DNA of 39,076 bases from a virus: IMG/VR virus record IMGVR_UViG_3300025128_000122, positions 1 through 39,076 of that record; one strand, written 5' to 3'. The position numbers and the translations under genes are program-made. Positions within the stretch are counted from its first letter, which is position 1; the number at the start of each line of letters is the position of its first letter. Shown here in pieces: positions 1 through 39,076 of this stretch. Under the pieces are notes generated by a model, which saw only the letters and a list, made by a program, of their open reading frames with translations, had not been told where the DNA came from and ran no database searches.

Positions 1-190
1 ACTTGTGTAACTTGTGTTGGGTCTGTTGGATTATGAAAACCCAACGCAGATCCCACCTTTCTTGTGTCTTGTTACATTTTGCGGCACCCCTTGACACAGA
101 GAGGGATTTATGGTAATTAACAGATCTCTTTAAGAAGTATTACAGAGTAATATTAAATATCTTAATACTACTAATATACTTCTAGGGTAA

Positions 191-223
191 GGTAAGGAGT
201 TACCTATAAATAACTGCCTTACC
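191..223 (+). other. Strong hairpin
   Basis: The arms GGTAAGGAGTTA (191-202) and TAACT-G-CCTTACC (211-223) pair over 12 bp with a single bulged G at 216 and an 8-base loop. No T-run follows, so it is not an ordinary intrinsic terminator. It could be part of an RNA leader, a DNA-level protein site, or a processing site. Function unknown. Confidence 0.4.
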
Positions 224-281
224 ACCCTTGAGTTTCACTTATGATTTTAATTACTATGTAATTAGTTATTTTTGTTTTGAT

Positions 282-401
282 TATAGTGTTTATGGTTTGT
301 CGCTATAATTGTATCCATAGGATCCCCCTCCTTGGTACCTCCCCGAAACAAACCATAGACTTTAACCCCCAGGCTTCCCCAACAGCACTGGGGGTTTTTT
401 T
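282..401 (+). ncRNA. Candidate small structured RNA
   Basis: The perfect 10-base inverted repeat TATGGTTTGT (291-300) / ACAAACCATA (348-357) extends to 13 pairs with one G-U (288-360). It encloses 47 bases that include GGATCC and GGTACC palindromes. An intrinsic terminator (364-401) follows directly. A TATAGT hexamer at 282-287 could be a -10 box, though its -35 is poor. A closed structure followed by a terminator with no reading frame fits a small RNA. A regulatory leader or packaging site is an alternative. Confidence 0.35.
364..401 (+). terminator. Intrinsic terminator
   Basis: The stem CCCCCAG (366-372) / CTGGGGG (388-394) has a 15-base loop and is followed by seven T residues (395-401). 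This is the classical Rho-independent form on the plus strand. No protein gene precedes it, which supports a transcribed non-coding RNA upstream. Confidence 0.75.
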
Positions 402-650
402 CCAAAATATATTATATCCCCCCTCTGGGACTCCTAGGCACAAAAGTGAAAAATAAAGGGTACAAGGTCGGCACAATGTGATCGAGAAAAGGGTTTGACT
501 TTGAAAAAACAGGGACTTCGTTTGAGGAGATTACTCTGTTTACCCACGCTAGTTCCATAAAAATATATAGATATTGGTGGTAGGTGGCTTAATATCCCCA
601 TTTTAAAAAATGGTATTCATTTTAAAAATCTATTTTTTAAGTGGTTAAGG

Positions 651-674
651 AAAAAAGCCCGCAGGCTTTTTTTT
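651..674 (+). repeat. Hairpin repeat, copy 1 (terminator-like)
   Basis: First of three near-identical copies of a hairpin with core AAGCCCGCAGGCTT, flanked by an A-run and a T-run (others at 2036 and 3322). The stem is A-run-GCC / GGC-T-run with loop CGCA. The A/T symmetry makes it a potential bidirectional terminator. Here eight T residues follow the stem. It lies 159 bases before the gene at 833. Confidence 0.7.
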
Positions 675-753
675 GGAATAACTAAAAGAAAATTAAATAA
701 ATATTAATAATCTATTAACAAATTAACATTTAACTGATACTATTTGATCATGG

Positions 754-792
754 AATAGAAATAATTCTATTTCATACTGTCAATTTTTTGAC
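754..792 (+). promoter_or_regulatory. Tandem palindromes, operator candidate
   Basis: Two perfect palindromes lie close together upstream of the gene at 833: AATAGAA-ATAA-TTCTATT (754-771) and GTCAA-TTTT-TTGAC (779-792). TTGACG at 788-793 could act as a -35 box, with TATTAT at 812-817 as -10 (18-bp spacing). That would place the start of transcription beyond the AAGGA ribosome site (818-822), so this promoter is doubtful. Repressor binding is inferred only. Confidence 0.35.
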
Positions 793-832
793 GGTTTATA
801 TTAAAACTTAATATTATAAGGATATAAATATT

Positions 833-1525
833 ATGAGTGAAGTAAATACAATTAAATCTAATTTAGATAATCTAGGAAATTCTTTGCAAAGTTTTGTTAG
901 GGAAGAAAATAAACTAGGTACCTCAATTCTTCATTATATGAATGATAGTGGAGTTATGGGTCTAGGAATTAGTAACTTAAATAATGTTGTTGAAAAAAGC
1001 GAAAAAAAGAGTTTTACAGTCTGGACTTTTTCAAGTGAGGAAAAAACCCTAAGTCAAAAGAAAGTTAAGAAGATCAATGGAAATGACATTGTTAGAACCC
1101 AACTATTAGGAAAAAATCCTGACATTACTTTGTGGCATTTGGTCAATAAGTCTTTAACCATTATTAATAATTATCTATTTGTTAATAGTGAAACTCTAGA
1201 TACTTTTAATCCTCTAGATAGTTATAGAGAAGATAATGGGGAGTTTACGGAAATAGGATTAAATTCTCTAAAAGAAGCTTCCTCTAATGATAAGAAAGAA
1301 TATAAGCCAGAACAAAGTGACGAGGAAAAGGCAAAACTAGATAAAGAGAAGCAGGAAAAATGGATTGAGAATTTTAATACTAAACTTGATTTCTTAAGAA
1401 GTGAAAGTCTAGAAAGAGGACTTAATGAAGAATGGTTCAAAATTAGTCTAGAAGAATATACCTCTAGTCTTATAGGTGAGTTTCCAAAGGTCGAGGATAA
1501 AAGCGAAGACAAAAAATCTGCTTAA
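833..1525 (+). CDS. Hypothetical protein, isolated AT-rich gene
   Basis: I do not recognise this 230-residue protein. It is soluble, with no signal peptide or membrane segment. The N-terminal half is polar and mixed; from about residue 150 the chain is strongly charged (runs of E/K such as EEKAKLDKEKQEKW) and probably helical, ending in an acidic/Lys tail (EDKSEDKKSA). The start is ATG at 833 with AAGGA 10 bases upstream. It stands alone, with tandem palindromes before it and its own terminator after it, between copies 1 and 2 of the hairpin repeat. It contains nine CTAG tetramers in 693 bases, far more than its neighbours, which suggests separate ancestry. It could be an independently expressed early or moron-type gene. 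Confidence 0.75.
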   Translation: MSEVNTIKSNLDNLGNSLQSFVREENKLGTSILHYMNDSGVMGLGISNLNNVVEKSEKKSFTVWTFSSEEKTLSQKKVKKINGNDIVRTQLLGKNPDITLWHLVNKSLTIINNYLFVNSETLDTFNPLDSYREDNGEFTEIGLNSLKEASSNDKKEYKPEQSDEEKAKLDKEKQEKWIENFNTKLDFLRSESLERGLNEEWFKISLEEYTSSLIGEFPKVEDKSEDKKSA

Positions 1526-1545
1526 TTCTTAACTGATAAACTTTT

Positions 1546-1577
1546 AAAGGGTAGCTTAATTGCTACCCTTTTTTTTT
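1546..1577 (+). terminator. Intrinsic terminator after the 833 gene
   Basis: The arms AAAGGGTAGC (1546-1555) and GCTACCCTTT (1562-1571) form a 10-bp stem with a 6-base loop, and the T-run reaches 1577. It begins 20 bases after the stop of the gene at 833 and makes that gene a single-gene transcription unit. Confidence 0.9.
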
Positions 1578-1840
1578 GCTTAAAATTAATTAGTGTTTAA
1601 ATCCATTTTAAGACGTTTTAAGAGGGTTTTTAATTTTGTAGTAGTGTAAGAGCCTAAGAGCTTAATCCAAGCCCTAACAAGCCTTAAAACTAAGTATAAA
1701 CTAAGTATTAAAATTAATTCTAATTATCTTTTATTATCCTAGTATTTCCAAGGATTTTTTTTGATTTTGATTTTCATATTATGAGTATAACTAAATTACA
1801 TGATGGACTCACACTCTATAGTCTATACATGATGCATATA
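1578..1840. other. Non-coding AT-rich stretch
   Basis: No gene is apparent on either strand. It has several short direct repeats (for example ACTAAGTAT twice near 1690-1710) and long T or AT runs. I see no function. Confidence 0.5.
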
Positions 1841-1942
1841 TATAATATATTTTCCTGATACCTTTTAGCTGGGTCACCCAATTTTGACCTCACAAGTTTA
1901 TTTTCTGCAAGGCTGCCCAGCCACACACTAAAAGTTTTTTTT
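1841..1942 (+). ncRNA. Candidate structured RNA with T8 end
   Basis: A consensus -10 hexamer TATAAT (1841-1846, no good -35) precedes nested inverted repeats: CTTTTAG (1862-1868) with CTAAAAG (1928-1934), and GCTGGG (1868-1873) with CCCAGC (1916-1921). Eight T residues follow at once (1935-1942). The long closing stem with a T-run fits either a terminated small RNA of about 80-90 bases or an unusually large terminator. No reading frame of note lies inside. Confidence 0.35.
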
Positions 1943-2035
1943 CGGGTTCTATATACATATTAATATTTATATGTTATAATAATATTATAATAGGACAGTA
2001 CAATATAGAATTATTATTTCACTAAGGAGTTAGAA

Positions 2036-2057
2036 AAAAAAGCCCGCAGGCTTTTTT
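2036..2057 (+). repeat. Hairpin repeat, copy 2, in a 5' leader
   Basis: Second copy of the AAGCCCGCAGGCTT hairpin with A-run and T-run. It ends three bases before the GGAGGA ribosome site (2060-2065) of the gene at 2075, so the terminator-like hairpin lies in that gene's leader. It could insulate from upstream transcription, act as an attenuator, or mark a cassette boundary. CTG follows the T-run in this copy and in copy 3. Confidence 0.75.
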
Positions 2058-2074
2058 CTGGAGGAACAAACAAG

Positions 2075-2317
2075 ATGGAACAGTGGTGGAAAGAGGAAGA
2101 AAAGGGAAACAAGTTTACTAATGTACATACACAGGTAGTAAACGGTGTTGTTGTTACAACTTATGGCAGGGCTAACCAGAACATGACTCACTTAGCAAGT
2201 CAGCGATCAATACCTCGTAATGATAAAGAGATGAGCAGAAAGCAAGCCATTGCCATGAGGATAATACAATTACAAAACGAGGCAAGGCAGAGGTTGAGAA
2301 AAAAGCATGGCAAGTAA
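2075..2317 (+). CDS. Hypothetical protein, basic C-terminus
   Basis: Unrecognised protein of 80 residues. The N-terminus is acidic and Trp-rich (MEQWWKEEEKG), a short beta-like stretch follows (VVNGVVVTTYGR), and the last 30 residues form a probable basic helix ending RQRLRKKHGK, which could bind nucleic acid. The start is fixed by a strong GGAGGA nine bases upstream. It overlaps the next gene by 11 bases, implying translational coupling. Confidence 0.65.
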   Translation: MEQWWKEEEKGNKFTNVHTQVVNGVVVTTYGRANQNMTHLASQRSIPRNDKEMSRKQAIAMRIIQLQNEARQRLRKKHGK

Positions 2318-2738
2318 TCCAAACGTAGGACACAAGGTTATATATGACCGAGACAATGCCATCAGGATATCAGGTGTTGCTCACTACCTCGACAAGTTTT
2401 CTGTTCAGCGAAGGCTGGAGGGGTCATGCAAAATCTATGTTTACATGATCACGACAAGGCGAGGTAAACGCCTTCTCTTTTACTCGACCATCAAACCATT
2501 GGAATGTGCATCTAAATACTATGTTGATGTTGAAGTGTTCATGAAGATCAACAAGGAAACAAATAAACCTGTACTAGACAGTAAGGAAGGTATACCTAAA
2601 TGCATGGACGCTACGTGTCTATCTAAAAATGCAGGAGCGGTAGACCTTGCCCTGTTTTATACAAGAGCTAAAACTAACAGTAGGAAAGGAGATCAAAAGC
2701 TATCAGGTATCTACAAGTTTGATGCCTGTATTACATAG
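2307..2738 (+). CDS. Hypothetical protein
   Basis: Unrecognised 143-residue protein. It is mixed alpha/beta and basic in its middle (TTRRGKRLLFY), with three cysteines in the second half, two of them close together in a KCMDATCLSK segment. No membrane segment. The ATG at 2307 lies inside the end of the preceding gene with only weak ribosome-site sequence, so it is probably coupled to that gene. It converges on the minus-strand small terminase gene. Confidence 0.65.
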   Translation: MASNPNVGHKVIYDRDNAIRISGVAHYLDKFSVQRRLEGSCKIYVYMITTRRGKRLLFYSTIKPLECASKYYVDVEVFMKINKETNKPVLDSKEGIPKCMDATCLSKNAGAVDLALFYTRAKTNSRKGDQKLSGIYKFDACIT

Positions 2739-2740
2739 AT

Positions 2741-2804
2741 AATACCAGACGTCTATGCACCATGAGCCAAGCTCCCCGTCAGGGTTGGGTGCCGACTAGG
2801 TATT
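2741..2804. other. Nested inverted repeats at convergent junction
   Basis: AATACC (2741-2746) pairs with GGTATT (2799-2804), GCACC (2757-2761) with GGTGC (2788-2792), CAA (2768-2770) with TTG (2785-2787), and CCC (2774-2776) with GGG (2782-2784). The whole 64-base gap thus folds into one interrupted hairpin. It lies between the 3' ends of the gene at 2307 and the small terminase gene. It may be a two-way terminator lacking a T-run, or, given the terminase neighbour, a packaging-related site. Confidence 0.4.
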
Positions 2805-3270
2805 ATTGTTTAGTGCCACTTGGATACCATTTATCGAGGTCGCTTTTAATTTCACGTTCAAGCTCCTCCTCCGATAGAGGTTCTTCCTTTGTGACTACAC
2901 GCTCAGTGTACAGACCTATTGTCTGACCGAGCAGCTGGAGTGCCTTGAGTTTGTTAGGTGATGCTTCTTCTTCACTGAAGGACATCTGACTTAACTCTCT
3001 CACAATGTCTTCTTTCAGCTTCTCTTCCCTAGACATGGCTCTGAGTTTCTGTGCGTTCTGAGTACGCTCCCTTTGTTCCTTGAGAGCGTTAATCTTATTC
3101 ACAATATCTGGATGCGTTGCCAGTTTGGATGCGTTCACATATGACTTCTGATCATATGCACCTGTACTGGTTTTATGCACAGAGTATCCTGCCTTCTCAT
3201 AACACTCAGTTATTGTAGCTGATGTGTCAGAAGCAATAAGTTTTGCAAAGGTTTCCATACGAGGTGTCAT
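2803..3270 (-). CDS. terS: Terminase small subunit
   Basis: Small terminase subunits bind phage DNA and direct the large subunit to cut it for packaging into the head. This 155-residue protein has the family layout: an N-terminal helix-turn-helix region (MTPRMETFAKLIASDTSATI, then ITECYEKAGYS), an ATHPDIVNKINALKEQRE segment resembling Terminase_2 proteins, and an acidic, helical C-terminal half ending KWYPSGTKQ. The ATG at 3270 was chosen because it begins the family-like MTPR..FAKL; the frame stays open upstream through the hairpin repeat but that part looks non-coding. Unusually, no large subunit gene is beside it and its neighbours are on the opposite strand. Confidence 0.75.
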   Translation of the reverse strand: MTPRMETFAKLIASDTSATITECYEKAGYSVHKTSTGAYDQKSYVNASKLATHPDIVNKINALKEQRERTQNAQKLRAMSREEKLKEDIVRELSQMSFSEEEASPNKLKALQLLGQTIGLYTERVVTKEEPLSEEELEREIKSDLDKWYPSGTKQ

Positions 3271-3321
3271 GAATTTTACATAGCACACCACCCCCCAGCT
3301 TTCAAGTACCATGACTTCATA

Positions 3322-3343
3322 AAAAAAGCCCGCAGGCTTTTTT
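3322..3343 (+). repeat. Hairpin repeat, copy 3, in divergent region
   Basis: Third copy of the AAGCCCGCAGGCTT hairpin with A/T-runs. It sits between the divergent small terminase gene (start 3270) and the first gene of the long plus-strand run (start 3400). Being symmetric, it could affect transcription in both directions. As in copy 2, CTG follows the T-run. Confidence 0.75.
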
Positions 3344-3399
3344 CTGTGAGGTCTTGGCTCGTGAGAGCATTTCATCAACAGCATATGAGGAGAGATTAT

Positions 3400-3612
3400 A
3401 TGCAAGTAAAAAGATACACATTTGATTCATCACATAATGTTAGCAACACATCAGAGGAAACTATTGATGGTGTCATAAGATACATAGAAATAATTAGTGG
3501 GAAGCCAGTGACCATCACTCGCTACCCAACCCTCTCATCTAACGCAAATGAGACTGTGTACAACGAGCTTAATCAACGATCATCAGTAAAATTTTATGGA
3601 GAAGTTAAATGA
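3400..3612 (+). CDS. Hypothetical protein, first of the small-gene run
   Basis: Unrecognised protein of 70 residues with no membrane segment or clear motif; it is polar and probably alpha/beta. The frame is open from a GTG at 3346, but the ATG at 3400 has an AGGAGAG ribosome site (3388-3394) at good spacing. It opens the long plus-strand run and overlaps the next gene by four bases (ATGA). Confidence 0.6.
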   Translation: MQVKRYTFDSSHNVSNTSEETIDGVIRYIEIISGKPVTITRYPTLSSNANETVYNELNQRSSVKFYGEVK

Positions 3613-3701
3613 ACTTTATGAAATTCATACTAGAGTTTTTAATATTTTTTATCTTTCTATTATCATGCTTAGTGTTTGTTCCATTAATGATTGGAGGGTA
3701 A
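3609..3701 (+). CDS. Tiny membrane protein, 30 residues
   Basis: A 30-codon gene starting in an ATGA overlap with the previous stop, with GGAGAAG upstream. Most of the chain is one hydrophobic helix (FLIFFIFLLSCLVFVPLM) after MNFMKFILE, so it should be an integral membrane peptide. Small membrane peptides in early phage regions may affect the host envelope or exclude other phages; that is only a possibility here. Its stop region supplies the GGAGGG ribosome site of the next gene. Confidence 0.6.
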   Translation: MNFMKFILEFLIFFIFLLSCLVFVPLMIGG

Positions 3702-3704
3702 CAC

Positions 3705-3950
3705 ATGACTGCTTTAAAATGTGTGCCTAATTACAAGCGTGTCTGGTTTAACAAATCACCAATAGGCTTTCATGTTTATGCTGAAGGGCAACAACATCCA
3801 GATGGATACATCAAAGAAGTAGGCGGCTATCGTTCTGGAAAATTTATTGTAATACACAATAATTTACCTAAAGAACTGAAGTCTAAACCTATGCCTTTAT
3901 ACCAAGCAAAAGATTTAATAACCAAACTGATAAGGAGGTTACTACCATGA
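3705..3950 (+). CDS. Hypothetical protein, basic
   Basis: Unrecognised 81-residue basic protein with many aromatic residues early on (NYKRVWFNKSPIGFHVYAEG) and a Leu/Lys/Arg-rich C-terminal helix (LITKLIRRLLP). GGAGGG lies just upstream of the ATG. Its last codons overlap the next start (ATGA). Confidence 0.65.
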   Translation: MTALKCVPNYKRVWFNKSPIGFHVYAEGQQHPDGYIKEVGGYRSGKFIVIHNNLPKELKSKPMPLYQAKDLITKLIRRLLP

Positions 3951-4051
3951 GAGATCAACACACTGAAAGCATTGTAAATGCTATTGAACTTTCCGCAATC
4001 ATTATTGTGGGGTGTCTTGGCTGCATACTAATCATCTCATTAATATTTTAG
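3947..4051 (+). CDS. Tiny membrane protein, 34 residues
   Basis: A 34-residue peptide: a polar N-terminus (MRDQHTESIVNAIEL), then one transmembrane helix (IIIVGCLGCILIISLIF). AAGGAGG (3932-3938) is well placed and the start overlaps the previous stop. This is the second one-helix peptide within 350 bases, which hints at an envelope-directed role. Function unknown. Confidence 0.6.
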   Translation: MRDQHTESIVNAIELSAIIIVGCLGCILIISLIF

Positions 4052-4061
4052 GGAGATAACT

Positions 4062-4676
4062 ATGGGAAACTTTTCATTCCTACGTGCCGATGATGATGAA
4101 AGTATTTCCTCATCAGGTGATGAGGTAGTAACGATTCATAATCCAGATAAAGGAAAAAACTTAACTGGAATTTATGATGGGTACGGAAGAATAGATGGGC
4201 ATGATGTGTATGTCATCTTATGGATGATGAACGCTGATACATTAAGTTACGAGCAACGATTCATAAGTCCAGATCTTTCCTCTTTTCTTTCTATATACAA
4301 ACGCAACTTTCAAATTTTGCCATATGTGGACATTTGCAATTTCGCATATAAAAGACATGTGCAAGAAGCAAGAGCGATAGGACTTGCGATTGCTATGGGT
4401 TCTTACTATCAGGATAAAGATGGCAACAACTATCATTGCTCCATGCACTCAGATCCAAATAAACTAGGAGTCAAATCCACAGCCTTCAAGGGGAGCTACG
4501 ATACTCCACAGAAAGCATCTGGTAAAACTCCGAACCAATTGATTGGAGATGGGGATTGGGTGAAGAAGAAGATCATTCCACATATACCTTTTCCATTGAA
4601 GATCACTCGCCCTGAGTGTGAACTGGGATACTTTCATCTTCCTGCTAGTGAAGATTGTCCCAACCAAGGTTTCTAA
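4062..4676 (+). CDS. Hypothetical protein
   Basis: Unrecognised 204-residue soluble protein. An acidic N-terminus (RADDDESISSSGDE) precedes a beta-like region (VVTIHNPDKG, GHDVYVILWMM). His and Cys are scattered through the second half (YHCSMHSD, ITRPECELGYFHL, SEDCPNQGF), but their spacing matches no zinc module I know. The start has GGGAGATAAC upstream. It may belong to phage host-takeover proteins, judging by position only. Confidence 0.6.
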   Translation: MGNFSFLRADDDESISSSGDEVVTIHNPDKGKNLTGIYDGYGRIDGHDVYVILWMMNADTLSYEQRFISPDLSSFLSIYKRNFQILPYVDICNFAYKRHVQEARAIGLAIAMGSYYQDKDGNNYHCSMHSDPNKLGVKSTAFKGSYDTPQKASGKTPNQLIGDGDWVKKKIIPHIPFPLKITRPECELGYFHLPASEDCPNQGF

Positions 4677-4696
4677 ACAGCCATAGGAGGTAACAC

Positions 4697-5071
4697 ATGA
4701 CTGATTTAAAAACACAAAGCGTAGTGCTTGTCATTGCTAACAACTCAAAGGAGGCAGAGAAGATAGCAAGGTTAAATGATTATTCATCAGGTAAAGTAAC
4801 AAATGCAAAAAATGTTTTTGATCGTTTAGGCAGTAGCATACACGATGAAACACTCTTCAATTTAATTGGAGAGGAAGTGTTTGAGTGGGGGACAGGGCAT
4901 CATGGAATAACCCTTACTCCAAAGGAACTAGAAGATCATGACATCTTATCTGATGGTGAGATAGCAATTGATTTTATTATTAGCAGAGCTGACCCTGATG
5001 TAGGGCTTATGGAAGATTACATAAGCCATGTAATGGTGAGTTTTGATATTTGGGAGGTAGAACTTATTTAA
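4697..5071 (+). CDS. Hypothetical protein, acidic
   Basis: Unrecognised 124-residue acidic protein, alpha/beta in appearance: a beta-strand (SVVLVIANN) followed by a helix (SKEAEKIARL), then an acidic C-terminal half rich in Asp/Glu. AGGAGGT lies 8 bases before the ATG. Small acidic phage proteins sometimes mimic DNA or inhibit host enzymes; nothing here proves that. Confidence 0.6.
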   Translation: MTDLKTQSVVLVIANNSKEAEKIARLNDYSSGKVTNAKNVFDRLGSSIHDETLFNLIGEEVFEWGTGHHGITLTPKELEDHDILSDGEIAIDFIISRADPDVGLMEDYISHVMVSFDIWEVELI

Positions 5072-5091
5072 CAACATAGGAGGAGAGAACT

Positions 5092-5904
5092 ATGGCTAAA
5101 AAACTTATATACGATTTATCTAAACTTGATGACGATACAAGGTTGCAGATCATGCTTGGATCATGGGGAAAGGGTTTCTTCTTTGATTGGTTTACTCGAT
5201 TTCCCACTCGGCTGGGTGGCATATCACAAGATGCAAAGACAGTTAAAGGTGAAGTAAAGGGATTTCTAACATTGATTGTCTATCTCTCGGCTGCAAAAGA
5301 ATCTGGTGTGAACCTATGTCCATACCATGAACTCGCAAAATGTGCCGAAGATTGTTTGAAAGAAGCAGGGCGAGGGAAGTTTCCAACTGTTAAGATGTCT
5401 CGATTGCAACGCACTCTATTCATGCTTCAGTATCCTGAAGAGTTTAAGAAACTTCTTTACAAAGAGATACGAAGACTAGAACGTGCAGCCAAAAGGAAAA
5501 ACCTTATACCTGCCGTCAGGATTAATGGCACATCAGATGTTTATTGGGAGAACAAGTTGCCAGAATTGTTTACTGATTTTCCACACATACAGTTTTATGA
5601 TTACACAAAGGCACCCAACAGGAAAGTGCCTAAGAATTATCACTTAACATTTAGTTATTCTGGTGTACCTGAGTATCAGAAGGTTGTCAGGAAAGCACTG
5701 AAGAATAACCTCAACATGGCTGTTGTCTTCGACAGCATAAAGAACATACCCAAGATCTTTATGGGCAGACAGGTCGTCTCTGGAGATGAGAGCGATCTTC
5801 GTTTCAAAGATCCTGATAACTCCATAGTAGCATTGAAAGCCAAAGGCAGTGCCGTCAATAATACTGAAGGATTCGTTGTTCGACCTAATGGCACACTTAA
5901 CTAA
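5092..5904 (+). CDS. GP88-like phage protein
   Basis: This 270-residue protein matches the pattern I know for the phage 'gene product 88' (GP88) family: a KGFLTLIVYLSAAKESG segment near residue 60, a cysteine cluster C76-x7-C84-x3-C88 followed by EAGRG, an Arg-rich stretch with AVRINGTSDVYWE near residue 150, FYDYTK near 180, NYHLTFSYS near 195, and GDESDLRF then IVALKAKG near the C-terminus. The three cysteines could bind a metal or cluster. The biochemical function is, to my knowledge, not established. AGGAGAG precedes the ATG. It is the largest protein of the early half of this run. Confidence 0.75.
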   Translation: MAKKLIYDLSKLDDDTRLQIMLGSWGKGFFFDWFTRFPTRLGGISQDAKTVKGEVKGFLTLIVYLSAAKESGVNLCPYHELAKCAEDCLKEAGRGKFPTVKMSRLQRTLFMLQYPEEFKKLLYKEIRRLERAAKRKNLIPAVRINGTSDVYWENKLPELFTDFPHIQFYDYTKAPNRKVPKNYHLTFSYSGVPEYQKVVRKALKNNLNMAVVFDSIKNIPKIFMGRQVVSGDESDLRFKDPDNSIVALKAKGSAVNNTEGFVVRPNGTLN

Positions 5905-5927
5905 ACACCTAACCAAAGGAGAAAGAT

Positions 5928-6254
5928 ATGGCGTTCGGAGATATACCACGTTATGTAGAGACTCAGCCTATGACTGAGAGAGATGTCCCCAGTCTGTGGA
6001 CAAGTTCTAAAAAGCTTAAGATGGAAATGAGGATCACCCAGCTTGAGGATCTCATGATACATGAGGATGCGACAAAAACTACCTTGCAGATATGGGGATC
6101 TGGAGAAGAACTTCAAAAGAAAATCATGGCAATATACACTGCATTGAAAACATATGGTTCAGTCTTTTATCTGCCTGATTACTACAGAGATAATGATCCA
6201 CACATTATCGTTATCAGAACACCTAAATACATGGAGGAAAATGGATATGTCTAA
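5928..6254 (+). CDS. Hypothetical protein
   Basis: Unrecognised 108-residue protein, alpha/beta in character, with a long middle helix (EELQKKIMAIYTALKTYG) followed by aromatic strands (VFYLPDYY, HIIVIRTPKY). AAAGGAG lies at good distance from the ATG. Its 3' end overlaps the start of the next small gene. Confidence 0.6.
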   Translation: MAFGDIPRYVETQPMTERDVPSLWTSSKKLKMEMRITQLEDLMIHEDATKTTLQIWGSGEELQKKIMAIYTALKTYGSVFYLPDYYRDNDPHIIVIRTPKYMEENGYV

Positions 6255-6381
6255 ACTAGCAATAGAAAAAGCAGCCAAGAGGTTAGAAGAAGTTCTTGGA
6301 AAAGATTTTACTAAGGATTTAAAAAAATTAAATGAAATTTTTAGCAAGAAAAAACCAGAGGAAAAATCAGATGGCAAGTAG
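6247..6381 (+). CDS. Small helical Lys-rich protein
   Basis: A 44-residue, highly charged, probably all-helical protein (KLAIEKAAKRLEEVLG, then KDLKKLNEIF and a Lys/Glu tail). The frame is open further upstream, but the GGAGG at 6233-6237 fits the ATG at 6247 (or 6241, adding two residues). It overlaps both neighbours, so coupled translation is likely. Function unknown. Confidence 0.5.
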   Translation: MSKLAIEKAAKRLEEVLGKDFTKDLKKLNEIFSKKKPEEKSDGK

Positions 6382-6625
6382 AACAATCAGAGAGATAGCA
6401 GAAGAAACTCTTAATATATTCATAGCTGACAATGTTAAATGCTTTGGTGCAAGACCATACTTGGAAGCAATGGCATACATAGAGACACCTAATGATAGTT
6501 TTGGGCTGGACTCTGGGCGAAGTATTGTTACTTACTTTCTGGTTAATGCCTCCACATGGAGGGGACCTGATGCCAGAAGGATTAAAGCTGAACTGAAAAA
6601 ACTATTGGGGAAAGGACATGGCTAA
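6371..6625 (+). CDS. Conserved small phage protein, unknown function
   Basis: An 84-residue protein of a type I recall from many phages: an N-terminal RTIREIAEETL helix, then ARPYLEAMAYI, a D-S-x-x-x-I-V-x-Y-F-L-x-N-A-S-T-W-R-G segment, and an ARRIKAELKKLL basic helix. No function is known to me. The ATG at 6371 has GAGG ten bases upstream and lies within the previous gene's end; the upstream extension (MKFLARKN...) is in another gene's frame space. Confidence 0.65.
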   Translation: MASRTIREIAEETLNIFIADNVKCFGARPYLEAMAYIETPNDSFGLDSGRSIVTYFLVNASTWRGPDARRIKAELKKLLGKGHG

Positions 6626-6818
6626 ATATCTTTTTAGAATAACCAAAACAACAGAAGCTTACATTGAAGAATCAGGTTTCACTGAGATCAAAGCAATGAG
6701 AAAAGCACAAGACCGATTTGATAAAATACTAGAGGAGGGAATAAGAGATAAAGATTATCCACACGTTGAAACTGAGATTGTCCAGGTTGATCGTGATACC
6801 TATGAACCAATTGATTAA
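6618..6818 (+). CDS. Hypothetical protein
   Basis: Unrecognised 66-residue protein: beta-strand YLFRITKTTEAYIEE, a basic-acidic helix (AMRKAQDRFDKILEEG), then another strand (VETEIVQV). The overall beta-alpha-beta pattern is compact. It overlaps the preceding gene by 8 bases, with GGGGAAAGG upstream. Confidence 0.55.
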   Translation: MAKYLFRITKTTEAYIEESGFTEIKAMRKAQDRFDKILEEGIRDKDYPHVETEIVQVDRDTYEPID

Positions 6819-6830
6819 GGAGAGAATCAA

Positions 6831-7040
6831 ATGACGATGGATAAAGCGTGTCGTATCGTAGGATACAATGCACAACGGTATGCGATAAGAAACATGACCA
6901 AAGCATTAAAGATGTTTCGGTTTGGTAATACTGAGGAAGAAGAGGCTCGATTACAGGCTGGTCTTTTTGTCCTCAGAAGATGGAAGAAATACCAACAAGC
7001 CTGTTCTGATTACAGAGATAACAAATTTAGGAGAGCATAA
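6831..7040 (+). CDS. Hypothetical basic helical protein
   Basis: Unrecognised 69-residue protein, helical and Arg/Lys-rich (NMTKALKMFRFG, LRRWKKYQQACSDYRDNKFRRA). It could bind nucleic acid. AGGAGAG precedes the ATG. Its TAA shares one base with the ATG of the next gene (TAATG), implying coupled translation. Confidence 0.55.
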   Translation: MTMDKACRIVGYNAQRYAIRNMTKALKMFRFGNTEEEEARLQAGLFVLRRWKKYQQACSDYRDNKFRRA

Positions 7041-7411
7041 TGAAGCCACAAATATACGATCAGCATCACAGCAGTAAACTGATAGCACAACTTCCCACTA
7101 ATCCAGATGAGGAGGACATAGAAGATTTTGAGTACACTATTAATCATCACATTGGAAACGCCATCGAGAAACATGGAAGAAATATGTGGGTTAAAGGCGT
7201 TGATTTAGGATGGGATAAAAGGGTAGGCGAGCAATGGATTAACCTTACCAACCCACAAGATATCTGGAAGAGGGTAATACCTGACACAAATTTCTTTTCC
7301 TTCTCGTTATACAAGACAGGGGAAAAGACATACAAGGCTGTCTGCTCACATCACGATGTGCCGACAGGAGAGAAGTATTATTATAAATTTATCAAAGGAG
7401 AGAAAGAATGA
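7040..7411 (+). CDS. Hypothetical protein
   Basis: Unrecognised 123-residue protein. His-rich near the start (IYDQHHSSKL) and again in the middle (INHHIGNAIEKHG), with Trp at regular places. No membrane segment or known motif. It overlaps the next gene by four bases and has TAGGAGAG upstream of the start. Confidence 0.6.
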   Translation: MKPQIYDQHHSSKLIAQLPTNPDEEDIEDFEYTINHHIGNAIEKHGRNMWVKGVDLGWDKRVGEQWINLTNPQDIWKRVIPDTNFFSFSLYKTGEKTYKAVCSHHDVPTGEKYYYKFIKGEKE

Positions 7412-7749
7412 AGACAGTACCAAAGTATGAACTCAAAGGAGACAAGGTTGAAGCTTATGAGAAAAAAGACATAGAGAACTTGGCTCATGCTTTTAAAGAA
7501 GCATACGGTGTGTGGGTGCAGGAATGGGAACGTCAGGGAGCTAAAGATGAAGGCTCTTGCGTACTCGGGAACGGATTAATCGTTTGGTGGTCTGCACCCA
7601 GAAAACGCACTGCGAAACCGTTAATGGTAGTACGACCGCCTCCGACACAAGGGTGCTTGTCGCAGGAAAATTCTATGGATGCAGCCATCACATACCTTCG
7701 TGATCGTTACGATATCAATGTTGAATATACGCCTGGACGTATGGATTAG
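7408..7749 (+). CDS. Hypothetical protein
   Basis: Unrecognised 113-residue protein. Residues 17-45 form a charged amphipathic helix ending VWVQEWERQG. A beta-rich central part (VLGNGLIVWWSAPRKRT, PLMVVRPPP) follows, then a C-terminal helix (MDAAITYLRDRY). AAAGGAGAG precedes the ATG, which lies in an ATGA overlap with the previous stop. Confidence 0.6.
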   Translation: MKTVPKYELKGDKVEAYEKKDIENLAHAFKEAYGVWVQEWERQGAKDEGSCVLGNGLIVWWSAPRKRTAKPLMVVRPPPTQGCLSQENSMDAAITYLRDRYDINVEYTPGRMD

Positions 7750-7762
7750 AAAGGAGTACACT

Positions 7763-8107
7763 ATGTCAGGACCACATACAGATAAAGCAGAACAAGACTA
7801 CGAAAACAGAGAGGAGGAAAGTAACGTGGAAGATATAAATAATCATATTCAAAATGAAACAATTATTATTCATCAAAAGCTAGAGGTAGAGACAAAGAAT
7901 ATGACCTTTAGTTTGATCTATCAAAAGAATGATGGAACGACAGCAGTAAAGCCTTTCCAGGTATACACTTATAAAGATTTGTTTTTAAATATAACAAAAT
8001 TTATTAACGACAACTGCTTATATCACGACAACATACTTGGGATTGTAGAAAAGTATGTACCAATACTTGCCAACATATCAGAACAAACAGATTATATGGA
8101 GGACTAA
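7763..8107 (+). CDS. Hypothetical acidic protein
   Basis: Unrecognised 114-residue protein. The first 35 residues are acidic and likely disordered (EQDYENREEESNVEDINN), followed by beta-strand-like segments (TIIIHQKLEVETKNMTF) and helices. The frame is open from 7679, but AAAGGAG before the ATG at 7763 and the previous stop at 7749 fix the start. Confidence 0.6.
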   Translation: MSGPHTDKAEQDYENREEESNVEDINNHIQNETIIIHQKLEVETKNMTFSLIYQKNDGTTAVKPFQVYTYKDLFLNITKFINDNCLYHDNILGIVEKYVPILANISEQTDYMED

Positions 8108-8108
8108 A

Positions 8109-8597
8109 ATGCCAAATCACACAACAAACGAAGTAGAAATATCAGGGGATGAGGAAATTATAGCTGAAGTTATTAAGCTTATGACAAAGAAGCATGAAGG
8201 TTCTGAAATTGAGGATGTTACCTTCAGTAAAATAATTCCCTCACCTGATTGGGACACAACACCCAACGAGAATGGTGAATTGCCAACTGAAGTAGAGGAA
8301 ATTAAAAATAAGGAAGGCGATGTTGTCATGTCTGTTAAGAGATTCCCTTGTGGGAAAACAGATGACAGATGGTATAACTGGAACATAAAAAACTGGGGTA
8401 CCAAATGGGATGCCTATAACACAGATATTTATGAGGACGAGACATCTGTTCACATGAGCTTCCAAACTGCATGGGCGCCACCAGTAGAGGTTGCACAGGA
8501 GCTAAGAAAAAGGTTCAAGTCTGTTGAGATAAAATGGATGTTCAACCAAGAAGAAGATCCTCGTTATCAATGGCAGGATCTGATGAATGAAATCTAA
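8109..8597 (+). CDS. Api92/YubB-like (DUF1281-type) protein
   Basis: This 162-residue protein resembles the ferredoxin-like Api92/YubB family found on plasmids and phages: an N-terminal MPNHTTNEVEISGD strand pattern, a middle SKIIPSP segment, the family hallmark WYNWNIKNWGTKWDAY (residues 88-103), and a C-terminal SFQTAWAPPVEVAQEL stretch. Family members have no established biochemical activity known to me; their occurrence on mobile elements suggests a role in host interaction. The ATG at 8109 was chosen by similarity to family N-termini, with TGGAGGAC just upstream. It ends inside the next gene's start. Confidence 0.75.
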   Translation: MPNHTTNEVEISGDEEIIAEVIKLMTKKHEGSEIEDVTFSKIIPSPDWDTTPNENGELPTEVEEIKNKEGDVVMSVKRFPCGKTDDRWYNWNIKNWGTKWDAYNTDIYEDETSVHMSFQTAWAPPVEVAQELRKRFKSVEIKWMFNQEEDPRYQWQDLMNEI

Positions 8598-8790
8598 TCA
8601 CATTGCTCTTGAAATATTCAAGGAGTTCGTCTCTTTCTGTGACACACGTAAGTCACTTGAAGATTGGTGGAGAGCAAACCGAACAACACTAAAAACAATG
8701 GAGACTACCGACCTTGCAACGTACAAGGAGATCATCGGTGTATTTAAACAGAGATCTGACGAGATCAAAAAGGAGAGAGAGAATGGCTGA
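8587..8790 (+). CDS. Hypothetical protein
   Basis: Unrecognised 67-residue protein, mostly helical with Trp-Trp (LEDWWRANRTTLKTM) and a basic-acidic C-terminus (RSDEIKKERENG). It starts 11 bases inside the previous gene and overlaps the next by 8 bases, so it is probably coupled. No motif identified. Confidence 0.55.
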   Translation: MKSNHIALEIFKEFVSFCDTRKSLEDWWRANRTTLKTMETTDLATYKEIIGVFKQRSDEIKKERENG

Positions 8791-9061
8791 TACAAAATTG
8801 GAAAATAAATGGGTAAAAAGAATTGCTCCTATTTTACTTGGAGCCAAAGTAGTTCACCTACAATACCAAGAGAAGGAGGAGTATTGGGACAGCAAACCAT
8901 TAGAGATTCACTTTAGTAATGGCGTTGTATTATTCGCCATGAGGGATGATGAAGGCAACGATGGTGGAGCGTATGGCCTTGGGTATACTGATAAAGTTAC
9001 ACCAAAAACTATTAAAGCAATCAGAGACTTAGCAGGCGGCACTATTCCCGTCATGAGATAA
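8783..9061 (+). CDS. Hypothetical protein
   Basis: Unrecognised 92-residue protein. A basic N-terminus (LENKWVKRIAPILLG) precedes beta-strands (AKVVHLQYQEKEEYW, LEIHFSNGVVLFAMRDD), a Gly-rich turn and a C-terminal TPKTIKAIRDLAGG helix. The frame opens earlier at 8714, but AGGAGAGAG directly before the ATG at 8783 decides the start. Confidence 0.55.
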   Translation: MADTKLENKWVKRIAPILLGAKVVHLQYQEKEEYWDSKPLEIHFSNGVVLFAMRDDEGNDGGAYGLGYTDKVTPKTIKAIRDLAGGTIPVMR

Positions 9062-9073
9062 AGGAGAGAGACT

Positions 9074-9394
9074 ATGGGTTACACAAACTATTGGACACAA
9101 CATAAAGATATTTCAAAGCATAACTGGATTACAATACAGAGAGAAGTCGAGTACCTAAGAGAGTACATTGGTGATGGTTGCATCGAAGTATTTAAAAACG
9201 GATCAGACTTTATTTCTTTAAATGGCAGAGGTGATAATGCACATGAGCATTTTGTTATCCAAAGAACAAAATCAAAGGATGGTTTTAATTTTTGTAAGAC
9301 AAACAGAAAGCCTTATGACCTTGCAGTATGGCATATGCTCACGTACATGAGCCATCTCCTTGGTAAAGACTTTGAGATTAGCAGAGACAGATAG
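9074..9394 (+). CDS. Conserved small phage protein (MGYTNYW type)
   Basis: A 106-residue protein of a phage family I recognise by its ends: it begins MGYTNYWTQ and has the C-terminal signature FCKTNRKPYDLAVWHMLTYM. Between them are a Trp-containing helix (WITIQREVEYLREYI) and a SLNGRGDNAHEHF segment. Function is not known to me. AAAGGAGAGAG precedes the ATG. Confidence 0.65.
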   Translation: MGYTNYWTQHKDISKHNWITIQREVEYLREYIGDGCIEVFKNGSDFISLNGRGDNAHEHFVIQRTKSKDGFNFCKTNRKPYDLAVWHMLTYMSHLLGKDFEISRDR

Positions 9395-9403
9395 GAGAAT
9401 ATT

Positions 9404-9766
9404 ATGTCAGGATTACTACCTCTATCATATACACTTGTTAGAACTTTAATTGGTGATGATGGGTATTATAAAATAGACAGAGATGATGGTGGACCTCCTC
9501 TTGGTTCATATAAAAAAAGGAAAAGCCTAAAAGGTTTAAATCTTTTGCTTGATTTAGAAATAGCAACGATAAGGATATACAATTCTAAAAAGAAATATTT
9601 AGGCTTTATCTATTGGAACAATTGGAATGAGGGTGATGAAAGAGTAAGTGATTACAGCACCTATTTTGATGAACATTGGGGGAAGTTCGGAGCAACAGCA
9701 ACGTGTGACTTCGAATCAATTGGAGACTTGTGCCGTGACTGGCATGAGAAATGGAGAGAACTTTAA
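9404..9766 (+). CDS. Hypothetical protein
   Basis: Unrecognised 120-residue protein, apparently beta-rich. It has a Lys/Arg patch (GSYKKRKSLKG), a strand run (LDLEIATIRIYN, YLGFIYWNNW), and an acidic, aromatic C-terminal half ending in a Trp-containing helix (DWHEKWREL). TAGGAGA precedes the ATG. Confidence 0.6.
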   Translation: MSGLLPLSYTLVRTLIGDDGYYKIDRDDGGPPLGSYKKRKSLKGLNLLLDLEIATIRIYNSKKKYLGFIYWNNWNEGDERVSDYSTYFDEHWGKFGATATCDFESIGDLCRDWHEKWREL

Positions 9767-9779
9767 CAAAGGAGGAACT

Positions 9780-10295
9780 ATGAGTTTTAAAATATACTTT
9801 AGCCCTAAAGAAATCTCTATGGCAGAGCAGGCCGGGGCGTTTAGATCACAGCTTGCCCGTGCTTCGGGAGTTAAGAACCAACGCATTGATCCAATTCGAT
9901 CTGATGAAGAGATTGATATTGCTGGTATCAAAGCAGAGATGGCAGTTGCTAAACTGTATCAGCTTGACCACGACCCCTATCATTTTGGGATAGACTCAGG
10001 TGTGGACTTGTGGTCAGGTGAAACATCTATTGATGTCAAGTCAACCTTCCATCCCAACGGACACCTTGTTTTTAAATCACTTGATGCATTTAAAGCTGAC
10101 ATTGCAATGCTTTGCATTGTTCAAGACAACGTGGTGAAGGTTACTGGTGGGTGTGAGAGGCATTGGTTTATGGAGAATCATGTAAGCCGAACCTTTTCTA
10201 AGAACAAGAAGGTTTCATTCCCTTCTTTAACACAAGGAGATCTCGAGCCTGTTAATCAGATTTGGAATATTCTTACTCATGCAAGATTATATTAG
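9780..10295 (+). CDS. PD-(D/E)XK nuclease-like protein
   Basis: A 171-residue protein with a recognisable restriction-endonuclease-type core: E53 in AGIKAEMAVAKLY, D76 in GIDSGVDLW and the D85-V-K87 pair in SIDVKST, followed by strands and a helix (LVFKSLDAFKADIAMLCIV). These residues normally bind Mg and cut DNA. The start is the ATG at 9780 after AAAGGAGG; the frame extends upstream but overlaps the previous gene. Its stop overlaps the ribosome site of the methyltransferase/dual-frame locus, so the three products should be made together. It may be a restriction partner, a phage nuclease acting on host DNA, or a repair enzyme. Confidence 0.65.
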   Translation: MSFKIYFSPKEISMAEQAGAFRSQLARASGVKNQRIDPIRSDEEIDIAGIKAEMAVAKLYQLDHDPYHFGIDSGVDLWSGETSIDVKSTFHPNGHLVFKSLDAFKADIAMLCIVQDNVVKVTGGCERHWFMENHVSRTFSKNKKVSFPSLTQGDLEPVNQIWNILTHARLY

Positions 10296-10308
10296 GAGGT
10301 AAAATGTG
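10294..10308 (+). promoter_or_regulatory. One ribosome site serving two overlapping starts
   Basis: AGGAGGT (10294-10300) precedes AAAATGTGG. The ATG at 10304 opens the 392-residue Trp/Pro-motif frame and the GTG at 10306, inside the same ATGTG, opens the methyltransferase frame. Spacing from the last G of AGGAGG to the start is 4 bases for ATG and 6 for GTG. One ribosome site thus appears to feed both frames; the ratio would depend on start choice. Confidence 0.6.
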
Positions 10309-11482
10309 GATAATACCAAAGAATCTATACGGCACCTGTCCCTCTGTGCAGGATACGGAGGGATCGACCTTGGACTCAGACGAGTTCTGCCAGAGTGCCG
10401 AACAGTCGCTTATGTGGAGATCGAAGCCTTCGCTATCCAAAACTTGGTTGACAAGATTGAAGCGGAACAACTGGATCCAGCACCTGTATACACGGACGTT
10501 AAGTCCTTCCCATTCAAAGAGTTTCGTGGATGCGTGGACATATTATCAGGAGGATTCCCTTGCCAACCTTTCAGTCAGGCAGGTTCTCAAAGATCGACTG
10601 AAGACCCTCGGCATATCTTCCCCTACATCCTCGAAGGAATCAGAGAGTGCCGACCCTCAGTTGTCTTTCTTGAAAATGTCGAAGGAATCATCTCAAGCAA
10701 AACAAAAGACGGAGAATCCGTTCTCCAATATGTCCTCAGAAGCTTGGAAGAAGTGGGTTACTCAGCAACGGCAGGAGTATTCTCAGCGTCAGAAATTGGC
10801 GCACCACACCAGAGAAAGCGAGTCTTTATCCTGGGCTACTCCACAAGTGATGGATCATATCAACGTAGTGAGGAAGCCAGAAGAAAGATCGGAAGCAGCC
10901 AACAAGGGAGGATGCAAGAATCTGAGGGAGGAAGTAATCAACTGGCCGACAGCACGGACATCAGATGCGGAGGGAGGTCCAATCGAAACGGAGCTATCGG
11001 ATCAGGGATTCAGATCGAAGAGACACAAGTCGGATCAATGGTTCGGAGCAAAACTACGGGATGCAGTGGAAACCCTGGAGAGCTGGCCGACTCCCACAGT
11101 AGCGGAGGCAGACAAGATAGGTGGCAGAGCGAACTTCGGACAGAAGGGATTGAACAATCATCCTGCAATCAGGGGGGAGCCAGAGAGAGACAAGCTCCAG
11201 AAGGACAGGAAGGGCAGCACAAAGCAGTGGGCAACGCCAACGTCCAGAGATTGGAAGGGGAGCTACAAGCCAGAAAGCCTAATCAGAAAGGACGGGAGGA
11301 GCCGACTGGATGCACTGCCTCAGATGGCAGAGTACGATCCCACCAGTGGCCGTCAAGACCAAACGAACCCCAATACGAATGGGAAGAACCCCGTGTCTTT
11401 GAGGCTCAACCCGAACTGGGTGGAGCAACTCATGGGTCTGCCAGTGGGGTGGACTCAAATCAAAACCGAACAGACAGACTAA
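10304..11482 (+). CDS. Trp/Pro-motif protein in a second frame over the methyltransferase
   Basis: A 392-residue frame lying almost wholly inside the methyltransferase gene. Four related motifs recur: WATPQVMD (177), WPTARTSD (214), WPTPTVAEAD (261) and WATPTSRDWKG (309). It ends LNPNWVEQLMGLPVGWT (368-384). From memory, proteins with a MWIIPKNL start, WPTP motifs and an NP.WVE.LMG.P.GW end recur in phages, so I treat this frame as real; I could not run a search. Trp codons are rare in chance frames, and thirteen in ordered motifs are hard to explain otherwise. Function is unknown. An accessory to the methyltransferase, or a DNA-recognition or anti-restriction role, would fit the position. 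The alternative is a chance open frame. Confidence 0.6.
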   Translation: MWIIPKNLYGTCPSVQDTEGSTLDSDEFCQSAEQSLMWRSKPSLSKTWLTRLKRNNWIQHLYTRTLSPSHSKSFVDAWTYYQEDSLANLSVRQVLKDRLKTLGISSPTSSKESESADPQLSFLKMSKESSQAKQKTENPFSNMSSEAWKKWVTQQRQEYSQRQKLAHHTRESESLSWATPQVMDHINVVRKPEERSEAANKGGCKNLREEVINWPTARTSDAEGGPIETELSDQGFRSKRHKSDQWFGAKLRDAVETLESWPTPTVAEADKIGGRANFGQKGLNNHPAIRGEPERDKLQKDRKGSTKQWATPTSRDWKGSYKPESLIRKDGRSRLDALPQMAEYDPTSGRQDQTNPNTNGKNPVSLRLNPNWVEQLMGLPVGWTQIKTEQTD

Positions 11483-11559
11483 GATTACTTGGCAATGGTG
11501 TTGTACCAGGTGTTGCTGAGAAGGCGTTTATGGTACTGTTATCCAGATTAATTAATTAG
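10306..11559 (+). CDS. DNA cytosine-C5 methyltransferase
   Basis: This enzyme family transfers a methyl group from S-adenosylmethionine to cytosine C5 in DNA. The 417 residues show motif I (LSLCAGYGGIDLGL, 11-24), the catalytic Pro-Cys of GGFPCQPFS (82-90), ENVEG (123-127), QRKRVFILGY (169-178) and the C-terminal GNGVVP (396-401). Residues 185-385, where the target-recognition domain lies, are unusually Gly/Ser/Gln/Arg/Glu-rich and poor in hydrophobic residues, the part that shares its DNA with the second frame. The start is GTG at 10306. It may protect phage DNA from host restriction, or pair with the nuclease-like gene upstream. Local GC content is higher than in the surrounding genes. Confidence 0.85.
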   Translation: MDNTKESIRHLSLCAGYGGIDLGLRRVLPECRTVAYVEIEAFAIQNLVDKIEAEQLDPAPVYTDVKSFPFKEFRGCVDILSGGFPCQPFSQAGSQRSTEDPRHIFPYILEGIRECRPSVVFLENVEGIISSKTKDGESVLQYVLRSLEEVGYSATAGVFSASEIGAPHQRKRVFILGYSTSDGSYQRSEEARRKIGSSQQGRMQESEGGSNQLADSTDIRCGGRSNRNGAIGSGIQIEETQVGSMVRSKTTGCSGNPGELADSHSSGGRQDRWQSELRTEGIEQSSCNQGGARERQAPEGQEGQHKAVGNANVQRLEGELQARKPNQKGREEPTGCTASDGRVRSHQWPSRPNEPQYEWEEPRVFEAQPELGGATHGSASGVDSNQNRTDRLRLLGNGVVPGVAEKAFMVLLSRLIN

Positions 11560-11569
11560 GAGAGAATAT

Positions 11570-11734
11570 ATGGAAGATAAACCAGAGACTCAAAATTTAG
11601 TTGAGGTATACCTTATGAGTATGGCTCAAGAAGTAGATATTCTTAACAGAATGACTAAGGACAATCCACAAGCACAAATTGTCTTATCTAAGATGATAAA
11701 GGATGTGCGTAAGCTAGAGGATCTTTTGTCATGA
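11570..11734 (+). CDS. Hypothetical helical protein, 54 residues
   Basis: A short gene starting ATG at 11570 after TAGGAGAG. The product is probably one long helix pair (LVEVYLMSMAQEVDILNRM, then IVLSKMIKDVRKLEDLLS), amphipathic and acidic at the start. The stop overlaps the next ATG (ATGA). Function unknown. Confidence 0.6.
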   Translation: MEDKPETQNLVEVYLMSMAQEVDILNRMTKDNPQAQIVLSKMIKDVRKLEDLLS

Positions 11735-12024
11735 TAGAGTTTGATGATAGGGATATGGCAATAAAGACATTAGATTTAGCGGGAGAGTTAAGTCAATCTG
11801 TTGTTGAATTTATAGAAGGACAACCAATAGATTTACCAATTCAACATCACGAAACAGTAAAATTATTTAGTTGTTTGGTATGTTCAGCACTTTATCACAA
11901 AGTAATTATGAAGGAGGCGTTTAATGACATAGAACCAAAGGAAGCAAAAGAAGTTATACACGGTATGCTAGATCAGTTTCTAAATGATCCTGACATAGAG
12001 CTATCTAAACACATGAAGCATTAG
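11731..12024 (+). CDS. Hypothetical acidic helical protein
   Basis: Unrecognised 97-residue protein, mainly helical and acidic, with a Cys pair in LFSCLVCSALYHKV and an IEPKEAKEVIHGMLDQFL helix. No membrane segment is clear. It starts in an ATGA overlap with the preceding small gene, implying coupling. Confidence 0.55.
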   Translation: MIEFDDRDMAIKTLDLAGELSQSVVEFIEGQPIDLPIQHHETVKLFSCLVCSALYHKVIMKEAFNDIEPKEAKEVIHGMLDQFLNDPDIELSKHMKH

Positions 12025-12033
12025 GAGATTATT

Positions 12034-12456
12034 ATGAGAGTAGAAAAAATTGAAACCTTTAACAAACAAAACCTAGAACAATTAAGAAAAGCTATTAACA
12101 ACAGCCTTGGATTAATTGGCAGAACTTTTGGTATTGAGATTACATTAGGCAGTGTTTCGTATCAAAAATATAATTTTACTGGAAAGCTTATAGCTAACCT
12201 TGAGTCAAAAGACGGAGAGCTTTTTACTAAACAGGCAATAGATTACAAAGCCTTTCATGAGGACTATGGATTAGAAAAAGAATGGCTAGGTCAATCGTTT
12301 GACTCTAAAGGAAAGACGTACACTGTTGTTGGGCTTAACACAAAAGCATCTAAGTATCCTGTGATCTGTGAACACGCAGGTCAAGAATACTGTGTTCCAG
12401 CCCCTTCAGTTAGATCTGGATTTAAAGGAGCTTCTAATGGAACTGCATCACTTTAA
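12034..12456 (+). CDS. Hypothetical protein
   Basis: Unrecognised 140-residue protein. A helix-rich N-terminus (FNKQNLEQLRKAINNSLGLIG) is followed by a beta-rich region (IEITLGSVSYQKYNFTGKLIANL, KGKTYTVVGLN). This resembles a phage single-domain protein I have seen as 'hypothetical', with no known role. It has TAGGAGA upstream and overlaps the next gene by 20 bases. Confidence 0.55.
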   Translation: MRVEKIETFNKQNLEQLRKAINNSLGLIGRTFGIEITLGSVSYQKYNFTGKLIANLESKDGELFTKQAIDYKAFHEDYGLEKEWLGQSFDSKGKTYTVVGLNTKASKYPVICEHAGQEYCVPAPSVRSGFKGASNGTASL

Positions 12457-12601
12457 CCTAGCTTTATCATTCTTAATTACTATATCACCAGCCATATGGT
12501 TTTGGTGCATAACAAGAAAAGACCCTAAGACCTTTCCAACTGCTATGGTTTTGGCTTGGGTCTGTAATGTAGCAATAATATTTTTTGTAGTGTTAGGATA
12601 A
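12437..12601 (+). CDS. Two-helix membrane protein, 54 residues
   Basis: A 54-residue protein with two predicted transmembrane helices (FNLALSFLITISPAIWFWCI and MVLAWVCNVAIIFFVVL) joined by a short polar loop (TRKDPKTFPT). AAGGAG (12425-12430) fixes the ATG at 12437 although the frame opens upstream. It is the last gene of the run, overlapping the converging HNH gene by nine bases at its end. An envelope or superinfection role is possible but unproven. Confidence 0.6.
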   Translation: MELHHFNLALSFLITISPAIWFWCITRKDPKTFPTAMVLAWVCNVAIIFFVVLG

Positions 12602-12889
12602 TCTTGCTTGTTTAATTAACAAGGATGCTTTTGCGGCATCCTTGTTATAAATCTTCTCAGCAAGATCCAAAGGATTTATTCCTAATCTTTTCCAAAATGT
12701 TTTCTCTCCAATGTGATGCTGTTCACTATGGTGAATCCTACATAAAGGAAGAACCTTATCGTCACCAGGCTTTATACCAATACCATTAAAGCCTATGCGA
12801 ATGTGAGCAGGATCACAGGGGGATTGAAGACAAACCACGCAAGGAAGTTTCCTTCTGACTACTGCCAACCATTTCTTATCTCTAAGCAA
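12593..12889 (-). CDS. HNH-type nuclease, DUF968/Ref-like
   Basis: A 98-residue protein with an HNH-like zinc core: Cys-x2-Cys (PCVVCLQSP), DPAHIRIGF, KPGDDKVLPLC and IHHSEQHHIGEKTFW. This matches the small phage DUF968/Ref-type endonucleases associated with recombination. The likely start is TTG at 12889, which overlaps the stop of the NinB-like gene by 8 bases; AGGG lies about 8 bases upstream. With the NinB-like gene next to it, the pair recalls the lambda orf/rap recombination genes. I infer a junction- or nick-processing role. Confidence 0.7.
   Translation of the reverse strand: MLRDKKWLAVVRRKLPCVVCLQSPCDPAHIRIGFNGIGIKPGDDKVLPLCRIHHSEQHHIGEKTFWKRLGINPLDLAEKIYNKDAAKASLLIKQARLS
12617..12647. 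terminator. 12-bp hairpin at convergent gene ends
   Basis: TAACAAGGATGC (12617-12628) and GCATCCTTGTTA (12636-12647) pair perfectly around a 7-base loop. It lies inside the last codons of the minus-strand HNH gene and just after the plus-strand membrane gene's stop. No T-run follows on either strand, so termination is inferred from position and stem strength. Confidence 0.4.
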
Positions 12890-13340
12890 TATTATACCCT
12901 ATAATATCATACACTTCGTTCAACACAGTATCTCTGTCTATTCCCGGCCATAAGCCCTCATCTGATATTATAAAGTCTATTGCCTTATCAATAAAGGAAT
13001 TAAATTCTTCCTGTTTAGTTGAGCTAAATGATATTGATTTAGGGACCTCAATAATCTCACCCTTGTATTGCACAACATCCACATGACCAATCTTTAATTT
13101 AATATAGTGAGAAAGGTGGTCTTTGTTTTTAAAATAATCCTGATTATCAAGGACTAAAGTAATCAAAGCCCAGTACATTCTGTGTTGTTTTTGACTACGC
13201 TTACTTTCCTTTTCAATCACAATAGGAGAACCCACTCCCCACCTTTCTAAAGCCTCCTCAGATTCTTTATCATAGGCTTTTACAAAAAGACCTGGGTATT
13301 CTTCTTGGGTGTCTATCAAACCTCTATATTTGTTAGCCAT
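12882..13340 (-). CDS. DUF1367/NinB-like recombination protein
   Basis: A 152-residue protein with the signature of DUF1367/NinB-like phage proteins: a basic SKRSQKQHRMYWALITLVL segment near residue 50, then an LSHYIKLKIGHVDVV stretch, a beta pair ending VPKSISFSS, and an acidic helical C-terminus (EFNSFIDKAIDFIISDEG). Lambda NinB (Orf) is a recombination mediator that helps load the annealing protein. GGAGAG lies just upstream of the ATG. It sits between primase-helicase and the HNH gene, in one minus-strand unit. Confidence 0.65.
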   Translation of the reverse strand: MANKYRGLIDTQEEYPGLFVKAYDKESEEALERWGVGSPIVIEKESKRSQKQHRMYWALITLVLDNQDYFKNKDHLSHYIKLKIGHVDVVQYKGEIIEVPKSISFSSTKQEEFNSFIDKAIDFIISDEGLWPGIDRDTVLNEVYDIIGYNIA

Positions 13341-13348
13341 TGTCTCTC

Positions 13349-15082
13349 CTATCTTCTAGTAAAATCAGCAGGCTCAAAGGAACTATACGTTCCGCTTGCT
13401 TTATTGTAAGAAAGAAGAGCCATGCCCATCTTTCCTACCCATTTGAATCGACACTTCCATACATGGATCTCTGCTGTGCCGTCCGTTTTCTCTGGATCTC
13501 TGTGAACTGACAAGCCTACATCAGCCTTGGCAAACCATGCAGCACTACCGCTAATATCATATCCTTTAGGCACAGGAAACAAACCACCTTCCCTCATCAT
13601 TTTAGCAGGATGAGCAACAAACCATACATGAATATCGTTAGCCTTTGCAAACTGCCTGACCTTTGTCAGCATATCTGAGATCGCATCAGTCTCTGTCGTT
13701 TCTTTCTTGAGTTGTATAAAGTTATAAGGATCTATCACAAGACCCCTGATTCCCTTACGCATGATAGCGATCTTAGTCCTCTCAAGGATTGACTCTATGG
13801 TTGCTGGCTCGCCATCGTTCTGATCTATAAACGTAAAGTAATCACCCACCCACTTCTTTGTGTTCTGCATATTGTTCATGTCTAATCTCTCTGTGGGTCC
13901 CTCAAAGAAAGGTGTCCGAGACTTCTTTTCAATCAACTTAATTATGTGAGTCGGTGGATCATTCTCAAAAGAACACACTGCAAACTTCCACTTAAGTCTT
14001 TCAGCCAGGTTAACCATCATTGCATCAACAAACTCAGACTTACCAGATGAGGGATGCCCAGTAACAATACTCAACTGCCCTGTGCATATGGTGTAAAGAG
14101 GATCAAGTATAGAAAAACCAGTGCTTTCGCCCTGTGCCGTGCCATTAAGATAAAGATGGTCTACTCGGTCAGAGTAATGATCAACATCATACAGACCATT
14201 TATAGGCCACCCTTTTGCGGTACTAACTACCTCTTTGAGTTTGTCCTTACCGTGCTTGATAAGAACCTCGTTACTGTCCTTACAGTCTGATGGATATTTA
14301 ATTTGAAAGCACTTGATCTTACTGATACGTCTTGCAAGTTCTTCAGCAAGAGCAACCCCTTGTGCATCATTATCTGTAGCAATAATAATTTTCTCAGCTC
14401 TTTCCAAAACATCCTTGGCATGCCAGATAAAAGAAAACTTCTTGTCCTCTTTAGGATCTATCTTGTTATCAGACACCTTTAAAGGAGCGCCCCCTGGTAC
14501 AGAAATAACATTCTTATATCCAGATTCATAGATACTCAGAGCATCTATCTCACCCTCTGTGATACAGATTTCTTTTGCATCTTCCTCTATGTTCTGTATA
14601 CCAAAGAAGGACTTAGCACCACCGTCTCCGTCCTGCACAAAAGCTTTCTGCTCAGTGCATTTATACTTAACTGCATAAGGTTTATCCTTATCTCCATTAA
14701 AGTAGGGAAACCCTACTGCCGGGAGTTCTTTCTCAAGCTTTGAAAAGAACTTATTAGTTTCAAAAACTCCATAGTGATGTAGTGTTTCCATAGAAATCCC
14801 ACGATCTATAAGGTGCTGCAAAGCCCCATTATTTACAGTCTGTATATTCAACGGTTTAATTTCCCTTTTAATAAAAGTTATTTTGTCACTGTTAGGTATA
14901 AGCCCTGATACACCACAGTGATGACACTTATAAACAAACCTGTCCGTATACTTGGTGACAGACATTGTTCTTTCTTTTTTCTTTTTGCGGGTGTGACTAC
15001 ACTCAGGACATATGATCCTAGCGGTTTCATTGTCTGTTTCTGAAGCCCTTTTTAAAATTATTTCATTGACTTCATTAGACAT
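13349..15082 (-). CDS. Primase-helicase, T7 gp4-like
   Basis: Combined DNA primase and replicative helicase of 577 residues, acting at the phage replication fork. Domains in order: zinc-binding motif (C25-x2-C28 and C53-x2-C56), toprim-type primase core (TEGEIDAL with E176; ATDNDAQG with D237/D239), and a DnaB/RecA-type helicase with Walker A GHPSSGKS (342-349), Walker B-like GLVIDPY (about 440) and a VWFVAHPAK motif (about 485). This is the usual T7 gp4 layout and length. The ATG at 15082 has no good ribosome site of its own; a 17-codon leader overlapping the start and a short inverted repeat over the start suggest coupled translation. Confidence 0.95.
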   Translation of the reverse strand: MSNEVNEIILKRASETDNETARIICPECSHTRKKKKERTMSVTKYTDRFVYKCHHCGVSGLIPNSDKITFIKREIKPLNIQTVNNGALQHLIDRGISMETLHHYGVFETNKFFSKLEKELPAVGFPYFNGDKDKPYAVKYKCTEQKAFVQDGDGGAKSFFGIQNIEEDAKEICITEGEIDALSIYESGYKNVISVPGGAPLKVSDNKIDPKEDKKFSFIWHAKDVLERAEKIIIATDNDAQGVALAEELARRISKIKCFQIKYPSDCKDSNEVLIKHGKDKLKEVVSTAKGWPINGLYDVDHYSDRVDHLYLNGTAQGESTGFSILDPLYTICTGQLSIVTGHPSSGKSEFVDAMMVNLAERLKWKFAVCSFENDPPTHIIKLIEKKSRTPFFEGPTERLDMNNMQNTKKWVGDYFTFIDQNDGEPATIESILERTKIAIMRKGIRGLVIDPYNFIQLKKETTETDAISDMLTKVRQFAKANDIHVWFVAHPAKMMREGGLFPVPKGYDISGSAAWFAKADVGLSVHRDPEKTDGTAEIHVWKCRFKWVGKMGMALLSYNKASGTYSSFEPADFTRR

Positions 15083-15128
15083 TGGGGTAATATCCCAATT
15101 GAGACAGGTATGAATTTTCTCTCCTCAT
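15075..15128 (-). CDS. Leader peptide overlapping the primase start
   Basis: A 17-codon frame (MRRENSYLSQLGYYPNV) starts with ATG at 15128, with AGGAG six bases upstream, and stops at 15075, eight bases inside the primase gene. The primase start lacks a ribosome site, while this leader has a good one, so re-initiation from the leader's stop would explain primase translation. The peptide itself need not do anything. It is a short frame and might be chance. Confidence 0.45.
   Translation of the reverse strand: MRRENSYLSQLGYYPNV
15081..15099 (-). promoter_or_regulatory. Inverted repeat over the primase start codon
   Basis: ATTGGG (15081-15086) and CCCAAT (15094-15099) form a 6-bp stem with a 7-base loop that includes the primase ATG. 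In the RNA this would tend to hide the start codon until a ribosome passing through the leader peptide opens it. Regulatory effect is inferred. Confidence 0.35.
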
Positions 15129-15152
15129 ATTTTTCTCCTTTGTTCTAGTGGT

Positions 15153-15175
15153 AAGGCTGTCCTCGTGGCAGCCTT
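15153..15175 (-). other. Hairpin at the end of the resolvase gene
   Basis: AAGGCTG (15153-15159) and CAGCCTT (15169-15175) form a 7-bp stem at the 3' end of the RusA gene, before the primase leader. No T-run follows on the minus strand. It may be a weak attenuator or an RNA processing site between resolvase and primase genes. Confidence 0.3.
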
Positions 15176-15536
15176 ATTCTTTTATAACCTCTACTAATAT
15201 TTCAGATCGTGGATTTAATACATCAAGACCCCAAAAGATGTGCTTCTCTTTGACTTGTCTATCATTCTTGTAGATGTGATCTTGCATCGCATCGAGAACA
15301 ACAGACTCATCTAAATCAGGTCGCCTTGATTTATAAAAAATAGTCATAGTTACTTTTAAATCCCCCTCCAACAACTCATCAAGTGACGGCACTTGAGAGT
15401 GAAAGTCTTTAAGATAAGCCCTTGCTTTATCTGACTTAATAAAAGCTGGACGTTTCCCAAAGGTCACAAGTTTACGTGAGTTTGCTTTTGATGCAGGCTC
15501 ACCATAGATTGTAAAATTAACAGAATCTTTACCCAT
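15174..15536 (-). CDS. rusA: RusA-like Holliday junction resolvase
   Basis: RusA enzymes cut four-way DNA junctions in pairs. This 120-residue protein has the family start (FTIYGEPASKANSRKL) and the metal-binding Asp cluster in RRPDLDESVVLDAMQD...YKNDRQV (D74, D76, D82 and D92). Length agrees with the family. The ATG at 15536 follows AGGTATTGTCA; a TTG six bases upstream is in frame but less likely. It is divergent from the exonuclease gene, with only 50 bases between starts, and is followed by primase-helicase. Confidence 0.85.
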   Translation of the reverse strand: MGKDSVNFTIYGEPASKANSRKLVTFGKRPAFIKSDKARAYLKDFHSQVPSLDELLEGDLKVTMTIFYKSRRPDLDESVVLDAMQDHIYKNDRQVKEKHIFWGLDVLNPRSEILVEVIKE

Positions 15537-15586
15537 TGACAATACCTATTAATAAATGTTAATAAATGCTCATAGGAGAGTATATC

Positions 15587-16495
15587 ATGAAAATAACAAA
15601 TCACCATAACATAAACAAAGTTTTTGAGGAACTTATAAAGTCAGACGATTATGACATGGGGGATGTTGATATCAGTGTTACGGGTTTGATTGACAGTCCT
15701 AAGATTAGGATGCTTAGAGGTGTCCACGAAAACGATCTGGTAGCAGAGCTAAATAGTAAGATACCAGCAATGCTTGGTACGATTATTCACGAGAGGCTTT
15801 CTTCTGTGCCGACTCCGTACCCTTCTGTCCCGGAAGCTAGATTGATTTTAGAGGTCGATGGGTGGAAGATATCAGGTCAGCCTGACCTTGTATCCCTAAT
15901 CAACGATAAGGTGATTCTGAGCGATTATAAGTACACTGGAGAGTATTCTGTGAGGGTTGGTAAGATAGAGTGGGAACGTCAACTGAACGTGTATGCATAC
16001 CTCATTAAACATGGTGTCAGAATAGACACAGGAGATCCACTTCTCCTTGATGAGAAGCCAATAGAAAAGATAAACAAACTAGTTGTTACTGCCATACTCA
16101 GAGATTGGAAACAGCGAATGGCTATGAGAGATCCAGATTACCCACAAGCCTGGGTAGTCGATATGCCTTTTCGTTTATGGTCTGATGTGGAACAAAGAGA
16201 ATATATTGAAGAAAGAATTTTCCTTCATAAAGAAGCCCAGGAACTTTATGAAGAGGCAAAGATTTTACCTTCCTGTACTGACGAGGAGAGATGGATACAA
16301 GGTCATACTTATGCAGTTATGAAGGCAGGTAAAAAGAGGGCTGAGAAACTCTTCTCAGACCGATACGAAGCGGAGCAATACTGCTCCAAAGTAAAAGGGG
16401 GATATGTCGAAGACAGGATTCCCGAATACACCCGCTGTCAGAACTACTGTAATGTCAGCGACTTTTGTCAACAATGGTTAAGGAGAACTATATAA
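15587..16495 (+). CDS. PD-(D/E)XK exonuclease, Cas4/RecB-like
   Basis: A 302-residue nuclease of the kind that resects DNA ends for annealing recombination. Visible motifs are H68 in GTIIHERL, D100 in SGQPDLV, D113-Y-K115 in ILSDYKYTG and Q132 in QLNVYAYL. Four cysteines near the C-terminus (C266, C284, C288, C294; in YCSKV and RCQNYCNVSDFC) suggest the Fe-S cluster seen in Cas4- and AddB-type nucleases. The ATG at 15587 follows AGGAGAG. It begins the exonuclease-ERF-SSB-like unit, one base before the ERF start region. Confidence 0.8.
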   Translation: MKITNHHNINKVFEELIKSDDYDMGDVDISVTGLIDSPKIRMLRGVHENDLVAELNSKIPAMLGTIIHERLSSVPTPYPSVPEARLILEVDGWKISGQPDLVSLINDKVILSDYKYTGEYSVRVGKIEWERQLNVYAYLIKHGVRIDTGDPLLLDEKPIEKINKLVVTAILRDWKQRMAMRDPDYPQAWVVDMPFRLWSDVEQREYIEERIFLHKEAQELYEEAKILPSCTDEERWIQGHTYAVMKAGKKRAEKLFSDRYEAEQYCSKVKGGYVEDRIPEYTRCQNYCNVSDFCQQWLRRTI

Positions 16496-16496
16496 C

Positions 16497-17126
16497 ATGG
16501 AGAAAATGAACGACTTGATTGCAGCTTTAATAAAAGCTCAGTCTGAAATACAACACGCATCAAAGGACGGTAACAATCCGTACTTTAAAAGCGGATACGC
16601 AACACTTGAACAAGTTATATCAACCGTAAAGCCACCATTGAATAACAATGGTATTTACTTCCAGCAGCAATCACACGATTGTGAAGAAGGTGTCTGTATT
16701 GAAACTGTATTCTATGGACATAATGCAATGTTAAAAACTGGTAAGGTAACTATCCCTACAGATCGAACACCTCAAGGTCGAGGGTCAGGGCTAACATATG
16801 CTAAACGCTATTCCTTGAGTTTAGCCTGCGGTATTGGGCATCAGAAAGATGATGATGCAAATTTAGCACAGGATAATATTGCCAATGAAGAAGAGCGGAA
16901 GGCTTTACTTGAGCGGCACTTATCTAAATTCGATGATGAGAATATTGATTTTGATAACCTCGATGACTTCAACAACTACATTACCACACACAAGAGAAGT
17001 GGAGAGAGGATCAAAGGCCTTGATGTCAATGCATACAACGACATGAAATCAAGGATTGCAGCGAAACAGGCACAGCTGAAAGATAAAAAGCCTGAAGAAG
17101 ATCAACAACCAAAAGAGGAAAACTAA
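16497..17126 (+). CDS. erf: ERF-family single-strand annealing protein
   Basis: ERF proteins anneal complementary single strands and promote phage recombination. This 209-residue protein has the ERF domain from residue 5 to 120: LIAALIKAQSEI, then KSGYATLEQVISTVKPPLN, a QGRGSGLTYAKRYSLSLACGIG stretch, and the usual QKDDDAN close. The C-terminal 80 residues are charged, with a Lys/Glu/Gln-rich tail (KDKKPEEDQQPKEEN). It follows the exonuclease directly and precedes the SSB-like gene, the standard order for a phage annealing module. Confidence 0.9.
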   Translation: MEKMNDLIAALIKAQSEIQHASKDGNNPYFKSGYATLEQVISTVKPPLNNNGIYFQQQSHDCEEGVCIETVFYGHNAMLKTGKVTIPTDRTPQGRGSGLTYAKRYSLSLACGIGHQKDDDANLAQDNIANEEERKALLERHLSKFDDENIDFDNLDDFNNYITTHKRSGERIKGLDVNAYNDMKSRIAAKQAQLKDKKPEEDQQPKEEN

Positions 17127-17127
17127 T

Positions 17128-17430
17128 ATGAGTAATTACGACAACACTAACTCTGGAGTTTTATGGAAAAACAACAGGAAAGATAAGCCTAAGTCTCCTG
17201 ATCACAGGGGTACAATAGAACTTGGTGCAGATATCATGGCTGATTTATCTGAAAAGTTTAAATCAAATGAAAAGATGATAGTTAATGTTGCATCATGGAC
17301 TAAACAGAAAAAAGATGGAGAAGATTTTTATAGTCTAGCTTTATCTAAGTATACTCCAAGAGATGAGTCTAAGACACAACCTAAGTCAAACGGTGAGTCA
17401 TCACTTCAAGACGATAACATACCATTTTAG
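17128..17430 (+). CDS. SSB-like protein with acidic tail
   Basis: A 100-residue protein. The N-terminal half (SGVLWKNNRKDKPKSPDHRG) is of a kind common in small phage proteins. The C-terminus ends DDNIPF, matching the acidic tip with which single-strand binding proteins recruit partners. A beta-strand core (KMIVNVASWTKQ, FYSLALSKYT) is consistent with an OB-type or similar small fold. Position right after ERF supports a single-strand DNA-binding role. The gene starts one base after the ERF stop. Confidence 0.6.
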   Translation: MSNYDNTNSGVLWKNNRKDKPKSPDHRGTIELGADIMADLSEKFKSNEKMIVNVASWTKQKKDGEDFYSLALSKYTPRDESKTQPKSNGESSLQDDNIPF

Positions 17431-17439
17431 GAGGCTATA

Positions 17440-17751
17440 ATGGCTGGTGCAAACAGAATCCATAAAATTGGTGGAGAAACAAGAACCTTCTCTATCCAAA
17501 TAGAAACAGAGATGCTTGAAAAGCTCCGTCAACTTGGAGGCAAAGAAGGCCATAGTCTAGGATATATGCTTAGAAAAGCTGCAGGTGATATTATAGAAGG
17601 TAAAACTTACGATAATATGATCAGTGTTTTTACTGAGGAAATTAAGAAGTCTCCCCTGATTACAGGGGAGAAGCTTCCTGATGGACAGAAATACTCTGAG
17701 TATGTAGCTGACCGTATTGTTCAGTCAGTTGATAAGAGACTTAATAAATAA
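17440..17751 (+). CDS. Possible ribbon-helix-helix protein
   Basis: A 103-residue protein. Residues 14-50 fit a ribbon-helix-helix DNA-binding module: a strand (TRTFSIQIE), first helix (TEMLEKLRQLGG), turn and second helix (SLGYMLRKAAGDII). The rest is an acidic-basic helix pair. Such proteins often repress their own operons. It follows the SSB-like gene by 9 bases with an AGGAGG ribosome site. The assignment is from pattern only. Confidence 0.5.
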   Translation: MAGANRIHKIGGETRTFSIQIETEMLEKLRQLGGKEGHSLGYMLRKAAGDIIEGKTYDNMISVFTEEIKKSPLITGEKLPDGQKYSEYVADRIVQSVDKRLNK

Positions 17752-17762
17752 AGGAATTTAAA

Positions 17763-18368
17763 ATGCCAATTACAGAAATAGTTTTAGAAAAAGAAAGATT
17801 TATTAACGAAAAAGCACGTAATAAAGCTATGAGAGAATATAGAAAAAATTATATGGCTTTTGACGTACCTAAACATTTAACTTTGGATTATTGCAAGCAT
17901 ATATGTATGGAGTTTTCTAATTGGACATGGAAACTGGGTTACGAATATCCTTTGTGGTATAATGGTCAAGGCACAAGAATAGGGGAAGAGAATAAGAAAG
18001 GTCCAAGATATAACTTTGTTCATGAGGATAGCGTAGATTTTGTAGTATTTCTTGGTCCTAAAAGATATCCCGATATAGTAAAAGGGCGACCTGTTTCTAA
18101 ACCATTAGCACAAATTGTATTTATGCACTATTACCCTCGTGAAAAGCAAGACAATTTAAAAAATCACACTTATGATGAGCTTTTACAATATGCTAGAGTT
18201 TCACTAAGCATAGAATTTAAAACAGTAGAAGAAATGATAGCACATATGGAAGGTTTTCTTGCGTCTATGTCAACCATGAACGAGTGTTTTACAAGCCATC
18301 CAATAATATTGCAAAAACTTGAAGATAAATATAACACTGACACTAAAAATATTACTCGCATATACTAA
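17763..18368 (+). CDS. Hypothetical protein
   Basis: Unrecognised 201-residue protein. The N-terminal 40 residues are basic and helical (KERFINEKARNKAMREYRKNY), followed by an aromatic-rich region (FSNWTWKLGYEYPLWYNGQG), a strand pair (VDFVVFLGPKRYP, AQIVFMHYYP), and helices. No membrane segment or catalytic motif is clear. It is AT-rich relative to its neighbours upstream. The ribosome site is weak AAGGAA. It closes the recombination unit before a strong hairpin. Confidence 0.55.
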   Translation: MPITEIVLEKERFINEKARNKAMREYRKNYMAFDVPKHLTLDYCKHICMEFSNWTWKLGYEYPLWYNGQGTRIGEENKKGPRYNFVHEDSVDFVVFLGPKRYPDIVKGRPVSKPLAQIVFMHYYPREKQDNLKNHTYDELLQYARVSLSIEFKTVEEMIAHMEGFLASMSTMNECFTSHPIILQKLEDKYNTDTKNITRIY

Positions 18369-18378
18369 GTTTATATAG

Positions 18379-18421
18379 GCTGACAGACAGACAAATCATT
18401 AGGTGTTGTTTGTTTGTCAGC
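18379..18421. terminator. Bidirectional terminator-type hairpin
   Basis: GCTGACAGACAGACAA (18379-18394) pairs with TTGTTTGTTTGTCAGC (18406-18421): 16 pairs including two G-U in the plus-strand RNA, with an 11-base loop. It lies exactly between the convergent gene ends at 18368 and 18428. T-runs are weak, so efficiency is uncertain, but position and length argue for termination both ways. Confidence 0.6.
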
Positions 18422-18427
18422 GTCTAC

Positions 18428-18682
18428 TTACAGAAGATAGCCTATAAATAAACCAACTAGCCCACCTCCTGCTATAAGCATACAGGATGCATATCTAAAG
18501 TTAGACCAAACAAAGTTAAGATTGTTATGCTTTTCACGCAGGAAAACCTCTACGTCATCTAATGCTTTCATTGCTTTCTCATCAAGGTCAGTCTTGTCAA
18601 GAACATATTCCTCAAGAACACTCTTATCATCTCTTGCAATGTGATTAATCAACTCAGCAGGTTGTCTTTTCTTTCTTGCCAT
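18428..18682 (-). CDS. Small protein with C-terminal membrane helix
   Basis: An 84-residue protein. It is basic at the start (MARKKRQPAEL), then charged and helical, and ends in one transmembrane segment (CMLIAGGGLVGLFIGYLL), so it is probably tail-anchored. Its position after the holin-like gene suggests a lysis accessory such as an i-spanin-like or anti-holin function, but orientation (C-terminal anchor) is not typical of Rz. Function is unproven. Confidence 0.55.
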   Translation of the reverse strand: MARKKRQPAELINHIARDDKSVLEEYVLDKTDLDEKAMKALDDVEVFLREKHNNLNFVWSNFRYASCMLIAGGGLVGLFIGYLL

Positions 18683-18691
18683 AATTAACTC

Positions 18692-19066
18692 CTATTTTTT
18701 AAAAAATTTAGCGGCACCACGAAACCCAAAACTAGCGGCAACAATCACACCAAGTGTATAACGATACCACTCAGGTGCAGTTTGCAAAGCAGTAAAGCCA
18801 GATTCAACAATAGCCCTACCCCAATCACCACAGAAAGCAAGAATCAAAGGAACAGAAAATAAAAGAACCAGCCATTCATCTTTCCAAGAATCTTTTGAGG
18901 CTTCTGCCATTGTCTGATCCCAGTCTATTTCACCAGTTGCCATCTTGGTTTTACGTTTTTCAACGGCAACCTTTAGCTCACCTTTAGCTTTGGTTTCTTC
19001 GACCTTGTTATTCATCCAGGCTGTGGCAACACCGCCAACAGCGCTTATTATTCCACTAAATATCAT
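18692..19066 (-). CDS. Holin-like protein, three-TM type
   Basis: A 124-residue protein resembling the 3-TM holin family: an N-terminal hydrophobic segment (MIFSGIISAVGGVATAW), a charged middle (NKVEETKAKGELKVAVEKRK), and two C-terminal hydrophobic segments (WLVLLFSVPLILAFCGDWG and YTLGVIVAASFGFRGA). Holins let the endolysin reach the cell wall by making membrane holes. The ATG at 19066 lies in an ATGA overlap with the nuclease gene stop; an in-frame TTG two codons upstream is less likely. Confidence 0.65.
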   Translation of the reverse strand: MIFSGIISAVGGVATAWMNNKVEETKAKGELKVAVEKRKTKMATGEIDWDQTMAEASKDSWKDEWLVLLFSVPLILAFCGDWGRAIVESGFTALQTAPEWYRYTLGVIVAASFGFRGAAKFFKK

Positions 19067-19425
19067 GACCAAGACTCCCTTTTTCCTCCGTCATACACAC
19101 GAGCATGACCTTCTTCGACTAATAATTCACACACATTTGTATCACCAACATAAGGTGTGCCGATAATCCGACCAAACTTTCCCTTCTTATCTAGGGTTGT
19201 TTGTACTACGAAATCTCTCATAAGGATTGCGGATAACCTTGCCTTCGCTAAGAGTCCAAGCTTCTTCTCTGCCATATCTCTTGTGCGACTCTCAGGTGCG
19301 TTAATACCCTCAAGTCTTATGCGTTGCTTCTTGAGACATACACCGAAGCCTAAATCAATATCAACATCAATGGTATCTCCATCGACAATCTTAACGAGCT
19401 TGCAGTTATAAACATATGGTTTCAT
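19063..19425 (-). CDS. Staphylococcal-nuclease-like protein
   Basis: A 120-residue protein with the SNase (thermonuclease) core: DGDTIDVDID (D15/D17), RIRLEGINAPES (R37, E45) and KFGRIIG (R86), the three catalytic-site regions of the family, which cuts DNA and RNA with Ca. No signal peptide is seen, so it should act in the cytoplasm or be packaged. It overlaps the preceding gene by one base (TAATG) and the holin-like gene by four. It may help degrade host DNA. Confidence 0.8.
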   Translation of the reverse strand: MKPYVYNCKLVKIVDGDTIDVDIDLGFGVCLKKQRIRLEGINAPESRTRDMAEKKLGLLAKARLSAILMRDFVVQTTLDKKGKFGRIIGTPYVGDTNVCELLVEEGHARVYDGGKRESWS

Positions 19426-19799
19426 TATTGAGGCACCCTTCCAGAAACAGAACGTACAAACTCTTGAACACTTGCAACAACGTGAAGTCTGTTGCCTGTT
19501 GCCGCAGTTGCTTTAAGGATCTCGCTTGGCTGTAGAACCAAGTCTCTGCTTAATAAATCTACTGTGCCATTGGCACTTACAGCAGATACTTTATATAAAC
19601 TAAATACATCTGATCCGTTTGTAAGGGTCAGGGTTATGGTATCAGCATTACCTGAGTCCTCTGATACTATGATAGATGTAACAACAGAAAAATCTACAGT
19701 GTCTGGTGCCGTGTAGAGAACGGTAACACCTGTTCCTGTCAAGTCTAACTTGGCGTTTGTTGCTCGTTGTATATACTGTGGATAACTATCTATATGCAT
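19425..19799 (-). CDS. Beta-rich virion-associated protein candidate
   Basis: A 124-residue protein rich in Thr, Ser, Val and Ala, with repeated strand patterns (TVLYTAPDTVDFSVVTSIIV, DTITLTLTNGSD, LHVVASVQEF). Such small beta-rich proteins are often capsid decorations or tail-tip parts; no precise family is recognised. The ATG at 19799 shares a base with the previous stop (TGATG). Confidence 0.5.
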   Translation of the reverse strand: MHIDSYPQYIQRATNAKLDLTGTGVTVLYTAPDTVDFSVVTSIIVSEDSGNADTITLTLTNGSDVFSLYKVSAVSANGTVDLLSRDLVLQPSEILKATAATGNRLHVVASVQEFVRSVSGRVPQ

Positions 19800-20128
19800 C
19801 AACCAAACCTATGCTTCTGTGATTTAGGTGGGGATTTCTTACTGCCACCTTTACCTGACCAAAATACTTTATTTGCCCAGAACGCTGCGCTTGTCTTACC
19901 CTTCTTAATATTCTTTCCGTGCCGCGCCTTAAAGGACTTACGTGCTTCAGGACTGTAGTTATGTCCCATGCCCTGCGCTCCAAACCGAATGATCTTAATC
20001 TTGCCATCTGGTTTACGCACAGCAACAACTGCTTTCTTTGTCTTATGCCCTGGTGTTCGTTTAGGTTTATTTAATCCTGTCAGGCCAACTCTTTTTAACT
20101 TATTCTTTTCTGATTCTGATAAGCTCAT
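19799..20128 (-). CDS. Small basic phage protein (KIRFG / SPEARKSFKARH type)
   Basis: A 109-residue very basic protein with a pattern I recall from marine and T4-like phages: IKIIRFGAQGMGHNYSPEAR, then KSFKARHGKNI and SAAFWANKVFW, with a Lys/Ser/His tail. Function is not known to me; a structural or DNA-associated role is possible. It overlaps the next gene's start by one base. Confidence 0.65.
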   Translation of the reverse strand: MSLSESEKNKLKRVGLTGLNKPKRTPGHKTKKAVVAVRKPDGKIKIIRFGAQGMGHNYSPEARKSFKARHGKNIKKGKTSAAFWANKVFWSGKGGSKKSPPKSQKHRFG

Positions 20129-20379
20129 TTCCTGTACCGCCTTGTCTTTTTTGCAATCTTCTTAGGTTGTTTAGAAACCTGCTTTCCTTTTTTAGTATCT
20201 TTCTTTTTCTTTCTACTCGTTGCAGCATACTCTTCTTTGCTCAAAGCCTTGATAGCTTTCTCAGGAAGATAACGCTCACCAGTAGCCTTCTTACCTTGCG
20301 TAGAAGGTTTACCAGATTTAGTACGCCACTTCTGTTTAGTCCACTTCTTAAGACTTTTTTGACTTTTTTTGAGTGCCAC
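20125..20379 (-). CDS. Small Lys/Arg-rich phage protein
   Basis: An 84-residue protein, about 40% Lys/Arg, with the recurring marine-phage pattern WTKQKWRTKSGKPSTQGKK, GERYLPEKAIKALS, and a KQPKKIAKKTRRYRK tail. GTG at 20379 was chosen because GGAAAG precedes it and the family-like sequence begins there; an ATG at 20424 gives 15 more residues. Strong basicity suggests DNA or RNA binding, perhaps packaged with the genome. It overlaps the preceding gene by 32 bases. Confidence 0.6.
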   Translation of the reverse strand: MALKKSQKSLKKWTKQKWRTKSGKPSTQGKKATGERYLPEKAIKALSKEEYAATSRKKKKDTKKGKQVSKQPKKIAKKTRRYRK

Positions 20380-20554
20380 TCTTCTTTCCTTTAACTTTTT
20401 TCTGAACAACCTTTGACAACTCATCTAAATGAAAGAGTCTTTTGCTGCTTTTTGTATGCGTTTTACCAGAATGTAACTGACCATTAGGCATTTTATGCAT
20501 ACCACCTTTATGTTCTTTACCATCTTTAAAATAATGAGGAACTCCTTTAGCCAC
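20348..20554 (-). CDS. Small basic phage protein (YFKDGKEHKGGMHKMPNG)
   Basis: A 68-residue basic protein with His/Lys/Gly-rich N-terminal half (HYFKDGKEHKGGMHKMPNG) and Lys-rich tail (KKVKGKKSGTQKKSKKS). Similar short proteins occur in marine phages. GTG at 20554 is chosen because AGGAGG lies 8 bases upstream; a GTG at 20563 would be too close to that site. Function unknown. Confidence 0.6.
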   Translation of the reverse strand: MAKGVPHYFKDGKEHKGGMHKMPNGQLHSGKTHTKSSKRLFHLDELSKVVQKKVKGKKSGTQKKSKKS

Positions 20555-20753
20555 GATATCCACCTCCTGCTTTCTTGTATTGTTGTGCTAACATTTGAGC
20601 TTTACGTGCAGACCATTGACCGGGTTTGCCGCCCTTTGACCCTGCTTTTATCTTGTTAAATAATCGTTTACGCATCGCAGGCTTCGTATAGTTTCCTGCC
20701 TCGTTTACACGACTCTTTGCCTTCTTCTTAGTTGCTTTCTTTTTAACTGCCAT
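20547..20753 (-). CDS. Small basic phage protein (SKGGKPGQWSARKAQML)
   Basis: A 68-residue very basic protein: a Lys-rich start (MAVKKKATKKKAKSR), then NYTKPAMRKRLFNKIKAGS and KGGKPGQWSARKAQMLAQQY, and a Gly-Gly-Tyr end. It is one of four consecutive strongly basic proteins. I recall the same pattern in marine phage genomes, function unknown to me. It overlaps the next gene by 8 bases. Confidence 0.65.
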   Translation of the reverse strand: MAVKKKATKKKAKSRVNEAGNYTKPAMRKRLFNKIKAGSKGGKPGQWSARKAQMLAQQYKKAGGGYRG

Positions 20754-20755
20754 AT

Positions 20756-20962
20756 CTACCTCTTAGAACTAAAGCCAAAATAAGACGCCACAAGAGCAGA
20801 AAGACTGCCATACATCATCATCATTATTGCTTCAGCAGATTCAAATCTCAAAGGATCATAACACACTGCCAATGTACTGACTATCATGCAGCTTAACGCA
20901 CCCCAAGCCATGTACCGCCTGTTGTTTTGATACGTCTTTTTATCAGGAATATTCTCATTCAT
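20756..20962 (-). CDS. Two-helix membrane protein, holin candidate
   Basis: A 68-residue protein with two transmembrane helices (MAWGALSCMIVSTLAVCY and AIMMMMYGSLSALVASYFGF) and a short basic end (SSKR). The YGSLSALVASYFGF segment is typical of small phage holin-like proteins. The ATG at 20962 has GGAAG about 8 bases upstream; an ATG five codons earlier is less well placed. It overlaps the end of the preceding gene. With the 3-TM holin-like gene nearby, one may be the antiholin. Confidence 0.6.
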   Translation of the reverse strand: MNENIPDKKTYQNNRRYMAWGALSCMIVSTLAVCYDPLRFESAEAIMMMMYGSLSALVASYFGFSSKR

Positions 20963-21104
20963 TCGGGGTTCTTCCATCCCTGTATGCTTCGTTTATGTGA
21001 GGGGTTGAAGGATCATCAGGAATAAATCTTCCTTTAGTATCTCTTGCTCTTTCGCCAGAAGGCTCACCAAAAAAGAAATTTTTAACACTTTGAAACCAAC
21101 TCAT
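20955..21104 (-). CDS. Small conserved phage protein, 49 residues
   Basis: A 49-residue protein: an aromatic start (MSWFQSVKNFFFGEP), a basic stretch (GERARDTKGRF), then IPDDPSTPHINEAYRDG. I recall nearly the same pattern in other marine phages. Function unknown. It starts in an ATGA overlap with the gene before it and overlaps the holin candidate, so translation is tightly coupled. Confidence 0.6.
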   Translation of the reverse strand: MSWFQSVKNFFFGEPSGERARDTKGRFIPDDPSTPHINEAYRDGRTPNE

Positions 21105-21253
21105 TTACTGCCTCTCTTTCCTTTAAAAAATGCAATGTTTTTTAATTGACTTTCTATTTCATTCTGTTGTTCTTCTAACTTTACATACTGATTCTTTATA
21201 TCTTCTTCCTGCGCCTCTATTAAGCCTTTTACAAGATCATGTGGTTTTGTCAT
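21101..21253 (-). CDS. Small coiled-coil protein, 50 residues
   Basis: A 50-residue, mostly helical protein with a heptad-like charged stretch (LIEAQEEDIKNQYVKLEEQQ, then NEIESQLKNI) and a basic end (FFKGKRGSK). It probably forms a coiled coil. Its ATG shares one base with the stop of the 488-residue gene (TAATG) and its stop overlaps the next start. Function unknown; minor virion or lysis accessory roles are both possible. Confidence 0.6.
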   Translation of the reverse strand: MTKPHDLVKGLIEAQEEDIKNQYVKLEEQQNEIESQLKNIAFFKGKRGSK

Positions 21254-22719
21254 TATCCTAATGCATTAACATACGCTTCAAGACTATCAGCTATACGCCC
21301 TGCGGAACCTGCATAAACGCCACCTGCATCGGCTCTTTCACGCTGTCTTATTGCTTCCTTTTCTACTTCACCTAAAGGTTGATTAATATAAGATCGTGTC
21401 AAGGCGTTCTCAAATTCCATAAACCGTGGACTGTTAACAAAATCCTGCTCTGTTTTTCCAGATGCAGTATATGCATTAAGCTCGGCAGTGTATTGTTTCG
21501 TTAACGCTTGATTGTCCATACCAAATACCCCAAGATCTTGGGTGCCATCTGCTGGATAAGACTCTGGCTGTGCTGTCTCTGTCTCTGGCGCTCCACCTGC
21601 TTCTGGATCATCTTCTGGAGGAGGAGTGCTTTGAGGTGTGTCTGTTTCAGTGCTTACGTTTGGGTTAGGGCCTCTAAGTTGACTTATATCAAATCCTGCT
21701 GGGAAGTTCATTTCTTGAGAAATACCTAGTTCTTGAGCAGTTGCAGAATCTACCCTGTACGTATATGACCCATCAGGGTTTTGTGTAAGACCTGCTATAC
21801 CTCCATGATTACCTGGGCCGCCTGCTTCTTCTGCTATCTCACTTGGAGATCTTCCTACATCCTGATTTACAACCACACCTTCTTGAGTTGTTTGTCCACC
21901 AACCTGACCGCCTTCAGGTGCGGCAACTCCTGTATATCGGTAAGCACCTGGAGTTGTGCTGTATAGCCCACCAGGTAGTACATAGTCTCTTGAATAGTAG
22001 CTCGGCACAAATCCAAACATACTGCTTCCATATCGTGAAGGAACAGAACCATACCCAGACATTAAGCTTGGCAATCCAAAGCTCGGTGTAGGAGCGTAGG
22101 TTCCAAATCCCATTTGTGGAAATGATTGCCTTCGACCCATAGAAGAAGGTCCCCCCATATAAGTCTCTTGCCTTCTTGGAGTCATTTGTAAACGATTTAA
22201 TCGCCTTTGTATTGCATCAGCTATACGTTGTGACGAAGGAGCGTATATACCGCCCTCTCTTGCTCTTGCCATCTGGGTATCTAAGTCAGATCTTAATCTA
22301 TCTTCGTCAGATAAAGTACCAATCTGATCAAGTAATTGGTTTTGATATCCTTTAAAAACATCTCCCTCAACAAACTCTTCTTCGGTACCGCCCATACCTC
22401 TAAACGCATTAAAAGTATTTGTGTAATCTCGTGTGGTACGGTCTAGGTCAGCACCTGTTGTTCCCGGCTCTCTATACGAAAATGAGTACGGATTAAATGG
22501 TTGAACAGGTGGTCCACCAAAGCCACCGTATCCACCGTATCCACCGTATCCACCAAACCCACCAAACCCTGGTGTGCTAAATGCTCCGGGACCTCCCGTT
22601 AATCCACCTATTCCATAGCCTCCTCCATATGAACCCTGAGATACATTCATATTTGTAGGAGAGCCAAAGAATCCTCCTGTTTGATAAGGTTGCCCAAACG
22701 ATTGTCCACCACCACCCAT
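21253..22719 (-). CDS. Virion-type protein with Gly/Tyr-rich N-terminus and duplicated domain
   Basis: A 488-residue protein. Residues 1-70 are Gly-rich with GGY/GGF repeats. A segment of about 80 residues (96-177; TRDYTNTFNAF, GTEEEFVEGDVF, RAREGGIYAPSSQRIADAI) recurs at the C-terminus (405-488; TKQYTAELNAY, KTEQDFVNSPRF, RERADAGGVYAGSAGRIADSL). The centre is rich in Gly, Ser, Pro, Tyr and Thr, likely disordered. No family is recognised. Position between lysozyme and small genes in the late unit suggests a virion component. Confidence 0.6.
   Translation of the reverse strand: MGGGGQSFGQPYQTGGFFGSPTNMNVSQGSYGGGYGIGGLTGGPGAFSTPGFGGFGGYGGYGGYGGFGGPPVQPFNPYSFSYREPGTTGADLDRTTRDYTNTFNAFRGMGGTEEEFVEGDVFKGYQNQLLDQIGTLSDEDRLRSDLDTQMARAREGGIYAPSSQRIADAIQRRLNRLQMTPRRQETYMGGPSSMGRRQSFPQMGFGTYAPTPSFGLPSLMSGYGSVPSRYGSSMFGFVPSYYSRDYVLPGGLYSTTPGAYRYTGVAAPEGGQVGGQTTQEGVVVNQDVGRSPSEIAEEAGGPGNHGGIAGLTQNPDGSYTYRVDSATAQELGISQEMNFPAGFDISQLRGPNPNVSTETDTPQSTPPPEDDPEAGGAPETETAQPESYPADGTQDLGVFGMDNQALTKQYTAELNAYTASGKTEQDFVNSPRFMEFENALTRSYINQPLGEVEKEAIRQRERADAGGVYAGSAGRIADSLEAYVNALG
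22514..22567 (-). repeat. Six 9-base tandem repeats
   Basis: Six 9-base units (CCACCAAAG, three CCACCGTAT, two CCACCAAAC on the plus strand) encode the GGF/GGY repeats near residues 51-68 of the 488-residue protein. The three identical central units suggest recent slippage expansion, so copy number may vary between related phages. Confidence 0.85.
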
Positions 22720-22724
22720 AATCT

Positions 22725-23156
22725 TTATCCTATATAATCTTCGCCAGATTCCATCATCTCAGCTAAACGTCCTGCCCTGTTGCCCACCTGCTCTGCCCAA
22801 CGGCTATCAAGCATTTGACTTGCGGCTTCAGGCCAGTCCTTTAGTTCAACTGCACTTAGCATCTTAGCAAATTGCTTCAACTTTGGCATCCCTAAATTAA
22901 ATACCATATCAATTAAAACCCTTTTACGGATCTCATCTAACTCTGGATACCACTCAAAATTACTAATTAACTCTTCCTCGCATATTGCGATATCGTTATC
23001 TAAGATATACTCTATTTCGTCATTAGAAAGCCCACGATCCCGCAGATTTCTGCCAACTCCAATAGTCTCTATACCCTCTGTATCAAGATAAACCTTCTTT
23101 TCAACCCCTTCATGGAGCTTTATTTGTTCTTTTAATCTGTCTAAAAATCCACTCAT
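22725..23156 (-). CDS. Endolysin, T4-type lysozyme (GH24)
   Basis: A 143-residue muramidase that cuts the glycan strands of peptidoglycan. The catalytic triad of T4 lysozyme is present: E16 (LHEGVEKKVY), D25 (LDTEG) and T31 (ETIGVG). The C-terminal half (MVFNLGMPKLKQFAKML, then SRWAEQVGNRAGRLAEMM) also matches the fold. There is no signal peptide, so release depends on a holin. It starts in an ATGA overlap with the stop of the giant ejection protein and precedes the 488-residue gene. Confidence 0.92.
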   Translation of the reverse strand: MSGFLDRLKEQIKLHEGVEKKVYLDTEGIETIGVGRNLRDRGLSNDEIEYILDNDIAICEEELISNFEWYPELDEIRKRVLIDMVFNLGMPKLKQFAKMLSAVELKDWPEAASQMLDSRWAEQVGNRAGRLAEMMESGEDYIG

Positions 23157-26100
23157 TGCCTTCTCTCTGATTCTTTTATTATTTTTCTTATGTGTCTTAA
23201 GTCTGCTTGGAACCCAATAATATTTTGTTGCAGCATATCAATATCTTCTTTTTTCATTCTTGCTATATCTTTTTCAGTTACATTAGGGTTTGCTCTTTTA
23301 TAAACTCTCGTAGGTAAATCTCTTATGTGCTTTATTTCGTCTCTAATTATTTTTAGACTTTTTTGTAGAGATTTTAACTCTGCTTGAGCATTAAAATAAG
23401 GCTGTCCCTCTCTTTGAATAGCTGATTGTTTTGGATCATACCTCTCTTCATAGAGATTTAAAGCTCGATTGAACGATTTTAAAATATCGTTTGTTGCATA
23501 AAAGTCTTCTTGCGTTCCAGCTCCCCTATTTTTTTGAAAAAATCTTTCTATAACAGGGTAATCAGACCAATGTTTCTCTGGCTTTACAACGTCTCTAGGA
23601 ATAACAACATCAACAACATTAACAGCATATTCTCCTAATTTTCCAAACATTTTATTAATTAAATTTTGCCATTCAGGTCCTGTTAATCCTGCTTTACCTG
23701 CCAAAGCGTTAGCTAAGTTACTATCAGAAGACCTTGTTACTGCTTCAGGTGTAGTTCGTGCAATCTCTAATTCATTGTCGTTAAGAATAGGCCTTCCACT
23801 TAAGAGGTTATAGTTAAAAGCGTTTTCTAAAAAAGGAGCAACAAAGGGTGGAACCCCAGGGAATAAAGTTCCATACAAATTGTTTTTCAAAGACCTTGTT
23901 GCTTCATTACTTGGATCGCCTAATATTTGTCCTAATATTCTTTCTGGTATTGTTGAGAATATAAGACTAACTTCAAATCCTTTTGGTATTGTTATTGGAG
24001 GAGTGCCTTCTGGCAGGTTTAAATACTTTGCTAAAACAATATAATTCTGATCTTTTACATGATCTTGAAGATCTTCATACTCTTCATCTCCTGCTTGAAG
24101 CAAGTACAGTGCTGAAGACAATGCAATTAAAAAACCTGCCCGAATAAAAAACCTTTTTCTAAGCTCGGCTCTACTAACTTGACCTCCTGTAGCAGCTGCA
24201 CCACGACCTATAAATCCTCTTGCCACAACATCTAGACCTTGAATACGAGCGTTTAAAAAAGGTATAAGAGGAGCAACAAACTTAACATACTTACCCCTTT
24301 TTCTGAAGTTAATAACCTCTTGGGCCTCCCAAATAGCCTGTGCTTCATTGCCTGTTCTTTCTAAAACATTGTTATAGACAGCAATTCTTGTTGCAAGATC
24401 AGATATCTCAACTAATCTTTCAGCAGCATTCCAAAACTTCCTAAGAGGTTGTGTGGTTACTTCATAAAGACCTTTTGGGTATCTTCTTTTTCTTAACTTT
24501 TCTAATTCTTTTGTAGCCATAGGACCTGCTGCATCTGCAAAGTCTGGTCCACCACGAATCCCTGCTCTTAACAAAGCTAACTTTGCAGGACTGCTTGTAA
24601 AAGCATCAATACCACCCTTTATAGAACTCCACACAGGAGTTTCAATACGACCAGTTGTAAACGATGCTGAAATAGAATCCCTTAGAAAGTTTGCTATCAT
24701 AAAACCGGGTTCTTTTGTAATAAATGCACGTAAAAGATTTGCTGGCATAGTTGAATACTGACCTGCGGTTGTTTGGAAAAAATCCATTCCCGGTTCATTC
24801 ATTGACATAAGAGCGTCAAACACCTCTGGGTCATCTAATCTAAAGTGTGCTTGCTTTCCTCTTATAAAAATAGTTACATTAGATCCTTCTTTTGTTGGTG
24901 TCTCACGAGCCATATCTAATCTTATTTGATCTCTCACAACTCTTTGTGCCGCAACATTCTTAGTTCCGTTAGATATAGCTTTTTGTACATATTTTACATA
25001 ATTATACATTATATTATCAACAGGTTGTCGAACTGCTTCAATTTCAACATTAGCTCCCGTTGATAAGTTTTCCCTATTAATTACACTTTCAGCCTCTCGT
25101 AGTGTTTTGGCATAAAAAGCACCGCCTTTCTTTTTATTAGGCAAATACTTACCGTTTATTTTAATTCGGAATAGTGTTCTCTTTCCCTTTAATGTTTCAA
25201 AAGCTTTGGCTGTTCTTATTTTTTTACCTTCTTCAACCGTTACCCCTAATGTTTCAACAGGATCTTCTACCTCTTGTTGCTCATAATTTTCTGTTAAATC
25301 TAAATTACTGCTTGATTTATCAATGCCTTCTTCCGAATAAATAGGAATATAGTTATCATACTGCATTACCTCATCATATTTTTCTTGGGTAATTTGACCA
25401 GTGTCCAAACGATATTTTAGTATTATCTTATTGAACTCATCCATTTTTTTCTGAGCTTCAACAAAGTAAGGAAACTTTTGTTCCATTTCTGCTATGACTG
25501 CATTTGCTTCTTCTTCTGTCATTATTTGGGTACTGTCTGGGTTTAACGCCAGTATTGATTTAACTCTCTTTGCTGTATGATAAATATGATATTCTCGTGT
25601 TGTATTATTCTCAAACACTTCACTTAAATTATCAGCAATTCCCTCAACAACAACTTGCTCTTCCCCTATAACATTTCCATCTATATCTTTAATCTGCCTC
25701 GTAACCGTAACAGGTTCTGTCATGCTAACGCCATTCTTATAAACAGGAGGACCAGACACTTGATCTTGTTTTGAGGTAGAACTTCCCATAGCGGCACCAG
25801 CAAGTGCCGTTGAATTTCGAAGCATTATCATAGCTACGTAAGCATTGAGATCAGCAGCAGCATAAGTAGCGTTCTTTTTATCTTCACTGCTAAGTTTAAT
25901 GACATTAACATCATCAACCATGCCTTCTCTAACTTTTTCTGCAAAGCGAACAGGCCATCTTGTTAAAGTGCGTAAACCATCGAACCAATTAGTTGCTACA
26001 AGATCCTCACTAGTAGGACCCATAACTCTACTCTGGATATCCTTAACTTCATTAGAAACATTTTCCCTTGCAATTTGCCTTAAGCCTCTTACTTTTTCTT

Positions 26101-29100
26101 TTGCTGCTTCTGAAATTTTTAGGGAGTTTTCTGGTTTTGCATAATTTAATTTTTCTATAGCCTTTATAGCAGCTTGTCTAGCTTCTGAGCTAATATTAGC
26201 GGCTTTAATTTCTTCAATTCTTTGATTAGAAATTAGTTTTTCTTTTAGCTTTTCTCCCGTTAAATTATCTGGATTCGGATCAACAGCAATTTCCTCTGGG
26301 ATTGTTGCTGGCTCTTTTACCTTACTAAATATTTGCTCTACATTATTAAATCCAGATTTCTTAAGAGATCTTTTTATTGCTTTAAAAAATGCAATTAATC
26401 TTTGAAATATATTTGCTGTTGTTTCGCTTACTGCTGGGGTATTGCCCTCCCCTCTTCTATGTTTAATATAATTTTTAAACATATCTGCAATTGCTTCAGA
26501 TTCTATTCTGTTAACATTAACACTGTTATCTGCATTACGATAACCAGAGATATTCATGTAATCTCCTTTTGCCTGATCGTAATAAGTTCTGTTTACTCTT
26601 GGATCAATCCTAATCTTTCTTGCTTCTTTTTTAAGGGTAGCAATATCTTCTCTTGTTAAAGGACCTTTTCCTTCTTGTGCAAGAACTTCAATAATATGAA
26701 ACGCTTCTTCATCTATTGCATTATAAAGACTTGCCTCTATATCCTTTTGCTCTTGTGCCTCAAGACCTTGTGCCGCAATATTAATAATTAACTTTCCATT
26801 AGTATCAAAGTCTATAATTGCTCCTGTAGGAGCGCTGTCTATTGTTTCTAAAAAATCAATCACTACGCTCTCTGGGTCTAAGCTTGTCATTTGAATAAAG
26901 CGATTCTTTAAATCAATGGCAAATTGACTTCTTAACTCTTTCAAAAAAACTTCAGTTGAATTAAGCCTTTTTGCAGCTTCTTCTTTCCTTTCTTTTCTTA
27001 CTCGTGACGCTGTTTTTCTTTCTTGTTCTTCAGCAATATTTATTTGATCTTCAACACTTTTGCCACCAAACTTTATTTGAGATTCTGGACTTAGTTCTTT
27101 TTCTAAACCTTCACTAAGCCTTGTATCAGTATCAACTTCTACACCAACATCTTGAGGTGTTATTGTTCGTGGTGTTAAAATTGTGTTTCTATTGTTGGCA
27201 GATGTAATAATACTACGATTAACTAGCTCTTGGTAAATAGCACTGGCTTTTTGTTTACTTACACCTAAGTCTTTTTGTATTCTTCTTTGACTAAGTGTTG
27301 GGCTACCTTTAACCGTTTCTTTTACAATATTGTATGAAAGTTGTTTTGCTGCGTTATATTCTTGAGGTGTGACAAAACTATCTGTTGATTTTAATGCCTC
27401 CTCCTCTGCTTGTATTTCTTGAGGGGTAAACTCACTCGCTTTCTTTGGTTGTTGTTTTATAGCTTCTTTTTTGTTTCCTTGTTTTTCTAATTCGGCACGT
27501 TTCTTTTTAACCTCTGCTTTGTTTTTTTGCATAAGAGAAAATAAAGCGCTTCTTTTGTAAAAATTATCATTTCTATTTTGAATAGATGTATTTTTATTTT
27601 GATTTATATAATCTGCAACATTTTGTGCTTTGTATTTATCAGAAAACTTATAACCTTTAATGTCATAATTAACTCCCCCTGATTGATTTTCTAGAATATA
27701 AGATTGCTCTGGCACAACTTTTATGTCTAGCTCTTCTTTCTTTTTACTTTTAGTTTTTACATCAGTTTTTTCTTTATCTTTTATATCAACCTTTGCTTCT
27801 TCTTTTATTTTTCTAGCTTTTAGTTCTGATTTATATTGGTTAGCTTCCTGTTCAGAGTTAAAAAAAGATGGCTCCATTGCCCCATTTACTACGACTCTAA
27901 ATAAACCTGCTTGCTTAACTACTATTGAGTCATTTTCATTAATATTATCAATGTTATTGTTTATAATATTTTGACCAACATCTTCTGTTTGACCAACAAC
28001 ATTATTCTGTAAATCAAAATAATCCACCGTTTCTTCGGTATCTAAGTTTCCGTCCTCATTTACATTATGTGTTCTAGTGTTAGCAGTCTTTCTTATATAA
28101 GATGTACGATTAGGAACTGTTCCCTTTGGAGATTCGTAGGTTGACGTTGAGCTTCCTTGATCCGTACTATCAAGAACATTTGAGTCTAACAACTTCTTTT
28201 TGTTTTTAGCATTAATCATAAAGCCAGCTGTTGATTCAACAGCGCCTGGGACAATCTCACCAAACGCCTCTAGAACAACATCACCAGGGCTTTCCATTTG
28301 ACCTTTTGATACAAGTTGTGCCGCCAACTCACCAGATCCCCCTGCTACTGCTTGCACCCCTATCTCAGCGGCCGCTCCTCCAGCATAACCTCTGGCATTT
28401 AAACTTGCTAACTCAGTCGATGACCGTGCTTTAGTTGCACGAGACAACGCTCTTGATTCTATTGCTACGTCATCATATCCCGGCCTTAACCCTAATTCTA
28501 CTGACTCCGAAACTGAATCCTTAAAAGCTTTTTCGTATGCCTGATCTGCAGCTTCATCAGCTGCATTTCTAACTGTTGATCCTGCTGCGGCTCTTGCTGT
28601 TGGGAGGAATAGCTTACCAGCAACACCCGCTGATACAGCGTCAAAAGCCGCTACTGATAGCCCTCTTGCATTTGCAAACTTCCTAGCCTTTCTCATTTTT
28701 TGTTCATCGCCAAAAAACTCTAAAACCTCATCAGGCTCAGAAAGATTAACGCCTTCATCGTTCATAGCATCCTTAAGAGAGGCTGCCCATTCCACGCCAT
28801 AAGATCCTGTTCCAGCCCCTGCCGCCATAGACAAACCCCTAGTTACTACTGGTTTTAGCACAGCACCCAATATTCCTACTGGAGCAGCATAGGCACCTGC
28901 TATCATTCCTGCTATAGAGGGGATAGAAGAAACTAAACTCTGGACAGCAACATCAACAACTGCCAAAGGATTTTGAAGAGCCTCTAAAGCAGCATCTCCC
29001 AAACTTTCTTGTCTTTGAATTTCGTCTAAGCCAGCTGAAACATAATCAGGTCTTGGGTATCGTTTTTTATCCTCTGCATCAATTGCTAATTGATTCGCAG

Positions 29101-29449
29101 TTGTTTCATCATCAACAATTCCTAAACGATTTCCTGTTACGTAAGCCGCAGATGTAAGATCATTCCATCCTCTTGCAGTTGCATTAGCAAGTCCTCCCAA
29201 AAAACCAACTTCCTCTGGTGGGACTTCCCCTCCTGCAAACTCAGACTGCACTGTTGCCTGACCTGTTGTATCTATAGTTTGTTCTGTGTCTTCTGTTCTT
29301 ACTAAACCTTGATTATACTGTAAAATTAACGATGGCATAATACTTTGGATTTGGGCATTTTGAATACTAGGGTCTAATTCAAAAAAACCTTCAGGCACTT
29401 CTACCTGATAAATTTCATTATCTGGTCCAGCAATACGTGCAACTGGCAT
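23153..29449 (-). CDS. Giant ejection/polyvalent-type internal virion protein
   Basis: A 2,098-residue protein, the largest here, probably carried in the virion and injected with the DNA. Visible parts: an Ala/Gly-rich, partly hydrophobic region near residues 140-260; long charged coiled stretches (about 540-680); a winged-helix-like segment (TLSQRRIQKDLGVSKQKASA, about 712-748) resembling the FtsK gamma domain; a metallopeptidase-like region with EEAFHIIE (about 911) and ESEAIADMF (about 981), the zinc motif apparently degenerate; and a C-terminal part (about 1570-1945; FMIANFLRDSI, EVINFRKRGK, PFLNARIQG) of the LPD38 type of large polyvalent proteins. It overlaps both neighbours by 1-4 bases. 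Assignments of parts are pattern-based. Confidence 0.7.
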   Translation of the reverse strand: MPVARIAGPDNEIYQVEVPEGFFELDPSIQNAQIQSIMPSLILQYNQGLVRTEDTEQTIDTTGQATVQSEFAGGEVPPEEVGFLGGLANATARGWNDLTSAAYVTGNRLGIVDDETTANQLAIDAEDKKRYPRPDYVSAGLDEIQRQESLGDAALEALQNPLAVVDVAVQSLVSSIPSIAGMIAGAYAAPVGILGAVLKPVVTRGLSMAAGAGTGSYGVEWAASLKDAMNDEGVNLSEPDEVLEFFGDEQKMRKARKFANARGLSVAAFDAVSAGVAGKLFLPTARAAAGSTVRNAADEAADQAYEKAFKDSVSESVELGLRPGYDDVAIESRALSRATKARSSTELASLNARGYAGGAAAEIGVQAVAGGSGELAAQLVSKGQMESPGDVVLEAFGEIVPGAVESTAGFMINAKNKKKLLDSNVLDSTDQGSSTSTYESPKGTVPNRTSYIRKTANTRTHNVNEDGNLDTEETVDYFDLQNNVVGQTEDVGQNIINNNIDNINENDSIVVKQAGLFRVVVNGAMEPSFFNSEQEANQYKSELKARKIKEEAKVDIKDKEKTDVKTKSKKKEELDIKVVPEQSYILENQSGGVNYDIKGYKFSDKYKAQNVADYINQNKNTSIQNRNDNFYKRSALFSLMQKNKAEVKKKRAELEKQGNKKEAIKQQPKKASEFTPQEIQAEEEALKSTDSFVTPQEYNAAKQLSYNIVKETVKGSPTLSQRRIQKDLGVSKQKASAIYQELVNRSIITSANNRNTILTPRTITPQDVGVEVDTDTRLSEGLEKELSPESQIKFGGKSVEDQINIAEEQERKTASRVRKERKEEAAKRLNSTEVFLKELRSQFAIDLKNRFIQMTSLDPESVVIDFLETIDSAPTGAIIDFDTNGKLIINIAAQGLEAQEQKDIEASLYNAIDEEAFHIIEVLAQEGKGPLTREDIATLKKEARKIRIDPRVNRTYYDQAKGDYMNISGYRNADNSVNVNRIESEAIADMFKNYIKHRRGEGNTPAVSETTANIFQRLIAFFKAIKRSLKKSGFNNVEQIFSKVKEPATIPEEIAVDPNPDNLTGEKLKEKLISNQRIEEIKAANISSEARQAAIKAIEKLNYAKPENSLKISEAAKEKVRGLRQIARENVSNEVKDIQSRVMGPTSEDLVATNWFDGLRTLTRWPVRFAEKVREGMVDDVNVIKLSSEDKKNATYAAADLNAYVAMIMLRNSTALAGAAMGSSTSKQDQVSGPPVYKNGVSMTEPVTVTRQIKDIDGNVIGEEQVVVEGIADNLSEVFENNTTREYHIYHTAKRVKSILALNPDSTQIMTEEEANAVIAEMEQKFPYFVEAQKKMDEFNKIILKYRLDTGQITQEKYDEVMQYDNYIPIYSEEGIDKSSSNLDLTENYEQQEVEDPVETLGVTVEEGKKIRTAKAFETLKGKRTLFRIKINGKYLPNKKKGGAFYAKTLREAESVINRENLSTGANVEIEAVRQPVDNIMYNYVKYVQKAISNGTKNVAAQRVVRDQIRLDMARETPTKEGSNVTIFIRGKQAHFRLDDPEVFDALMSMNEPGMDFFQTTAGQYSTMPANLLRAFITKEPGFMIANFLRDSISASFTTGRIETPVWSSIKGGIDAFTSSPAKLALLRAGIRGGPDFADAAGPMATKELEKLRKRRYPKGLYEVTTQPLRKFWNAAERLVEISDLATRIAVYNNVLERTGNEAQAIWEAQEVINFRKRGKYVKFVAPLIPFLNARIQGLDVVARGFIGRGAAATGGQVSRAELRKRFFIRAGFLIALSSALYLLQAGDEEYEDLQDHVKDQNYIVLAKYLNLPEGTPPITIPKGFEVSLIFSTIPERILGQILGDPSNEATRSLKNNLYGTLFPGVPPFVAPFLENAFNYNLLSGRPILNDNELEIARTTPEAVTRSSDSNLANALAGKAGLTGPEWQNLINKMFGKLGEYAVNVVDVVIPRDVVKPEKHWSDYPVIERFFQKNRGAGTQEDFYATNDILKSFNRALNLYEERYDPKQSAIQREGQPYFNAQAELKSLQKSLKIIRDEIKHIRDLPTRVYKRANPNVTEKDIARMKKEDIDMLQQNIIGFQADLRHIRKIIKESERRQ

Positions 29450-31899
29450 TACGAACCACGCCCTACTATTCTAAAATTATTTGTTGGCATAACATTTAGA
29501 TTTCCCGCTTTAATGGCGTAAGAATCATATACTGCATTTATAAATGCAGTTTTATTAAAGGTTTCTTTCTTACCTTCTCCTGCAAAAAACTTATTTATAT
29601 TTAAATTTGGGTATTTATTTATAATAAAGTTTTTTATTGTCGAAACATTTTTTACATTAACAATCCCGTCAAGACTGTCCTCAATGTCTATAAGAATCTT
29701 CATTGTATCAGCTTGTGACTTAACGCTATCACCCAATCTATCCGCTAACGCTTTTTGTATGTCAGATTTATATTTCAAATCCATTTGCTTCAGACTATTT
29801 GCTAATGTTCCTCGGTAATAGTTATCAAGGCTATTTGCCCTGAAGACAGCTAAATCATGCGCCCTATCAGCCTCACGGCTCTTAAGAAGAGATGTTAATG
29901 CAGCTTTTGTTCCTTCTACAACACTTCTTGTTCCTAAGTAGGCAGCAGCCATAGTTAACAGTTCTTTGCTAGTTAACGTATCAATAAATTTTTTAGGATC
30001 TTCTGCATTTTTTGCTTGGTTAATAATATCTCTGGCATTGCCTTCAGATTTTATAGCCACTTCTTCGTTCTTATTTCCAAACTCAGGATCAGGTTTTTCT
30101 GTTAAGACCTCTTCTATTGGAGGACTGTCTGGTTGATCTGAAAAGTCTGTTCGTATGTTATCCCCTTTTCTTGCGTCAAGTTGGACTTTTGGAGGACTGT
30201 CTGGTTGATCTGAAAAGTCTGTTTGTATTTTTTCTTTTGGTTTTGTATCACCTACAATATTAGCAATATCATCATAAGTGGCACTTGGTCCTTTTCTTAA
30301 AAGCACTACAGAAATTTCTTTCAGTTGTTCTTTGTTTGCGGCATTAACCACATCCACCATTTTGTCTCTTTCTGCTTTTCTTTTTGCAGTTTGTCTTGGA
30401 GTAGATTGATACCACCTATCGGTAATGAAATCTTCTGCTTGTCTCCTAAGATCTTTTACGTTAGTTTTTTCGCTTTCCGTAAAAATATTTTCAGTGGCTT
30501 TTTCAAAGGGAGTTAAAATTTCGTTAGGATCTGCCCCAGCTTCTCTCAGCTCAGACTCCCTAAGATTATTATAAGCTTTTACAAGTTGTTCTGTATCATC
30601 TCCCGTAAGCAGACCATATTGTCCTTCTCCAAATTCTTCTTTAAAAGTTTGAGGCTTAACCTGAGGACCAGGTTCTCCTTTTAAGCTCTGGGCATTAGCC
30701 TTAGTGACTAACGGAAGATCAAATAAACTACTTGATGAGTCTGAACTACTTGATGCGTCTATAACACCCTGATTCCTTAATTCTGCTTCTGAGACATCTG
30801 TCCCTTTCACATCTAACTCTGCTCTAATGTTCTTTATAAGATTAAGCCTATCTTGATCTTCTCTTTCTTGCTGTCTTTCTTTTTGCTTTCTATCGTCTGT
30901 AACTTCAGATATAGCTTTTCCTGCTTGCTCTATAAGATCGCTTCTTGATAGATCAGGAGTAGGAACATTTGATTCTGGAGGACGGCCTACTAAAAAGCTA
31001 TTAACAATGTTAGAGGCATCTTTTTCAGTAAGAGTTCGTGCTTTATTAATCTCATTAACACTTACATCCTGTTGGCTTTCTATATTAGCTATTACAGGAA
31101 TTACTTTATTTCTTACTTCAGAATCTGTTAAATCAATTTCGTCATCAATATCAACACCTAAATTATTAGCAATTGCTTCGGCATATTTAGTTGTTGGAAT
31201 AAAACCTTCTTCTTCAGGATTATCTGAAGCTGGAGTAAATCTTTCTACAAGACCACGAGCTGTTTTTATATTTCTTTTACTTCCATAATTACCTAAAAGT
31301 TTATCTAAAGCCCTTACTCCAAAAAGAGAGTCTAAAAACATTTCATAACCTGATAAATTATTTGGATCAGAAATTTTTCCTATCCAATCATTTGCGTCAC
31401 TTGTTCTTATATTACCAGGGTTATTGTTTCTTTGACCAAGAGTTAAATCTCCACCAAACTGCATCCTTTTTACAGGCTGATAAAACTGCATTAACCCTTG
31501 GTTCATTCGTGCTTGTGGAGACATGGACATAAGTCCACCGTTCATACCTCTCATTACATCTTGTGCAGCATTGCCCCTTGCTTCGGCAAGAATATTTCCC
31601 ACAGTTGGCATTTCTCCTCCTCTTTTCTCAGGAGGAAAGCCTGGGTCAGGCTGGTTTTCAGAAACCATTATTTCATTAACAGCCTGATTAACATCTTGAG
31701 CTACCGTAGATTCCACAGGATTGACTTTAGGAGCTTCTTTAGATTTTATAAAATCCATATCTTTCAGCATAGCAATGAGCTTTGGGCTAAGTTTAAAACC
31801 CATTCTCTTCAAAAGACCTTGTGCTTGATTAAGACTATTAGTGTTATCATTTATAGTCTCTGCAATAGACATTATTCCTGACGCATTAGGGTTAATCAT
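29449..31899 (-). CDS. Virion protein with peptidoglycan-hydrolase-like domain
   Basis: An 816-residue protein. Residues 150-270 contain RNNNPGNIR, then FDS/LFGVRALDKLL-type and YAEAIANNLGVD segments, a pattern found in phage structural proteins thought to cut peptidoglycan during entry. The N-terminus is Met/Gln/Gly-rich and includes KRMQFGGD near 148, shared in style with the 541-residue protein. The middle (330-640) is charged, low-complexity and holds a 24-residue duplication; the C-terminus is helical. It sits directly before the giant ejection protein gene (TAATG overlap), as expected for an internal virion set. Confidence 0.6.
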   Translation of the reverse strand: MINPNASGIMSIAETINDNTNSLNQAQGLLKRMGFKLSPKLIAMLKDMDFIKSKEAPKVNPVESTVAQDVNQAVNEIMVSENQPDPGFPPEKRGGEMPTVGNILAEARGNAAQDVMRGMNGGLMSMSPQARMNQGLMQFYQPVKRMQFGGDLTLGQRNNNPGNIRTSDANDWIGKISDPNNLSGYEMFLDSLFGVRALDKLLGNYGSKRNIKTARGLVERFTPASDNPEEEGFIPTTKYAEAIANNLGVDIDDEIDLTDSEVRNKVIPVIANIESQQDVSVNEINKARTLTEKDASNIVNSFLVGRPPESNVPTPDLSRSDLIEQAGKAISEVTDDRKQKERQQEREDQDRLNLIKNIRAELDVKGTDVSEAELRNQGVIDASSSSDSSSSLFDLPLVTKANAQSLKGEPGPQVKPQTFKEEFGEGQYGLLTGDDTEQLVKAYNNLRESELREAGADPNEILTPFEKATENIFTESEKTNVKDLRRQAEDFITDRWYQSTPRQTAKRKAERDKMVDVVNAANKEQLKEISVVLLRKGPSATYDDIANIVGDTKPKEKIQTDFSDQPDSPPKVQLDARKGDNIRTDFSDQPDSPPIEEVLTEKPDPEFGNKNEEVAIKSEGNARDIINQAKNAEDPKKFIDTLTSKELLTMAAAYLGTRSVVEGTKAALTSLLKSREADRAHDLAVFRANSLDNYYRGTLANSLKQMDLKYKSDIQKALADRLGDSVKSQADTMKILIDIEDSLDGIVNVKNVSTIKNFIINKYPNLNINKFFAGEGKKETFNKTAFINAVYDSYAIKAGNLNVMPTNNFRIVGRGS
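30118..30223 (-). repeat. 34-base direct repeat, period 72
   Basis: Identical 34-base copies at 30118-30151 and 30190-30223 lie within the 816-residue gene and encode the repeated TDFSDQPDSPP segment. The period of 72 bases keeps the frame (24 residues). It looks like a recent in-frame tandem duplication in a linker region. Confidence 0.85.
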
Positions 31900-31904
31900 T
31901 TTAT

Positions 31905-32954
31905 TTACCTCAATAATCCATATGAACCTAAACCAAGAGCCAATAAGGAAGATATTGGACTTGGTGGTGGTGTATACTGTGTAACCTCAGATGAGGCTGT
32001 TATTGGAATGCCTCTGAGAATTGAAGACAAGAACTGTAGGTTCTGTCTTGGATAATCTCTTTGGTTAATAAAGTCTTCATAGGCTCGCTCTAGACCCTGT
32101 TGCTGTCTCATCCTTACAGATTCACCAACGCTTGCAAGACCTCTTGCTCTTTCGGCTCCATAAGTCTGTAACGCTGGATCAAGCCCCGCCGCAGCTCCTG
32201 CCGCTCGTTGTGCCATATCAGCCTCAGATTCAAGGGCGGCAATACGCCTGGCTTGTTGATCGGCAGCTCTTGCCATAGCCTCTGAGTATAAACCTCTCGA
32301 TAAGTTTGTCCTAAACGTGCGGTCAGCTTCTGCACGAGACATTGCATCTTGAAACCCTGACGCTAGTCCTGTTGCTTCAATGTCACTTAACTCTCTATCA
32401 ACACCCTCTCTTGCAAGCCTGTCTGCTACCGCCTGACGAGATCCACCAAACGCACCTGCTGCAACAGCCTCTGCATCACGACCCGCCTGACCACGATTAA
32501 ATCTATCTAAAACTCTTTGTTGTTGAACATCAATAACGTCTGTCATGTATGGATTCATAAAGGATCGGTATTGATTTCTAGGATCATAGAAGTTTGCAAT
32601 CCCTCCTGTAAATGGATCTGTGTACCGCCCTCTTGTCATAGCAGGGTCAAACATCTCAGCAACTCCTGCACGGAAAGGAGATGACCCTTGTGCTTGTCTG
32701 AGATACGTCTCATACGCTGTATCAAAACCGGGAGCAGGTGCCGAAGCCATATCTCTTGTTAACTGCTCAGAGGCTAATATATCTGCACCAGGCCCTGCAA
32801 GTCTTGCACCCTGATAGGGGATATAATCTTCAAGAGATTGAGATTCAGTCCTGTCTAATAATCTTTCGAAATAAGGTCTTGCATACTCAGGAAGGTTACT
32901 CTGTGTAACCGTTGAGGTTGACTGCATTGGTCTAGAACCACCGCCACTGCCCAT
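31905..32954 (-). CDS. Internal virion protein candidate
   Basis: A 349-residue protein. The N-terminus is Gly/Ser-rich (MGSGGGSRPM), then a LPEYARPYFERLLDR segment, and residues 140-300 are Ala/Arg/Glu-rich helices (AFGGSRQAVADRLAREGV, EADMAQRAAGAAAGLD), ending in a Pro-rich hydrophobic tail. The pattern is familiar from marine podovirus-type genomes as a structural or internal protein. AAGGAG precedes the ATG. It lies between the 117- and 816-residue genes in the late unit. Confidence 0.6.
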   Translation of the reverse strand: MGSGGGSRPMQSTSTVTQSNLPEYARPYFERLLDRTESQSLEDYIPYQGARLAGPGADILASEQLTRDMASAPAPGFDTAYETYLRQAQGSSPFRAGVAEMFDPAMTRGRYTDPFTGGIANFYDPRNQYRSFMNPYMTDVIDVQQQRVLDRFNRGQAGRDAEAVAAGAFGGSRQAVADRLAREGVDRELSDIEATGLASGFQDAMSRAEADRTFRTNLSRGLYSEAMARAADQQARRIAALESEADMAQRAAGAAAGLDPALQTYGAERARGLASVGESVRMRQQQGLERAYEDFINQRDYPRQNLQFLSSILRGIPITASSEVTQYTPPPSPISSLLALGLGSYGLLR

Positions 32955-32955
32955 T

Positions 32956-33309
32956 TTATAACTCCTTGGCCATAACGAAAGCTTCTACCTTGCCACCGTT
33001 ATTGTTTAATATCTTCTGCCAGCCCTTGCGTCCTGTAATAGAAATCTTTTTGCATCCTGTTTTTTTTGCAAAATCTTCCATTGCTGGTCGCATATCAACT
33101 AGCCTTTCTAATTTTCCACCCCCAAGAAACACATTTAACACTCTGTACTTGGGATACTCTACAAACTCAGTAACCAAACATCCGTCTGGTGCAGGCCATA
33201 AAATGTAACGCCCGTTTAAGATACCTTCTTTTATGTCAAAAAATTCATGAGTATCTAATAATTTTAAAGCTCCTTCTATCCATTCACGGCACCGTTCTAT
33301 CTCGTCCAT
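32956..33309 (-). CDS. Hypothetical protein, possible acyltransferase-like fold
   Basis: A 117-residue alpha/beta protein: N-terminal helices (ERCREWIEGALKLLDTHEF), a strand run (YILWPAPDGCLVTEFVEYP, VLNVFLGGGKLERLVDM), a helix (AMEDFAKKTGC) and a strand-basic turn (KKISITGRKGWQKILNNNG). This arrangement recalls GNAT-like internal proteins such as T7 gp13, but similarity is only by eye. It overlaps the 541-residue gene stop by one base (TAATG). Confidence 0.5.
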   Translation of the reverse strand: MDEIERCREWIEGALKLLDTHEFFDIKEGILNGRYILWPAPDGCLVTEFVEYPKYRVLNVFLGGGKLERLVDMRPAMEDFAKKTGCKKISITGRKGWQKILNNNGGKVEAFVMAKEL

Positions 33310-34934
33310 TATACCGTGGCTTTAACCTGGTCTACAAACCTGTCAAAAGCCATTGCACCCATTTCTGGATCTCCATTTCCAACTGCTCTGACAACAGGCT
33401 CTGGTACTATGTATTCATTTTCTGCAAGAAGATATGATTGCTTGCCTTCAAGAGACGCTGGGATTGTGTCTACAGGACCGCCCATTTCCATTGCAACTGG
33501 CTTATCTTCTTTTGTTAATGTTCCTTCTATCTCATCTTCTTCTTGTGCCATTTCCATAACTTCGCAGATAATCTGATGTAAACGATCCATTCCAAAACGC
33601 TCAACAAACATCTCTAAAGCTTGTGCTGGATTATCGCTTTCGCACATAATAGCATTGACACCTGCATTAAATACCATGGCATCCTGTTCCATCTCTGGCT
33701 CTGATCTCATATTAGGATCTGTAGTCATTTCTTGAGTTACAGTTGTTTCTTCCTCTAAAACAATATCACCGCCTTCTTGCATCCTTCTAGGCTTTTTCTT
33801 TTCAAGAAGCATTAACTGCTCTGGACTCATGCCAAAAAACTTTTGTGGATTACCAACGCCAAATAAAGCACCTGCTATACCTGGTAGGCTTCCTCCTTCT
33901 TCACGTATTTTGTCTTTATCAAAAGAACGCATTAACCCACCTGCTTCAGCAAACATAGGTCTGCCACCGTATTTCATTTCTCTTTGTGCCGTTGTTTGTG
34001 GGAAGAAGTTTCTTGCTTCTTCTCCCGGAACTTCTTTTGCAGGATCTTCAAAGAACCTAAACTCTCCCTGTGATCCTGCTGCAAAATCAGCAGGCATACG
34101 CCTTAATCTTCTTGTTGGTGGATCTGCTTCTGGAATGTAGTTGTATCCACTATCTTCTTCATAATCACCATAAGTTGGGCCATAAAGCTCTGGAGAGACA
34201 GTAGCTGAAGCAGCCCCTACTGGGAGTGCAACCCCTGCAAGATTTCCAAAGTCTTTAAATGTACTTACATCACGTAAATCTAATTTTGTAGGATCTACAA
34301 AACCACCAATGGTTTCAAATACACTTGTTGGAGCTGTTGAAGCTGAACTAAGCGCTGGATTAAGCCCAGCCGCTGCTTGATCGGCAATAAAAGAATCAAG
34401 CCCCGTTACACCTCCTGAAATAGCTGTTGGGGCTTGTGACGCTGCAGTTGAAGCAAAACCTGTACCTGCCCCTAAGGTATCAACATAGTTAATTGCTTCT
34501 GTAAGTTCTGGCGTTAAAGCTCCCCCTAACCCCGAACTTGTTCCTCCTGCTCCTCCTGCGGCTGATTCTGCTCCTGCCAAAGCACCACCTAGTCCTGCCA
34601 AAGCAAAAGACCCTAATCCTGTCATAATCCCATCTTTTAAACTTCCTGTTGCAACAGTTTGTCCTACCCCTGCGCCTAAACCTGTTAAAGCGGCTGTTCC
34701 TAAAAGACTTGTAACTCCTAAACCACCTGCGGCACCTGCTCCAAGTAAACCTCCAAGCATTGGAAGTAAGAAGGCGAATGCTTCTGGCTGTCCCGTTTCT
34801 GGATTGATGGTCATCTGATTGCCACTCATGGCGTTCATGATTCCTACCTCGGCAGGGTTCATATGAACGAGCATAGAGTCACCATAGCGACCCTTGTTGG
34901 CTAAGTTACTGGCTTGTGGTGCATATTCAAACAT
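33309..34934 (-). CDS. Structural protein, Gly/Ala-rich
   Basis: A 541-residue protein. Residues 50-190 are hydrophobic Gly/Ala/Leu-rich (LLPMLGGLLGAGAAGGLG, TGLGAGVGQTVA), perhaps membrane-active. The middle has Pro/Asp stretches and repeated short motifs MKYGGRPMFAEAGG (about 316) and RRMQEGGDIVLEE (about 384). The C-terminal third is acidic with helical Cys-containing segments and ends in a YIVPEPVVRAVGN region. I read it as a virion protein, possibly ejected. A sigma70-like promoter lies just upstream. Confidence 0.55.
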   Translation of the reverse strand: MFEYAPQASNLANKGRYGDSMLVHMNPAEVGIMNAMSGNQMTINPETGQPEAFAFLLPMLGGLLGAGAAGGLGVTSLLGTAALTGLGAGVGQTVATGSLKDGIMTGLGSFALAGLGGALAGAESAAGGAGGTSSGLGGALTPELTEAINYVDTLGAGTGFASTAASQAPTAISGGVTGLDSFIADQAAAGLNPALSSASTAPTSVFETIGGFVDPTKLDLRDVSTFKDFGNLAGVALPVGAASATVSPELYGPTYGDYEEDSGYNYIPEADPPTRRLRRMPADFAAGSQGEFRFFEDPAKEVPGEEARNFFPQTTAQREMKYGGRPMFAEAGGLMRSFDKDKIREEGGSLPGIAGALFGVGNPQKFFGMSPEQLMLLEKKKPRRMQEGGDIVLEEETTVTQEMTTDPNMRSEPEMEQDAMVFNAGVNAIMCESDNPAQALEMFVERFGMDRLHQIICEVMEMAQEEDEIEGTLTKEDKPVAMEMGGPVDTIPASLEGKQSYLLAENEYIVPEPVVRAVGNGDPEMGAMAFDRFVDQVKATV

Positions 34935-34960
34935 AATAAACCTACAATTCTATTCGTTTT

Positions 34961-34989
34961 ATATTAACAAATCTATTGACTGATAACAA
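34961..34989 (-). promoter_or_regulatory. Candidate late-cluster promoter
   Basis: On the minus strand, TTGTTA (34984-34989) and TAATAT (34961-34966) are separated by exactly 17 bases, in the only gap of more than 60 bases in the 34-39 kb block. Transcription would begin near 34954, about 20 bases before the ATG at 34934. It is a fair sigma70 match but AT-rich sequence gives such matches by chance. Confidence 0.4.
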
Positions 34990-34997
34990 CAAAAGCA

Positions 34998-36881
34998 TTA
35001 ACGCCTCCCATCTGGTCTGATTTCGACACGGGGCGTTCCTAGCCTCCATTGCGTTTTTGTTGCTGTGCTTGACACTCGCAGAGCAAAAGACCTTCCCCGA
35101 AGGCGTACATTATATTCAGGGGTAAACTGCTCTACAACTGTCGAAGACTCAGCGGCTGTCTGTGTTATTGTGCCGTCCTCACTCTGCAAGTACGCTCCAC
35201 CAGGGTAGTTCCTTGATTTTAAAGTAAAGACTGCATTAGGATCTGAGCTTGACGATCCAGAAAATGTTATATCTGGAATAACATGAGAGACAGAAACAAA
35301 CCTCTCTCCCTCCCCAATGCTCATTTGAGAAGATTCTATATACGATGATATACCAGAACTTGGAGTTGTTGATCCATCATCAAGGCCTATCTCGTGATAA
35401 TACAAGAAGTTGTCTGTTCCTGCGGCAACAGGATAATTAGATATTCCCCTGTCTACCCATGCGGTACGTGTTAAGGTTCCTATTGTCCATACATTCTGTA
35501 CATAATTAAAAGTTACATAACGGTCTATTTCTTCACTATCAGAAGAACAATAAAACCATATAATCTCATCATATGAACTATTGAGTGCCGCAAAGAATTT
35601 CTGGGTTTGCCCTAAATTAAAGTCATTAAACACATAGGACTTAACGCTACAAGGAAGCTTCTGAACCTGACCTGTGTAAACATAAAAGTCTCTTTGACCC
35701 ATCCAATAGACAGCATCGTCTGCTGCTTTGACAACATTTGGACCCATGATTGTTATGTTCTCAGATACCTGTGTTACACCGAAAGTATAAGGAGGTCCGA
35801 GAAACTGCATAGCATGAAGGCTGACATCTGTGAAAACAAGTATGCCTCGTTTAGTTTCAACAGCACTAATAATCTCAGAGCCTGACCCTAACCTAATAGA
35901 CCCAGCAGTATTCGTGGAACTTGCTTGCCATGTTGTAAGAGACTCCTGGTCTCCAAACCGAATAAGTAAAGGATCTTGAGTTCCAATTGCATTTTCTGGG
36001 TCACACCCAAAAACAACAACGTGCCTGTCTACATCACTAACCAATACGGCTTTAGCAACTGTCGGAGTTTTTGCGTCTGCTCCTGCAAGAGATGTTAACG
36101 CTACTGCACGAGAAAAAGGACTACCTGATGATGTTGATTTATCCCAATAATAAATACCACCATCTCTTGGATTAATTATTAAGTCTTCTCCAAAGTTATC
36201 ATGACTCCATAATCTTAATGTGGCTCCTGATGCTAATAAACTAGAGCTTGAACCCCACGTACCACGCCCCCACGTACCTGCACCCCAACCTGTTCCTGAG
36301 ACAGAACTGTCTAATCCTGTATTTATTTGGTATTTACCAACAGTAGAACCACCACCGTTACCTGTATCACTCGAATTAGCAGTTGCAGTCGCTGTAAATT
36401 TGTAACTGTTAGCGTTGACTATTTCTGTAATCTCGTACTCTTGATTGAGTACATCTGCGGTTATATTCCCACCTAAAGTAGCAGCGTCAGAAAATGTAAC
36501 AAAATCACCCTGCACTGCACCATGATTTGTGTCTGAAGCCGTAATTACTGCGGATCCATTTGTTGCTGAAAATGTAACATCACCCGCACCAGTTGTAGAT
36601 CTTAATGGCGTAATGTCATTAAAAGAACCACCTTCATCAACATAGTATTTTAAATTTGTCCCAACTCCTAAGAAGTGTGTGCCATCTAAGGCTACAAACT
36701 CATGTAACCCTCGTGCTGTTCCAAGGTATGTATTTGAACTAATTTTTTCCCAACCCCCTATTTTTTCAGGAACACCTGCACGAAACCTGATTTTATCACA
36801 GTCATACCACCCACCTTCATTAGAGTAAGATGTTGTTTCTTTATTTATACCTGGTCTGAATTGTAATTTAGTCAATGACAT
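34998..36881 (-). CDS. Nozzle/head-tail tube protein (T7 gp12 / P22 gp10-like)
   Basis: A 627-residue beta-rich protein. The N-terminus (LQFRPGINKETTSYSNEGGW, then FRAGVPEKIGGWEKI) is typical of phage proteins joining head and tail, with a repeated strand-turn pattern suggesting a beta-propeller (FLGVGTNLKYYVD, VVFGCDPEN, VYWMGQRDFYVYTGQ, WTIGTLTRTAWVDRG). Residues 90-190 look like an inserted Thr/Ala/Ser-rich domain. Such nozzles seal the tail and stabilise packaged DNA. It begins 14 bases inside the end of the upstream gene. Confidence 0.6.
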   Translation of the reverse strand: MSLTKLQFRPGINKETTSYSNEGGWYDCDKIRFRAGVPEKIGGWEKISSNTYLGTARGLHEFVALDGTHFLGVGTNLKYYVDEGGSFNDITPLRSTTGAGDVTFSATNGSAVITASDTNHGAVQGDFVTFSDAATLGGNITADVLNQEYEITEIVNANSYKFTATATANSSDTGNGGGSTVGKYQINTGLDSSVSGTGWGAGTWGRGTWGSSSSLLASGATLRLWSHDNFGEDLIINPRDGGIYYWDKSTSSGSPFSRAVALTSLAGADAKTPTVAKAVLVSDVDRHVVVFGCDPENAIGTQDPLLIRFGDQESLTTWQASSTNTAGSIRLGSGSEIISAVETKRGILVFTDVSLHAMQFLGPPYTFGVTQVSENITIMGPNVVKAADDAVYWMGQRDFYVYTGQVQKLPCSVKSYVFNDFNLGQTQKFFAALNSSYDEIIWFYCSSDSEEIDRYVTFNYVQNVWTIGTLTRTAWVDRGISNYPVAAGTDNFLYYHEIGLDDGSTTPSSGISSYIESSQMSIGEGERFVSVSHVIPDITFSGSSSSDPNAVFTLKSRNYPGGAYLQSEDGTITQTAAESSTVVEQFTPEYNVRLRGRSFALRVSSTATKTQWRLGTPRVEIRPDGRR

Positions 36882-37353
36882 AATAAGCTACCTCGTTACT
36901 TTGGACAAAAACAAAACCAAAAATACCAATAATGAGAGCAACAGCACACGTAATTAAAAAAGCAAATCCAGCATCCCTCCACATTTGCCTACGTTTTTCT
37001 TCCCTTACATAGAGTTCTTTTAATCTGGCTCTTTCTTTGGCAATAAAAGATTGCAACATCTCCCAATCACCTTTTTTCCCATATAGCTGAAAGGTTTCTC
37101 TGAGCTGATCTCTCATTTCATCTTGCTGTCTTTTGTGCATGAACTCATCAATGGCACTGTTTTCTACACCAGAAAGCTTACTAAAGAATGATGATTTTTT
37201 GGCTTCAGCTTTGGCTTGCAAGGCTGCCTCACCTTTTGCGTACTTAGAAATGGCTGTTCCAAGTTGCGACAAATCCTTACCCACCTTGACAGCACTCATC
37301 AATGCCCCGTGAGCAGACTTAATCGCAGCTAATGCAACACCAATTTCAATCAC
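36868..37353 (-). CDS. Small protein with coiled coil and C-terminal membrane helix
   Basis: A 161-residue protein. The N-terminus is a mildly hydrophobic helix (IGVALAAIKSAHGALMSAV); the middle is Lys/Glu/Arg-rich and helical (DQLRETFQLYG, ERARLKELYVREEKRRQMW); and residues 130-152 form a transmembrane helix (AGFAFLITCAVALIIGIFGF). A role in ejection or membrane passage is plausible. Its C-terminus overlaps the nozzle gene start. Confidence 0.55.
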   Translation of the reverse strand: MIEIGVALAAIKSAHGALMSAVKVGKDLSQLGTAISKYAKGEAALQAKAEAKKSSFFSKLSGVENSAIDEFMHKRQQDEMRDQLRETFQLYGKKGDWEMLQSFIAKERARLKELYVREEKRRQMWRDAGFAFLITCAVALIIGIFGFVFVQSNEVAYYVID

Positions 37354-37357
37354 TTAT

Positions 37358-37723
37358 TTAAACCTTTACCCAACTTGTTGTGTCTTCATCCCACATATAT
37401 GGATTTTCTCTTGAAGCATCACTCGGTGCATTTACAGGAGCTTCCCAACGACAAGTAGATTCATCTAAAACCCAAGAGTTGTAAGGTTTTGGAGGAATAA
37501 AAGCATTACGACCTGAATCATAAGTATAACCTTTTGAAGCAAAGTTTTTTCTTTGGGTAGCGTTATACGAAGTCTGTACCCACGTACCGCCAAACAATTT
37601 CTGACAATGTGCTATACCAATACTTTCTGTTTCCGTTCCATCTGCCATAGCTGTGTCTACGTTATCAACGACAACAACCCTTAACACAACATTATTTGAA
37701 TCTATTTCTGCAAAATGTGCCAC
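37358..37723 (-). CDS. Conserved small virion-associated protein
   Basis: A 121-residue protein with the pattern MAHFAEIDSNNVVLRVVVVD, then CQKLFGGTWVQTSYNATQRK, YTYDSGRNAFIPPKP, and Trp-rich ends (RWEAPV, SWVKV). I recall near-identical short proteins in cyanophages and other marine phages, usually in structural clusters. Its role is not known to me; a tail-fibre accessory is possible. Confidence 0.65.
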   Translation of the reverse strand: MAHFAEIDSNNVVLRVVVVDNVDTAMADGTETESIGIAHCQKLFGGTWVQTSYNATQRKNFASKGYTYDSGRNAFIPPKPYNSWVLDESTCRWEAPVNAPSDASRENPYMWDEDTTSWVKV

Positions 37724-37732
37724 TTCAATCTC

Positions 37733-38308
37733 CTAAAAAGTCCACGATACATAACTGTATCTCGTTCCCTGCGTTACTGGTGTAACTCTGTGTGGGTACA
37801 TAAAGTTACTCGGAAAGATCATTATAGAACCTTGAGGTAATTCTATTTTTTCTGTTTCCCACATTATAAAATCTCCACCTTCATAATCTTCATTTAAAGC
37901 TCCCACTATAGATAATACTGGGATTCCTCTTCTTTCACCGTCAAACACTGTATGTATATGGTCACAATGTTCTTTCATTGTTGTGCCGACTACATACTTG
38001 TTAAACCTTGCCTGAGTATATCCATTCCATCCATTAAACCAACTTTCAAAACTTTTAAAATCTTTAAGTATATATTGATCTATAGCATCCCATATTTTGT
38101 GACTTAACTTTAAAGAACATTTATCTTTTGCGTTAAAAGAAATTGCAAGATCATTGTCATAAGAAACATACTTATCTTTACTTGGTATATAAAACGAATG
38201 AGTTTCCCAATCATTATTTTGCAACTCTTTTATTACACCTTCGCAAAAATCCTTATCTAAAAAATTGTTATAAACCTTTACATAATCTTTTATGCTTTCA
38301 TTTATCAA
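37733..38308 (-). CDS. 2-oxoglutarate/Fe(II) oxygenase
   Basis: A 191-residue member of the prolyl-hydroxylase-like oxygenases, which hydroxylate a substrate using 2-oxoglutarate and O2. The iron ligands are H114 and D116 (KEHCDHIHT) and H173 (YPHRVTPV), and R183 (GTRYSYVSW) would bind 2-oxoglutarate. The upstream QARFNKYVVGT is also family-like. Its substrate is unknown; virion proteins or nucleobases are candidates. It follows a second oxygenase with an ATGA overlap. Confidence 0.8.
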   Translation of the reverse strand: MINESIKDYVKVYNNFLDKDFCEGVIKELQNNDWETHSFYIPSKDKYVSYDNDLAISFNAKDKCSLKLSHKIWDAIDQYILKDFKSFESWFNGWNGYTQARFNKYVVGTTMKEHCDHIHTVFDGERRGIPVLSIVGALNEDYEGGDFIMWETEKIELPQGSIMIFPSNFMYPHRVTPVTQGTRYSYVSWTF

Positions 38309-38901
38309 AGTTCTAATCCTGTTAGCTTGCTTGTATCTCCAAACATACCTTTAGGAAAGGTATTGCAGGATATACTAACTCTTTCTTCTGTTTCTGTTGG
38401 AGGGACCATATGCATTAAAGATGACGGAAACACCGCAAACTGATTACACTTCACATTAAAAAACCAACTTTCAGAATTATGTATATTAAAATCTTTTGGC
38501 TCTAATTTAATTTGATCGTACCCATCTTTAAAAAACATAATCTTATCTAGCTCATCATCAGCTTTAACATAAAAAACTCCAGACAAATAACTATTGCTAT
38601 GACTGTGCCTATGATGGAACTCGCCTTTTTTTGTGAAGTTTACCCAACTTTGAGTAATATCAAGAGACACATCTTCTTTAACTCTTAATACATTTTCGGC
38701 ATAATTATTAAAACAATTACTAATAAATGTTTTTAATTTACCTAAAGTTTTATTCTCTAACAAAGAATTATTAACACTTGTTGAGTTTCCCTGATTAGGT
38801 CTTTGCTTTTGTTTCATAATAAAATTCATTTCTTTTTTAGTCAGATCTCTGCCTAAATCAAAAAAACAAACTGTGCTAGGAAACAGTGTGTGAGCAATCA
38901 T
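38305..38901 (-). CDS. 2OG-Fe(II) oxygenase, TIGR02466-like
   Basis: A 198-residue putative oxygenase: the iron-binding region FHHRHSHSNSYLSGVFYV (95-112), the distal H164 (SLMHMVPP) and R174 (EERVSISCN) fit the TIGR02466 type often found in marine phages. A conserved W (ITQSWVNF) precedes it. The protein differs enough from its neighbour that the two are not a simple recent duplication. Starts in a TAATG overlap with the upstream partial gene and overlaps the next by four bases. Substrate unknown. Confidence 0.75.
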   Translation of the reverse strand: MIAHTLFPSTVCFFDLGRDLTKKEMNFIMKQKQRPNQGNSTSVNNSLLENKTLGKLKTFISNCFNNYAENVLRVKEDVSLDITQSWVNFTKKGEFHHRHSHSNSYLSGVFYVKADDELDKIMFFKDGYDQIKLEPKDFNIHNSESWFFNVKCNQFAVFPSSLMHMVPPTETEERVSISCNTFPKGMFGDTSKLTGLEL

Positions 38902-39076
38902 TAGTTTAAAGCCCTTCTAAACTTTTCATCTTCTTCTTCTATTTCTTTTACTTGTTCTGGCAACCATTGTGTATCTATCTTATCCTCAAAGTCTTTAGAC
39001 AATTCCATAACTTTGTATACTTCCTCTATGGTTGGGCAAGGTCTTGGGTCTTCCCATCTGGTAAATACATTGTTTG
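38901..39076 (-). CDS. Partial hypothetical protein (window edge)
   Basis: A minus-strand frame enters from the right edge and stops at 38901, sharing one base with the oxygenase start. The visible 57 residues include WEDPRPCPTIEEVYKVMELS and an acidic, helical end (QVKEIEEEDEKFRRALN). The start lies beyond the window. I do not recognise it; the acidic tail is compatible with a small structural or accessory protein. Confidence 0.6.
   Translation of the reverse strand, partial: NNVFTRWEDPRPCPTIEEVYKVMELSKDFEDKIDTQWLPEQVKEIEEEDEKFRRALN

Follow-up and report, generated by a model that had tools for sequence, protein, structure and literature searches.

The multispecific C5-methyltransferases of the Bacillus phages SPbeta and phi3T carry several exchangeable target-recognition cassettes in tandem, each about 40 amino acids long. 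Other enzymes of this class are divided between two polypeptides, as in M.EcoHK31I, whose small polypeptide is encoded in an alternate frame inside the gene of the large one. To our knowledge, bacteria and phages have few long same-strand gene overlaps for which selection has been demonstrated in both frames. In M.EcoHK31I, the large polypeptide carries motifs I-VIII and X, and the predicted recognition domain has also been assigned to it; motif IX is on the small polypeptide (PMC3404938). M.AquI, likewise a two-polypeptide C5-methyltransferase, carries motifs IX and X together on its small subunit (PMC3404938); it is split within the variable region, and its subunits complement each other.

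The locus described here lies in a viral stretch of 39,076 nucleotides (IMG/VR record IMGVR_UViG_3300025128_000122), which is referred to as the window. It very probably encodes, by dual coding, a DNA cytosine-5 methyltransferase that is naturally split into two subunits, a catalytic one in frame A and a specificity subunit in frame B. Direct support comes from selection in both frames, from frame switches at the boundaries between motif VIII and the cassettes and between motifs IX and X, from cassette shuffling and from fused relatives. Like M.EcoHK31I as described in PMC3404938, the locus separates motif IX from motifs I-VIII and X, which stay together on one chain; it differs in that cassettes and motif IX are both found in frame B and in that the overlap extends over 1.17 kb from a common start. 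Unlike in M.AquI, motif X stays in frame A, and unlike in the SPbeta and phi3T enzymes, in which the cassettes share one frame with the catalytic domain, the cassettes lie in frame B, with putative multispecificity. Split C5-methyltransferases are known; what would be new here, on our best reading of the sequences, is dual coding over nearly the whole gene, with cassettes and motif IX on the second chain. A literature search of limited coverage returned no paper describing this overlap. Paenibacillus phage Sitara gp59/gp60 has the layout of the window, with gp60 annotated as 'g59 internal gene'; unlike in the window, its frame B starts inside frame A and not at a common start, and the role assigned to it is a database label only.

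Both frames begin behind a common ribosome-binding site, AGGAGG (10294-10299, + strand, like all features of the locus given below), which by its sequence serves both starts. These overlap in ATGTG (10304-10308), where the ATG at 10304 opens frame B and the GTG at 10306 opens frame A, four and six bases 3' of AGGAGG, respectively, and ATGTG is present in 63 of 77 related loci. Frame A (10306-11559; 417 codons; stop at 11557-11559) matches PF00145 (E=8.6e-40) and is predicted to encode the catalytic C5-methyltransferase subunit, which has motifs I-VIII plus X, and frame B (10304-11482; 392 codons; stop at 11480-11482) the specificity subunit, with the cassettes and motif IX (phrog_1008, E=1.9e-23). 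The overlap of two long open reading frames reported in the initial annotation was thus confirmed, including its coordinates, and frame B is also open, with few exceptions, in 80 IMG/VR relatives.

Within frame A, motifs I, IV (PCQ), VI (ENV) and VIII follow each other in order, as indicated by the PF00145 match and by alignment. The catalytic core with motifs I-VIII (10330-10857) contains GFPCQPF in motif IV, and its substitutions are highest at A codon position 3. The stretch over the recognition region (10861-11478) is hydrophilic and, apart from staying open, unconstrained; no family matches frame A between motifs VIII and X, and neither motif IX nor a recognisable target-recognition domain was found in this frame. 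Motif X, LRLLGNGVVPGVAEKAF... (11479-11556), which contains LRLLGNGVVP, forms the C-terminal end; it begins at the B stop codon (11480-11482) and shows a diversity at A1/A2/A3 of 0.20/0.17/0.66. The motifs originally listed for frame A (I, IV, VI, VIII and X) are therefore present, but its description as a complete methyltransferase does not hold, because the PF00145 (DNA_methylase) match is confined to residues 9-184, that is, to profile positions 2-167 of 324 or motifs I-VIII, and motif IX is missing. Frame A alone as a complete single-chain C5-methyltransferase was ruled out on the basis of this half-length match and because selection on the recognition region and on motif IX acts in frame B. 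Nor do A and B represent two complete proteins, as had been supposed: what one lacks, the other carries, and jointly they hold motifs I, IV, VI, VIII, IX and X of a C5-cytosine DNA methyltransferase.

Frame B holds the DNA-recognition region and also motif IX (RLNPNWVEQLMGLPVGWT). The N-terminal part of this frame, above the catalytic core (10304-10831), is kept open, and its second half consists of 1-7 cassettes of about 41 amino acids, each starting with W-x-T-P, which are followed by a linker and then by LNPNWVEQLMGLPVGWT. In the window, the four ordered W motifs noted initially were recovered as WATP, WPTA, WPTP and WATP, with LNPNWVEQLMGLPVGWT after them. The corresponding cassettes are WATPQVMDH...LREEVIN (10832-10942, family 1), WPTARTSDAEGG...LRDAVETLES (10943-11083, family 0), WPTPTVAEADKIGG... 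(11084-11227, family 3) and WATPTSRDWKG...LPQMAEYDPTS (11228-11347, family 2), and motif IX occupies 11405-11455, with a diversity at B1/B2/B3 of 0.11/0.04/0.44. Tandem exchangeable recognition cassettes, as in multispecific C5-methyltransferases, were found in 41 loci (1-7 in each), where the families vary in order and number, for example 1-0-3-2 in the window, 0-9-2-4 in L011 and 2-1-0-8-44 in L076. In a test for transfer at the DNA level, only 15% of sampled pairs had a cassette identity above that of the catalytic domain, so that the shuffling is mostly old, with a few recent cases such as L056/L076 (94% in the cassette vs 69% in the catalytic domain).

Several lines of evidence on the identity of frame B were set aside or remained negative. 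No Pfam family fits frame B, and a search of solved structures with the B cassette profile gave no match. The predicted structure of the cassette part is poor (mean pLDDT 58, pTM 0.27; cassette 2 is the most confident section, with pLDDT 77-88), and this model was dropped as evidence because of its low confidence; the putative DNA-reading role of the cassettes is consequently drawn from where they lie in fused enzymes. The label 'DNA methyltransferase' of phrog_1008 was rejected, as it stands, as direct proof of the identity of B, because the model mixes B with motif X, as expected from relatives of the Ryadel type (see below), in which the second piece carries cassettes, IX and X. B as a stand-alone family was likewise rejected, since the Sphingomonas plasmid, PMG1, Alfacinha3 and KX1 all have frame A overlapping; among the records examined, no B relative was found without a methyltransferase catalytic frame nearby.

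The length of frame B had been judged improbable by chance, and shuffling of codons agrees with this view. When the synonymous codons of A were shuffled, 3.5 + 2.2 B-frame stops were expected on average in the window and none was seen; across 37 loci, a set chosen by frame B, 223 B stops were expected against 0 seen, and the reverse shuffle, of the codons of B, gave 466 expected A stops in these loci, again with 0 seen. Because this set was chosen by B, the openness test was repeated on loci found only by the catalytic frame. Stops in frame B of homologous loci, which could have spoken against dual coding, are absent from 67 of these 71 loci in frame +1, and frame +2 is stop-free in 0/71. With the A frame of an Acinetobacter phage as query, frame +1 was stop-free after codon 180 in 77/77 loci, and in 75/75 loci with a recognised motif IX, frame +1 is open from codon 10 on.

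Selection alternates along the gene, acting in A over motifs I-VIII, in B over the recognition region and motif IX, and in A over motif X. Over the first 183 codons, changes are most frequent at A position 3. In the catalytic part, 0 of 272 possible B-stop changes were seen in intact pairs, and when loci carrying B stops were included, B-stop changes reached 2.1% vs about 20%; such pair counts are not independent, as many comparisons have loci in common, and the contrasts are large. Amino-acid selection in B over the catalytic core is weak on average (conservative 11.5% vs radical 9.4%; controls 21.7 vs 19.2%). At 10396-10485 and 10726-10785 (codons 31-60 and 141-160), A-synonymous change is clearly lower than in most other intervals, and these two stretches look constrained beyond A, by B or by another signal.

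Over the recognition region, the initial annotation had proposed that the rate of change be compared with that expected from frame A, and the DNA there changes like a gene in B, not A: substitutions at B1/B2/B3 amount to 25/18.5/56%, compared with 26.6/18.9/54.5% in 72 ordinary neighbouring genes. Changes that are synonymous in B run at 25.5% when conservative in A and at 24.7% when radical in A, and of 3436 possible A-stop changes none was seen. This part of A had been described as low in hydrophobic residues, as if constrained; it is indeed hydrophilic, but constraint at the protein level is not seen, as conservative and radical changes are about equally frequent and only stops are avoided. 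Since the DNA in this region is selected in frame B, the A stretch needs only to avoid stops. The pattern of change at motif IX is that of frame B, and at motif X, directly after it, that of frame A.

In some lineages (L021, L031-L033, L040, L054 and L055), frame A has many stops over the recognition region while B is intact, remaining open even where 14-16 stops interrupt A; the recognition stretch of A is therefore dispensable, and B is not. Codon bias is able to keep one alternative frame open, and frame B might then be untranslated and owe its openness to such bias or to composition. We consider this extremely unlikely in view of the codon shuffle (223 stops expected vs 0), the openness of B in these stop-rich lineages and the codon-position pattern of a coding gene that is seen in B. 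The proposed link of long dual coding to DNA modification is instead supported, given that B relatives exist, that B stops are absent and that the rate of change fits frame B.

Homologues of frame B beyond the overlapped form, which the initial annotation had regarded as decisive, were found as parts of fused enzymes. In Mycobacteriophage ShiLan gp70 and 15 IMG/VR loci, a single frame holds cassettes, linker and motif IX together with motifs I-VIII and X. These fused actinophage C5-methyltransferases (ShiLan gp70; IMG/VR L255-L270) share with the window the W/L-P-T-P cassettes, the linker, motif IX and the catalytic family, and are unlike it in having all parts in one frame and several stops in frame +1. 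The C-terminal end of B aligns to the place of motif IX in fused enzymes (hhalign E=4.7e-6), and PF00145 covers a fused relative end to end. HMMER puts motifs IX and X of the fused protein on KLHPRECARVMGYPDSY...GNSVV of M.HhaI, weakly and with the alignment of IX alone below significance, and the predicted structure of the fused protein matches M.HhaI over its full length. Intermediate arrangements are seen in Ryadel gp8/gp7 and Arthrobacter ArV1 067a/067b, which have the layout of M.AquI: the two pieces of the split gene overlap in part, and the second, in frame +1, comprises cassettes, IX and X. The fused relatives also bear on the idea that B is a real protein of unrelated function, for instance in anti-restriction or regulation, overprinted on a self-sufficient A. 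Such a function would suit the two N-terminal B stretches that look constrained beyond A and the lack of a Pfam family for B; it is nevertheless improbable, because fused relatives contain the B cassettes and motif IX inside the methyltransferase chain, and because A has neither motif IX nor protein-level constraint in its recognition region.

A similarly low probability is assigned to programmed frameshifting, in which ribosomes would start in A, move into B once past motif VIII and return to A for motif X, yielding a single full-length enzyme. The functional segments do follow each other as A-B-A in exact domain order, which is also their order within the one chain of the fused enzymes. Frameshifting, however, needs neither an open B over the catalytic part (0/272) nor an open A over the recognition part (0/3436), and B has its own ATG at the common start. 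Furthermore, in the stop-rich lineages L031 and L040, AAAGGAGAAAAATC-ATG after the last A stop opens an ORF of 105-110 codons with motif X, which thus has its own ribosome-binding site and ATG and turns the locus into a three-piece gene.

According to the favoured explanation, a two-subunit enzyme, the ATG at 10304 and the GTG at 10306 would be translated independently behind the one ribosome-binding site, and each polypeptide would have one section that is largely a read-through by-product of the other frame. The frame A product would act as the catalytic subunit, contributing AdoMet binding, the Cys in PCQ and motifs I-VIII plus X. The frame B product would be the specificity subunit, in which the W-x-T-P cassettes of about 41 amino acids may serve as target-recognition elements and the subsequent motif IX may hold the small domain to the catalytic domain. 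We infer that the two frames are both expressed as proteins which pair, that the individual cassettes read DNA, and that the pair would methylate phage DNA, most likely for protection against host restriction.

Hundreds of phages and prophages, from different bacterial phyla, show the same arrangement. Its nested form was found in phages of Paenibacillus, Acinetobacter, Synechococcus, Rhodobacter, Komagataeibacter, Acidovorax, Salmonella (epsilon15 gp41), Burkholderia, Escherichia and Lacticaseibacillus. Of 80 bacterial-genome loci, whose titles name, among others, Verrucomicrobia, Planctomycetes, Proteobacteria, Bacteroidota, Firmicutes, Myxococcus and Nitrospirae, motif IX is in frame +1 in 61 and in the same frame in two, both from Streptomyces; dual-frame overlap therefore looks like the rule for a large group of methyltransferases. 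Several records list B under names such as 'g59 internal gene', 'hypothetical protein', 'Mte8-like' or 'cytosine-specific methyltransferase'; in Acidovorax phage Alfacinha3 (L094, 1514-2680), frame B encodes the protein annotated as 'cytosine-specific methyltransferase' (UYL85448), and the catalytic frame is unannotated. As standard annotation usually keeps one frame, most records lack the part that is predicted to decide the target, and assays of the annotated gene for activity would consequently fail or mislead. The chances seem evenly divided on the broader proposal that an annotated 'DNA cytosine methyltransferase' of the window type is, in the phages and prophages of many phyla, the catalytic half of a multispecific enzyme, whose recombining cassettes are hidden in the +1 frame and which is retargeted by shuffling with both frames kept open. 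The locus also offers a natural system for studying the origin and persistence of overlapping genes, with its frame mosaic, its fused, partly overlapped, nested and three-piece forms, and its shuffling under the constraint of two frames.

Some further observations concern individual loci and the genomic surroundings. In Komagataeibacter phage phiKX1 (L092, 1676-3325), an HNH-like Cys/His-rich stretch lies between IX (B) and X (A), with A open throughout, and frame A of L125 has a CxxC-rich stretch between motifs VIII and X, unlike the usual filler. Upstream of the locus in the window, an ORF at 9648-10295 (+), which ends 8 bases before the common start, has weak matches, below the cut-off, to phrog_18407 and DUF5843; by eye, its 'VDLWSGETSIDVKST' resembles a PD-(D/E)xK nuclease core, so that a linked nuclease is possible. 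Elsewhere, the same phage carries a putative 2OG-Fe(II) oxygenase at 38305-38901 (-) (PF13759, E=2.4e-18), and a replication/recombination region at 13349-17126 comprises a DNA primase/helicase (13349-15082, -), an exonuclease (15566-16495, +) and an Erf-type annealing protein (16497-17126, +).
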